Shown here piece after piece: positions 1 to 64,000 of a DNA stretch of 64,000 bases. A program made the translations under genes and the position numbers. The notes under the pieces are model-generated. The model saw nothing but the letters and a program-made list of their open reading frames with translations, did not search any database and was not told where the DNA came from. The stretch covers positions 1 to 64,000 of the forward strand of contig CAMYKW010000004.1 in NCBI GenBank assembly GCA_947259175.1. The letters are read 5' to 3'. Each line of letters opens with the position of its first letter. Positions within the stretch are counted from its first letter, which is position 1. The DNA is from an uncultured Gammaproteobacteria bacterium (GTDB lineage: Bacteria > Pseudomonadota > Gammaproteobacteria > Arenicellales > JAANXG01).

Positions 1-414
1 GTGTTGAAGAAGATCGATCTGGGTATCGCGCTGGACACCGAAGAAGGATTGTTCGTCCCGGTCTTGCATGATGTCGGCAATCGTGATGCCGAGGATCTGC
101 GGCGCGGACTGGAAGCGATGAAGGACGCGGTACGGCGGCGCGATGTGCCGCCTGAGGAATTGCGGGGATATACCATCACCTTATCGAATTTCGGCACTTT
201 TGGCGGACGCTACGCCGATCCCATATTCATGCCGCCGACGGTGGCCATCCTTGGCGCGGGACGCGCGCGGGACGCCGTGGTGGCGGTTGATCGCAAGCCG
301 GTGGTGCATAGGATTCTGCCGGTATCGTTGACGTTCGATCACCGCGCAGTGACCGGCGGTGAGGCGACACGGTTCCTGATGGCGGTGATACAGGACTTGG
401 AGCAACCCTCCTAG
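1..414 (+). CDS. 2-oxo acid dehydrogenase E2 (dihydrolipoamide acyltransferase), C-terminal part, truncated by window start
   Basis: Catalytic-domain signatures GIALDTEEGLFVPVLHDV, TLSNFGTFGGRYADPIFMPPTVAILGAG and LTFDHRAVTGGEATRFL; the lipoyl and binding domains would lie upstream of the window. Confidence 0.9.
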   Translation: MLKKIDLGIALDTEEGLFVPVLHDVGNRDAEDLRRGLEAMKDAVRRRDVPPEELRGYTITLSNFGTFGGRYADPIFMPPTVAILGAGRARDAVVAVDRKPVVHRILPVSLTFDHRAVTGGEATRFLMAVIQDLEQPS

Positions 415-617
415 TCGGAAATTGGATGCTAGACCGGCGCAATTCCCTGGTATTCAATCCAGCTTTCCCGTCAGTGGCACGAAACGCGGCAAGATGACTT
501 GCTGCTGCCTCCAAAACCGGCTATTCCCGGCTAAAATGGAATATTGATACGCCGGATTATCGGCAACGTCCTTCCCGCGATCGGTTAATCACTAGTGCAT
601 TCGGCGACAAACCACGA

Positions 618-1952
618 ATGAGGAAAGAATGGATACTGCTGCTGGGCGTGGTCACGGCCACCTCGGTGATTGTGTTGGGGAGCGTGAGGTGGTTCGCTCC
701 GCAGTTATTGGGAATTCCGATCGACCTGCAAACCGTGCGTGTAAGCGAAACGCTCTCCCCGTTTTATGAAGGCATATTCCGAAGTGTGGATGCAGAGAAA
801 TTTCTTCTCAACGATCCAACCGTTCAGGTACGCGCCAAGCCGTTCATGCCCAGGGGATTCCGTCTAGGCCCGCATGACCTACTTGGATTCCGCAATCATG
901 GGATACCGAATATCACCGATGTCATTATCGTGGGCGACAGCCAGACCTACGGGAATAACGTGCTCATGGAACACAACTGGCCCAGCCAGTTGCAGTTCGG
1001 ACTCGGTAGTCAGGCAACCGTATACAGCATGGCGACCGGCGGATGGGGAGCCGTTCAGTACCTGGACATGTCAGCCAAGAGCCTTTATTTTCGCCCGCAG
1101 GTTATCGTCGTGGCGTTTTATTCCGGCAACGATCCGATGGAATCGTACCTGTTGGCCTACGGCGTGGAGAAGTGGGCGTCGCTCAAGGTCGTGGACAATC
1201 TCGATGAGTCGGACCGGGCGCCGGCGGCGGGATTTCCAGCGCCTCCCGAGGAGAGCTGGCACGTGGCGTTCGCAGACGGCGTCAATACCGTATTCACGCC
1301 CAAACTCAGGCTGCAATCCAATGACGTGAAGTACGCCGTGGTTAGAGAAGGCTGGGCGATCATGGAAAAAGTCGGAAGGAAGATCAGCGAACTGACGAGC
1401 GACTACGACGTCGCACTCGTATATACGACTATCCCCACTAAAGAACTCGCGTATCAGCGCAAGGTCGACGCCGAAGGAGTGGAACCGGATCCACACTATA
1501 CCCGTTTGGTGTCGATGGAACATGCCAATATTCAAGACTTGGCGAGAATCTTTTCACAACTGCCCAATGTCACATATGTCGATGTGGTGACGCCGCTGCA
1601 GCGGGCGGCGCTGCAGTCGAAACCAATTTATCCCCGTGACACCAACGGTCATCCTGTTTACGCGGGGTACCGAGTGATCGCCCAAGCGATCACACCGGAA
1701 GTAAACCGCCTGTTGCGCCCGATGAAACGCACCCTGGCCGTCGCCGAACTCCCGGATGACTCGACGCAATATCTGCTGCTCACAAACCGGGGCGCCATAC
1801 TGTTCCGCACAGCGGAGACTGCGCAGCGTAATGGTTGGAAATTGACGGACGCGAAGCGCTTGCGAACCCGGGACTTTACCCGCCTGCCGTTTCTGGGCGC
1901 GACCGACGATGTCGCTCCATCCAAATTCGGACCCCCGGCGAATACGCCATAG
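618..1952 (+). CDS. SGNH/GDSL hydrolase-like (AlgX/AlgJ-like) protein with N-terminal membrane anchor
   Basis: N-terminal hydrophobic segment; block I-like VGDSQTYG, a GND motif (FYSGNDP) and a C-terminal D-x-x-x-H-like DTNGHPVYAGYRVIA. Confidence 0.65.
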   Translation: MRKEWILLLGVVTATSVIVLGSVRWFAPQLLGIPIDLQTVRVSETLSPFYEGIFRSVDAEKFLLNDPTVQVRAKPFMPRGFRLGPHDLLGFRNHGIPNITDVIIVGDSQTYGNNVLMEHNWPSQLQFGLGSQATVYSMATGGWGAVQYLDMSAKSLYFRPQVIVVAFYSGNDPMESYLLAYGVEKWASLKVVDNLDESDRAPAAGFPAPPEESWHVAFADGVNTVFTPKLRLQSNDVKYAVVREGWAIMEKVGRKISELTSDYDVALVYTTIPTKELAYQRKVDAEGVEPDPHYTRLVSMEHANIQDLARIFSQLPNVTYVDVVTPLQRAALQSKPIYPRDTNGHPVYAGYRVIAQAITPEVNRLLRPMKRTLAVAELPDDSTQYLLLTNRGAILFRTAETAQRNGWKLTDAKRLRTRDFTRLPFLGATDDVAPSKFGPPANTP

Positions 1953-2164
1953 CCCGTATATTGCGGCTGATGCAATATGCGGGTTACTCCCGTGCCGCGG
2001 CCGATTCGTTTCCGGCATCTTCCGTAGTCCGTTCGCAATGTCAAAGGCGCTCCGCGCCGGCCCCGCCGCGGACTTTCCGGTATTTCGAATTGTTCTCCAA
2101 TATCACTCATTTGGGTGAAGAAATCCGTCACGGACATGGGTAAGGTAAGTGGCCAATGCTTGGA

Positions 2165-2285
2165 GGCCGGCGGCGAGGGATCGCCGCTTATACCAAGGAT
2201 GGGACCAGGGCGAACCAGGGACGGTGAACCCTGGTTTTATCGTGGAACAAAACCCCGTGCTTGAGCACGGGGAGACTCAATCAGG
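2165..2285 (+). ncRNA. Candidate structured RNA / IS200-IS605-type right-end remnant (three consecutive perfect stem-loops)
   Basis: GCGGCGA-GGGA-TCGCCGC (2170-2187), AACCAGGG-N8-CCCTGGTT (2213-2236), CCCCGTGCT-TG-AGCACGGGG (2253-2272) followed by AGACTCAA; no convincing ORF across the stretch. Confidence 0.4.
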
Positions 2286-2367
2286 GTGTAATCGCACCGA
2301 CTGTCGCCGGTGACCGCAGGGCGTCGTCTAATCGCTGCGGCCGCGCGCCGTCGTCGAGGTTATAGCG

Positions 2368-4204
2368 TCACCCCGATTTTGGATAGCCGAGTATATTCAG
2401 GGCGCCGGTGATTTCTCCCAGGATTGCCGGATCATCGATGGTTGCGGGGGCCTTGTACTCCTCGCCATCCGCTATTTTGCGCATGGTTCCGCGCAGGACC
2501 TTTCCCGAACGGGTCTTCGGCAGCCGTTGCACCACCGCTACCTGTTTGAACGCGGCGACCGGACCGATCTGCTCACGCATGAGCTTGACGAGCTCGGGCA
2601 CGATTTCCGCGTCCTGCCGATCGACACCGGCCTTCAACACCACCAATCCCACCGGTAATTGTCCTTTCAACGAGTCGGCGGCGCCGATGACCGCGCACTC
2701 GGCTGTTGATGACGTCGTCGATGCGGCTCATAATCCACAGATAGCCGTCGTCGTCTTTGTAACCGGCATCGCCGGTCAGGTAGTAGCCCGGATAGCGGCT
2801 GAGATAGGATTCCTGATAGCGGGCGTCGTTGTTCCACAGCGTCGGCAATGTTCCCGGGGGCAAGGGAAGCTTGATCGATATCGCGCCCATATCGTTGGCG
2901 GGGACGGAATTGCCTTGTTCGTCCAATACCTGCACATCATAGCCGGGCACCGAGCGAGTGGGGGAACCGGGCTTCACCGGTGCGAAATCGATCCCCATGC
3001 AATTGGCGGCAATGGCCCAACCGGTTTCGGTCTGCCACCAATGATCGATGACCGGAACCCGCAACATGTCTTCGGCCCAGTGCAGGGTGTCGGGATCGCA
3101 ACGCTCACCCGCGAGAAACAATATCCGGAACTTGGATAGATCGTACTTCTTGATGTACTCGCCGCCCGGATCTTCTTTCTTTATCGCCCGAAATGCGGTG
3201 GGTGCGGTAAACATGACCTCCACCCCGTGCTCGGAAATTACGCGCCAGAATGCGCCCGGATCCGGTGTGCCGACGGGTTTTCCTTCATAGACTATTGTCG
3301 TGCAGCCGTGGAGTAGAGGCGCATACACGATGTACGAGTGGCCGACGACCCAGCCCACGTCCGACGCCGCCCAGTAGACTTGTCCGGGTTCGACGTCGTA
3401 AATATTCTTCATCGACCATTTCAATGCGACGGCGTGTCCACCGTGATCGCGAACCACGCCTTTGGGTTGCCCCGTCGTACCGGACGTGTACAAGATGTAC
3501 AGTGGATCGGTTGCCTCGACCTGCACGCAGTCCGCGGGTGTTGCGGCGGCAGCTGCGTCCGCCCAGTCTATATCGCGCCCGTCGATCATGGCCGCGGTCG
3601 CCTCCGGCCGAGCCAGAATCATGCAATGTCCCGGTTTGTGGCTCGCCAATTCGATCGCCTCGTCGAGCAGCGGTTTGTATTCCACAATACGGCCCGGCTC
3701 GATGCCGCATGACGCGCTGACGATGACCTTCGGTTTGGCGTCGTCGATGCGCGTGGCCAGTTCGTTGGCGGCGAAACCGCCAAACACGACGGAATGGATC
3801 GCGCCGATGCGTGCGCATGCGAGCATGGCGACAACCGCTTCGGGCACCATAGGCATGTATACGATGACCCGGTCTCCCTTTTCCACCCCGCGATCAGCCA
3901 ACGCACCGGCGAATTGCGCCACCAGGTCACGTAACTCGCGGTACGTAATCCGGCGAACGGTATCGGTCACCGGGCTGTCATAGATTATCGCCAACCGATC
4001 GCCGTGGCCGTTCTCTACGTGCACATCAACGGCGTTGTAACACGTGTTCAAGCGTCCGCCGGTGAACCACTGATAGAAGGGTGGATTCGAATCATCCAAT
4101 ACCCGGTCCCATTTGCGGGACCACTGAATGGCTTCGGCGGCCTCGGCCCAAAACTCATCCGGATTGGTTATCGAACGGTTGTAGATCGATTGATAGTCTC
4201 CCAT
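2368..4204 (-). pseudogene. prpE: Propionyl-CoA synthetase (acetyl-CoA synthetase family), frameshifted by internal deletion
   Basis: ORF 2573..4204 carries the AMP-binding motifs (YTSGTTGQPKGVV, WWQTETGWAI, YLTGDAGYKDDDGYLWIMSRIDDVIN); the C-terminal end (ECAVIGAADSLKGQLPVGLVVLKAG...) continues in another frame in ORF 2368..2670. Confidence 0.85.
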
Positions 4205-4338
4205 CGTCGCTCCTCGCTTTGGTTGTGCTTTTTGGGTACGACGGTCTTATGCGACCGGTGTTGTTGGCGAATAAGCCATGATTATAAAGGTATAAACCAG
4301 TGGCTAAGTTAATTATAAACTAATATAATATTTCGAAG

Positions 4339-4358
4339 TGATAATATAATTATTCTCA
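4339..4358. promoter_or_regulatory. AT-rich imperfect dyad (TGATAATataATTATTCtca) in the prpE/acnA divergent intergenic region, weakly Fur-box-like
   Basis: TGATAAT/ATTATTC dyad inside a markedly AT-rich intergenic segment in otherwise GC-rich DNA. Confidence 0.25.
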
Positions 4359-4488
4359 ATACTAACTATCAACAACTCCTTGTCATCCGGGGCATGCCCC
4401 GCCACCGGCGTCTAATGATTCATCTTATCCGACAAGGGGGTAAAATCTCACCCTGCTACGCGGTAATCAATTCGGAGAATAGACGACC

Positions 4489-7158
<2,670 letters not shown>

Positions 7159-7221
7159 TAACGCGGTAGCCGGGAGATTACCCGCCGCGGGTCGGGAATG
7201 AACCCGCAATGCGGGCTAGGG

Positions 7222-7494
7222 CTAGATCTCGTCCGGGGCGTAGGCGTCGATGCTCAATGCATGAATGTCGGTTTGCATCGCGTCGCCGAGCGCCGCATAG
7301 ATCATGCGGTGGCGTTGCACCGAATTTTGATCGGCAAATTTTTCGCTGACGATGGTCACTGAGAAGTGGCCTTTGCCGCTTTTCGCGCCGGCGTGGCCCG
7401 CATGCAGGTGGCTCTCATCGATCACCTCCAGCGATTCCGGCGCCAACGCGGCGTGCAAACGTTCCTTGATCAGGGCGATACGGTCCGGTGGCAT
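7222..7494 (-). CDS. BolA family protein
   Basis: 90 aa; IKERLHAAL...HAGHAGAKSGKGHFSVTIVSEKFADQNSVQRHRMIYAALGDAM...IHALSI. Confidence 0.92.
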   Translation of the reverse strand: MPPDRIALIKERLHAALAPESLEVIDESHLHAGHAGAKSGKGHFSVTIVSEKFADQNSVQRHRMIYAALGDAMQTDIHALSIDAYAPDEI

Positions 7495-7790
7495 TAGAAC
7501 ACCTTCTTGAACGGTTTCACCGCAACATCGACATAGACGCCCGCGTGGACGTACGGGTCGTCGTCAGCCCATTGCTGCGCCGCCGGCAAGGATTCGAACT
7601 CGGCAATGATAACGCTGCCGGTAAAACCCGCGGCGCCGGGGTCCTCGGCGTCGATTGCGGGACACGGCCCCGCGGTCAGCAATCGCCCTTCGTCGCGCAG
7701 CGCGTTCAGACGGGCGACATGATCGGGACGGGCCGCCAACCGGGCGTCGAGGCTGCCCGGTCTGTCAGTCGCAAAAATGACGTAGTACAT
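7494..7790 (-). CDS. YciI-like (YCII domain) protein
   Basis: 98 aa; [47 protein letters not shown]...[24 protein letters not shown]. Confidence 0.92.
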
Positions 7791-7796
7791 CGGTTG

Positions 7797-8360
7797 CTAC
7801 TGACTCTCTTTGACTTTAATGTCTTTCGACACGAATAGCATTATCACGAAGATAAACACGAAGGTGAGTATCAGGGTGCCGAATACCTTGAAATACACCC
7901 AGTGTTTCTGCTGTATCTCGGGATCCAGGTCGGCGCCGTAATAGAAAGCGACGTATAAATTTAGGAATCCCATCGCCAGGGTAAAGACGCCGAAACTCAG
8001 ATTCATGAAACGCCAGCGATTACGCGGAAGCTCGAGTTGGCTTCCCATCACGTATTCTATGGCGGTTTTGCGGCCGACGAATTGGGTCACAAACATGGTC
8101 GCCGCGAAACACCAATACACAACGGTGGGCTTCCAGCGGATAAACGCGTCGTCTTTGAACAGCACCGTCGCCCCGCCGAGCACGACAATGGCGCCGAGCG
8201 TGATCCAGTGCATGGTTTCGACTTTGCGGCCGGCGAACTTGAGCCAACCGACCTGTAGCAGTGACGCGCCGATCGCCGCACCGGTAGCTACAAATATGTC
8301 GTAAACGGAAAATACACCGAAGAAGACGAGTAGGGGGAATAGATCAAAAAGCAGTTTCAT
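7797..8360 (-). CDS. yciB: Inner membrane septation protein A (YciB/IspZ family)
   Basis: 187 aa, multiple TM helices; MKLLFDLFPLLVFFGVF start and LRMxWRxxN-like ELPRNRWRFMNLSFGVFTLAMGFLNLYVAF. Confidence 0.93.
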   Translation of the reverse strand: MKLLFDLFPLLVFFGVFSVYDIFVATGAAIGASLLQVGWLKFAGRKVETMHWITLGAIVVLGGATVLFKDDAFIRWKPTVVYWCFAATMFVTQFVGRKTAIEYVMGSQLELPRNRWRFMNLSFGVFTLAMGFLNLYVAFYYGADLDPEIQQKHWVYFKVFGTLILTFVFIFVIMLFVSKDIKVKESQ

Positions 8361-8376
8361 GGATTATGCGCGTTCG

Positions 8377-9114
8377 TTAGTGCACCTGCCGGGGACTCCA
8401 CGTATCATAGTATTTTTTCATTATCAGACGCACAGGGGCCGGGTAGTCGAGTTTTTTCATTTGCTCCATGCCCTGCGCAAAGAATCTTGGCGCCTCCTCC
8501 GGTAACGCCTGCACGAATTCGTCGAATACACGGGTCATTGTACCCACATCGTGGATTCGAGTGGCGACTATGGCGCGATTAACGTGCAACACCCGCCACG
8601 GGCGTCCCGAATTGGATTTCTCGAGATCCTGTTGGATGAATGCCGCCAGCGCCTTCAGGATTGCGGTCATGAACTGTTCCAGTTCCTTCAGGGTCTCCGG
8701 GTCGCGGGTGGTATTGGCCACATCGGCAAGTGCGTCCACTATGATCTCCGGCGCTCTGATCTCCCCTTGGTGGCGAATAATCCAATTCGCCGCGCCGAGC
8801 GCCGCCAACGCGACTTCTTGCCGGGCATCGGGCAGCGCAAGTTGCTGCGCCCAACGGGCAAGATCGGTCATCAATTGCAACCCGTAGTCTCCGATTTGGC
8901 TGACATCGTCCTGCAAAATCGCCCCGTCTTCGCCCTGTTCTCTGTCCAGCCGCATGGCCACGGAAAAAAATTGGTCGATGGCCTCGGAAAGCTGAGGCGG
9001 CGTGACTTGATCCGTAACCCGCGGTGATCTGGAGTTGTAGTTGGTGACAATCTCCGCTGATACCTGCTGGTGACGAACACGCGCGTCGCTGAGTTTGGGT
9101 GGTAAAACCATCAA
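8377..9114 (-). CDS. Conserved hypothetical protein, predicted mostly helical
   Basis: 245-aa ORF between the yciB gene and a divergent kinase gene; no family recognised. Confidence 0.6.
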   Translation of the reverse strand: MMVLPPKLSDARVRHQQVSAEIVTNYNSRSPRVTDQVTPPQLSEAIDQFFSVAMRLDREQGEDGAILQDDVSQIGDYGLQLMTDLARWAQQLALPDARQEVALAALGAANWIIRHQGEIRAPEIIVDALADVANTTRDPETLKELEQFMTAILKALAAFIQQDLEKSNSGRPWRVLHVNRAIVATRIHDVGTMTRVFDEFVQALPEEAPRFFAQGMEQMKKLDYPAPVRLIMKKYYDTWSPRQVH

Positions 9115-9233
9115 GGGAAACGCTGACTGAGATACAGCCGATAATAATACTTGATATAGTATTGCGCCCGCTACCGGGTTGATTTACCACAACCCCAACC
9201 GGCATATTATAGGCCCACAAATGAAGCGTTACC

Positions 9234-9908
9234 GTGTTGCAACGAATCGAAAACACAGACACTAAAGACGAAGCGCCCGGCTATGTGGTAGTCGAGGGGC
9301 CGGTCGGCGTCGGGAAAACCAGCCTCGCGCGGCGCTTGGCCAAGGCGTTCAAGTGCCAACTGATCCTGGAACAGCCGGAGGAGAATCCGTTCCTCGAGCG
9401 ATTCTATCAGTCGCGCAAACAGTATGCGTTGCCGACCCAGCTGTATTTCCTCTTTCAGCGCACTCGCCAACTGCGTGGGTTGAAACAGAGCGACATGTTC
9501 AGCCCGGTTCGGGTAGCGGATTTCATGCTGGAAAAAGACGCAATATTCGCCAAAGTGACTTTGGACGAAGACGAACATCGCTTGTATCAACAGGTGTACG
9601 CGCAGCTGTCCCCGGAAGTTCCGGTTCCCGATCTGGTGATATATCTGCAGGCGCCGGTGGAGGTATTGATCGAGCGCATCCGCAGACGGGACGTGGATTA
9701 TGAACACGGCATAGAACGGGACTATCTGCAGCAGATTGTCGATTCTTACACGATGTTTTTTTATAAATACGATGTTGCGCCGTTGTTGATCGTAAACGCG
9801 GCGGAGATCAATTTTGTCGATAACGACAGTGATTTTCAGACACTGTTACAGCATATAAAAAAAACCAGAAGCGGCCGCCATTTTTTCAACCCGTTGGCCA
9901 CGATCTGA
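9234..9908 (+). CDS. Deoxynucleoside kinase family protein
   Basis: P-loop VVEGPVGVGKTSLARRLAKAF, VADFMLEKDAIFAKVTLDEDEHRLY, PDLVIYLQAPVEVLIERIRRRDVDYEHGIERDYLQQI. Confidence 0.9.
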   Translation: MLQRIENTDTKDEAPGYVVVEGPVGVGKTSLARRLAKAFKCQLILEQPEENPFLERFYQSRKQYALPTQLYFLFQRTRQLRGLKQSDMFSPVRVADFMLEKDAIFAKVTLDEDEHRLYQQVYAQLSPEVPVPDLVIYLQAPVEVLIERIRRRDVDYEHGIERDYLQQIVDSYTMFFYKYDVAPLLIVNAAEINFVDNDSDFQTLLQHIKKTRSGRHFFNPLATI

Positions 9909-9910
9909 CC

Positions 9911-10783
9911 ATGATCGTCGAGCACGAGGTCGCTCCGCTGCGCGAGACGATTCTTATGCGACGCAGCCGCGGCGAGTCTGTTGCTTTCGTTCCGACAATG
10001 GGAAACCTGCACGCGGGCCATCTCGATCTGGTGCGTGTCGCCGGCGAGCGAGGGGACTCGGTGGTAGTCAGCATCTACGTCAATCCGCTGCAATTCGGGG
10101 AGAACGAAGACCTCGACAGTTATCCGCGTACTTTAGAGGCGGATTCGGCGGCGCTTGGTGATCTCGACGTTGATATCATTTTCCTGCCCGATGACCGCAC
10201 CATGTATCCGGCGGGGCTGGAGGAGCAAACCAAGGTCATGGTGCCGGAATTGAGCGAAACGCTGTGCGGTAGATTTCGTCCTGGTCATTTTGTCGGAGTC
10301 ACGACGGTGGTGAATCGTTTGTTCAACATCGTGCAACCGGATATTGCAGTTTTTGGAAAGAAAGACTATCAACAGCTGACTATTATTCGGCGTATGGTGC
10401 GGGATCTGGCGATGCCGGTCGGAGTCGTCGGCGTCGACACCATCCGTGAAGCGGACGGTCTCGCCATGAGTTCGCGAAATCGGTATCTCACCCCGAAACA
10501 GCGTGCGGTGGCGCCGGGGCTGCACAAAACGCTGCGCGAAGCTCGCGACGCACTGCGCCGAAACGAAACCGATACAGTCGGTGTCGAGGCGCAGGGATAT
10601 AGAAAACTGTCCGATCTTGGATTTTCGCCCGATTATTTCAGCGTGCGCCGGCAATCAGACCTCGCGGCGCCGGGTCCGGAGGATGAGTCGCTGGTGATTC
10701 TCGCCGCCGCGCGCTTGGGGCAGGCGCGGTTGATAGACAATGTCGAAGTGGAACTGGGGCGCCGCAAGGAGGCGATGAATTAA
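9911..10783 (+). CDS. panC: Pantothenate synthetase
   Basis: VAFVPTMGNLHAGHLDLVRVA, VVSIYVNPLQFGENEDLDSYPRTLEAD, VFGKKDYQQLTIIRRMVRDL, GLAMSSRNRYL. Confidence 0.97.
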   Translation: MIVEHEVAPLRETILMRRSRGESVAFVPTMGNLHAGHLDLVRVAGERGDSVVVSIYVNPLQFGENEDLDSYPRTLEADSAALGDLDVDIIFLPDDRTMYPAGLEEQTKVMVPELSETLCGRFRPGHFVGVTTVVNRLFNIVQPDIAVFGKKDYQQLTIIRRMVRDLAMPVGVVGVDTIREADGLAMSSRNRYLTPKQRAVAPGLHKTLREARDALRRNETDTVGVEAQGYRKLSDLGFSPDYFSVRRQSDLAAPGPEDESLVILAAARLGQARLIDNVEVELGRRKEAMN

Positions 10784-10791
10784 TGACCGCG

Positions 10792-10878
10792 TGGTACCGA
10801 GGGTCGGACTCGAACCGACACGGTGTTGCCACCACCAGATTTTGAGTCTGGCGCGTCTACCAGTTTCGCCACCTCGGC
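10792..10878 (-). tRNA. tRNA-Leu (anticodon CAA)
   Basis: Reverse strand GCCGAGGTGGCGAAACTGGTAGACGCGCCAGACTCAAAATCTGGTGGTGGCAACACCGTGTCGGTTCGAGTCCGACCCTCGGTACCA: class II with long variable arm, CAA in the anticodon loop, encoded CCA. Confidence 0.95.
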
Positions 10879-10908
10879 ACTGTTCGCAGACATAAAAGTA
10901 TAGCGGGG

Positions 10909-13132
<2,224 letters not shown>

Positions 13133-13261
13133 CGGTTTGACCCTCAATTTTCCAGTGCCCTGTGGCATAATACCGCGCCGCGCCGCCCGGCTCCCGCCGT
13201 GCCTGACCAAGGCCCGTGACTGTTGGCAGCGGCGCATCATATTCCATTACCAAAAGGATAC

Positions 13262-13597
13262 ATGCTCATGAGCCTGTTGATACGAGATGCCTGGGCACAG
13301 TCTGCGGGCGGCGATCCGTCCGGAGGCTTGCTCGGTTTGCTTCCGATCATATTGATTTTCGTGCTGTTCTATTTCCTGCTCATTCGGCCGCAACAAAAAC
13401 GTCAGAAACAACACAAGTCGATGGTGGAGGGCCTCAAGAAGGGCGATGAAGTGGTCACCGCAGGTGGTACCCTGGGGAAAATCACCGACGTCGGCGAGAA
13501 TTTCATTAACCTGGAAATTGCCAATGGGGTGGAAATCAAGGTGCAGCGCCATTCGGTGCAATCAATGATGCCCAAGGGGACGATCAAGGAAGCTTGA
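13262..13597 (+). CDS. yajC: Preprotein translocase subunit YajC
   Basis: Single TM then LIRPQQKRQKQHKSMVEGLKKGDEVVTAGGTLGKI; directly upstream of secD. Confidence 0.95.
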   Translation: MLMSLLIRDAWAQSAGGDPSGGLLGLLPIILIFVLFYFLLIRPQQKRQKQHKSMVEGLKKGDEVVTAGGTLGKITDVGENFINLEIANGVEIKVQRHSVQSMMPKGTIKEA

Positions 13598-15489
13598 TTC
13601 GGCTGATGAACCGCTACCCGCTGTGGAAATATCTGATTATCCTGGCAGTGATACTGCCGGGTTTGCTGTATGCCGTGCCCAATTTGTACGGGGAAGATCC
13701 CGGTGTGCAGGTCACCGGCGTGCGCTCGTTCAAAGTGGATGAGATAGTGCTGGATCGCATGCAGAAGGCGCTCGATGAAGACGGTATCCGCTGGCAGAAA
13801 GTGAGCCTCGACGCCGGTGGCGCCCGTTTGCGATTCGCGGACACCGAGACCCAGCTGAAAGCCAAGGATCTGTTGCAACGCGAGCTGGGCGACAATTTCA
13901 CGGTGGCGCTGAATCTGATGCCGGCTACTCCGGATTGGCTGACCCGTATCGGCGGTGCGCCCATGTATCTGGGGTTGGATCTGCGCGGCGGAGTGCATTT
14001 CTTGATGGAAGTCGACGTGCAGGGGGCGTTGGCGCGGGCGGAGGATCGTTACGTGGGTGACCTGCGGTCCGGCCTGCGCGAGGCCAAGGTGCGCTACCTC
14101 ACCGTTCGCCGGGTCCCGAGGGGCGGCATTGAGATCAAGTTTCGCGACAATGATCAGCGCGATTCGGGCCGCGGCGTCATCGAACGTGAACTGCCGGAGC
14201 TGCAGCTCAAGGATGACGATCGGCAGGGGAAGCCGATATTGATCGCGACAATCCGCCCGGAACAGTTCGAGGAGATCAAGAAATTCGCGCTGGATCAGAA
14301 CATGACCGCGCTGCGCAACCGTGTCGATGAGCTCGGTGTGGCCGAGCCGGTGGTGCAGCAACAAGGTGACCGGCGAATTGTGGTGCAGTTACCGGGTGTG
14401 CAGGATACAGCGAAGGCGAAAGAGATTCTGGGCCGCACCGCCACCCTGGAAGTGATGATGGTGGACGAAGAGCATGATCTCCAAAGTGCGCTGAACACAT
14501 CGGTGCCGCCCGGGTCGAAATTATTTCGACACAGAAACGGCGGTCAGATTCTTCTGCAAAAGCGAGTGATTTACTCCGGGGACAACGTAGTTGACGCGGC
14601 AGCGGGCATCGACCAGCGCACCGGGGGTCCGGTGGTTTACATCACCCTCGATGCTCGCGGGGCGGCGATCAATCAGCGCATCACCGGCAAGAACATCGGT
14701 AAACGCATGGCGGTCGTGTATATCGAAATCAAGTCTGAAACCAAGCGCGACGCCGATGGCAGACCGGTATTGGATAAAGACGGAAATGAAGTCAAACTGA
14801 AACGCAGGATCGAGGAGGTCATCACCGCGCCGGTCATCCGTGATCAGCTGGGCAAACGATTTCAGATCGAGGGATTGGAAAGCATCAGTGAAGCCCAGGA
14901 TCTGTCGCTGCTGCTCCGCGCCGGCGCCTTAGCCGCGCCCATTGAGATTATTGAAGAACGAACCGTTGGCCCGAGCCTTGGCCGGGACAACATCAACAAG
15001 GGATTCAAGTCGGTACTGGTCGGGTTTTTCTTGGTGCTGGTGTTCATGATGGTCTATTACCGGCTGTTCGGCGCCGTGGCCTGTGGCGCATTGCTACTCA
15101 ATCTGGTGCTGATCGTTGCCGTGTTGTCTCTTTTCCAGGCTACGCTGACGTTGCCCGGTGTGGCTGGAATTGTGCTGACCGTGGGCATGGCGGTGGACGC
15201 CAATGTATTGATATTTGAGCGCATTCGCGAAGAGATTCGTAACGGGAACACTCCCCAGGCGAGCATCCACGTGGGCTATGATCGCGCTTTGTCGACGATC
15301 GTGGACGCAAACGTCACCACACTGATCGCCGCGATCGTGCTGTTCAACTTCGGCACCGGTCCGATCAAGGGTTTTGCCATTACATTGAGTATCGGCATCG
15401 TCACTTCGATGTTCACCGCCATCCTCGGAACTCGGGGGGTTATCAACCTTATCTACGGGGGCCGCCGTGTACAGAGGCTTTCAATTTAA
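13594..15489 (+). CDS. secD: Protein translocase subunit SecD
   Basis: MNRYPLWKYLIILAVI, YLGLDLRGGVHFLMEVD, LRAGALAAPIEIIEERTVGPSLG, GMAVDANVLIFERIREE. Confidence 0.98.
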   Translation: MIRLMNRYPLWKYLIILAVILPGLLYAVPNLYGEDPGVQVTGVRSFKVDEIVLDRMQKALDEDGIRWQKVSLDAGGARLRFADTETQLKAKDLLQRELGDNFTVALNLMPATPDWLTRIGGAPMYLGLDLRGGVHFLMEVDVQGALARAEDRYVGDLRSGLREAKVRYLTVRRVPRGGIEIKFRDNDQRDSGRGVIERELPELQLKDDDRQGKPILIATIRPEQFEEIKKFALDQNMTALRNRVDELGVAEPVVQQQGDRRIVVQLPGVQDTAKAKEILGRTATLEVMMVDEEHDLQSALNTSVPPGSKLFRHRNGGQILLQKRVIYSGDNVVDAAAGIDQRTGGPVVYITLDARGAAINQRITGKNIGKRMAVVYIEIKSETKRDADGRPVLDKDGNEVKLKRRIEEVITAPVIRDQLGKRFQIEGLESISEAQDLSLLLRAGALAAPIEIIEERTVGPSLGRDNINKGFKSVLVGFFLVLVFMMVYYRLFGAVACGALLLNLVLIVAVLSLFQATLTLPGVAGIVLTVGMAVDANVLIFERIREEIRNGNTPQASIHVGYDRALSTIVDANVTTLIAAIVLFNFGTGPIKGFAITLSIGIVTSMFTAILGTRGVINLIYGGRRVQRLSI

Positions 15490-16490
15490 TGCAAATTCTA
15501 CGTAAACAGACCGACTTCAAGTTCATGTCGTTGCGCCGAATCGCCTTCGGCGTATCCACGGTGGTAATCGCAATAGGGATCGCAGCGTTGTTCGTGCGCG
15601 GATTGAATTTCGGCATTGATTTCACCGGCGGTACTTTGGTCGAAGTTTCCTACGACGAGTCGGTGCAGATCGAGGGAGTTCGCGACACATTGAAGCAGGC
15701 GGGCTTCGATGACGCGCTGGTGCAGTATTTCGGCACATCTAGCGACATCATGGTTCGATTGCCGGCCCGCGACGCCGGCGCCAAACTCAGCAGCGGGGTG
15801 ATGCAGGCGCTGCGCCAGCCGTACAACGAAACCCTGGCGGAGAGTCGCAAGGGAGCAGCTCAGCAGTGCGTCGGCGGCGCCGGCGCCGGTGACTGCCGCG
15901 TACAGATGCGCAGAGTGGAATTCGTCGGACCGCAAGTGGGAGAGGAACTGACCGAGAAGGGCGGTCTCGCGATGATCTATGCCTTGATCGGGATTTTAGT
16001 CTACGTCGCATGGCGATTTGAATGGCGGTTCGCAGTTGGGTCGGTGGTCGCCCTGGTTCACGACGTGCTGGTCACTGTAGGTTTGTTTTCATTGTTGCAC
16101 CTCGAGTTTTCACTGCCGGTGCTGGCGGCGATCCTGGCGGTGATTGGTTATTCACTGAATGACACCATCGTTGTATTCGACCGTGTAAGGGAGAATTTTC
16201 GTAAGATCCGCCGGGGCAGCGTCAGCGAGATCATGGATCGGTCCATCAACCAGACCCTGCCTCGCACGCTGCTCACCTCGATTACAACTTTACTCGTTTT
16301 GCTCGCGTTGTTTCTATTGGGAGGCGAAGTCATACATGGTTTCGCCACAGCGTTGATAATCGGTGTCATCGTCGGCACCTATTCTTCCATATTTGTCGCC
16401 AGTCCCGTGGTAATGGCTTTAGGCGTGACCCGTGAGGATATGATGCCGGTGAAGAAAGAAGGCGCGGATCAAGATCGTGTCGCGCCGTAG
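15489..16490 (+). CDS. secF: Protein translocase subunit SecF
   Basis: GLNFGIDFTGGTLVEVSY, VEFVGPQVGEELTEKGG, GYSLNDTIVVFDRVRENF, NQTLPRTLLTSITTLLVLLALFLLGG. Confidence 0.98.
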   Translation: MQILRKQTDFKFMSLRRIAFGVSTVVIAIGIAALFVRGLNFGIDFTGGTLVEVSYDESVQIEGVRDTLKQAGFDDALVQYFGTSSDIMVRLPARDAGAKLSSGVMQALRQPYNETLAESRKGAAQQCVGGAGAGDCRVQMRRVEFVGPQVGEELTEKGGLAMIYALIGILVYVAWRFEWRFAVGSVVALVHDVLVTVGLFSLLHLEFSLPVLAAILAVIGYSLNDTIVVFDRVRENFRKIRRGSVSEIMDRSINQTLPRTLLTSITTLLVLLALFLLGGEVIHGFATALIIGVIVGTYSSIFVASPVVMALGVTREDMMPVKKEGADQDRVAP

Positions 16491-16515
16491 CTCGACGTTC
16501 ACATGAGGAGAGTGC

Positions 16516-17769
16516 ATGTTTACTCAGGACATGACCATATCGGGATTCGATGACGAACTGTGGTCAGCGATAACTTCGGAGCAACGCCGGCAAGAGGAGC
16601 ATATCGAACTCATCGCCTCCGAGAATTACGCCAGTCCACGGGTGTTGGCGGCCCAGGGTTCGGTGCTTACCAATAAATACGCCGAGGGTTATCCGGGTAA
16701 GCGTTATTATGGCGGCTGTGAGTTCGTTGACCAGGCGGAAGAACTCGCCCTGGCGCGTGTCAAACAACTCTTCGATGCGCCGTATGCCAATGTGCAACCC
16801 CACTCGGGTTCCCAGGCCAACGCGGCGGTTTACATGGCGCTGCTGGATCCGGGCGATACCGTCCTCGGCATGAGTCTCGCGGATGGTGGTCATCTCACCC
16901 ACGGCGCAAAGGTCAATTTTTCCGGCAGGCTCTATAACGCGGTGCAATACGGGCTCGATTACGACACCGAAGATATCGACTACGAACAGGTTGAGGCGCT
17001 TGCGGTGAAGCACAAGCCGAAGATGATTGTCACAGGATTCAGTGCGTTTTCACGGGTTCTCGACTGGCAGAGGTTTCGCGATATTGCCGATAAGGTGGGG
17101 GCATACCTGATCGCCGATATCGCCCACGTCGCCGGTCTGATTGCCGTTGGACTGTATCCCAGCCCGGTCAATATCGCGGATGTAACCACCAGCACCACGC
17201 ACAAGACGTTGCGCGGCCCGCGCGGCGGTGTCATCCTGGCGAAGCAAAACCCGGAGCTGGAAAAGAAACTCAATTCGCGTGTGTTTCCCGGATCCCAGGG
17301 CGGTCCATTGATGCACGTCATAGCCGCCAAGGCGGTGGCGTTCAAGGAGGCGCTGCAGCCGGAATTCAAGCAGTACCAGGAGCAGGTGCTCGCCAACGCC
17401 CGGACGTTGGCCGCGGAAATCATGGGCCGCGGTTACAAAGTGGTATCCGGTGGCACCGATAACCACTTGTTTCTTCTGGACTTGATCGATAAACAAATGA
17501 CCGGCAAGGATGCGGAGGCGGCGCTGGGAGAGGCGAACATTACCGCGAACAAAAACGCAGTCCCCAATGATCCGCAGTCTCCATTTATCACCAGTGGAAT
17601 CCGTGTGGGCACGCCCGCAGTCACGACGCGGGGTTTCAAAGAGGCGCAGATGAAACGGCTTGCCGCGTGGATCTGCGATATTCTGGATCAGATCGATGAA
17701 CCGGATGTTCGCGACAATGTGAAGCAGGAAGTGCTGCATATGTGCCGCGAATACCCGGTCTACGCGTAG
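16516..17769 (+). CDS. glyA: Serine hydroxymethyltransferase
   Basis: [64 protein letters not shown]. Confidence 0.98.
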
Positions 17770-17808
17770 CCTCGTCGCGGTCCGAGGACGCGATCCCCAG
17801 TATCGCCG

Positions 17809-18321
17809 ATGCGTTGTCCATTTTGCCAGTCGGACGAAACGCGCGTGATTGATTCTCGGCTCGCCGAAGAGGGCGACGCGGTCCGCAGGCGCCGCGAATG
17901 CAGTGATTGTGGTGAACGATTCACTACCTTGGAGCGGGCGTTCCTGCGTATGCCGCAGATCATCAAATCGGATGAAAAACGCGAGCCATTTAACGAACAA
18001 AAACTGCGCGCCGGAATTCAACGTGCATTGGAAAAGCGGCCGGTGGATGCGGAAGCAGTGGAAAGCGCCATTCACCGAATCCAGCACAAAATGTTGACCA
18101 GCGGTAATCGTGAAATTGACTCGCGTCAAATCGGTGAGTGGGTGATGCAGGAACTGAGCGAACTGGATCAAGTCGCGTTCGTGCGTTTCGCGTCGGTGTA
18201 CCGATCGTTTCAAGACGTCGACGAGTTCAGCGAGGAGATCAAGAGGCTTCAAGAGCAACCTAATGCGGCCGTTAAAAAAAAGCAGATGTCGCTGTTGCCC
18301 AACAATAATGACAAAAAGTGA
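17809..18321 (+). CDS. nrdR: Transcriptional repressor NrdR
   Basis: [43 protein letters not shown] zinc ribbon plus ATP-cone. Confidence 0.97.
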
Positions 18322-19393
18322 CGATTATCTTTTCATGTCGCGGACGTTGCGCCTGGCGGAACGCGGAGTGTGTACGACCCATCCGAATCCGCGGGTTGGG
18401 TGCGTTGTAGTAAGGGACGGCGAAATCGTCGGAGAGGGGTGGCACAGACGTGTGGGTGAACCCCACGCCGAGGTGCTGGCGTTGCGCCAGGCGGGAGAAC
18501 GCGCGCGTGGCGCGACTGTTTACGTAAACCTCGAGCCTTGCTGCCATCAAGGGCGCACCCCGCCTTGCTCTTCATCATTGATCGATGCCCGGGTGGCTCG
18601 CGTCGTGGCGGCTATGGAAGATCCCAATCCCCTGGTGTCCAAAGGTGGTATAGACCGCTTGCGAAGTGCGGGCATAAAAGTAGATGTCGGTGTCATGCGC
18701 GAGCAAGCGGAACGATTAAACCGTGGATTCGTTCAACGTATGCGTCATGGCCGACCTTGGGTTACGCTCAAGCTGGCCGCCAGCCTCGATGGTAGGACCG
18801 CCATGTCTTCGGGGGAAAGTAAGTGGATCACCAGCGAAGCATCGCGTATGGATGTGCAACGGTTACGCGCGAGGAGTTCCGCGATTATGACTGGTAGCGG
18901 CACGGTGCTCGCGGATGACCCGTCGCTCACGGTACGCATCGATGGTCATGACCGGCAACCCATGCGGGTGGCCGTGGACACCCGGCTGCGCATGCCGGTG
19001 AATGCCCGGCTGTTGACGCTTCCGGGAGGGGCGCTGATCTACACGGTCGAAGACAACCGGTCCAAGGCCGATCACTTAACGCGCGCCGGCGCCGATGTGG
19101 CGGCAGTCCCGGCTAAGGATAATCGCGTCGATCTCGATGCGGTCTTGAAGGATCTCGCCGCGCGTGGCGTTAGCGAATTGCTGGTGGAAGCGGGTCGTAC
19201 CTTGAGTGGAAGCATGCTCTATCGCCATCTGGTCGACGAGTTGATCCTATATCTGGCGCCGAATATGTTGGGGGACCTGGCTCAGGGCTTGTTCAGCCTG
19301 CCGGAAATTCAGCGGTTGAGCGACCGGATCGAGTGTGCAATCGCGGATATTCGTCGCGTTGGCCCCGACCTGCGATTGATTTTGTGTCCTTGA
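18308..19393 (+). CDS. ribD: Bifunctional riboflavin deaminase/reductase RibD
   Basis: [53 protein letters not shown]. Confidence 0.96.
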
Positions 19394-19425
19394 TATTCGA
19401 TACGCATAAAATACGCACTAACATC

Positions 19426-20094
19426 ATGTTCACGGGTATCATACAAACCATCGGTACGATCCAGGCGGCGCAGAGGCGTGGTCCTGACATGACGATGATT
19501 GTCGAACCGGGTGGTTTGGACCACGACGCGATTCAAGTCGGAGACAGCGTCTCAGTTAATGGTGTATGCCTCACCGTGGTTTCCCTGGCTGATGCTCGAT
19601 TGGCTTTTGACCTTTCCGCAGAGACAATATCGCGCTCGACCTTCGCCCACCTGCAGAAGGGCGTCAACGTGAATTTGGAGCTGGCATTGTTGCCTACGAC
19701 GCGACTCGGCGGTCATATCGTAACCGGCCACGTGGACGGATTGGGTGAGCTCATCGCCCACCAACGTGTCGGGGGTTCCGTGGAGATGGGCTTTCGCGTC
19801 CCCGTGGATTTGTCCCCCTTTATAGCCGCGAAGGGCTCGATATGCATTGATGGCGTGAGCTTAACGGTTAATCACGTCGCAGGAGACGTGTTCGACGTGA
19901 ACATCGTACCGCACACGCTGCAGCAGACCACGTTGGGCGCGTTTGTCATTGGGCAACAAGTGCATATCGAAGTCGATTTGATCGCCAGGTACGTTGCGCG
20001 TCTGATGAGTGTGGGCGGCGCACATAACACCGGCGCACTCAAAAAAGCCTTACTGGCCGAACGTGGGTTTCTACGGGTTGAAGATCAGGAGTAG
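19426..20094 (+). CDS. ribE: Riboflavin synthase, alpha subunit
   Basis: MFTGIIQTIGTI start; SVSVNGVCLTVVSL and SICIDGVSLTVNHV internal duplication; GHIVTGHVDG. Confidence 0.96.
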   Translation: MFTGIIQTIGTIQAAQRRGPDMTMIVEPGGLDHDAIQVGDSVSVNGVCLTVVSLADARLAFDLSAETISRSTFAHLQKGVNVNLELALLPTTRLGGHIVTGHVDGLGELIAHQRVGGSVEMGFRVPVDLSPFIAAKGSICIDGVSLTVNHVAGDVFDVNIVPHTLQQTTLGAFVIGQQVHIEVDLIARYVARLMSVGGAHNTGALKKALLAERGFLRVEDQE

Positions 20095-20102
20095 ATGAGT
20101 TT

Positions 20103-21212
20103 ATGGAACTCAGCGACATCAGAGAGATTATTGACGACTATCGCCGCGGTAAGCTGGTGATTTTGACCGATGATGAAAACCGCGAAAATGAAGGTGACCT
20201 TCTCATCGCTGCGGAGAAGGTTACTGCGGATGCCATCAATTTCATGGCCAGTCATGCCCGCGGGCTGATCTGTCTGACGCTGACCGAGGAACGGTGTAGA
20301 CAGCTCGGGCTGTCATTAATGGTGGCGGCTAATAACTCTCGGTTTTCAACTAACTTCACGGTTTCTATTGATGCCGCGGCGGGAGTCACCACGGGGATAT
20401 CCGCGGCGGATCGCGCGGCCACTGTGCTTTCGGCGGTCAAGCCCGACGCAACTCCCAATGACATCACCACGCCGGGCCATATCTTCCCGCTTATGGGGCA
20501 ACCCGGTGGAGTGCTGACCCGCGCCGGCCACACCGAAGCCGGCATCGACCTGGCGCGGTTGGCGGGCCTGGAGCCGGCGAGTGTAATTTGCGAGATTCTA
20601 AAGCCCGACGGGTCCATGGCGCGGCTGCCGGATTTGTTGGCATTCAGCCGTCAACACGATATTAAAATCAGCTCCGTCGCTGCGTTGATTCGTCATCGCA
20701 TGCACCACGAGCCCACCGTCAAACGGATAGCGGAGAGCAAGGTTGCCACCGCCGACGGTGAATTCCGTATTATCGCGTATCACGACATTATTGAAGACGA
20801 GACACACATCGCACTGGTTAAAGGCGAGATTCAAAGAGAAACCCCGACCCTGGTTCGGGTGCACGTTGAGTCGGGATTGTTTGACGTTTTTCGCGAACTG
20901 CAAAAGGCTATAAAATGGCCTATTCGTGCGGCTCTGCAGCGCATCCGCCAGGAGGGTTCCGGAGTGCTCGTGATCCTTCGATACAACGAGCCCGGTGTGG
21001 AGATCGTCAAGCGACTGCGCCATTCCAGCATGGAGGGAAAAGACATACAATTTCCATGGCACGAATCCGGTGACGATCTCAGGATGCTGGGTGTCGGTAG
21101 CCAGATCCTCGCCGATCTGGGGGTCGGAAAGATGCGCGTTTTGGGTGCTCCGAAGCGCGCCCACGCACTGTCGGGATTCGATTTAGAGATCGTCGAATAT
21201 GTAACGAATTGA
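20103..21212 (+). CDS. ribBA: 3,4-dihydroxy-2-butanone 4-phosphate synthase with C-terminal GTP cyclohydrolase II-like domain (degenerate)
   Basis: Rib[54 protein letters not shown]-terminal domain lacks the Cys cluster expected for GCHII. Confidence 0.94.
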
Positions 21213-21228
21213 AAGCGTTAGAACGACA

Positions 21229-21705
21229 ATGAAAGACATCACGCAAACTGAGGGAGATTTAATCGCGCGCAACGCGCGATTTGCGTTAGTGGTCAGCCGG
21301 TTCAACAGCTTTATAACCGAGAGTCTGTTGAATGCCGCGGTGGATACCCTGGAACGCCATGGCGTGGATCGTGCTAACATGCACATCGTGCGTGTACCCG
21401 GCGCTTACGAGATCCCACTGGCGGCGAAGAGCCTGGCCAAATCGAATAATTTCGATGCGCTGATTGCCTTGGGTGCGATCATTCGCGGTTCCACGCCACA
21501 CTTCGATTATGTCGCCGCTGGTTGTGCACGAGGCATAGCGCAGGTGAGTATGGACTGCGATATTCCGATCGGCTTCGGAGTGTTGACTGTGGACACTATC
21601 GAACAGGCGGTCGAACGCGCCGGAACTAAAGCCGGGAACAAAGGCGCGGATGCGGCGATCACGGCGTTGGAAATGGTAAACGTGCTGAAACGGCTGAGGG
21701 AGTAA
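21229..21705 (+). CDS. ribH: 6,7-dimethyl-8-ribityllumazine synthase
   Basis: [77 protein letters not shown]. Confidence 0.97.
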
Positions 21706-21742
21706 GTATCGTCAACGACTAACCGATTGCGGGTGGAGGAAC

Positions 21743-22213
21743 ATGGCAGGTGGTAGTCGACATGCGGCGCGGCAGGCGGCGGTACAAGCGCTCTACCAGT
21801 GGGATTTGACAGAGCAAGACCCCGGCGAAATTGAAGCGCACTTCATTCAGCAGCATGATCTGGAAGACGCAGATCAAGGTTATTTTCATATCTTGATTAG
21901 TGAAGTTCCACTTTACCGCCAGGAAATTCAAGCGAATTTGCAACCGTATCTCGATCGCGATTTCGATAGCATCGATCCAGTAGAGCGTGTAATCCTGCGA
22001 ATCGGGGCTTACGAACTGGAATATCAGCACGATGTTCCCGCGAAAGTCATTATTAATGAAGCCGTTGAGCTGGCCAAGACATTTGGTGCGGATTACGGTT
22101 ACAAATTCGTCAATGGCGTACTCGACCGTTTAGCTGAAAGCTTGCGACCGAACGGAGTGCAACGCCCTTCGGCGGCGGCCTTGAATGAAACAAACAGTGC
22201 CATCAAGGAGTAA
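21743..22213 (+). CDS. nusB: Transcription antitermination protein NusB
   Basis: SRHAARQAAVQALYQWDL, IDPVERVILRIGAYEL, VPAKVIINEAVELAKTFGADYGYKFVNGVLDRLA. Confidence 0.96.
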   Translation: MAGGSRHAARQAAVQALYQWDLTEQDPGEIEAHFIQQHDLEDADQGYFHILISEVPLYRQEIQANLQPYLDRDFDSIDPVERVILRIGAYELEYQHDVPAKVIINEAVELAKTFGADYGYKFVNGVLDRLAESLRPNGVQRPSAAALNETNSAIKE

Positions 22214-22446
22214 ACCGCATCTTGAGCCGGAATTCCACGCTGCGGCACGGCACGCAGCATTAGCAGCGGCGGTATTCCGCGGCGCGCTACCCGAACCGTA
22301 TCGCTTCGCCCGGTTTGCTCGAAGACCATGAATTCGGCCGCGCATTTCCCCCCAGGGTGGCGATCAGCCATTGCAATCGGAAGTCAACAACGAGCGATTT
22401 CGGGGGATGTGTCGGAGTCGCGCACCCTTCGTTAGACCCCGGTCGC

Positions 22447-23406
22447 TTGGACGAATTCTCGCTAATCGAAGCGTATTTTAACCGGCCTGTAACGCGGTCG
22501 GACGTAGCGTTGGGAATCGGTGACGATGCAGCGGTCACCAGCGTTCCTCCGGAGCACGAATTGGTGACCACCGTGGACGTATTGGTTGCCGGCGTTCATT
22601 TTCATCAGTCTGCGGATCCCCGTTCGGTGGGACATAAGGCCCTGGCGGTTAATCTGAGTGACTTGGCTGCTATGGGGGCAACCCCGGCGTGGGCGACACT
22701 GGGCCTGGTCGTGCCCGACGTGGACAGGTCCTGGATGGAGGGATTTAGCGAGGGATTTTTCGCGCTGGCGAGTCGACACAACGTGGATCTCGTGGGCGGT
22801 GATACGGTGCGGGGGCCGTTGACGGTGATGGTGCAACTCAGCGGGTGGGTGCCCCAGGGAACGGCTATGAAGCGCAGCGGAGCCCGAGCCGGGGATGACA
22901 TCTATATCACCGGTTGCCTGGGTGACGCCGGCTTGTGTTTGATGGATATCAATGGCGCAGTCGAATTACCCCGTCGCCACGCGGTCGCGGTGCGAGAGGC
23001 CTTGGATTATCCATGCCCGCGCATCGCAATGGGTATCCAGCTCCGGGCTCTAGCCACCGCGGCAATTGATATATCGGACGGATTGGCCGCGGATTTGGGG
23101 CACCTCGCGACGCGCAGCGGTGTTGGGGCGGAGGTGTCGCTCGCCGATCTGCCTTTGTCCCAGCCCTACCAGGCTCATTTTGCGGAGATCGGATGGGAGC
23201 CGGCTTTGAGCTCGGGTGACGACTACGAGCTGTGTTTTACGGCGATCGCGGAAAATCGCGCGAGGATCCTCGCCCTCGGCGAACGCTTCGATGTAGCGGT
23301 CGCCCGCGTCGGGACCATCACCGCAGACCGCAATATTGTCTTTTTTGATCGGGATGGCAGCCGTTATATACCCCCGCGTGCGGGTTATGCGCACTTTCAA
23401 GGGTGA
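22447..23406 (+). CDS. thiL: Thiamine-monophosphate kinase
   Basis: LDEFSLIEAYFNRP, LGIGDDAAV, AVNLSDLAAMGATPAWATLGL, DLVGGDTVRGPLTV, DISDGLAADLGHL; start inferred (TTG), the ORF is open back to 22315. Confidence 0.9.
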   Translation: MDEFSLIEAYFNRPVTRSDVALGIGDDAAVTSVPPEHELVTTVDVLVAGVHFHQSADPRSVGHKALAVNLSDLAAMGATPAWATLGLVVPDVDRSWMEGFSEGFFALASRHNVDLVGGDTVRGPLTVMVQLSGWVPQGTAMKRSGARAGDDIYITGCLGDAGLCLMDINGAVELPRRHAVAVREALDYPCPRIAMGIQLRALATAAIDISDGLAADLGHLATRSGVGAEVSLADLPLSQPYQAHFAEIGWEPALSSGDDYELCFTAIAENRARILALGERFDVAVARVGTITADRNIVFFDRDGSRYIPPRAGYAHFQG

Positions 23407-23412
23407 AATCAA

Positions 23413-23892
23413 ATGCCGGTATTGAACGCGCGCGGGTTATTGCGTCACCCTTTGCGGGTGGTCGCTGTCGGCTTCGGAAGTGGTCTGCTTCCAAAGGCGC
23501 CAGGGACCGCCGGTACCGTGTTAGCTATACCGCTGGTGCTGGTGGCCGCGGACCTGCCGCTGTGGGGATACGTATCCCTGGTAGCCGTGTTGTTCGTATT
23601 CGGTGTCTGGGTATGTCACGAGACGACGCGTTATCTGGGTGTGCACGATCACCCAGCCATAGTCTGGGACGAGGTGGTTGGGTATATGGTGGGAATGATT
23701 GGGGCACCGGTTACGATGCCGGTACTCATGGCGTGTTTCGCCTTGTTCCGGGTATTCGATATTTTCAAGCCGTGGCCGATTGCCTGGTTGGATCGCAACA
23801 CTACCGGCGGATTTGGTGTAATGATCGACGACGTCATGGCCGGCGTATACACCGCCGCGGTATTGCATTTGTGGTTTTCGACAGGATGGTAA
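23413..23892 (+). CDS. pgpA: Phosphatidylglycerophosphatase A
   Basis: GFGSGLLPKAPGTAGTVLAIPLV, HDHPAIVWDEVVGYMVGM, FRVFDIFKPWPI, GFGVMIDDVMAG. Confidence 0.96.
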   Translation: MPVLNARGLLRHPLRVVAVGFGSGLLPKAPGTAGTVLAIPLVLVAADLPLWGYVSLVAVLFVFGVWVCHETTRYLGVHDHPAIVWDEVVGYMVGMIGAPVTMPVLMACFALFRVFDIFKPWPIAWLDRNTTGGFGVMIDDVMAGVYTAAVLHLWFSTGW

Positions 23893-23898
23893 CTCCCG

Positions 23899-24516
23899 TT
23901 ATCGGCGCGTTTGGTAGCTCTGATATAAAGACATGACGCGGGCAACGTAACCTTGAGTTTCCGGGTAGGGTGGAATCCCGTTGTGCCGGATTACTGCATT
24001 CTCGCCGGCGTTGTAGCCGGCCAGCGCCAATTGCGTGTTGCCCGAAAATTCACTGAGCAGGTCACGTAAGTATCGCACCCCGCCGGAGATGTTTTGATGC
24101 GGATCGAAGATCCTATGTACGCCATAACGGTCGGCGGTTTGCGGCATCAATTGCATCAAGCCCGACGCGCCCTTCGACGAGACGGCATGGGGATTAAATC
24201 CCGACTCGACGTGTACCACCGCTTTAACCAGGGCTGCATCGACCCCAAATCGTGATGCCGTGTTTCGGATTAAAGGATCGAAGCGCGATGGAACCGGCCG
24301 CAGCCGGCGCGATCGTTGTGGCCGGCGGGTCACCCACCCGTCCTCGTCCACACCGTAACTCTTGACCAGCCGGTAACCCGGCTCCACGTGGCGGTGATCC
24401 GTAATCAGTCGCGATCCGTCACTGCGCTCGTAAACGTAGATTTTTGCTGCATACGCCAGATTTGCGCACAACAACCAAGCGCCGAGGACGGCCGCCAAAT
24501 GCTTCGGCCACATCAA
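23899..24516 (-). CDS. Lytic transglycosylase (SLT domain), secreted
   Basis: Signal peptide; ALVKAVVHVESGFNPHAVSSKGASGLMQLMPQTADRYGV, GVRYLRDLLSEFSGNTQLALAGYNAGENAV. Confidence 0.93.
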   Translation of the reverse strand: MMWPKHLAAVLGAWLLCANLAYAAKIYVYERSDGSRLITDHRHVEPGYRLVKSYGVDEDGWVTRRPQRSRRLRPVPSRFDPLIRNTASRFGVDAALVKAVVHVESGFNPHAVSSKGASGLMQLMPQTADRYGVHRIFDPHQNISGGVRYLRDLLSEFSGNTQLALAGYNAGENAVIRHNGIPPYPETQGYVARVMSLYQSYQTRR

Positions 24517-24730
24517 CTATTGTTTCTCCCGGAGGACGCTCATTCTAAAATCCATTACGCTTATGATTGTAGTTGGTTTTAGCGATAATGGTAAGCCAAA
24601 AAACGCCATATTCTCAGCTACTTGAGTAAGGACCTTAAGCCGTGACTCAAGATGTGGGTGAAGGCTAGGGAGCGTCCGTGGACGCTGGTATCATCGCCAC
24701 GTCAAGTGTATTAACCATTGGAGGTGAAAA

Positions 24731-25216
24731 ATGCCGTCATTTGATGTCGTATCCGAGGTGAATTGGCAGGAAGTGCGCAATGCCGTGGATCAGGCTAATC
24801 GAGAAATCGCCAATCGTTACGACTTCAAGGGCAGCGGCGCGCGTGTGGAGCAGGATCAAGAACGCCTGACGGTGAATGCGGATGACGAATACAAAGTGGG
24901 GCAAGCGCGGGACATTCTGATCACCCGCATGGCGAAACGTAAAATCGATCTCGAGTGTCTGGCGGAGAGCGAGGTTCAATCCACCGCGAGCGGAAAGGCG
25001 AAGCAGGAGATCTTGATTCGCCACGGCATCGACGCGGAATCCGCAAGAAAGATTGTCAAGTCGATCAAGCAAAGCAAGTTGAAAGTGCAGGCCGCGATAC
25101 AGGGTGAACAAGTCAGGGTGACGGGGAAGAAGCGCGATGATCTGCAGGCTGTAATCGCTCTCTTGCGGGACGCGCAGTTCGAATTGCCGCTGCAATATGT
25201 AAACTTACGTGACTGA
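24731..25216 (+). CDS. YajQ family cyclic di-GMP-binding/nucleotide-binding protein
   Basis: MPSFDVVSEVNWQEVRNAVDQANREIANRYDFKGS, KQEILIRHGIDAESARKIVKSIK, RVTGKKRDDLQAVIALLR. Confidence 0.96.
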   Translation: MPSFDVVSEVNWQEVRNAVDQANREIANRYDFKGSGARVEQDQERLTVNADDEYKVGQARDILITRMAKRKIDLECLAESEVQSTASGKAKQEILIRHGIDAESARKIVKSIKQSKLKVQAAIQGEQVRVTGKKRDDLQAVIALLRDAQFELPLQYVNLRD

Positions 25217-25294
25217 ACCGCGAACCGTTATGAGGCGGCGGGCCTGACGCCGTTGCGAGAACTCGAATTTTGGAGTAGTTCAGTTTTTTACGAC

Positions 25295-25326
25295 TTATTC
25301 CCAGTCGGCGGCATCACCCGGGGCAC
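25295..25326 (-). repeat. Degenerate partial duplication of the fdxA 3' end (encodes GAPGDAADWE-stop on the minus strand)
   Basis: ttattcccagtcggcggcatcacccggggcacc resembles the fdxA tail tgctcccaatctgcggcatctgggggggcc located about 85 bp away in the same orientation. Confidence 0.55.
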
Positions 25327-25349
25327 CGGGACGGCCGCTGGGTGTGGAA

Positions 25350-25673
25350 CTAACGCTCGAGGTATTTCAATTTTTCCGCGACTTGCTCCCAATCTGCGGC
25401 ATCTGGGGGGGCCGGCTTTTTCTCGGTCAAAACCGGCCATTCCTTGGACAATTCGGCATTCAATTCGAGGAAATCTTGTTGTCCGTCGGGAATATCGTCT
25501 TCGGCGTAGATGGCGTCTACCGGGCACTCCGGTTCACAAAGACTACAGTCGATGCATTCTTCCGGGTCAATTACCAAAAAGTTGGGGCCTTCATGAAAGC
25601 AGTCGACAGGACAAACTTCGACACAGTCAGTGTACTTACATTTTATGCAGGATTCCGTGACCACGTAGGTCAT
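25350..25673 (-). CDS. fdxA: Ferredoxin, 7Fe-8S/FdxA type
   Basis: [62 protein letters not shown]. Confidence 0.97.
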
Positions 25674-25872
25674 AGTGCGACTCCAATGATGCGTGGTGCT
25701 GACGTAGCGACCGGGTAAAATTCCGGTAGTGTACGGTTTCGGTTCTTATGGGTAAACGCTAATATACCGCAACTGGCGGCATATTTGCTTAGTAGAGCGG
25801 TCGACTAGCGATGAACTTCTGCTATGCTCAAATATTAAAAGCACCTTCCGGATAGGCGAGAAACATATAACA

Positions 25873-27579
25873 GTGCTTGGAGTTTCGGTACCGAAAATAC
25901 GAGCAAGAAGACCATTAGCCGCTGAAGTCCGCCCACGACGCGTTGAGCATTGGCTTGCGTCCCTCCCCAGGGCCAGCGCGCGCGATAGCGCTGAACGGCT
26001 TTTGCAGGCGCTGTTTGGCCAGAATCGTACATCGCTGGACGCCGAAAACCGTCTGAGCATCATGGAGCTCTATCGGGAGCCGGTCATCGCGGCGGTGGAG
26101 GCGTTGCGGCAGGGTTTTGCCTCTGCGTCCTATCCACTATCGGGCCGCAGTCTTGAAGACTACTCGCTGTCGGCGAAGCTGCTTGGCGAAGCCGCCAATG
26201 GTTATAAGATCGTCGCCAACGACATCAGCGAAAAGGGCAGGACAAACAAGTCGGATCTGGTGCTGGCGTTACAGAGGTCTACCCATTTTCTGGGACAAGT
26301 ATTGGTCAATTCGTATCAGATCTACGCCGCCTGTCCGACCGGTATCTGGAAGGAATTGCACAACGTCTATCTCTATGCGGAAACTCATCGCTTGCTGAAT
26401 TTTCCAATCGCCGCACCCGACTCAAACTCGCCGGATGGATTGTGTACGATTACCGACAGTTATCAGCAAATCGGGTTGGTGGGTGCATGCCATCCCTATG
26501 GGTTATTGCAGGATGAATGTCTCAAGCTTTACAAGCTGTTCCTACACTGGCAGAGCAGCGCCCAGATCAGTGCTGACATTGTCAAAAAAGATCCCACCGG
26601 TCGATTCGTCATAAGTGTAAATTCGGATTCGCCGCCCATTCCATTGATCAAGACGCAACACCTCGAAGCAGCTGAGCACCTGCGTCTGCTGAATGCACTG
26701 GATGTGCTGCGGGAAGTGCACAGTGTTTTACGGAACTTAAAGCGTGATTTGGCCCTGGGCACCCTGTCGAGTTATATGGTGAAGACCGGCATAAACGCAA
26801 ATGATGTGGATCTGCTGCGGCGGGCGGGACGCTTATTGACCGGCGTAAAAACAAAGCGGCGATCACTGAGAATCGAAAAAGACGAGCAGATATCAGTTTG
26901 CTGCGGTGTGAGTTCCATTCATTATTTTATGAACGGAGAAAAACGGTTGGCTGCGGTCGGCGAAGTTCGCGAGAACTCCGGTGGTGAACAATCCGACGTC
27001 GCCGAACCGCCGACCCACGGCGATATTGAAAGGTACATAGATCTCGGTGAACCCAATCTAGATTCGACTCCCCAAGAAGCCGAAGGGAATAGTAGCGAGC
27101 CGACGTCCTGGCGGACCTACGCGGTGAATCAGATTCACACCTGCCTTACAAAAAACCAAAGCGCATCCGGCATGTGTCTGCATGTTACCAGGCCTTCTTC
27201 GTTGCAGATCCGGGTCGGTGATGTGCTCGCGGCCCAAGAGCCGATTGCAAAGAAATGGCGAGTGGGGATTGTGCGGTGGCTTCGTTGCGTCGACGAAGGA
27301 TCAATGGACGTGGGTGTCGAAATGCTGGGGCCCGAGGCGAGGGCGGTTTCAATCAAACGCGAATCTTCGGCGGCGAACTTCGAGGGTTTGTTATTGCCGG
27401 GCAATCGTGCTCTGAAATCGCCAACTTCCTTGATTTTGGCGCGGGGCGTACATCAACCCGGAGAAAAGCTGTCGGTGATTGATGTGGATGGTGTAGCTCG
27501 CGCTGTTACTCCAATGCGTCTTATGGAACGCACCGATTCCTTCGCCCAACTGTTGCTCGCTCCTCCGCCGCGGGACTAG
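25873..27579 (+). CDS. Large conserved protein with C-terminal PilZ-like domain (possible c-di-GMP effector)
   Basis: 568 aa; N-terminal helical region (ARDSAERLLQALFGQNR..., TGIWKELHNVYLYAE); C-terminal NQSASGMCLHV...IRVGDVLAAQE...WRVGIVRWLRC...MDVGVEMLGPEARAV resembles PilZ strands. Confidence 0.65.
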   Translation: MLGVSVPKIRARRPLAAEVRPRRVEHWLASLPRASARDSAERLLQALFGQNRTSLDAENRLSIMELYREPVIAAVEALRQGFASASYPLSGRSLEDYSLSAKLLGEAANGYKIVANDISEKGRTNKSDLVLALQRSTHFLGQVLVNSYQIYAACPTGIWKELHNVYLYAETHRLLNFPIAAPDSNSPDGLCTITDSYQQIGLVGACHPYGLLQDECLKLYKLFLHWQSSAQISADIVKKDPTGRFVISVNSDSPPIPLIKTQHLEAAEHLRLLNALDVLREVHSVLRNLKRDLALGTLSSYMVKTGINANDVDLLRRAGRLLTGVKTKRRSLRIEKDEQISVCCGVSSIHYFMNGEKRLAAVGEVRENSGGEQSDVAEPPTHGDIERYIDLGEPNLDSTPQEAEGNSSEPTSWRTYAVNQIHTCLTKNQSASGMCLHVTRPSSLQIRVGDVLAAQEPIAKKWRVGIVRWLRCVDEGSMDVGVEMLGPEARAVSIKRESSAANFEGLLLPGNRALKSPTSLILARGVHQPGEKLSVIDVDGVARAVTPMRLMERTDSFAQLLLAPPPRD

Positions 27580-27593
27580 CCCGACGGTACGGT

Positions 27594-30170
27594 TTACGGA
27601 TCTTCGCGTAACAAACCCGTCCACTCGTACAGCAGGTCCAGCGCCTGCCGTGGTGTCAACGCATCAAGCTCAAGGGCGCCGATTCTTTCAATTATCGGGT
27701 GAACCGGTGGATTCGAGCCGTCGAAAAAGCCAAGCTGTGTAGTGCCGTCGGTATTGCCTGTTGGCGCATGATCTCGGTAGTGGATTTCCAACTCCGCCAG
27801 CTTATCCCTCGCCAGCGCAAGAACATCGCGCGGAACACCGGCAAGCCGCGCCACGTGAATTCCGTAGGACTGATTGGTCGGGCCCGGATTAACCGAGTAA
27901 AGAAAAACAATCTGCTCGTGATGCTCCACAGCGTCCAGGTGGACGTTGCTGACGGCCATGAGGCTGTCGGCAAGTTGCGTAATCTCAAAATAATGGGTGG
28001 AATACAAAGTGAACGCCTCGATCCTTTGCGCCAAATCCACAGCGCACGCCCAGGCAAGGGAAAGACCGTCAAAGGTGCTGGTTCCACGACCGATCTCGTC
28101 GACCAACACCAGGCTGCTCGCGCTCGCTTGTCGCAGAATCCGGGCCATCTCCGTCATTTCAACCATGAAAGTGGAGCGGCCGCCCGCGAGGTCATCGGAG
28201 GCGCCGATTCGGGTGAAGATCTGGTCAATGGGTCCCAGTTCGGCGTGCTCCGCAGGCACGTAACACCCGCAGTAGGCGAGAAGTGTTATCAAAGCCGTTT
28301 GACGCATGTATGTGCTTTTTCCGCCCATGTTCGGCCCGGTGATTAGTAACATCCTCTGGTCTTCGTGCAGGGAGACGTCATTAGCAACGAACGGTTGGCT
28401 CTGATTCTGCTCGACAATCAGATGGCGCCCGGCGCTGATGTTTATCACCGGCTCGTCGGTCAGTACCGGTGACGACAGATTCAATGAGGTCGCGCGCTCA
28501 GCGAAATTATCGAGCACATCGAGTTTCGCAACTGCCTGGGCGCAAAGTTGTAACGGCGCCAAGTCCTGGGCCAGTCGCTCCAGGAGTTGTTGATAGAGCC
28601 ATTTTTCCCGTGCCAGGGCTTTTTCCCTGGCGCTCAACACTTTGTCTTCAAACTGCCGCAATTCGGCGGTGATATAACGTTCGGCGTTTTTGAGAGTTTG
28701 CCGGCGGATATAGTGTTCCGGTACCGCCCCGGTCTGGGACTTGGTGACCTCAATATAAAAACCGTGGACGCGATTGTAGTGTACGCGTAGATTGCCGATT
28801 CCGGTTTCTTCCCGTTCGCGACGTTCCAGTTCAAGTAAGTAATCACTGGTATCACGGCTCAATTTCTGCAGCTCGTCAAACTCCGAATCGTAGCCGGTAC
28901 GAATCATTCCGCCATCACGTATGGTGGACGCCGGTTCTTCCAGGATTGCCCTTTGTAACAGGTCATGGATTGCCGGGAACGGACCCAGCGCAACGACGAT
29001 GTCGCGAATCATGGGGGAGTCGTGGTTACGAATGCCGTCGATGATCGACGGAAGCGCCGCTAACGCCATGCGCAATCGCACCAGATCCCCGGGTCGGGCA
29101 CTCAACAATGCGACCCGCGCCAAAATCCGTTCCATGTCGCCGACCTCACAGAGCAGCTTGTGCAGCTCGGGCCGGTGGTCCTCAACAAAACATGCAACGG
29201 CTTGTAGTCGCAGGTTGACGCGGTTTCGATCGCGCAGCGGGCGGTGCAGCCAGCGCCGCAACAAGCGTGCGCCCATGGCGGTTGCGCAGCAATCTACGAT
29301 GGATATAAGAGTATTGTCGCGACCACCCAACAGGTTGGCTTCAATTTCCAGGTTTCTACGACTTATAGCGTCGATTGCGATGTACTCATGGGTATGTTCG
29401 ATCCGAAAGTCCAGTACATGAGGCAGGGATGAGTACTCCGCATCTCTTGCATACTGGAGCACCGCCCCCGCCGCGATTACCGCGGCCGGGTGATTCTCCG
29501 CTCCGAAGGATGTCAAGTCTTTCGTGCCGAGTTGTGCGGTAAGCAATCGTGTCGCGAGTTCGACGTCAAAGTACCAGTCCGGGACCGTGCGCACGACAAA
29601 GTCGCAGGACTTGGGCAGTGCATCGGCATAGGATTCTGCGGCGATGACCTCGGCTGGTTTTAAACGTTCAAGATCGCCGGCGGGAGTGCTCGAGTCGGTT
29701 GTCTGATACGCCTCAAACCGTCCACTCGAAATCTCCAGGCATGCTATGGCGTAACCGGAGTCGCCGGCAAACACCGCCGTTAATAAGTTCTCCTGACGGT
29801 CCTCGAGCAAGGCTTCATCGGATAACGTGCCCGGGGTCACTACGCGTACTACTTTGCGCTCGACCGGTCCTTTGGACTTGCCGGGCACACCGATCTGTTC
29901 GCATATCGCTACGGTGCGGCCGAGTTTGATTAATTTCGCCAAGTATTGATCGACACTATGTACCGGGATTCCCGCCATGGGAATCGGTTTGCCCGCTGAT
30001 TTGCCGCGCTGTGTCAATGTGATGCCGAGTAATTTCGCCGCGTGTTCGGCATCCTGGTAGAACAGCTCGTAAAAGTCACCCATGCGATAGAACAACAACG
30101 TATCCGGATATTTCGACTTGATCCGCAGATACTGCTGCATCATCGGAGTGTGTTGACGGTCCAAGGACAT
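27594..30170 (-). CDS. mutS: DNA mismatch repair protein MutS
   Basis: 858 aa; [92 protein letters not shown]. Confidence 0.99.
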
Positions 30171-30955
30171 TAATGATCGACCGCAGTGCGAATCAGTCGT
30201 AACAACTCCGGATGGACGTGCGCATTACCCGCGACGATATTGCCCGTAGCGAGAAAATCCTGCCGGCCGTCGGGGTCACTCACCAGTCCCCCGGATTCTT
30301 GGATCAGCAGGCATCCCGCCGCCATGTCCCAAGGACTCAGTCCCAGTTCCCAGAAACCGTCGAATCGGCCACACGCCACGTATGCGAGATCCAACGCCGC
30401 GGAGCCCGCGCGGCGAACACCGCTGCTGCGTAACAGAATATCGCGGAACATACTTATCCACTCATCGAGATGGCTGAGCGCCTTAAACGGAAATCCGGTA
30501 CCTATCAATGCGTCCTTCATATGCATTACACGGCTCACCCGGATTCGCCTGTCGTCAAGGTGCGCGCCCCCGCCTCGCGACGCGGTGAATAATTCATTAC
30601 GCAATGGATCGAACACAACGGCGTGCTCGATTTGTGTTGCCTTGCGAATCGCGATGGAGACTGAAAATTGGGGAAAACCATGCAGGAAATTAGTGGTCCC
30701 GTCCAGCGGGTCTACTACCCATTCGTAGTCGTCGCCGGGTGTGGAACCGCTTTCTTCGGCGAGTATGGCGTGTCCGGGGTAGGCATGCCGGATGACCGAG
30801 ACGATTGCGTCTTCCGCGGCGTGGTCAACCTCGCTGACGAAATCATTTCTGCCCTTTTCCTGGATATCTATTCGGTCAATTTGATCAACATAACGTACAA
30901 TCAATGTACCCGCACGTCGTGCCGCTTTGACCGCTGTGTTCAGCAAGGGATGCAT
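30170..30955 (-). CDS. suhB: Inositol-1-monophosphatase family protein
   Basis: [77 protein letters not shown]. Confidence 0.96.
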
Positions 30956-31024
30956 ATTTATTTCCTGGGTTGTTGGTCTTTCTTCAACTGAAGCTCGGGC
31001 GGCGAATTGTATTAGCGCGTATCT

Positions 31025-31777
31025 GTGAAAGAAAGCAAATCCGAAAATTTAAGCGATCAGATCCGGTTTGTGCTGATTCGCCCCACGCATCCCGGAAATG
31101 TCGGCGGCGTGGCGCGCGCCATGAAGACTATGGGGTTGAGTCGTCTGACGCTGGTAGCTCCGGTGGTCAGTCTTCCCTGCCACGACGCTACACGTCGGGC
31201 CGCGGGCGCCGACGATATCTTAGCCGGCATTGACGTGTACGATGACCTGAGCAGCGCAGTTAAGGATTGTCGCTTGATCATTGGCACTACCGCCCGCAAA
31301 CGTTCCATTGAATGGCCCCAATTATCACCGCGCGAAGCGGCACAGAATCTTTGCCGGGAAAGCCGCCAGGGACCGGTTGCTCTCTTGTTCGGTCAGGAGC
31401 GAAGCGGCTTGGCGAATCCGGAAGTCGAACAGTGTCACTACTTGGTGCGTATTCCTACGAGCCCGGATTATTCTTCGTTGAATCTGGCGAGTGCGGCCCA
31501 GATTATGGCGTATGAGATAAAATTGATGAGCGGTACGCATGGTTCGAGTGACTTGCGGGAGTTGCCTCGATACGCAGATCAGGAAAGCATGTCTCGATTC
31601 TACAAACATCTCGAAGAGGTATTACTCGAATTGGATTTTCCGATTGCCAGGCCGCCGGTGAAACTGATGCGAAAGCTCATGCGTTTGTTCAGCAAGGCGC
31701 GCCCCGACGAGGAAGAACTTCAGATATTGCGTGGGATCCTGACTGCTGTTCAACAACAAATCGCCAAAAAGTGTTGA
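31025..31777 (+). CDS. trmJ: tRNA (cytidine/uridine-2'-O-)-methyltransferase TrmJ
   Basis: VLIRPTHPGNVGGVARAMKTMGLSRLTLV, ALLFGQERSGLANPEVEQCHYLVRIPTSPDYSSLNLASAAQIMAYE. Confidence 0.96.
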   Translation: MKESKSENLSDQIRFVLIRPTHPGNVGGVARAMKTMGLSRLTLVAPVVSLPCHDATRRAAGADDILAGIDVYDDLSSAVKDCRLIIGTTARKRSIEWPQLSPREAAQNLCRESRQGPVALLFGQERSGLANPEVEQCHYLVRIPTSPDYSSLNLASAAQIMAYEIKLMSGTHGSSDLRELPRYADQESMSRFYKHLEEVLLELDFPIARPPVKLMRKLMRLFSKARPDEEELQILRGILTAVQQQIAKKC

Positions 31778-31831
31778 CAAAGCACGGTGCCACTGGCCTC
31801 ATAAACCAGGAAGCAGAATCTGGAAGCCAAG

Positions 31832-32617
31832 ATGCTGACAAGTTTGAAACAAGAGATTAATTTTGTATTCGAACGTGACCCCGCGGCCCGTTCCATGATG
31901 GAGGTGTTGACTGCCTATCCGGGACTGCACGCCGTTGTTGGACATCGGTTGAATCACTGGTTATGGGGAAAAAAATGGTACTGGCTGGCGAGGTTCCTAT
32001 CCCACGTCATTCGATGGCTGACCGGCATTGAGATTCACCCGGGTGCAAAGATCGGTCGGCGATTTTTTATCGACCACGGCATGGGCGTGGTGGTCGGGGA
32101 GACGTCGGTTATTGGCGACGACTGCACTCTCTACCAAGGAGTCACCCTGGGAGGAACCTCATGGGAAAAGGTCAAGCGTCATCCGACCTTGGGAAACAAT
32201 GTCGTGGTCGGCGCGGGGGCCAAGGTTTTGGGCCCGATCAATATTAGCGACGGAGCGCGCATCGGTTCCAATTCCGTGGTGGTAAAAGACGTGCCCGCCG
32301 GGGCGACGGTAATAGGAATACCCGGCCACACCGTGAAACCGCGAACCGACGAGGCGCGGGAGAAGCGTGAGCAGATGGCGAAGCGCATCGGATTTGATGC
32401 CTACGGCCTGACCCGTCAGATGAGTGACCCGGTGGCCCATGCGGTAGACTGCATCCTTGATCATTTACACGTGACCGACGAAAGACTGACGTTTATTCTC
32501 GAGAAGCTCGCCCAGTCCGGAATCGAGGTCGGCGAGTTGGAGATCCCGGAAATCGACGTGGAACACCTCGGCGATGAACCGGCGCCGAAGGCTTCGGCGG
32601 CGGTGGCGGATAAATAG
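31832..32617 (+). CDS. cysE: Serine O-acetyltransferase
   Basis: [72 protein letters not shown]. Confidence 0.96.
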
Positions 32618-32673
32618 TTGATCGAAATACTCAAGTAAGCGACAATGCACGCCCTTCTGGTCTACAGGAGTGC

Positions 32674-33135
32674 ATGATGAGACTCACCACCAAGGGCCGA
32701 TATGCGGTCACCGCGATGCTGGATCTGGCGATTCATTATGACCGCGGTGCGGTTGCACTGTCTGAAATATCTACGCGGCAGGGGATCTCACTCTCGTATT
32801 TGGAACAATTGTTCGCCCAACTTCGGCGTCGCGACCTGGTCGTCAGCACCCGCGGACCCGGGGGCGGCTATAGTCTCAAGCATCCACCCTATGAAATCTC
32901 TGTGGCGCAGATTATCGATGCCATCGAAGAGCGTATTGACGCAACCCAATGCGGCGGATTAAAGAACTGCCAGGATGACAATCCATGCCTGACGCATTTC
33001 TTGTGGCAGGACTTGAGTGTGCAAATTAGAGACTTTCTAACCAATATCAGCCTTGGAAATCTGATCAGCCAACCCCATGTCAAGCAAGTGGCGCTCAGGC
33101 AGGGCGAGCGGGACGGGGACGACCGTCCGCACTAG
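32674..33135 (+). CDS. iscR: Fe-S cluster assembly transcriptional regulator IscR
   Basis: MRLTTKGRYAVTAMLDLAIH, GISLSYLEQLFAQLRRRDLVVSTRGPGGGYSL, CGGLKNCQDDNPC (C-x5-C-x5-C) cluster ligands. Confidence 0.97.
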   Translation: MMRLTTKGRYAVTAMLDLAIHYDRGAVALSEISTRQGISLSYLEQLFAQLRRRDLVVSTRGPGGGYSLKHPPYEISVAQIIDAIEERIDATQCGGLKNCQDDNPCLTHFLWQDLSVQIRDFLTNISLGNLISQPHVKQVALRQGERDGDDRPH

Positions 33136-33208
33136 GCAGCCGTTTGCAGCCACAGCGGCGAATACGGAGTTTGCGGAATTACCTTAATATAGTGCAGGAT
33201 ATAGATGT

Positions 33209-33532
33209 ATGCCGGTGACATTGACTGAGAATGCCGCGGATCGGGTACGCACGTACCTCGATTCCCGGGGACATGGTGCAGGTCTGCGCTTCGGCGTGAA
33301 AACCACCGGTTGTTCCGGGCATGCCTACGTCGTCAACTATGCCGACGAGATCAAGTCCGACGACCACGTATTCGAAAGCCATGGCGTGAAGATAATCGTC
33401 GACGACAAGAGCCTGGTGTTTGTGGACGGTACCGAGATCGATTTCCAGAAAGACGGCTTGAGCGAGACGTTTCGTTTCCATAACCCTAAAGTCAAGGGTA
33501 CTTGTGGTTGCGGAGAGAGCTTCAGCACCTGA
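33209..33532 (+). CDS. iscA: Iron-sulfur cluster assembly protein IscA
   Basis: [22 protein letters not shown] and C-terminal [10 protein letters not shown] (three conserved Cys). Confidence 0.94.
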
Positions 33533-33736
33533 GCCGAGTCCGCGCTTGAACGGAAGAGCCGCGCACCGCTTTGTCGACATGCGCGACCGCATTGACGGCG
33601 ACATATTCCGGAGTACCGAGTTGAAACCAAGACGCGAATCGCCCGGTTGCGGTAGATCGGCCGGCGGCGGGCTTGAAAATGGTGCGCCTGCGGCCGTAAG
33701 CCTGAAAATCCACGCATTGTCCGATTTGAACCGGCG

Positions 33737-35107
33737 ATGATGGTCGGGGTTGGAGCCTCCGTAGAAACATCCAGCGACCGCCGCAAGAAGTGCTTCGGCG
33801 TCACGACCTTGGGCTGCAAGGTCAATACATTCGAATCCGAGTTCATCAGCCACGCGCTCCGCGGCCAAGGATGGGAAGCGGTGGCCGGCGACGACGCTGC
33901 CGATCTATACGTTGTCAACACCTGCACCGTGACCGGGGAGGCGGACCGACAAGCGCGGCAGGAAGTGCGGCGCGCCATACGCCGCAATCCGGATGCTTTC
34001 GTTGTCGTTACCGGTTGTTACGCGCAAATGAATCCTGAGGCGTGTGCGCGCATCCCGGGTGTGGATTTGGTGGTGGGCAACGACCGCAAGCTGCAAATAC
34101 ATCGGCTGTTGCCCGCGCTGACACGGAGCTCAATGCCGAAGGTGATGGTGGGCGACGTCGACCATCAGGTTAGTCTGCCCGACGCCCTGGTGTCGGGAAT
34201 GGGCGGCCAAACCAGGGCGTTCATACAAGTTCAACAAGGATGCAATCAAGCCTGCACATTCTGCATTATCCATCGCGCGCGGGGACCCAGCCGTTCCTTA
34301 CCGCCGGCGCTGGTCAAGCGACAGGTCGAAAGGTTGGTATTGAACGGATACAAGGAAGTGGTGCTGTGCGGCATCGATCTTGGATCCTTTGGAGATGATC
34401 TGGCGGGCAGTGAATGCCTGCGCGGTGTCGCCGGTCTGCTGGCAGATTTAAAGGAGATTGACGGAGATTTCCGGATACGATTGAGCTCCATCGACCCGGT
34501 TCACATCGACGATGCCCTGATTTGCTCCTTGGAAAGCGATCCGCGAATTTGCCGTCATTTGCATCTGTCGCTGCAAAGCGGCAGTACCCTGATTCTGAAG
34601 CGAATGAAGCGCCGGTATACCGCTGATCTGGTATATGACCGGGTCACGACGTTGCGGCGGCGGATTCCAGGCCTGGTGTTGAGTGCGGACATCTTGGTTG
34701 GCTTCCCCACGGAGACTGAGGACCAGTTTCGGGCGACCGAAAACATGGTTCAAGAGCTCGAAATCGCATTTCCCCACGTGTTCCCTTATTCGCAGCGCGC
34801 CGGCACCCCGGCGGCGCGCATTCCCGCGCAGCGGCACGTCCCTCCCGCCTTACGCAGGCAGCGCGCGGAGCGGCTTCGGCATAAAGCCTCTATAATCAGG
34901 GCGCGCTTGCTGCGCCGCCGGATTGGCGAGGTCCACCGGGTGTTGGTGGAGGGTGGCGGCAAGTCTCCGGTGGGCTATCAGCGGGCGCGCGCCGCGGATT
35001 ACCTGACCGTCTATTCGCCTGGCGGGGCGGATCAGATGGGGTGCTGGCACCAGGTTCGTTATGAGGGTATTCACGGAGACGGGCTGATTGCCCGCCGTAT
35101 GGCGTAA
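33737..35107 (+). CDS. mtaB: tRNA (N6-threonylcarbamoyladenosine(37)-C2)-methylthiotransferase MtaB
   Basis: TLGCKVNTFESE, VNTCTVTGEADRQARQEVRRA, VQQGCNQACTFCIIHRARGPSRS (radical SAM CxxxCxxC), DILVGFPTETEDQF. Confidence 0.95.
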   Translation: MMVGVGASVETSSDRRKKCFGVTTLGCKVNTFESEFISHALRGQGWEAVAGDDAADLYVVNTCTVTGEADRQARQEVRRAIRRNPDAFVVVTGCYAQMNPEACARIPGVDLVVGNDRKLQIHRLLPALTRSSMPKVMVGDVDHQVSLPDALVSGMGGQTRAFIQVQQGCNQACTFCIIHRARGPSRSLPPALVKRQVERLVLNGYKEVVLCGIDLGSFGDDLAGSECLRGVAGLLADLKEIDGDFRIRLSSIDPVHIDDALICSLESDPRICRHLHLSLQSGSTLILKRMKRRYTADLVYDRVTTLRRRIPGLVLSADILVGFPTETEDQFRATENMVQELEIAFPHVFPYSQRAGTPAARIPAQRHVPPALRRQRAERLRHKASIIRARLLRRRIGEVHRVLVEGGGKSPVGYQRARAADYLTVYSPGGADQMGCWHQVRYEGIHGDGLIARRMA

Positions 35108-35199
35108 ACGGTACACTACGCGCCCTTTATTTCTAATTTACCCCCAAATCGTGCGACGCACGGTTTTGTCTTGGATTTTCCACTGTTTGGAGACTATGC

Positions 35200-35631
35200 A
35201 TGGCAACTGAACACACCTTATCTATAATCAAACCGGACGCAGTTGCGAACAATATTATTGGTGAGATTTATCGGCGCTTCGAAGAAGCGGGATTGCGCAT
35301 CGTAGCCGCTAAGATGATGCACCTTACGCAAAATCAAGCCGAGGGGTTTTACGCGGTGCACAAGGATCGGCCGTTTTTCAACGACTTGGTTCGATTCATG
35401 CAATCGGGTCCGATTATGGTTCAGGTCCTGGAGGGGGAAAATGCGATCGCGAAAAATCGGGAACTGATGGGGGCGACGAACCCGGCGCAGGCGGCCCCAG
35501 GCACTATACGGGCGGATTTTGCGACCACGGTGGATGAAAATGCGGTGCATGGATCTGATGGTCCGGATACGGCCGCAACTGAAATAAAATTCTTTTTCAA
35601 ACCGGATGAGGTTTGTCCGCGAACGCGTTGA
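35200..35631 (+). CDS. ndk: Nucleoside diphosphate kinase
   Basis: [66 protein letters not shown]. Confidence 0.98.
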
Positions 35632-36737
35632 TGTCGAAGTCACCAATAAATTTACTTGGATTGGATCGTCTCACCCTGAGGCGATTTGTTGGGGAGCTGG
35701 GCGAGCGGCCCTATCGCGCCGATCAAGTAATGCAGTGGATTCATCAGCGCGGTGAGTCGACATTCGACGGTATGACTAATCTGAGCAAGGCGCTGCGAGC
35801 CAAGCTGAGCAGTATAACGTGTCTCGAGACGCCGTCCGTTATCAGCGAACAAGGGTCTGTCGACGGTACCCGGAAATGGTTGTTGCGCCTGGCGGATGGA
35901 AACGCCGTCGAGATGGTGTTCATCCCGGAACCCGATCGAGGCACGCTGTGCATATCATCGCAGGTAGGCTGCGCCCTGAATTGCACATTCTGCTCGACCG
36001 CATTGCATGGTTACAACCGCAACCTCACCAGCGCCGAAATAACGGGACAGATTTGGCTTGCGCACCGTTTGTTGGAAACCAGCGAAGATAATCGGGTTAT
36101 TACGAATGTTGTATTTATGGGTATGGGCGAGCCGTTGCTCAATTTCGCTAACGTGGTGAGCGCTTTATATGTACTGTTGGACGATTTCGCCTACGGGTTT
36201 TCGCGGCGACGCGTAACCCTGAGTACTGCGGGAGTTGTTCCCAAAATAGATGAGCTCAAACGCGCTTGCCCGGTAAGCCTGGCGATCTCGCTGCATGCAC
36301 CAAATGACGAGCTGCGAACCAGGTTGGTTCCCCTGAATCGCAAGTATCCTATCGCATCCTTGATCGATGCGTGCCGTCGATATGTTGCTGATGACTCGCG
36401 GAGCCGTATAACCTTCGAATACGTGATGCTTGCCGGCGTGAATGACTCCGAAACGCACGCCCGAGAGTTGGTTAAGGTTCTGAGCAAGGTGCCCGCCAAG
36501 GTCAATCTCATACCTTTCAACGCGGTGCCAGGCATAAACTTTCAGCGCTCGGATAGTGTGGCCATCGATCGATTTCGTGACCGTCTACTGGCCGCAGGAA
36601 TCATGACGATTACACGCAAAACGCGAGGGGATGATATCGATGCCGCGTGCGGACAACTGGCCGGTAAGTTTCAAGATCGCACGCATCGATCAACGCGATG
36701 GCGGCGGTATCAAGGAGTAGCGGGGTCGATGGCATGA
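35613..36737 (+). CDS. rlmN: 23S rRNA/tRNA adenine-2-methyltransferase RlmN
   Basis: [67 protein letters not shown]. Confidence 0.97.
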
Positions 36738-37495
36738 GCGGCCGGATTATTTTTCTCGGAGTCGTGACGCTCGCGTTGGTTGCGTGTGCGTCGAATGAGC
36801 CCATCGGTAAGACGGCGGATGTATCTAAGCGGGCGGATGTCAAGACCCAACTTGCAATCAGCTACATGCAGCGCAATCAACTCGAGGTGGCCCGTGAGGA
36901 ACTCGAGTACGCGCTGCAATTAGCGCCTGATCACTCGGCTGCCAATCACGCGATGGCGGCGCTGCAAGAACGATTGGGCAACTATAAGGAAGCAGAACGA
37001 CATTTCCATCAGGCCGTGAGGTCGAACGCGGAAAATTCACAAGCAGCCCATGATTTCGGAACATTTCTCTGTCGGCGTGGACGAATTGAAGAGGCGATTG
37101 CTCAGTACGAACATGCCTTGTCCAATCCACTGTATCGCCAACCGGACTTGTCGAATCTGCGTGCCGGCGAATGCCTCATCACGCACGGTAATATCCAATC
37201 CGCCGAACCATATTTCCGCAAGGCCCTGCGCATCAATCCGCGCCTGTCTTTGGCTTTATATCATATGGCCGATATAAATTTTCGCCGCAGGAATTACCTG
37301 TCGGCGCGGGGATATATCGAGCGCTACTTTTCGATCGCCGCTAAGACGCCGGAAAGCCTGTTACTCGCCTACAAAATAGAACGCCAGCTCAAGGCTCCCG
37401 ATGTCGCGGAGGAATATGCCTCGTTGCTTCGCGGAAAGTTTGCACGTTCGAAACAGGCCCAGGAACTAGAGAAGCTCACCCGTAAGCGAAAATGA
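36734..37495 (+). CDS. pilW: Type IV pilus biogenesis/stability lipoprotein PilW (PilF), TPR
   Basis: Lipobox [12 protein letters not shown] repeats; between rlmN and rodZ as commonly arranged. Confidence 0.92.
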
Positions 37496-38445
37496 TCCCC
37501 GAATACGAGGAACCGATAGCTAAATCGAACACGTCGGGCTCCAGGTTGCGCAGAGCGCGTGAAAGTCTTGGGCTCTCCGCGGAAGATGTGGCCGGCGAAC
37601 TGAGATTATCGGTTTCACAGATCAAGGCATTGGAACAGGACGATTACACCGATCTGCCCGGTGCCACCTACGTTCGTGGCTATCTGCGCAGTTACGCACG
37701 GCTGGTCAAGGTTGACGAAGACTCCGTATTGCCGCCGCTGCAACCCGAACCTCTGGCGCGTTCGATGAACGCGATCGCGCGGCCGGTGCAACGCCAGGCG
37801 CGAAGCAGCGATCGATGGGTGAGGCTTATGAGCTACAGTCTTGGGCTGCTGTTAATCGCTCTGGTGGTCGTCTGGTGGCGATCTCAAGGTGGTTTCGATT
37901 TTGAAAAAGAGCTGCTGGCGGAATTGCCGAGTTTGACCGTTGAAAAAGGTGACAGCGACCGAACCGTTGCCGACAGTTCGCCGCGACAGGAAGCAACGAT
38001 TCGCATAACTGCCGCGACGGCTGAGGCGGAAACGAAACAGTCACCGTCCCGGTTGACCGAGCCTGACGGTCCGGCCGCGAACATGCGGACCACCACGACC
38101 ACAGCGGATCAGCCGAACGCACTCCCGCAGCGGGAGCGCGTTACCCCGCCCGCGGTTTTGACTCGCGCCTCCAGGGAATCGCAAGCCGCGTTGGCAAGTC
38201 AATCCGGCAGAATTGTGTTGACATTTTCCCAGTCCTCGTGGGCGGAGATCCGTGACGCGAGCAATGAGCGGTTGCTGCATCAGAGCTTCCATCCGGGACG
38301 AGAAGTTGCAGTAGAGGGCACGCCGCCGTTTAGTGTGTTTCTGGGTAATGCGGGAGGTGTGCGCATGGAATACAATGGCGAGACGTTTGATATTACCCCC
38401 CATCAAACAGGCCTCTATGCGCGATTCGTTGTTCCCGGTAATTAA
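37492..38445 (+). CDS. rodZ: Cytoskeleton protein RodZ (HTH + TM + DUF4115)
   Basis: LRRARESLGLSAEDVAGELRLSVSQIKALEQDDYTDLPGATYVRGYLRSYARLV; TM SYSLGLLLIALVVVWW; C-terminal LTFSQSSWAEIRDASNERLLHQ. Confidence 0.94.
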   Translation: MIPEYEEPIAKSNTSGSRLRRARESLGLSAEDVAGELRLSVSQIKALEQDDYTDLPGATYVRGYLRSYARLVKVDEDSVLPPLQPEPLARSMNAIARPVQRQARSSDRWVRLMSYSLGLLLIALVVVWWRSQGGFDFEKELLAELPSLTVEKGDSDRTVADSSPRQEATIRITAATAEAETKQSPSRLTEPDGPAANMRTTTTTADQPNALPQRERVTPPAVLTRASRESQAALASQSGRIVLTFSQSSWAEIRDASNERLLHQSFHPGREVAVEGTPPFSVFLGNAGGVRMEYNGETFDITPHQTGLYARFVVPGN

Positions 38446-38462
38446 CCTTCCTTAACCGCCTC

Positions 38463-39743
38463 ATGAGTAAGCTCCAATCCATCAAGGGGATGAAGGATAT
38501 ATTACCCGCCGAAGTGGGTGCGTGGCAGCGTTCAGAGTCGGTGATGAGGCGGGTGGTGGAGGCCTACGGTTATCGTGAGATTCGTTTCCCTTTGATTGAA
38601 AAAACCGAGCTTTTTGCACGGTCTATTGGTGAGCAGACCGACATTGTTGGTAAGGAGATGTATACGTTCTCGGACCGGGACGGTGACAGCATCACGCTGC
38701 GTCCCGAGGGCACCGCCGGGTGTGTGCGTGCAGGAATTCAACATGGGCTTTTCCACAACCAGCAACAGCGATTGTACTATGTCGGACCCATGTTCCGGCA
38801 CGAGCGGCCGCAGCGCGGCCGGCACCGGCAGTTTCATCAGATCGGCGCGGAAGCAGTGGGGTGGGAGGGACCCGACATCGACGCGGAGATGATTTCTCTG
38901 GTCTCCAGGTTCTGGCGTGAGTTGGGCGTGGGCGGAATCGAGCTGCAGCTTAATTCTCTTGGGGATCAGGAAGCAAGGCGACGCTATCGGCGCGAGCTGG
39001 TTGATTTCTTGTCGCAATACGAATCACACCTGGACAAGGACAGTCAATCACGGCTCAAAACCAATCCGTTGCGAATATTGGACAGCAAAGACGAGCGCAC
39101 CAGGGAGATCATCGCCAAGGCCCCTGATATCCTGGATAGCCTGGGCTCCCAGTCCCGGGTGCATTTTGAAACGCTGCAGGAATACTTATCTGCCGCGGGT
39201 GTTGAATATCGTGTCAATTCCCGTCTGGTTCGCGGTTTGGACTATTACTCGCGCACCGTATTTGAATGGACCAGTAATCGTTTAGGGGCGCAAGGCACGG
39301 TGTGCGCGGGAGGGCGGTACGACGGGTTGGTACAGGACTTGGGGGGGAAGGCGACACCAGCTATCGGCTTCGCATTGGGCTTTGAACGATTGGTTGAGTT
39401 AATGTCGGCGCAAGAGCATGAAAAACCGGCGGACGTTTATCTCGTGCTGCTCGGAACCGCTGCCAAAAGAACCGGGTTGGTAGTCGGTGAAACATTACGG
39501 GATGCCGGTTTGACTGTAATCGGTCATTGTGGTGAAAGCGGAATAAAAAGTCAGATGAAACGCGCCGACAAAAGTAACGCGCGCGTCGCGATATTAATTG
39601 GAGAAGATGAACTACAAACAGGGACTTATGTGGTAAAGCCGATGCGCAGCGATCGCAAACAAACCACGGTGCCGGAAGAACGATTGCTGGAAACAATTCG
39701 CGACGTCATTGGCGGCGGCGCGGGCGAAATAGACAATCCATGA
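38463..39743 (+). CDS. hisS: Histidyl-tRNA synthetase
   Basis: SIKGMKDILPAEVGAWQRSESVMRRVVEAYGYREIRFPLIEKTELFARSIGEQTDIVGKEMYTF, GGRYDGLVQDLGGKATPAIGFALGFER. Confidence 0.98.
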   Translation: MSKLQSIKGMKDILPAEVGAWQRSESVMRRVVEAYGYREIRFPLIEKTELFARSIGEQTDIVGKEMYTFSDRDGDSITLRPEGTAGCVRAGIQHGLFHNQQQRLYYVGPMFRHERPQRGRHRQFHQIGAEAVGWEGPDIDAEMISLVSRFWRELGVGGIELQLNSLGDQEARRRYRRELVDFLSQYESHLDKDSQSRLKTNPLRILDSKDERTREIIAKAPDILDSLGSQSRVHFETLQEYLSAAGVEYRVNSRLVRGLDYYSRTVFEWTSNRLGAQGTVCAGGRYDGLVQDLGGKATPAIGFALGFERLVELMSAQEHEKPADVYLVLLGTAAKRTGLVVGETLRDAGLTVIGHCGESGIKSQMKRADKSNARVAILIGEDELQTGTYVVKPMRSDRKQTTVPEERLLETIRDVIGGGAGEIDNP

Positions 39744-39759
39744 AGAGGCGTGGAATTCA

Positions 39760-40404
39760 ATGGTAGATTTGCATCTGAGCGACGACGAACAAGCGGAACG
39801 ACTCAAGGCCTGGTGGAAGGAAAACGGAAGCTCCGTGATAATCGGCGCTATTATTGGCATCAGCGTGATCGTTGGAGTCAATTTCTGGCGCGACTACAAG
39901 ACCTCGCAGGGTGAGAGTGCGTCGGCGCTGTATGAGATGATGTTAGGGAACTATCGTGCGCAGAATATAGCCGCCGCGGAAACTACGGGTGGAAAAATTA
40001 TGGGTACTTATTCATCGACGCCCTACGCCGGCAAGGCTGCGCTGCTGCTCGCCAAGATCAGCTTTGATAAAAACGATCTGAAAAGCGCGCAATCGCAGCT
40101 TCGCTGGGCTATCGGCAACGCCATTGAACCTGCAACCGTTCATGCGGCAAGGTTGAGACTGGCGCGGGTTCTGCTGGCGGAGAAGGAATATGCTCTGGTA
40201 GCGGACTTAATCGCGGTGGACGAATTCGGTGGGTTCGAATCGGAATACAAGGAACTCAGCGGAGACCTCCACGTAGTCAAGGGTGAACTGGACCAGGCGC
40301 GAGAGGCGTATCTCGCCGCCGCGCAGACGGTTCCGCTGGGATCTTCTTACGGTGACATGTTAAAGATGAAAGCTGACAATGCGGCGGTAACCGGCGCCCA
40401 ATGA
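39760..40404 (+). CDS. yfgM: YfgM-like TPR membrane protein
   Basis: EQAERLKAWWKENGSSVIIGAIIGISVIVGVNFWRDYK; between hisS and bamB. Confidence 0.93.
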   Translation: MVDLHLSDDEQAERLKAWWKENGSSVIIGAIIGISVIVGVNFWRDYKTSQGESASALYEMMLGNYRAQNIAAAETTGGKIMGTYSSTPYAGKAALLLAKISFDKNDLKSAQSQLRWAIGNAIEPATVHAARLRLARVLLAEKEYALVADLIAVDEFGGFESEYKELSGDLHVVKGELDQAREAYLAAAQTVPLGSSYGDMLKMKADNAAVTGAQ

Positions 40405-41552
40405 AAAACATTCTTATATTAATGACGCTTGCGTCGCTGCTGGCCTGTGGGTCCGTGTTCAAGCGGGGCTCATCCGAAAAAGAACCGGCGCCGGAGCCGT
40501 TGTCGAAAATTGAGGCGTCCATCGATCTGGGTCAGCAGTGGGCCTTTGACATTGGCGCCGGACTGGAGGAAGCAGGTCAACACCTGGTCCCCGCTGTAGA
40601 CGGGGAACAGGTGTATACCGCCGACCCCGAGGGCCAAATCTCGGCCGCCGGATTATCCGACGGCAAACGCAGGTGGTCGACGGACCTGGACGCGGTGATC
40701 TCCGGCGGTGTTGGTGCCGGAGATGGTTTGGTGCTGGTGGGAACCTCGAAGGGTGTCGTATATGCCCTGGACGCACGGGATGGCAAGGAGTTGTGGAAGA
40801 GCAGGGTATCCAGTGAAGTGTTGACGCCGCCGGTTACTGCGAGAGGGGTCGTGGTGGCGCGTTCCGGCGACGGTCGCGTCTACGGACTGTCCGCCGTGGA
40901 TGGAACCCCGCGGTGGTCGTTTCGCCGATCAGTGCCGAGCCTGTCGTTGCGCGGCGCGGGAGCTCCGTCGTTGTATGAACAAGTGGTGGTATTGGGTTTC
41001 GCCAGCGGTAAGATCGTCGCCGCCGATGTCGAGTCCGGCCGAATTATTTGGGACGTGAGCGTGACTCAGCCGCGCGGCCGCAACGAAGTGGAACGTTTGG
41101 TCGACATCGATGCGCGACCGGTAATGGCCGGCAGCGTGATCTACGTCGCCGCTTATCAGGGTCGGGTCACAGCGCTCGCTTTGGGTAGCCGAAGGATTTT
41201 ATGGGCTCGTGACGTATCAACCTACAATGACCTGTCGGTCGATGACGCCAACATTTACGTGACCGACGAGCAGGATATCGTACACGCGTTGGATCGACTC
41301 ACAGGCACCACCGTGTGGACCCAGGAGGCGCTGAAACGGCGGCGGCTCAGTCCGCCTACCGCCGAAGGAGACCATGTATTCGTCGGCGACAGGGAAGGAT
41401 TTCTTCACGCGTTGCGCAAGTCGGACGGTAAGTTGATCGGACGATACAAACTCAAAGACGGAGCGGTTATCGGGGCGCCTATACAGCGCGGATCGCAACT
41501 ATTGGTGCTGACGCAAGGTGGTATGCTCACCTCTCTGACACCGAAGAACTAA
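40401..41552 (+). CDS. bamB: Outer membrane assembly factor BamB
   Basis: Lipobox SLLACGSVF, PQQ-like beta-propeller repeats; between yfgM and der. Confidence 0.96.
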   Translation: MKNILILMTLASLLACGSVFKRGSSEKEPAPEPLSKIEASIDLGQQWAFDIGAGLEEAGQHLVPAVDGEQVYTADPEGQISAAGLSDGKRRWSTDLDAVISGGVGAGDGLVLVGTSKGVVYALDARDGKELWKSRVSSEVLTPPVTARGVVVARSGDGRVYGLSAVDGTPRWSFRRSVPSLSLRGAGAPSLYEQVVVLGFASGKIVAADVESGRIIWDVSVTQPRGRNEVERLVDIDARPVMAGSVIYVAAYQGRVTALALGSRRILWARDVSTYNDLSVDDANIYVTDEQDIVHALDRLTGTTVWTQEALKRRRLSPPTAEGDHVFVGDREGFLHALRKSDGKLIGRYKLKDGAVIGAPIQRGSQLLVLTQGGMLTSLTPKN

Positions 41553-41584
41553 ATTTTTCCATTTCAGGTATTGCATAGCTCCGG

Positions 41585-42910
41585 TTGGGCGCCATGAGAC
41601 CGGTAATCGCTATTGTTGGACGACCCAATGTCGGAAAGTCAACTCTTTACAACAGGTTGACGCGCAGCCGCGATGCGTTGGTCGACGACCAGCCGGGGGT
41701 GACGCGAGATCGGCTTATCGGGGTCGGTCGTATTGGAGAACAGATCTTCTGGGTTGTCGATACCGGTGGCATTACGGCGGATGACGACGCACTGCAGCGA
41801 CTGCTTCGACAACAAGTCGATTTGGCGTTGGCCGAGGCGGATGCAATTATTTTCCTGGTTGACGGTCGCGAGGGTCCCAACGCCGTGGATCGGGAAATCG
41901 CCGTCCGACTCCGCGTGCAACAGACTCCGTTATATCTCGCTGTGAACAAAAGCGAGGGTCTGGATCGAGACTTGGCGGTGTCGGAATTCTTTGACCTGGG
42001 TCTGGGCGCGCCGCACGCAATATCCGCACGTACCGGGACCGGTGTGAATCGCTTGATTAATGAGATTCTTGATCAGATTCCGGGCACCGGGGTCGATGAC
42101 GTACTTCCGGAGACGCCACATTTCGCGATTATGGGGCGACCGAACGTCGGCAAATCCACGTTGGCGAATGTGTTGCTGGGCGAACAGAGGATGGTCGTGT
42201 TCGATGAACCGGGGACGACGCGGGATAGCGTCAAGGTGCCGCTGCAGTTTGAAGAAGAGGATTATGTGCTAGTGGACACTGCCGGCCTTCGGCGCCGCGC
42301 GCGAGCCGTCGAACGACTGGAACAAGTTTCCGCGGTCAAGACGTTGCGCACACTGGATCAAGTTCATGTGGTGATGCTGGTGATGGATGCACATCAGGGT
42401 GTCGTCGAACAGGACGCCAAGTTGGCCGGGCTGGTTTGGTCCAGCGGCCGTTCGATGGTATTGGCGATCAACAAGTGGGACCATTTGGATGCAGACAGCC
42501 GTCGTCGGGTGCGTCTGGATGTGATGCGCAGATTGTCGTTTTTGGATGACATCGAACCTTTGTACGTGTCCGCGAAGTACGGGGGTGGAATCGGAGCGGT
42601 GATGCCGGCGATCCGCGCCGCGTATGATTCGGCAATGGCGGCGTTGCCGACTCCGCAGCTCAACAATGTTCTGCGGGAGGCGGTGAGCTCGGTACCGCCT
42701 CCGATTGTGGGACATCGCAGGATTAAACTAAAATACGCTCATCAAGGGGGTAAAAATCCGCCCTTGGTGGTGATCCATGGGAACTTGACGGGGAAGGTTC
42801 CTGATTCCTACCTGCGTTACCTGGCGAAGCGGTTTCGCCGGCGGTTTAAATTGGTGGGAACACCGGTAAAAATTGCGTTTAAAGGCGCGGAAAATCCCTA
42901 TCAGAAGTAA
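41585..42910 (+). CDS. der: GTPase Der (EngA)
   Basis: Two GTPase domains: VGRPNVGKSTLYNRLT and MGRPNVGKSTLANVLL; C-terminal KH-like domain. Confidence 0.98.
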   Translation: MGAMRPVIAIVGRPNVGKSTLYNRLTRSRDALVDDQPGVTRDRLIGVGRIGEQIFWVVDTGGITADDDALQRLLRQQVDLALAEADAIIFLVDGREGPNAVDREIAVRLRVQQTPLYLAVNKSEGLDRDLAVSEFFDLGLGAPHAISARTGTGVNRLINEILDQIPGTGVDDVLPETPHFAIMGRPNVGKSTLANVLLGEQRMVVFDEPGTTRDSVKVPLQFEEEDYVLVDTAGLRRRARAVERLEQVSAVKTLRTLDQVHVVMLVMDAHQGVVEQDAKLAGLVWSSGRSMVLAINKWDHLDADSRRRVRLDVMRRLSFLDDIEPLYVSAKYGGGIGAVMPAIRAAYDSAMAALPTPQLNNVLREAVSSVPPPIVGHRRIKLKYAHQGGKNPPLVVIHGNLTGKVPDSYLRYLAKRFRRRFKLVGTPVKIAFKGAENPYQK

Positions 42911-42998
42911 AAACCTATGGATTTACAATGCGATAGGCAATTTTGCGTTACCGCTGAGGTTGGCCTCCCCAACCCGCGACTGAACGCAACGGCCGGGG

Positions 42999-43010
42999 GA
43001 GTGCTATAAT
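42999..43010 (+). promoter_or_regulatory. Candidate extended -10 promoter (TGcTATAAT) upstream of the 395-aa orphan gene
   Basis: gggagTGcTATAATtttc, consensus -10 with TGn extension, about 80 bp upstream of the ORF at 43091; -35 weak. Confidence 0.4.
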
Positions 43011-43090
43011 TTTCAACGTATTCGTGTGTCGGGATACCGCCTGTACTGGGACATGCAGCGCAGTTGTTGCCTTAAATAATGTAGGTAGTA

Positions 43091-44278
43091 GTGAATAATA
43101 GATCTGAACACAACCTGCTTTCCAAGCAAAAGGAAATGCTGGTCGTCATGACGGCGTTGTCTTTTATTGAGCAAAACGCCCTCATGACCCAGGCGCAATT
43201 AAATGACGCCCGCCGCAGTCTCCAGGCTTTGTTTATTCGCACCAGCGGCGAAGAGACCATGCTGCGGAAGTTGGTGGAGATCTTAAAAGTCAACAAGGAA
43301 CTCCACGAGGCCTTCAGCGCCATTTCCAAGATCAGTACCAGCATTTCCACCAGCATTGAAATAATCAGCAAGAAGATCAATTACTTAAAACAGTATGTCG
43401 CAAAGCTGCAATTGACGCCGCAGGAGAATTCGGACTTTTTCGCGCCGTTTCTCTCGTTTACGCATTTATTTCAGCAGAAGCTTCTGCGGTTCAATCAACT
43501 GATGCTGCATTACCTTGAATTGCGCGAAGAGGAGGCTAAACGAACCCACGAGTTTCGAATCGCCCAAGACGCGAGCCGTAGACTGAAAGACCGCTTATCG
43601 GGAAAACTCGCGATGCGCACTGGCGGTGAAGTCGAGGAATCCATGAAACAGGAGGTGTTGGGTGATTTCGACTTCGCGAGCGCAAAGGAGCAACTCGCCG
43701 TCTCGCAGCGGGAGGCCAAGCTGGAGGCGAAACAGATCGAAGGTCTGCTGTTAGAAATTAAAGCCATGTGCCAGATGGCGATGAATCCGGACATGCGGGA
43801 GAAGCGCAAAAAAGGTGAACACGGCGACGTGGTCAACGAGCAGGTGGACGACATATTCATGCGTTTTACCCGCGCCCTGAAATATCATCCGCGATTGGAA
43901 CAGATCAAACTGTTTATCGTGGATTATTTCAAGTTATATCAAAGGGCATATGGCATGTTCGTGCTGGATTTTGACAACTTCAACAAGGCGGTTGAGACCA
44001 TCACCACAAATACCGAAGAATATTTTGAGTCCAAAACCGAAGACGAAGACCTGCGTTCGAAAAGGGAAAAACTGAGAAAATACGAAGGATTGATCCCATT
44101 CCTCGAGGCGACTGCAAATCTCATCCATGAATACAGCGACTTCTCGTTCGACAGGTTTTCGAGGAGAGTGTCGGAAGAGGTCTCGCAGGAAGGATCATTT
44201 TGGGAACATATCGGTGAGGAATTGTTGGTCGCCAAAGTGGCCGCCGAGGCCGATTTAACCACACGCCTCAATATTTGA
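43091..44278 (+). CDS. Hypothetical cytosolic protein, highly helical/coiled-coil rich
   Basis: 395-aa ORF, charged amphipathic helices, no signal peptide or TM, no recognised family. Confidence 0.75.
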   Translation: MNNRSEHNLLSKQKEMLVVMTALSFIEQNALMTQAQLNDARRSLQALFIRTSGEETMLRKLVEILKVNKELHEAFSAISKISTSISTSIEIISKKINYLKQYVAKLQLTPQENSDFFAPFLSFTHLFQQKLLRFNQLMLHYLELREEEAKRTHEFRIAQDASRRLKDRLSGKLAMRTGGEVEESMKQEVLGDFDFASAKEQLAVSQREAKLEAKQIEGLLLEIKAMCQMAMNPDMREKRKKGEHGDVVNEQVDDIFMRFTRALKYHPRLEQIKLFIVDYFKLYQRAYGMFVLDFDNFNKAVETITTNTEEYFESKTEDEDLRSKREKLRKYEGLIPFLEATANLIHEYSDFSFDRFSRRVSEEVSQEGSFWEHIGEELLVAKVAAEADLTTRLNI

Positions 44279-44837
44279 TTGCTGCTCCCGGGTGTTCCCG
44301 TTTCCGCGCACGGCGCAGGGCGGCCGCCCACCAGGCGGCGAAAGCAATGGGCCCCAGAATCAATATCTCGCGGCTCGCGGCCTTCAGATTATGAAACATT
44401 ACCGGCATGGTCAGTAAATTGTCCCGCCTCACATGCAGAAATAGCTGAGTCTCGGACATAAAATGCTCCAGCGACCACGGCCACAGCAAGGGGATGCCCT
44501 GGGGGATGCTGTCGTCATAACTGATCCAGTCGATAAAGATTTGCGACGTCAGCGCCAACAGGATCATTACGTGTAGGCGCATGGCCGTCGTTCTGCGCCT
44601 GATCCGTAAGAACGCGATGAATATCGACGCAAGAACTAAAGTTCCCAGAATGGAGTGCGATCCGGTGCGATGGAAAGCCTCCACGTCGCCGATAAGAAGA
44701 CCCGCCAACAGATCGAAATCAGCCAAGTTGGCTGCGACAATAACCAGCAGGAATTCTTGCGTGTTGAATGTGCGTTTATGCGAGACGGCGAAATAGATGA
44801 CGGCGCCGGCAAGGCTATGGGCTATCGGGGAAGCCAT
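44268..44837 (-). CDS. YdjM/DUF457-like membrane-bound metal-dependent hydrolase
   Basis: MASPIAHSLAGAVIYFAV, ANLADFDLLAGLL, HRTGSHSILGTLVLA, four or more TM segments. Confidence 0.85.
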   Translation of the reverse strand: MASPIAHSLAGAVIYFAVSHKRTFNTQEFLLVIVAANLADFDLLAGLLIGDVEAFHRTGSHSILGTLVLASIFIAFLRIRRRTTAMRLHVMILLALTSQIFIDWISYDDSIPQGIPLLWPWSLEHFMSETQLFLHVRRDNLLTMPVMFHNLKAASREILILGPIAFAAWWAAALRRARKREHPGAAIKY

Positions 44838-45339
44838 CGATTAACCATCCTTTAGGCCGATACAGCGACCTGGGAGAGGCGTGGCGGGTGCCAACTTCTG
44901 GTGCGATTCACGTAACATTACTTTAATCACCGATGATTAAACGTTGCGGGCGTCGGCTTGATCGCATGGGCGGGTTCCCATATGGCGGGTAGTCACCGTT
45001 CTCGCGTCCCTGGTCTCGCTGGGCTTGTGCACTTGATAGGCAGATGTGATACGTGCGGCGAGATTTTAGAACAACTGCACCGGCGGAGCGAGTTTCCGCG
45101 CGACAGTCTTAATCGGCCCAGGTTGTGTGCATGCTCCCGCGGCCCAATTCCTGTTGACAGCGTGTCGCACTTGGGTAATCGTATTGCGGCTGGTGGTCAA
45201 GTCGGCGCGGTTACACGTCGTATTGAGGCAGACAGCGACTATGTGGCGCGGAAGCATCGCAGGCCGACTATCCTGCTACCGCGATGAACTTCTCCCAAGC
45301 TCTACAGAGTGTGATCCCAGGCGAGTTTAAGACTTCCCC

Positions 45340-46554
45340 ATGAATATACTGCTGCTTGCGCCACATCCGTTTTATCAGGAACGGGGAACACCGATTGCGG
45401 TGGATATGTTATTGGGAGTATTGGACAGGGATGGGCATCACGTTGACATGGTGACTTTTCATGAGGGTCGGGAGCGTGTCTACGATAATGTTGCGGTTTA
45501 CCGCATTAAACCATGGATCAAAGTCAATAACATTCGTCCGGGATTTTCTTTGAAGAAATTGTATTGCGACTTGTTTTTGATGTTTTCCGCACTGCGATTG
45601 CTGAGAAACCACCGGTATGATCGGATTCACGCGGTGGAAGAGTCCTCATTCATTGCGTTGTTGTTTAGTCGTCTTTTCAGGACGCCGTATGTCTATGACA
45701 TGGACTCACTCATGTCGGCGCAGATCGTCGATCGCTTTCCCTGGTTGTCATTTGCCGCGAGGCCCATGATGTGGTTGGAATCACTGCCCATCAAGTACGC
45801 GAAGACGGTGGCCCCCATGTGCGGTGATCTCGCGGATCAGGCGGGTCGCTACCGTGACGGCGGTGTTGTGCTCATCAAGGATGTGTCGCTGCTCAAAGCC
45901 GAGGACGAGGGCGAACGGGGCGATGATTTGCGCCGGGAGTTGCAGATCACCGATGCCCAGATTGTCATGTACATAGGAAATCTCGAGCCGTATCAGGGAA
46001 TAGACCTTTTATTGTCCGCATTTGAGGTGCTTTGCCGATCAAAGAACCATGTGCATCTGGTGTTGATCGGCGGCGTGTGGCGGGATATTGAACATTACCG
46101 TGATCGCACGACGGAAATGAAGCTGGAGGGCGTGGTCCATTTGATCGGTCCGAGGCCCGTCGATCACATCGGTCACTACACGAGACAGGCCGACCTGCTC
46201 GTTTCCCCGCGCACGCATGGTACGAACACGCCGATGAAAATCTACTCTTATCTTCATTCCGGGACACCCATAGTCGCCACGGAGTTGGCGACGCACACTC
46301 AGGTGCTGAACAAGGAGATAGCGGTGTTGTGTGCGCCGGAACCGAACGCGTTCGCGCGGGCGATGGGCGCACTGCTGGAAGACGCGCAACTGCGCCGTCA
46401 ATTGGGGCAGCGGGCGATGGCTTACGCCGAACGCGAACATAGCTATACGCGTTTTGTCGACAGTGTTCGGCGGTTGTATCCCCCCGCTTCCGCAGACACC
46501 AGCGGCGCGACACGAACGGAATTATCTCGCTGTGAAAATTCGCGATCACTATGA
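45340..46554 (+). CDS. Glycosyltransferase, GT4-like
   Basis: MNILLLAPHPFYQERGTPIAVDMLL, IVMYIGNLEPYQGIDLLLSAFE, PRTHGTNTPMKIYSYLHSGTPIVATELATHTQVL. Confidence 0.92.
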   Translation: MNILLLAPHPFYQERGTPIAVDMLLGVLDRDGHHVDMVTFHEGRERVYDNVAVYRIKPWIKVNNIRPGFSLKKLYCDLFLMFSALRLLRNHRYDRIHAVEESSFIALLFSRLFRTPYVYDMDSLMSAQIVDRFPWLSFAARPMMWLESLPIKYAKTVAPMCGDLADQAGRYRDGGVVLIKDVSLLKAEDEGERGDDLRRELQITDAQIVMYIGNLEPYQGIDLLLSAFEVLCRSKNHVHLVLIGGVWRDIEHYRDRTTEMKLEGVVHLIGPRPVDHIGHYTRQADLLVSPRTHGTNTPMKIYSYLHSGTPIVATELATHTQVLNKEIAVLCAPEPNAFARAMGALLEDAQLRRQLGQRAMAYAEREHSYTRFVDSVRRLYPPASADTSGATRTELSRCENSRSL

Positions 46555-48154
46555 CGTCGTCGTAGTCGGCGCGGGTATTCACGGCGCTGCTTTGGCCTGG
46601 GAGTTGACGCGCCGCGGCATTTCCACTGCGTTGCTCGAACAGGATGATTTCGGAAGCGGTGCGTCCGCAAACAGCCTCAAGATCATTCACGGTGGGCTGA
46701 GATATCTACAACACCTGGACATGGTGCGAAGCCGTCAGTCCGCCCTGGAGCAGCAGTATCTGCGGCGTCTCGCGCCGCACCTGATCCGGGAGCTGCCCTG
46801 CGTGATGCCGACGTATCGCAATCTCCGCAAAAGCCGCGCGGCTCTGTATTGCGGTTTGTCTATATATGATAACTTGGTCAGGCCGGGCAGTGGCGCGACT
46901 CGCGACGAAAAATCCGCATTGATTACGCGGGAGCAGCTACAATCATTGGCGCCGATCGTTCTCACGCCGGATATGACCGGCGGCGCAGTCTGGCATGACG
47001 CACAGGTTTACAACACCGAACGGCTCACCTTGAGTTATGTCATCACCGCCATGGAACAAGGCGCCGATGTGTTCAATTACATGAAAGTGAACGCCCTGGG
47101 CATCAGCGATGACCGTGTCGAGGAAGCGATTGCCGAAAATCGCCTCACTGGGGCATCTCATCGCTTTCGCTGCTCGGTGCTGATCAACGCCACTGGTGCC
47201 GATATTTTTCAAGCACCCTTTAATGCGGTTCTGGGGCGTATGGAGACGCCAAAGTTCGTGCGCGCGGTGAATATCATCCTTCCGGCCCATATCAGCGACT
47301 ACGCAGTAGGATTGAGCGTCGGCGGGGATCGGAACCGCAAACACGCGGAAGATCGGTTGCTGTTTTTTACCCCCTGTGGGGAGTCGACCATTGTCGGAAC
47401 GTGGTATTTTCCGGATAGGCGCGATATCGGAGAGGCGCTAACACGGGACGAAATTCACCAGTGCCTGCGCGATGTCTCCGGACGTTTTGCAAATTTTGAG
47501 TTTGGCGAATCAGATGTCAGTCACGTTCATGTGGGGCGTCTCCCTGTTACCGCCTGGCGCGAATCCGGCGCCGTAAAACTGCTGGAACGGTCAAGCATAA
47601 TCGACTCAAAAGTAGAGCAGGGAATAGACGGTTTGCTGAGCATAGTCAGTATAAAGTACACCACCGCCCGTCTGGTGGCGGAGCAGTCGATGTCCCTGAT
47701 ATACGAAAAAATAGATCGTCCATCGATATTACCGACAGTGCCGGCCCGCTTGTGTGGCGGGGAGATCGAAGACTTTGATGCGTTCGTTGACGACAAGATC
47801 GGCCAATATCGTGATCGATTGTCCGCGTCGACCATCCACCGCCTGGCGAGTCATTACGGCACCCGCATCGATGAGATCGTTGCGCTCATGGAACGGCGCC
47901 GGGAACTGCGGGAAGTTGTCCCCGGTTCTGGAGATGTCCTCGGCGCGGAAATCGTGTATGCGATGATGGCGGAGAAGGCGTTCACGCTTGCGGATGTAGT
48001 GTTACGGCGCACCGGCCTTGGTCATCTCGGTCCGCCGACCCCAACGGCATTGGTGCACTGTGTTGAACTAATGGCTACCTATTTCAACTGGGACGGTGAT
48101 CGTAAGGCCCGCGAACTGAAAGGCGTTGAAAAGTGCTATGAACGCGTCGCGTGA
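46532..48154 (+). CDS. FAD-dependent glycerol-3-phosphate dehydrogenase-like (GlpD-like) oxidoreductase
   Basis: HYDVVVVGAGIHGAALAWELTRRGISTALLEQDDFGSGASANSLKIIHGGLRYLQHLDMVRSRQSALEQ; GTG start overlapping the GT4 gene by 23 nt. Confidence 0.9.
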   Translation: MKIRDHYDVVVVGAGIHGAALAWELTRRGISTALLEQDDFGSGASANSLKIIHGGLRYLQHLDMVRSRQSALEQQYLRRLAPHLIRELPCVMPTYRNLRKSRAALYCGLSIYDNLVRPGSGATRDEKSALITREQLQSLAPIVLTPDMTGGAVWHDAQVYNTERLTLSYVITAMEQGADVFNYMKVNALGISDDRVEEAIAENRLTGASHRFRCSVLINATGADIFQAPFNAVLGRMETPKFVRAVNIILPAHISDYAVGLSVGGDRNRKHAEDRLLFFTPCGESTIVGTWYFPDRRDIGEALTRDEIHQCLRDVSGRFANFEFGESDVSHVHVGRLPVTAWRESGAVKLLERSSIIDSKVEQGIDGLLSIVSIKYTTARLVAEQSMSLIYEKIDRPSILPTVPARLCGGEIEDFDAFVDDKIGQYRDRLSASTIHRLASHYGTRIDEIVALMERRRELREVVPGSGDVLGAEIVYAMMAEKAFTLADVVLRRTGLGHLGPPTPTALVHCVELMATYFNWDGDRKARELKGVEKCYERVA

Positions 48155-48295
48155 GCCGGCACGGCGGCGCCGGATCGATGGAGCGCGTCCAAGCGTCGAG
48201 ACGGCGGTCCGTCACGGCATCAGGCTTGTTCACGTTTTCTAAAAGTGGCAGAATCGCGCGCGATCTATAGGTGACGAGCACTTAAATTAAAGAAT

Positions 48296-49351
48296 GTGAT
48301 TTCCAAGCAAAAGGATAAATTCACCTCCAAGGATGTAACCCTCGCGGTCATGAACTACAACGGCGCCGAGAGGTTGCCCGGACTTTTCGAATCGATCAAA
48401 CGGCTAAAGCAACCACCCGGCGAACTGCTGATTGTGGACGATGGCTCCACTGACGGTGGCGCTGAGGTCATTCAGCAACGTTACCCCGACGTCAGTATCG
48501 TCAGCATGGGGCGTAATACCAAGATCCTCAATATGGTGAGGAATCGGGCGTTCCATGCAGCGTCGAACCGACTGGTATTCATAGTCGACAACGACGTTGA
48601 GTTGGATCCGGACTGTGTTGAGGAACTGCTGCATGGAATGAATACCCTGCCCAAAGCGGCCGCGTGCATCACGCGAGCGGTATACTGGGACAGGCCGGAG
48701 GTAATCTATCAGGATGGCCAGATTCTGCACTACGTGGGCGCTTCGCCGGCTACCCATCGCGATGATATGGTCAAGGACGTGGACGCCGAGCCGCGTCTAA
48801 GTATCGGCTGGGGTGTGCAGATGATCGACCGCGAAGCGGCGACAGAAGTTGGATTTTTCAACGAAGAGTACCTGCTCGGCTGGGGTGATGACGGTGAGAT
48901 TAATCACAAACTCAACCTGGTGGGTTATCGGTGTTATCAGATTCCAAAGGCGGTGGTCCTGCACAAGCGGGAGGAAAGCTCGAAACGTTACCTGGCGGCG
49001 GTTCGTAACCGATTGCGGTTTATCTTTGAAATGTATCAATGGCGGACGATACTCCTGGCATTACCTGCGTTTATCGCTTACGAAGCGGCGCTGGTATCAT
49101 TTGTCGTCATGAAGGGAGGCATCAAGGATTACTTCCGCGGATGGGGTTATTTTCTAACCCACATTCCAGGCGTTCTGCGCACACGCCGGAAAATTCAGGC
49201 CCATCGCGTGCTCCGGGACCGCGATGTCATGGGGGCTGGGGATATCTTTGTATATTCCGATTACGTCGATAAAAAAATCCTCGCGTTCGGTTACGATCTG
49301 CTGAACAGATTTCTGAACGGCTACTGGAAGCTCATCCGCCCTGTTGTTTGA
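48296..49351 (+). CDS. Glycosyltransferase family 2
   Basis: VTLAVMNYNGAERLPGLFESIKRLKQPPGELLIVDDGSTDGGAEVIQQRYPDV, VFIVDNDVELDPD, GWGDDGEINHKL. Confidence 0.92.
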   Translation: MISKQKDKFTSKDVTLAVMNYNGAERLPGLFESIKRLKQPPGELLIVDDGSTDGGAEVIQQRYPDVSIVSMGRNTKILNMVRNRAFHAASNRLVFIVDNDVELDPDCVEELLHGMNTLPKAAACITRAVYWDRPEVIYQDGQILHYVGASPATHRDDMVKDVDAEPRLSIGWGVQMIDREAATEVGFFNEEYLLGWGDDGEINHKLNLVGYRCYQIPKAVVLHKREESSKRYLAAVRNRLRFIFEMYQWRTILLALPAFIAYEAALVSFVVMKGGIKDYFRGWGYFLTHIPGVLRTRRKIQAHRVLRDRDVMGAGDIFVYSDYVDKKILAFGYDLLNRFLNGYWKLIRPVV

Positions 49352-50150
49352 ATGTCCCATGAGCGCCGGCGACGACAAGCAGTACGATACTTCCGAGGGG
49401 CGCACATTGCTGCAAAGCGCGATCTCCGACGCGCAGACGTCGGCGTTCAAGAAATATCAATTGATCAATGTCGGTCGCTCCGGTGTTTGGGGACTTATCA
49501 AGTACGAAATCTATACCATGCTGATTGCGCCGTTGCCCGGCGCGGCGGGATACTGGTTGCGTAAGGTGCTCCTCAAATTCCTGGTGGGCAGTTGTGGCCG
49601 GGGCGTCATCATCGGTCGCAGCGTGACGATGCGGCATCCGCACAAGATACACCTGGAATCCGGAGTAGCCGTAGACGACTACGCAGTCCTGGATGCCAAA
49701 GGCGAAGGCAACAACGGAATATTTCTCGGCGAGAACACACTGATTGGACGCAGCACTGTGCTCAGTTGCAAGAATGGCGACATACACGTCGGGCGCAACA
49801 CGAATATCGCCATGAGTTGCTTTATCCAGTCCGGAAGCTCGGTGACCATAGGCAGCAAGGTATTGTTCGGGGCGTATTGCTACGTAATCGGCGGAGGTGA
49901 TCATGTTGCCGATCGCACCGATATTCCGATCATGGATCAAGGGCAAACGATCAGGGGCATAACAATCGAGGACAACGTGTGGCTGGGGGCGGACGTCAAG
50001 GTAACAGATGGCGTTACCGTGGGGCGCGACTCGATTCTGGGCGCCGGGGCGGTGGTGACTCAAGATGTGCCCGGATACAGCATCGCCGCCGGCGTGCCGG
50101 CTCGAATCATTCGCGACCGCCAAGATGCGGAACATAGTCGCGAGCCATGA
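49344..50150 (+). CDS. Hexapeptide-repeat (left-handed beta-helix) acyltransferase
   Basis: GRSVTMRHPHKIHLESGVAVDDYAVLDAKG...IGSKVLFGAYCYVIGGGDH...NVWLGADVKVTDGVTVGRDSILGAGAVVTQDVPGYSIAAGVPARII. Confidence 0.92.
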   Translation: MFECPMSAGDDKQYDTSEGRTLLQSAISDAQTSAFKKYQLINVGRSGVWGLIKYEIYTMLIAPLPGAAGYWLRKVLLKFLVGSCGRGVIIGRSVTMRHPHKIHLESGVAVDDYAVLDAKGEGNNGIFLGENTLIGRSTVLSCKNGDIHVGRNTNIAMSCFIQSGSSVTIGSKVLFGAYCYVIGGGDHVADRTDIPIMDQGQTIRGITIEDNVWLGADVKVTDGVTVGRDSILGAGAVVTQDVPGYSIAAGVPARIIRDRQDAEHSREP

Positions 50151-50950
50151 CCTCCGAACCGAATGCCAAGCAGCAAGTGCTGCTGAAGCTGTTCGATAAG
50201 TCGATACTAAAAAAGGCGAAACACAGGGCGATCACACAATACCTTCCGCCGGCTGACGGCAAGGTCTGCCTGGATATCGGCGCAGATAACGGGGTGTTGA
50301 GTTATCTTCTACGGCAGCGGGGGGGGGATTGGCACAGCGCCGATCTTGACGTGGATGTCGTGGAGTCAATCCGGGACATGGTTGGTGACGATGTTCATCT
50401 CATCGACGGCGAATGCACTGAATTCCCCGATAATTACTTTGATCTAGTGGTCATCATCGATTTCCTGGAGCATATTCATACCGACAAACGATTTGTAACC
50501 GAACTGACTCGCATTATGAAGTCGGATGCGTGCCTGGTGGTGAATGTGCCTCATGACAAACCCCGATCCCCAATACGGCGATTGCGACTCGCCGTGGGAT
50601 TGACCGACGAAAAGCACGGTCATGTCAGGCCCGGTTACACCGTGGACAGCCTTAGGCGGTTACTGTCGCCACAGTTCGTCATTACCGCGCACCACACCTA
50701 CAGCCGCTTTTTCGTAGAGTTGTTCGACGTGGCGGTGAGCCTGGCGTTTGATCGGTTGAGCGGCAACGGTCCGAGCCGCAAAGGCGTTGTGGTCAAGGCG
50801 GATGATCTGAAGAAGCACGAGAAAAAGTTCAAGATGTTCTCAAAGATCTACCCAATCGTGTGGTGTTTGGCGCAAATGGACCGGTTGCTGTTTTTTACCT
50901 CCGGATACAGCCTGATCGCCAAGGCACGGCGCAGCAGCGCCGCCGATTGA
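50147..50950 (+). CDS. Class I SAM-dependent methyltransferase
   Basis: KVCLDIGADNGVLSYLLRQRGGDWHSADLD, FDLVVIIDFLEHIHTDKRFVTELTRIMKSDACLVVNVPH. Confidence 0.9.
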   Translation: MTSEPNAKQQVLLKLFDKSILKKAKHRAITQYLPPADGKVCLDIGADNGVLSYLLRQRGGDWHSADLDVDVVESIRDMVGDDVHLIDGECTEFPDNYFDLVVIIDFLEHIHTDKRFVTELTRIMKSDACLVVNVPHDKPRSPIRRLRLAVGLTDEKHGHVRPGYTVDSLRRLLSPQFVITAHHTYSRFFVELFDVAVSLAFDRLSGNGPSRKGVVVKADDLKKHEKKFKMFSKIYPIVWCLAQMDRLLFFTSGYSLIAKARRSSAAD

Positions 50951-51951
50951 TGTCTGCAATGGAGAAACCTCTCACCATAGCGGTAACCGGAGCCACCGGC
51001 TTCTTGGGCAGCCACATTACCAACCGCCTGCTGCACGAGGGATGCGAGGTAAGAATCCTGGCGCGGGATCCGCAAAAGGCCAAGCCGTTCGAGGGCCGCG
51101 TGGCGGATATCGCTTACGGTGATATCAATGCTCACGATGTGCTAAGACGTTTGTTTGATGGTTGTGATGCGGTGGTTCACCTGGTGTCGAACTTCCGGGT
51201 GGTCAAGGGAACTCCGCAAAGTTATCAAGCCACCAACGTCGCGGGTACCGAGTGCGCCCTCAACGCCGCCGAGCAAGCGAAGGTTGCAAGGTTTATCCAT
51301 TGTTCCACGATCGGCGTGCACGGAGACGTGAAATCGACACCTGCTACCGAGGAGTCACCATTCAATCCGGGGGACCTATATCAGCAGACCAAGCTGGAAG
51401 CGGAGTTCGTCTGCAGGGAAAAGATGAAGCAAGGCACGATGGAGATCGTAGTCGTGCGTCCCACCTCACAGTACGGTCCCGGAGATCTGCGCATGTTGAA
51501 AATGTTCCAGATGTTGTCCCGCGGTCGGTTTGTTCTGATTGGTAATTGCGCCGCCAACTTTCACGCCGTCTATATCGATGATCTGGTTGAGGGGTTTTGG
51601 CGGACGATAACGACACCCGGAATCGCCGGCGAAACTTTCCTGATTGGAGGGCCCGCTTACGTGTCACTGCAGGAGTATATCGACGCCGCAGCCCGGGCGG
51701 TGGGGGCGACTCGACCAAAGATCCGTTTGCCCTATTGGCCGGTGCATGGGGCCGCTTGGGCGTGTGAATTGTTGTGCAAGCCATTGGGCATGGAGCCGCC
51801 GATACATCGCCGGCGCGTTAGGTTCTTCAAGAATAACCGCGCGTTTTCAATCGAGAAAGCCCGCGCGCGCCTGGGATATGCGCCGCAGATAGATCTTGCC
51901 GAGGGTATGCGCCGGACGGTCAACTGGTACCGGTCTCAAGGTTTGTTGTAG
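50950..51951 (+). CDS. NAD-dependent epimerase/dehydratase (extended SDR)
   Basis: IAVTGATGFLGSHITNRLLHEG, FIHCSTIGVHGD, YQQTKLEAE (YxxxK), VVRPTSQYGPGD. Confidence 0.93.
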   Translation: MSAMEKPLTIAVTGATGFLGSHITNRLLHEGCEVRILARDPQKAKPFEGRVADIAYGDINAHDVLRRLFDGCDAVVHLVSNFRVVKGTPQSYQATNVAGTECALNAAEQAKVARFIHCSTIGVHGDVKSTPATEESPFNPGDLYQQTKLEAEFVCREKMKQGTMEIVVVRPTSQYGPGDLRMLKMFQMLSRGRFVLIGNCAANFHAVYIDDLVEGFWRTITTPGIAGETFLIGGPAYVSLQEYIDAAARAVGATRPKIRLPYWPVHGAAWACELLCKPLGMEPPIHRRRVRFFKNNRAFSIEKARARLGYAPQIDLAEGMRRTVNWYRSQGLL

Positions 51952-51965
51952 ACCTTGGGCGTCTT

Positions 51966-52847
51966 TCAATGCCGCCCGACCAGTAACATCGGATTGATCA
52001 GCGCATGGTTGAGCGACACCAGCCAGATCACCTTGATCGGCGCCATGTCTCGTTGTCCTGCGGTACCGAGAACCTGGCCCCTGGATAGTTGATCGTCGAC
52101 GGCGACCTGCACCTGCGACGTGGGGCCGATAAAACTCAATAAACCCATACCGTGGTCGATTACCACGGTCACTCCGGCATCGTCCATATTCGCGAGATCA
52201 TGCACGCGACCGCCGGACGGGGAATGCACTGGGGCGCCGGACTCCGTTTCGAATTCGGCGTAGTTGACGGGTTTGGAAACATCATCTCCGGTGACCTGGC
52301 GGGATCCAAACTCGATTGACTGACGTCCTTCGACCGGTGCGCGAAACGGGAGGTCGACATCCGTAGCATCGTTCCAAACCGGAGTCTGGTGGAAAAGTTG
52401 TTCGTAAAGATCGGGCCAGGGCGCTTGAACCGGCTTGGTGGACGTGTCTCTGCGTCTTACGTGCTCCACCGATCGCTTGACCGGGTAACGGTGGGGTTTG
52501 ACGATGAATTCGCGGATCTCGGCTTCATCGTTTCTAGTCACCGATATAATGTAGCGGCCCGGTACAGTGTCGAGGCTCAGCCCCAGCAGGGCGACCCAGT
52601 GTTGTTCGTGACGCGTCACAAGGACACGGCGTCCGCCGAATTTGGCGGCGGGGCGCGGGGCGTCCGTCGTGTCCAGTATCAGGGCGACGCTACCGCCGGG
52701 TATGGGGTGATTAAAATTCAGCGCGCCCTGGGCATGCGCCTGCACCGCGAACCACGCAAGTATCAGTACCAACGCCGGCGTACCGATTACCGGCCGCGTA
52801 CCGCTAATTTTCAAAAATTTCGTCAATGATGCATTCGAGCCGTCCAC
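51966..52847 (-). CDS. M23-family peptidase-like exported protein
   Basis: N-terminal hydrophobic signal; VHSPSGGRVHDLANMDDAGVTVVIDHGMGLLSFIGPTSQVQVAVDDQLSRGQVLGTAGQ (LytM/peptidase_M23-like layout). Confidence 0.82.
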   Translation of the reverse strand: MDGSNASLTKFLKISGTRPVIGTPALVLILAWFAVQAHAQGALNFNHPIPGGSVALILDTTDAPRPAAKFGGRRVLVTRHEQHWVALLGLSLDTVPGRYIISVTRNDEAEIREFIVKPHRYPVKRSVEHVRRRDTSTKPVQAPWPDLYEQLFHQTPVWNDATDVDLPFRAPVEGRQSIEFGSRQVTGDDVSKPVNYAEFETESGAPVHSPSGGRVHDLANMDDAGVTVVIDHGMGLLSFIGPTSQVQVAVDDQLSRGQVLGTAGQRDMAPIKVIWLVSLNHALINPMLLVGRH

Positions 52848-54171
52848 GGGCCAGACGCACCTGGACGCGGTTGCGGAGCTTTACGCGCCGCGCCTCGGTG
52901 ATGACACGGCCGCTGTCTGCATCGGTCACCAAGGCATAGCCACGCTCCAGTGTCGCCAGCGGGCTCACGCCGTGCAGTCTACCCGCCGCGGCCGACAGGC
53001 GGTGCCGGCGTCGTTCCAGGTTGATATTGTTAGCATGTCGCAGGCGCACCGCCCAATCATCGCCCTGGCTGCGGCACAATCGAATACGTGAGCTGGGATT
53101 TCTGCTCCATAGCCGTGCGCCTAGGTGCATGAACGCAGTTCTTTGTTGTAGTCCTCGACTGCGCATTGCCTCCGATAGTCGGCGACACAGTCCACGAAAC
53201 TTTTGCGCGGCGTTGAGCAATCGCAGCCGTGGATGCACGATTCGCTTCGTTAACCAATCGACGTGTTGAGATGCTTGTTCCAGCCGGCGCTGTGATCTGC
53301 GAACCAGGGTTTGTCGAAGTCGAATGACAGTGTCAGCCAATTCCGCGGCGTTCGGACTGATCAGCTCGGCCGCGGCGCTGGGGGTGGCGGCGCGCTGATC
53401 TGCAATGAAATCAGCGATGGTGAAATCGGTCTCATGTCCGACGCCGCTGACGATGGGAATCGGGCAGTCGAATATCGCCTTGGCGACGCTCTCCTCATTG
53501 AACGGCCACAGGTCTTCCAGGGATCCGCCGCCGCGCGCCAATATCAGTACGTCGCACTCACCGCGTTCAGCGGCCAGGCGGATGGTTGTCGCGATGTCTT
53601 TCGCGGCGGCGGCGCCTTGCACACTGGTCGGATAAATCAGCAGCGGCACGGCGGGAAACCGCCGTTCGAACGTGCTTAAAATATCGCGTATCGCGGCGCC
53701 GCTGGGGGAGGTGATGATACCAACCCGCCTTGGAATCGCCGGTAAAGTCCGTTTGTGCCGTGAATCGAACAGCCCCTGCCGCTCCAGTTTGAGTTTGAGG
53801 GCCTCGAACGCGCGGCGCAGCGCGCCTTCGCCGGCATTTTCGATATGTTGGATGATCAGCTGGAAATCCCCGCGAGCCTCATAGAGGGTCACGCGGGCGC
53901 GAACCAGCACGTGATTACCGTCAGCCGGTTCATAGTCCAGAAGCTGTCGGCGTGAGCGAAACAGTGCGCAACGGATATGCGCGTGTTCATCCTTGAGGGA
54001 AAAATAGCGATGGCCCGAGGCCGGTCTGGAGACGTTGGAGACTTCGCCCTCCACCCAGATCTCCGGGAAGCACTCTTCCAGGAGACGCTTCACCCGCTGA
54101 TTGAGCTGCGAGACCGTGTAGATTTCTAACGGCTGTTGATCCGGTGTCGAGGGTTTGGGGAACTCGCGCAT
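52804..54171 (-). CDS. xseA: Exodeoxyribonuclease VII large subunit
   Basis: YTVSQLNQRVKRLLEECFPEIWVEGEVSNVSRPASGHRYFSLKDEHAHIRCALFR, RRVGIITSPSGAAIRDIL, LILARGGGSLEDLWPFNEE. Confidence 0.97.
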   Translation of the reverse strand: MREFPKPSTPDQQPLEIYTVSQLNQRVKRLLEECFPEIWVEGEVSNVSRPASGHRYFSLKDEHAHIRCALFRSRRQLLDYEPADGNHVLVRARVTLYEARGDFQLIIQHIENAGEGALRRAFEALKLKLERQGLFDSRHKRTLPAIPRRVGIITSPSGAAIRDILSTFERRFPAVPLLIYPTSVQGAAAAKDIATTIRLAAERGECDVLILARGGGSLEDLWPFNEESVAKAIFDCPIPIVSGVGHETDFTIADFIADQRAATPSAAAELISPNAAELADTVIRLRQTLVRRSQRRLEQASQHVDWLTKRIVHPRLRLLNAAQKFRGLCRRLSEAMRSRGLQQRTAFMHLGARLWSRNPSSRIRLCRSQGDDWAVRLRHANNINLERRRHRLSAAAGRLHGVSPLATLERGYALVTDADSGRVITEARRVKLRNRVQVRLARGRLECIIDEIFEN

Positions 54172-54242
54172 CTATGGCTAATGATTGTGCATATCAATGC
54201 GCAATCCTGTCATATTCACCGGCGAGGCTAAAGCGTGGGGAA

Positions 54243-54273
54243 CAAAAAAGCCGGGCGGATGCCCGGCTTTTTC
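54243..54273 (-). terminator. Rho-independent terminator downstream of the small lipoprotein gene
   Basis: aaaaaaGCCGGGCggatGCCCGGCttttt, perfect 7-bp stem with flanking A/T runs, just past the minus-strand stop at 54288. Confidence 0.85.
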
Positions 54274-54287
54274 GGATCCGAATAAGC

Positions 54288-54671
54288 TTATTTCGGGAAA
54301 TGCGGTCCGGCCTTGGCTTGTTCTTTCGCCTGCTGTAATCCCAACTTGGCGTTTTCGGCGACGCGGTTGGCGATACGGATTGCCTCCGCTTCGTTGCCGG
54401 CGTCGCGCGCCTTTTTCGCGGCAGCCAGCATCTTGCTCAGCGGTGCCGAGTTGCGGCCGGTCGACTTGTCGATGAGTTTCCATTCATGACCTGCTTTTTT
54501 TACCGCTGCGACCTCTTTTTCCGCCGCGGCGATGGCCTTGTCCGCAGCGCTCATGGACGTCTTGGACGCCGACATGGATGACGATTTTGTCGCTTCTTTC
54601 GACTCGGTACTTGCGCAGCCGGCGACGCCGAGCGCCGCGGTAGCAACGATTGCAACCAAAACTTTGTTCAT
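54288..54671 (-). CDS. Small alanine/lysine-rich lipoprotein
   Basis: MNKVLVAIVATAALGVAGCASTESKE lipobox; GGAGG ribosome-binding site upstream of the ATG; helical SxSDAxAAIxxAE-like repeats. Confidence 0.85.
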   Translation of the reverse strand: MNKVLVAIVATAALGVAGCASTESKEATKSSSMSASKTSMSAADKAIAAAEKEVAAVKKAGHEWKLIDKSTGRNSAPLSKMLAAAKKARDAGNEAEAIRIANRVAENAKLGLQQAKEQAKAGPHFPK

Positions 54672-54698
54672 CTCAATCCTCCAACGAATCATTGATCT

Positions 54699-54722
54699 AT
54701 GTGTTTGTTTATGTGTTTGTTA
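54699..54722. repeat. Two tandem 12-bp units (ATGTGTTTGTTT ATGTGTTTGTTA) in the lipoprotein 5' leader
   Basis: Direct reading; 11/12 identity between the units. Confidence 0.7.
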
Positions 54723-55030
54723 TTGTGATTAAACTGGGAAACCCTTCCAGCCCCACAGGTGGGGAACGCGAACAGTATCTATTTTGAGCTTTGGCTGTCA
54801 ATTTTCCGCGCCCCGAAAGGGTTTTATGGGTGCATTCATATATCTTTAGCCCCATGTCGTGACACCCGAGCCCGCGCGCCCGAGCCGCCCCGTGGTCGCT
54901 TCGACAGCAAACGGCGCTTGCGTGTCCCGCCGGTGACGGACGCTGCTACGGTTGGGACGCGCGCGGCTCCTATACGGCCAAGGCGCGGCGCACCCGTGGA
55001 CAATTCACTCGCGTTCCGTATAATTCTCCG

Positions 55031-56494
55031 ATGCGGACCATAAGAGAAGCCCTGACATTTGATGACGTATTACTAGTGCCAGCGGCGTCATCCGTCCTCC
55101 CCCGCGATGTCGATCTCCGCACTCAAGTCACCCGGCGATTGCGCGTGAATATACCGTTGCTTTCGGCGGCCATGGACACGGTGACAGAGTCGGCGGCGGC
55201 CATTTGCCTCGCCCAGGAAGGTGGGCTCGGCGTCATCCATCGCAACCTCACCCCGGACCGGCAAGCCGAAGAGGTGCGCTGGGTCAAGAAATTCGAGAGC
55301 GGCGTAATCAGCGACCCGATAACGGTGTCGGCCAACACCAGCATTCGCGAAGTGCTGGATCTTACCCACAAACATCGCATTTCCGGGGTTCCGGTGATAG
55401 ACGACGACAAATTGGCGGGTATCGTGACCAGCCGTGACCTGCGATTCGAGACCCGCTATGACGAGCCGGTTAGCCGTGTGATGACGCCGAGGGAGCGCTT
55501 GGTGACCGTCAAGGAACATGCCTCGCGAGAACATATCCAATCGTTGTTGCACGAGCATCGGATTGAAAAGGTGCTGGTGGTGGACGACGACTTTAATCTC
55601 AAGGGCTTGGTGACGGTCAAGGATATTCAGAAAGAGAGCGAGCACCCCAACTCGTGCAAGGACAGCCACGGGAGGCTGCTGGTCGCCGCGGCGGTCGGCA
55701 CCGGCGAAGACAGCGACGAACGCGTAGCCAAATTGATTGACGCGAAGGTGGATGCATTGGTGGTGGATACCGCCCACGGGCATTCGCGGACCGTGATTGA
55801 GCGGGTAAGAGAGATTAAAGCGAGTTGTCCCGATGTCGAGGTGATCGCGGGAAACATCGCCACCACCGAGGCGGCGCGGGACCTGATGGACGTGGGTGTG
55901 GACGCGCTCAAAGTTGGCATCGGTCCGGGATCCATCTGCACCACGCGCATGGTTGCCGGGGTTGGTGTCCCCCAGATTACCGCCATCGCAGATGTCTCCG
56001 AGGTCGCGGCAGGCGAGGGCGTGCCTATCATTGCCGACGGCGGTATTCGTTTTTCGGGAGACATCGCCAAGGCGATTGCCGCGGGAGCGGATTGTGTCAT
56101 GGTCGGTGGCTTACTTGCGGGTACCGACGAGTCGCCTGGTGAAATTGACATCTATCAGGGGCGCTCGTACAAATCGTATCGCGGTATGGGTTCCCTGGGC
56201 GTGATGGCAACCGGATCAAGAGACCGTTACTTCCAGGAACACACCGAGACACCGCAAAAACTGGTTCCCGAGGGCATCGAGGGGCGTGTCCCATATAAAG
56301 GTCCGATGATCAATATTATTCAGCAGTTGATGGGCGGTCTGCGTTCGGCCATGGGATATACGGGCAATCAGAACCTCGACGGCATGCGCCGCAATGCCGA
56401 ATTTGTGCGCATCACCAGCGCCGGTATTCGTGAGAGCCATGTCCACGATGTCACCATCGTGAAAGAGGCACCGAACTATCAGATCAAAAATTAG
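55031..56494 (+). CDS. guaB: Inosine-5'-monophosphate dehydrogenase
   Basis: [24 protein letters not shown], two CBS domains, [20 protein letters not shown]. Confidence 0.99.
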
Positions 56495-56560
56495 ATGATG
56501 GATGAACGGCATCGCGACCACCAGCCCGCGTGTTGCGCTGACACATTCTCATAAGACGTC

Positions 56561-58622
<2,062 letters not shown>

Positions 58623-58624
58623 AT

Positions 58625-60067
58625 TTACGCTGCGGGGAAAGTGAGTTGCGGTTGTGGCGCGCCGTGCCTGTGTTCTTCCTGTTCTTCAATCTTCACCAGG
58701 ATATCGTGAAATGAGCGTATGCGGGTGACATACTTGACTGGTTCATGGCCGCGCGCGTATCCGTGTTTGGTTGTCTTATACCATTTCGGTATCGACAATA
58801 ATGGCAGGAATTCCTTGACGTCCACCCATTTATTGGGGTCAAGCCCATTTTGTCTGGTAAGAATCCGCGCATCCTTTAGATGACCGAAACCCACGTTGTA
58901 GGCCGCCAGCGCCAGCCAGGTGCGGTCCGGATCCTGGATCTCGCGCGGCAACCGGTCAATAAGATGTCGGAGATATCGCGCGCCCCCCAGGATGCTTTGT
59001 TCAGGATCCTCGCGGTCCGGAATATCAAAGCGATCAGCGGTAACCTTGGTCAACTGCATCATGCCGCGCACGCCGGTAGGCGATACCGCCTTGGGATCCC
59101 ACTGTGACTCCTGGTAAGCCTGCGCAGCGAGCAGCCGCCAGTCGAGTCGCGCTTGTTCGCCGCCGGCTCGGAACAGCGGTTCATACACCGGCAGGGTGTT
59201 GAATATGCGCCGCCGGTAGGTGGCGACGTTGAGATAATCGAATCGCTGCACCGCGCCGTAATATCGGTCTATCAGACGATTGAGTTCCCCGGATTGTTTG
59301 ATCGATCTCAAGAACTCGTTGCCGGCGCTGTACAGCGCCGGATCGACATTGCGCGGAAATGCCCACGCCAGATGTTCCTCGTGGGGCAAGACGAACGCCA
59401 CCTTGATCTGTGGGTGATGTTGTTGCACCAGGGCCACGGTTTGCGAATCCGTAATCGTGACTTCCAGTCGGCCCGCCCACACGTCGGCCAGCAGCTCCTC
59501 CGCATCCTTGCCGCTGGTCTCCGCCCATCTGAGGTCCGGGTGATGCACCTTCAGCTCGGCAAGCCGCTCCGAAGCGCTGCTGCCGGCCACAACTTCGATG
59601 TGCCGCCCGAGCAAATCCTCCACCCGGCGCGGTCGTTTGCTTCCTCTGAGGTATACTGCCTGTTGATGAATCTGCTCGAACGGTCGGGAAAACTTCAACA
59701 CTTGGCGCCGCTGTTCGGTAATAGTGAAGCCGGCGGCCGCGATGTGGGCGTCGCCGCGCAATAGCCGGGGGATCAAAGAGGCGAAATTATCGGTTACCTC
59801 CAGCGTTAGGTCGACGCCAAGTGAGTCGGCAAAACTGGCCGCGAGGTCGTACTCCAGTCCCAGTGCGCCGTTGGCGCCCTCATAGTAGGTGTTGGGTCCG
59901 TTGATGGTCAGGACGCGCAGTACTCCGGTACGCTTGATCTGTGCCAGGGTGTCGGTAGTCTGGGGCCGATCGATCACGAAGAAAAGCGGTAACGTGCACA
60001 CGCCGGCCAGCAACATCACCAACGGCAGCCATCGTATCCAACTTCGCTGAACAGTCGTATCATTCAT
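58625..60067 (-). CDS. mltF: Membrane-bound lytic murein transglycosylase F
   Basis: N-terminal TM; periplasmic solute-binding-like domain; C-terminal SLT LLAAQAYQESQWDPKAVSPTGVRGMMQLTKVTADRFDI, LALAAYNVGFGHLKDAR. Confidence 0.96.
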   Translation of the reverse strand: MNDTTVQRSWIRWLPLVMLLAGVCTLPLFFVIDRPQTTDTLAQIKRTGVLRVLTINGPNTYYEGANGALGLEYDLAASFADSLGVDLTLEVTDNFASLIPRLLRGDAHIAAAGFTITEQRRQVLKFSRPFEQIHQQAVYLRGSKRPRRVEDLLGRHIEVVAGSSASERLAELKVHHPDLRWAETSGKDAEELLADVWAGRLEVTITDSQTVALVQQHHPQIKVAFVLPHEEHLAWAFPRNVDPALYSAGNEFLRSIKQSGELNRLIDRYYGAVQRFDYLNVATYRRRIFNTLPVYEPLFRAGGEQARLDWRLLAAQAYQESQWDPKAVSPTGVRGMMQLTKVTADRFDIPDREDPEQSILGGARYLRHLIDRLPREIQDPDRTWLALAAYNVGFGHLKDARILTRQNGLDPNKWVDVKEFLPLLSIPKWYKTTKHGYARGHEPVKYVTRIRSFHDILVKIEEQEEHRHGAPQPQLTFPAA

Positions 60068-60140
60068 TGCTCGATCTACGTCCGGCGCGCGGACTTGTGG
60101 CCAAAACGGAACCTACGTAAGCTATCGATTCCGGCCCCGG

Positions 60141-60231
60141 GGAGAGGTACCGAAGCGGTCATAACGGCGCGGACTCGAAATCCGTTGGGGGCTTTTGCCC
60201 CACGTGGGTTCGAATCCCACCCTCTCCGCCA
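60141..60231 (+). tRNA. tRNA-Ser (anticodon CGA)
   Basis: GGAGAGG acceptor, class II long variable arm, loop CTCGAAA, TTCGAATC T-loop, CCTCTCCGCCA. Confidence 0.95.
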
Positions 60232-60600
60232 AACTAATCAACCCGGAGTACGGTACTGCGCCGTACCCCGGGGGGCAAGATCCCCGTCCTAATGGTCCAC
60301 TTTGGCCGACGGAGTCGCCCTTTCCCGCATGTCGCGCCGGTGCCCCGGAAACCGGTGCAGCGCCGGCGTGGCTGGGGCAATATGAGGGACAGCGCGTTGC
60401 CAATGATTGGTGAGTAGTTTAATCTTCCCGCGCCGCCGGCGTTCACTCATGGACTGGGACCGGTTCATGTTTTGCACCGACGCGGCGGACGAGGGCTGCG
60501 GTAGCAGCGTTTTTTCGATCCCTTCGCGCGGTGTGCGTGCGCAGGCGTAGTATTCTCACGTCGTTGTATATCGGAACATTTCAAAGGAACAAACCTTAAC

Positions 60601-60689
60601 GGAGAGGTGGCCGAGTGGTCGAAGGCGCACGCCTGGAGAGCGTGTATACGCTTCGCGTATCGTGGGTTCGAATCCCACCCTCTCCGCCA
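60601..60689 (+). tRNA. tRNA-Ser (anticodon GGA)
   Basis: GGAGAGGTGGCCGAGTGGTCGAAGGC, loop CTGGAGA, long variable arm, encoded CCA. Confidence 0.95.
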
Positions 60690-60724
60690 CGAACCGTAAG
60701 TAGGTTGGTTGTAGACGAATGACC

Positions 60725-60841
60725 ATGGCGGTGACAGTTGGTCTCCCCGGTGACGATAGGTTGTGAACCCGGTCAGGTCCGGAAGGAAGCAGCCGCAGCA
60801 ACTGATTCGGGTGCCGGGGTCCGGCTAGCTGGAGCCGCCAC
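60725..60841 (+). ncRNA. ffs: Signal recognition particle 4.5S RNA
   Basis: Conserved GGTCAGGTCCGGAAGGAAGCAGCCGCAGC...GGGTGCCGGGGTCCGGCTAGCTGG apical domain; TGGCGG/CCGCCA closing stem; immediately upstream of dnaX. Confidence 0.95.
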
Positions 60842-60856
60842 CACCTTTGACTATCT

Positions 60857-62413
60857 ATGAGCTATCAGGCCTTAGCACGTAAATGGCGGCCGCGACTTTT
60901 CACCGAGATGGTCGGCCAGCAGCACGCGGTAAGCGCATTGAGTAATGCGCTGGAGAGCAATCGTGTGCACCATGCATTTTTGTTCACCGGCACCCGCGGT
61001 GTGGGTAAGACTACGCTGGCAAGGATTCTCGCCAAGGCGCTGAATTGCGAGCAGGGCGTCAGTGCCACGCCGTGTAACCAATGCGCGACTTGCGCCGCAA
61101 TTGACGAGGGTCGATTCATCGATCTCATCGAGGTCGACGCGGCGTCGCGAACCAAGGTCGATGACACCCGGGAACTGCTGGACAATGTGCAATACGCACC
61201 CACCCGGGGCAGCTATAAGATTTATCTCATAGACGAGGTACATATGTTGTCGGGCCATAGCTTCAATGCCCTGCTGAAGACGCTTGAGGAGCCACCGCCG
61301 CACGTGAAATTCCTGCTGGCGACCACCGACCCGCAAAAACTGCCGATGACCGTGCTGTCCAGGTGCCTGCAATTCAACTTGAAGGCGCTGAGCGTGGATC
61401 AAATTTCGGGACAACTGGAACATATACTGGATCAAGAACGGATTCCGTTCGATGCCGTCGCGATCCGACTGATAGCACAATCGGCGGACGGGAGCATGCG
61501 GGACGCATTGAGCATCTTGGATCAAGGCATCGCCCATGGCGGTGGCGAAGTTCGGGAAACGCCAATTCGCGATATGCTCGGCACCATTGATCAGACCTAT
61601 ATCAAAGAACTGTTGCTGGGATTGGCGGATCAGGACGGGCAAGCCGTGCTGCAATGTGTTGACCGCATGAGTACCAGTTCTTGCGACTTTGCATCTGCCC
61701 TCAATGAATTATTGCGGGCGCTACATAATGTTTCTCTTTATCACCAGGCGTCGGCGATTTTGGAGGCAAAGCAAGTTGACATGGATTGGCACCGGGAGTT
61801 GGCGCAAAGCCTGGACGTAGAGACTCTGCAACTGTTCTATCAAATCGGATTGATTGGAAAACGCGATCTGCCCCTGGCGCCTGATCCCAGAAGCGGCTTT
61901 GAGATGATCATGCTGCGCATGCTGGCGTTTCGGCCCGCAGACCGGGAAACAACAGCCAATGTGCCGCGAAAGGCGCGGCGCGGGACGGGGCCGGTGGATA
62001 AAGGTCCGGCGCAGGTGGCGGCGATCAGCGCAAACAACTGGAGCGATGTCGCCGCGCGCCTGGATGTTTCCGCACTAGTACGCGAGCTTGCGATGAACGT
62101 GGTGCCGACGACGGTCACAAGGGAGGTTGTGGAATTGACGCTGGATGAGAATCACGAGCATTTGCTCAATCCTGAACGTCGTGATGCCCTCGCCGCTGCG
62201 GTCCGGCGTGAATTGGGTACGGACATGAAGCTCAATATCGTTGTGGGACGGGCCGACCGGGAAACACCGGCAGGGATGCGTGAACGTCGCAAGTCGGAGC
62301 GTGAACAGGCCGCCCACGAGGCGATAGAAAACGATCCGAACGTTAAGGAGATTATCAGTCGATTCGATGCTACGATTGTTTCCGAATCGATAAAGACTCG
62401 TGATTCTCAATAG
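60857..62413 (+). CDS. dnaX: DNA polymerase III subunit gamma/tau
   Basis: [101 protein letters not shown]. Confidence 0.98.
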
Positions 62414-62423
62414 TGAGGTAGTG

Positions 62424-62744
62424 ATGAAGGGCGGACTTGGAAACTTGATGAAACAGGCGCAAGCGGTGCAGGAGAATCTGCGCAAAGCCCAGGAAGAGCT
62501 GGCGCATATCGAGGTTGAGGGAGCCGCGGGGGGAGGCATGGTCAAGGTGACCATGACTTGCCGGCACGATGTTCGACGGGTCGAAATCGACAAAGATCTC
62601 CTGGGTGACGATAAGGAAGTGTTGGAAGACCTCATCGCCGCCGCTGTTAATGACGCGGTTCGGAAAGCGGAAAAAGCGACCCAGGAAAAAATGGCAGGCT
62701 TGACCTCGGGATTCAACATTCCTGGACTGAATCTTCCGCTGTAG
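62424..62744 (+). CDS. ybaB: YbaB/EbfC family nucleoid-associated protein
   Basis: [53 protein letters not shown]; between dnaX and recR. Confidence 0.95.
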
Positions 62745-62750
62745 CGCCTG

Positions 62751-63347
62751 ATGGCCGACGTTTACGCGATTGAGGCGCTGAAAAAGGCGCTGCGCCGGTT
62801 GCCTGGTGTCGGGCCCAAGACGGCGCGGCGCATGGCCTTTCATTTGTTGGAGCGGGACCGGGAGGGTGCGCGGGAAATCGCTGCGGCGATAAACCAGGCG
62901 GTGCAGACGGTTACCCACTGCCGCCGATGCAATACCTTGAGCGAGGCGCAGTTGTGTGACATCTGTGCATCAGCCAAGCGCGACGACGCCTTGTTGTGCG
63001 TGGTCGAAACCCCGGCGGATCTCGAATCCGTGGAACAGGCGGGGGTTTACAGCGGCAAGTATTTCGTGCTCATGGGTCATATCTCTCCGCTGGACGGGAT
63101 TGGTCCCGACGACTTGGGCATAGACCGCTTGCGGCAACTGTTATCGAACGGTGGGATTCGCGAAGTCATCGTCGCCACCAACCTGACCGTCGAGGGCGAA
63201 GCCACTGCTGACTATATCCGTCAAATTACCGATACGCTGGATGTGAAGGTGACGCGACTCGCCCGCGGCGTGCCGGTGGGCGGCGAACTGGAATATATGG
63301 ATCACGGCACGCTGGCGCAGGCATTCAACGATCGGCGCAGTATCTAG
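62751..63347 (+). CDS. recR: Recombination protein RecR
   Basis: LPGVGPKTARRMAFHLL, CRRCNTLSEAQLCDIC, YFVLMGHISPLDGIGPDDLGI. Confidence 0.97.
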   Translation: MADVYAIEALKKALRRLPGVGPKTARRMAFHLLERDREGAREIAAAINQAVQTVTHCRRCNTLSEAQLCDICASAKRDDALLCVVETPADLESVEQAGVYSGKYFVLMGHISPLDGIGPDDLGIDRLRQLLSNGGIREVIVATNLTVEGEATADYIRQITDTLDVKVTRLARGVPVGGELEYMDHGTLAQAFNDRRSI

Positions 63348-63352
63348 TACTT

Positions 63353-63440
63353 TGGGAGGCGGCTTGCAGCCGCGAAACTGGGACGCTCAACGCGGTATGG
63401 CGCTGAACCGAGGAAAGCATTCCGCGACACGCCGTGAATA
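63353..63440 (+). repeat. 88-bp extragenic repeat, copy 1 (REP-like)
   Basis: TGGGAGGCGGCTTGCAGCC...GCGACACGCCGTGAATA; 86/88 identical to 63520-63607. Confidence 0.9.
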
Positions 63441-63519
63441 CCTCCCTGTAGGCTCGGTGCCGGCATCCCTGCCGGCAACGGTCGCGAACTCCTTCCCTCG
63501 CTTCAGCTTTTAAACACTG

Positions 63520-63607
63520 TGGGAGGCGGCTTGCAGCCACGAAACTGGGACGCTCAACGCGGTATGGCGCTGAACCGGGGAAAGCATTCCGCGACACGCC
63601 GTGAATA
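63520..63607 (+). repeat. 88-bp extragenic repeat, copy 2 (REP-like), followed by an inverted terminal GCGCTCCCACAGC
   Basis: Same 88-bp unit with two substitutions; CTGTGGGAG (63518-63526) is matched in inverted orientation by CTCCCACAG around 63633-63641. Confidence 0.9.
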
Positions 63608-63647
63608 AGTCAATGGCGCTTGTAAGGCGCTCCCACAGCTTTTGGCG

Positions 63648-63986
63648 TTATTCGTCGATCAACCTGTTGAGCTTGGCCGCGCAAATGAAATCATTTTCCG
63701 ACACTCCGCCGATTGAGTGTGTGGCAAAGCGCACCAGACATCGTTTGTAGCCAACTTCGATATTGGGATGATGGTCCTCCTGGTGCGCGATCCAGGCCAT
63801 CGCGTTTACGAATGCCATGGTTTCGTAGTAGTTGTTGAATGCAAAGCTGCGGCTGATCTCGGTGCCGTCATCATTGGCGGACCATCCCGGAATCTGTTCG
63901 ACACCTGATTCTACGACATCGGCGCTCAGGGGTGATTCGTCCTTTGCATAGGGTCGGCAGGTCTTTTCGGTCAGTTCATGCGGCAT
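63648..63986 (-). CDS. phhB: 4a-hydroxytetrahydrobiopterin (pterin-4a-carbinolamine) dehydratase
   Basis: GWSANDDGTEISRSFAFNNYYETMAFVNAMAWIAHQEDHHPNIEVGYKRCLVRFATHSIGGVSENDFICAAKLN. Confidence 0.97.
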   Translation of the reverse strand: MPHELTEKTCRPYAKDESPLSADVVESGVEQIPGWSANDDGTEISRSFAFNNYYETMAFVNAMAWIAHQEDHHPNIEVGYKRCLVRFATHSIGGVSENDFICAAKLNRLIDE

Positions 63987-64000
63987 GTTCGTTACTCGAA

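Follow-up and report, generated by a model that had tools for sequence, protein, structure and literature searches.

A probable terminal-only remnant of a PATE-type, IS200/IS605-like element beside a conserved candidate small-RNA gene in an uncultured gammaproteobacterium

We found that positions 2241-2280 of the window (the whole stretch of 64,000 nt analysed here) are very probably the terminal-only remnant of a non-autonomous IS200/IS605-type element (PATE), and that the two hairpins to its left lie in a separate conserved element. The assignment follows from the combination of no coding capacity, near-terminal hairpins, a TTTAT target with a TCAA tip, empty sites in relatives without target duplication and putative guides that by sequence match the pairing logic of IS608.

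Three stem-loops of two origins

A preliminary description of this DNA had pointed to three consecutive perfect stem-loops in a gene-free stretch. All three are present on the + strand exactly as written, namely hairpin 1 (GCGGCGA-GGGA-TCGCCGC, 2170-2187), hairpin 2 (AACCAGGG-N8-CCCTGGTT, 2213-2236) and hairpin 3 (CCCCGTGCT-TG-AGCACGGGG, 2253-2272), the last followed by AGACTCAA ending at 2280. We found no convincing gene in the stretch, and the folding of 151 nt beats 200 out of 200 dinucleotide shuffles (z -4.56). An Rfam search of the stretch returned no family at gathering score; low-threshold matches to NsiR1, the ClpQY promoter, HgcC and anti-hemB all fell below their gathering scores and were set aside.

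The hairpins are real but are two unrelated things, hairpin 3 on one side and hairpins 1 and 2 on the other. When the window's own genome was searched with positions 2130-2300, 8 further significant matches were obtained (E 5e-5 or better), all within about 2231-2282, while nothing significant was returned for hairpins 1 and 2. Further copies, which the preliminary description had proposed to look for, thus exist for the hairpin 3 part only. Three sister species carry window positions 2133-2238 at about 90 % identity, beside acs and without hairpin 3. Since the genome matches are confined to hairpin 3 and the sisters keep only 2133-2238, hairpin 3 is a dispersed repeat adjoining a conserved single-copy region. 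A single structured RNA across all three hairpins is ruled out because the parts are inherited separately. What had been described as one stretch is a composite of the conserved region 2133-2238 and the dispersed repeat 2236-2281, and hairpins 1 and 2 belong to a different, older conserved element.

A 166-nt family inserted next to TTTAT

We searched for the repeat by covariance model in six genomes of the genus (the own genome and 5 sisters); the genomes compared in this work are draft MAGs. The model gave 2-36 matches per genome, with dispersed copies in the own genome and in 5 of the 5 sister genomes searched. Matches often come in twos, about 130 nt apart on one strand, which correspond to the left and right ends of a 166-nt element; the family amounts to about 60 copies in the six genomes of this one uncultured gammaproteobacterial genus. 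The aligned full copies have a mean column identity of 89 %, with end hairpins at columns 13-35 and 147-166 and ends that are not inverted repeats of each other. Neither the full form (166 nt) nor the short form (40 nt) has room for a transposase, and the family is without coding capacity; folded as single-stranded DNA, the full element is strongly structured (z -8.24). A left-end motif scan of about 85,000 species genomes, possibly without the own genome, gave matches only in this uncultured gammaproteobacterial MAG group.

The copy in the window (2241-2280, + strand, 40 nt, covariance model match of 71.3 bits) is a terminal-only, core-deleted copy and has the same boundaries as about 12 other short copies. 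This short form consists of the left outer sequence, one hairpin and the right tip. On the + strand the family alignment places a putative left guide, AAAA, at 2249-2252, at the 5' foot of the hairpin in a position equivalent to the GL of IS608 (PMC5934647). It is followed by a left-end-type hairpin, CCCCGTGC-TTGA-GCACGGGG, at 2253-2272 and by the right cleavage motif TCAA at 2277-2280, which forms the right end of nearly all copies and is identical to the CR of IS608 (PMC5934647). The preliminary reading of the last hairpin as a decayed IS200/IS605-type end without a transposase is borne out, as are its placement of the right boundary at 2280/2281 and its choice of TCAA as the cleavage motif on the right. 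The term "right end" fits the tip only, the stem being a left-end stem fused to it after deletion of a 126-nt core.

The target motif TTTAT lies at 2236-2240 (+ strand), left of the insertion and inside the T-tract of a terminator-like hairpin, as read from the empty sequence of relatives: TTTTTTAT stands at the same place in L022 and L023, both without the element. Over 53 copies the left motif is T in 48, T in 49, T in 48, A in 45 and T in 50, and the base following TCAA (+1) is T in 43 of 52 copies. We joined the flanks of 26 copies, searched six genomes with them and found several empty sites in relatives that span the joined-flank junction. By our own reading of the alignments, if the element runs as CGCGG..TCAA and both the TTTAT to its left and the base that follows it are counted as flanks, joined flanks and empty sites are equal in length for L028/L143, L032/L117, L033/L147, L039/L145, L040/L122 and L042/L138. 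The empty sites L122, L138 and L145 contain TTTAT themselves, and no target duplication was seen at the empty sites of the element. Because the lengths match only with TTTAT and the final T excluded, an element spanning 2236-2281 (46 nt) was rejected: its leading TTTAT is target and its final T is flank. The window itself was discarded as a clean empty-site pair, as L022-L024 lack the element but the DNA right of 2281 is not alignable with the relatives. Some copies, including that of the window, sit just 3' of terminator-like hairpins, the T-tracts of which can supply TTTAT. Two copies, L009 and L179, adjoin a recurrent sequence of ~90 nt; in the left flank of L009 it ends in a terminator-like hairpin, and many copies of it are found in all six genomes at 80-94 % identity.

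Transposition, core loss and rival readings

IS608 inserts 3' of TTAC, which is retained in the left flank, and uses CR TCAA, GL AAAG and GR GAAT; each cleavage site is base-paired to a guide located at the 5' foot of an end hairpin, the structure shows A16:T-3 and A17:T-4 explicitly, and selection extends to the +1 base (PMC5934647). With CL TTAT and GL AAAA on the left and CR TCAA and GR GATT on the right, the element fits this scheme by sequence, and the bases after its left hairpin are AT, as A42 and T43 of IS608. Guide position 2 is invariant and position 4 is conserved to at least 90 %; positions 1 and 3 are looser, with the first (A9) conserved in about 85 % only. Guide position 4 pairs with cleavage position -1 in the IS608 structures. 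If the same holds here, the C:G pair of IS608 would correspond to T:A in the element. The natural joint shift, from target TTAC to TTAT and from guide AAAG to AAAA, would be useful for checking the base-pairing rule of IS608 independently. The element resembles IS608 and the IS200/IS605 elements in the target retained in its left flank, TCAA, the putative guides at the 5' hairpin feet and the preference for one +1 base, and differs from them in encoding no transposase and in having TTTAT instead of TTAC, AAAA instead of AAAG and GATT instead of GAAT. Since it encodes no Y1 transposase, we consider it a non-autonomous relative of IS200/IS605 and not a member proper.

By analogy with these systems, we hypothesize that a Y1 (HUH) transposase acting in trans would insert the 166-nt element as single-stranded DNA directly 3' of TTTAT, with recognition of the site through base pairing to AAAA, the putative guide at the foot of the left hairpin. 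At the present locus the site would have been the T-tract of a terminator-like hairpin. A later deletion from one end hairpin to the other, similar one would have removed the core, so that the left flank with its guide, a single hairpin and the TCAA tip of the right end remained. IS200-like tnpA genes occur in G005 (L076) and, apparently truncated, in G002 (L085). Their end hairpins strongly resemble the element's own, CCCCGTGC-TTGA and CCCCGCGC-GTAA, with different outer sequences; the covariance model of the element matches L085 weakly. An autonomous parent with the same ends was not found in the genomes searched, and the trans-acting transposase is likely a relative of these TnpAs.

The only Y1 gene of the own genome, in L021, is RAYT-like. 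It falls near the REP-associated transposases without reaching the NCBIfam cut-off, and one could imagine that its product spread hairpin 3 as a REP/BIME-type palindrome. We regard this as very unlikely: the gene (L021 1137-2057) is bracketed by its own, different inverted repeat of 36 nt (AATGCAAATGCGACTCATTTGTCACCGACCCCTTTT, 89 % complementary), no GTAG/CGTC-type tag is found at the foot of the hairpin, and, like IS200/IS605 elements, the family has a left end that differs from its right end, together with a fixed target (TTTAT) and a TCAA tip. The right boundary and the TCAA tip do resemble IS605 right ends, and it was by this analogy that the preliminary description considered a solo omega-RNA, in which a retained right end would serve as 3' scaffold of a guide RNA for TnpB and the guide would begin at 2281. 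A functional omega-RNA is extremely unlikely, as TnpB is undetectable in 13 genomes: PF07282, the tnpB marker, is absent from the own genome and from 12 other genomes of the family, and PF01385 is absent from the own genome. The lack of an Rfam family at gathering score also speaks against it. Only the last 8 nt of the window copy are clearly derived from the right end, the right-end sequence upstream being deleted, and bases 2283-2299, in the proposed guide, match elsewhere in the genome at chance level only.

A third reading holds that the hairpins are nothing but a bidirectional terminator for the convergent flanking genes. Terminator-like features exist on both strands: on the - strand the left hairpin (2272-2253) is followed by TTTTGTT, the complement side of the AAAA guide, and faces the end of acs, and on the + strand the 2202-2237 hairpin is followed by T's. 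Such a reading leaves the dispersed copies, their fixed boundaries and the TTTAT target unexplained, and the two parts are inherited separately. A crude ORF test revealed no evident preference in how the copies are oriented towards genes. We therefore consider it quite improbable that termination is the whole explanation. Termination may be a side effect of the hairpins, and insertions of the element could add terminators.

Returning to the PATE remnant, full and short copies differ by 126 nt, which is the distance between the two end hairpins. The stem is of the left type (GTGC..GCAC) in most short copies and of the right type (CGCGC..) in L009 and L170, and the short copy L028 shares private variants with the full copy L039 of the same genome. 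Because stem types differ among short copies and L028 and L039 share variants, we infer that the core was lost at least two or three times independently. The copy sequences suggest deletion in situ; among the copies compared, no locus was found with a full copy in one species and a short copy in another. Since the window remnant lacks the right guide (GATT in full copies), the 40-nt form is expected to be immobile and probably is. It is rather unlikely that this form is itself mobile, being excised and inserted in trans by means of its hairpin, left guide and TCAA tip; if it were, it would be among the smallest transposable units. The 7 short copies against 1 full copy in the window's genome fit amplification of the short form, and serial independent deletions fit too.

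The PATEs of Haloquadratum walsbyi have no inverted terminal repeats, no target duplication and near-terminal palindromes related to IS605-type transposons (Dyall-Smith et al. 2011, PMC3119063). Core deletion between their palindromes gives 52-bp terminal-only copies, and the authors suggest that short copies may still move (PMC3119063). The 166-nt family is of the same kind, in a bacterium, and the window copy is an ordinary but well-defined remnant. It shares with the Haloquadratum PATEs the near-terminal palindromes, the absence of inverted terminal repeats and of target duplication, the lack of room for a transposase and the terminal-only form. It differs in being gammaproteobacterial, in its sequence, in TTTAT/TCAA, in a short form of 40 nt and in that no TnpB-bearing element was detected in the genomes studied here. 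A PATE-like element consisting of ends only has been described in Halanaerobium (PMC7290912). Free-standing IS605 stem-loops in Borrelia plasmids (Delihas 2009, PMC2775950) are likewise end hairpins without a transposase, some of them near 3' ends of genes, whereas here a defined parent family of 166 nt, with empty sites, accounts for the hairpin. IS605-like hairpins that stand alone and carry a TCAA tip are not necessarily omega-RNAs and can be core-deleted PATEs, here in a lineage in which TnpB is not detectable. Searches that identify solo omega-RNAs by their hairpins should take this into account.

The conserved element beside acs

Hairpins 1 and 2 lie in a region, 2099-2241, that we infer to be a regulated small-RNA gene. 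It is single-copy and located between an E2/SGNH-type region and acs. Conservation in the sister species begins near 2075, peaks at 2099-2238 and ends at the T-tract, with unalignable intergenic DNA around it; the putative small-RNA region is about 90 % identical in G001, G004 and G005. With a covariance model we found a more distant homologue in another genus (G007, E 3e-17), likewise beside acs, plus weaker ones.

Upstream of the putative small RNA, at 2103-2118 (+ strand), we found an operator-like palindrome, TCACTCATTTGGGTGA, with 0 mismatches to the consensus TCACYCATWTGGGTGA and the only strong copy of it in the window. The motif occurs 1-10 times per genome in 12 of 13 genomes of the family, and the reversed-pattern control gave 0. 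At 27 motif loci a TAnnnT hexamer is enriched 16-21 nt downstream of the motif, with constant spacing (23/27 have T at offset 16, 18/27 have A at offset 17 and 18/27 have T at offset 21). This combination is present at many unrelated intergenic sites (L210-L239; window 2102-2125) and suggests a regulon. In the window a putative -10 hexamer, TAAGGT, is located at 2141-2146 (+ strand), its recurrent spacing pointing to a promoter role.

The sequence is consistent with a promoter under regulation and an RNA of ~86 nt that would start near 2153, reach 2239 (+ strand) and end in a terminator-like hairpin. In the predicted fold an outer stem, CTTGG/CCAAG (2159-2163/2193-2197), encloses hairpin 1, and the terminator-like hairpin (about 2202-2210/2229-2237) precedes the T-tract, which is not conserved in G004 and G007. 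Relatives preserve the pairing of about 2204-2210 with 2229-2235; stem 2 as first drawn is present in the window but broken in the relatives, where G2218 is T, A or C. Counted over an alignment that is model-fitted and includes weak matches, 95 % of cells are paired and 16 pairs have two-sided changes, which speaks for the structure.

Alternatively, 2099-2239 could be a small protein gene and not an RNA gene, given that three relatives keep an open frame (..GWDQGEPxxVNPGF..) across it. The window copy of this frame is shifted, G004 has no ATG, the differences fall mostly at non-synonymous positions in a codon-by-codon reading and the conservation extends upstream into the operator-like palindrome and the -10-like hexamer; we thus consider a protein gene unlikely. 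The small-RNA candidate, conserved in the family and with a recurring operator-like motif, is testable and plausibly a new gene.

The adjacent acs (window 2368-4204, - strand) is split into two frames near 2650-2700 in comparison with the intact copies in L022 and L204, which may be due to an indel in the gene or to an assembly error. Hairpin 1 of the window has one extra base relative to the relatives, and this difference may be of the same kind.
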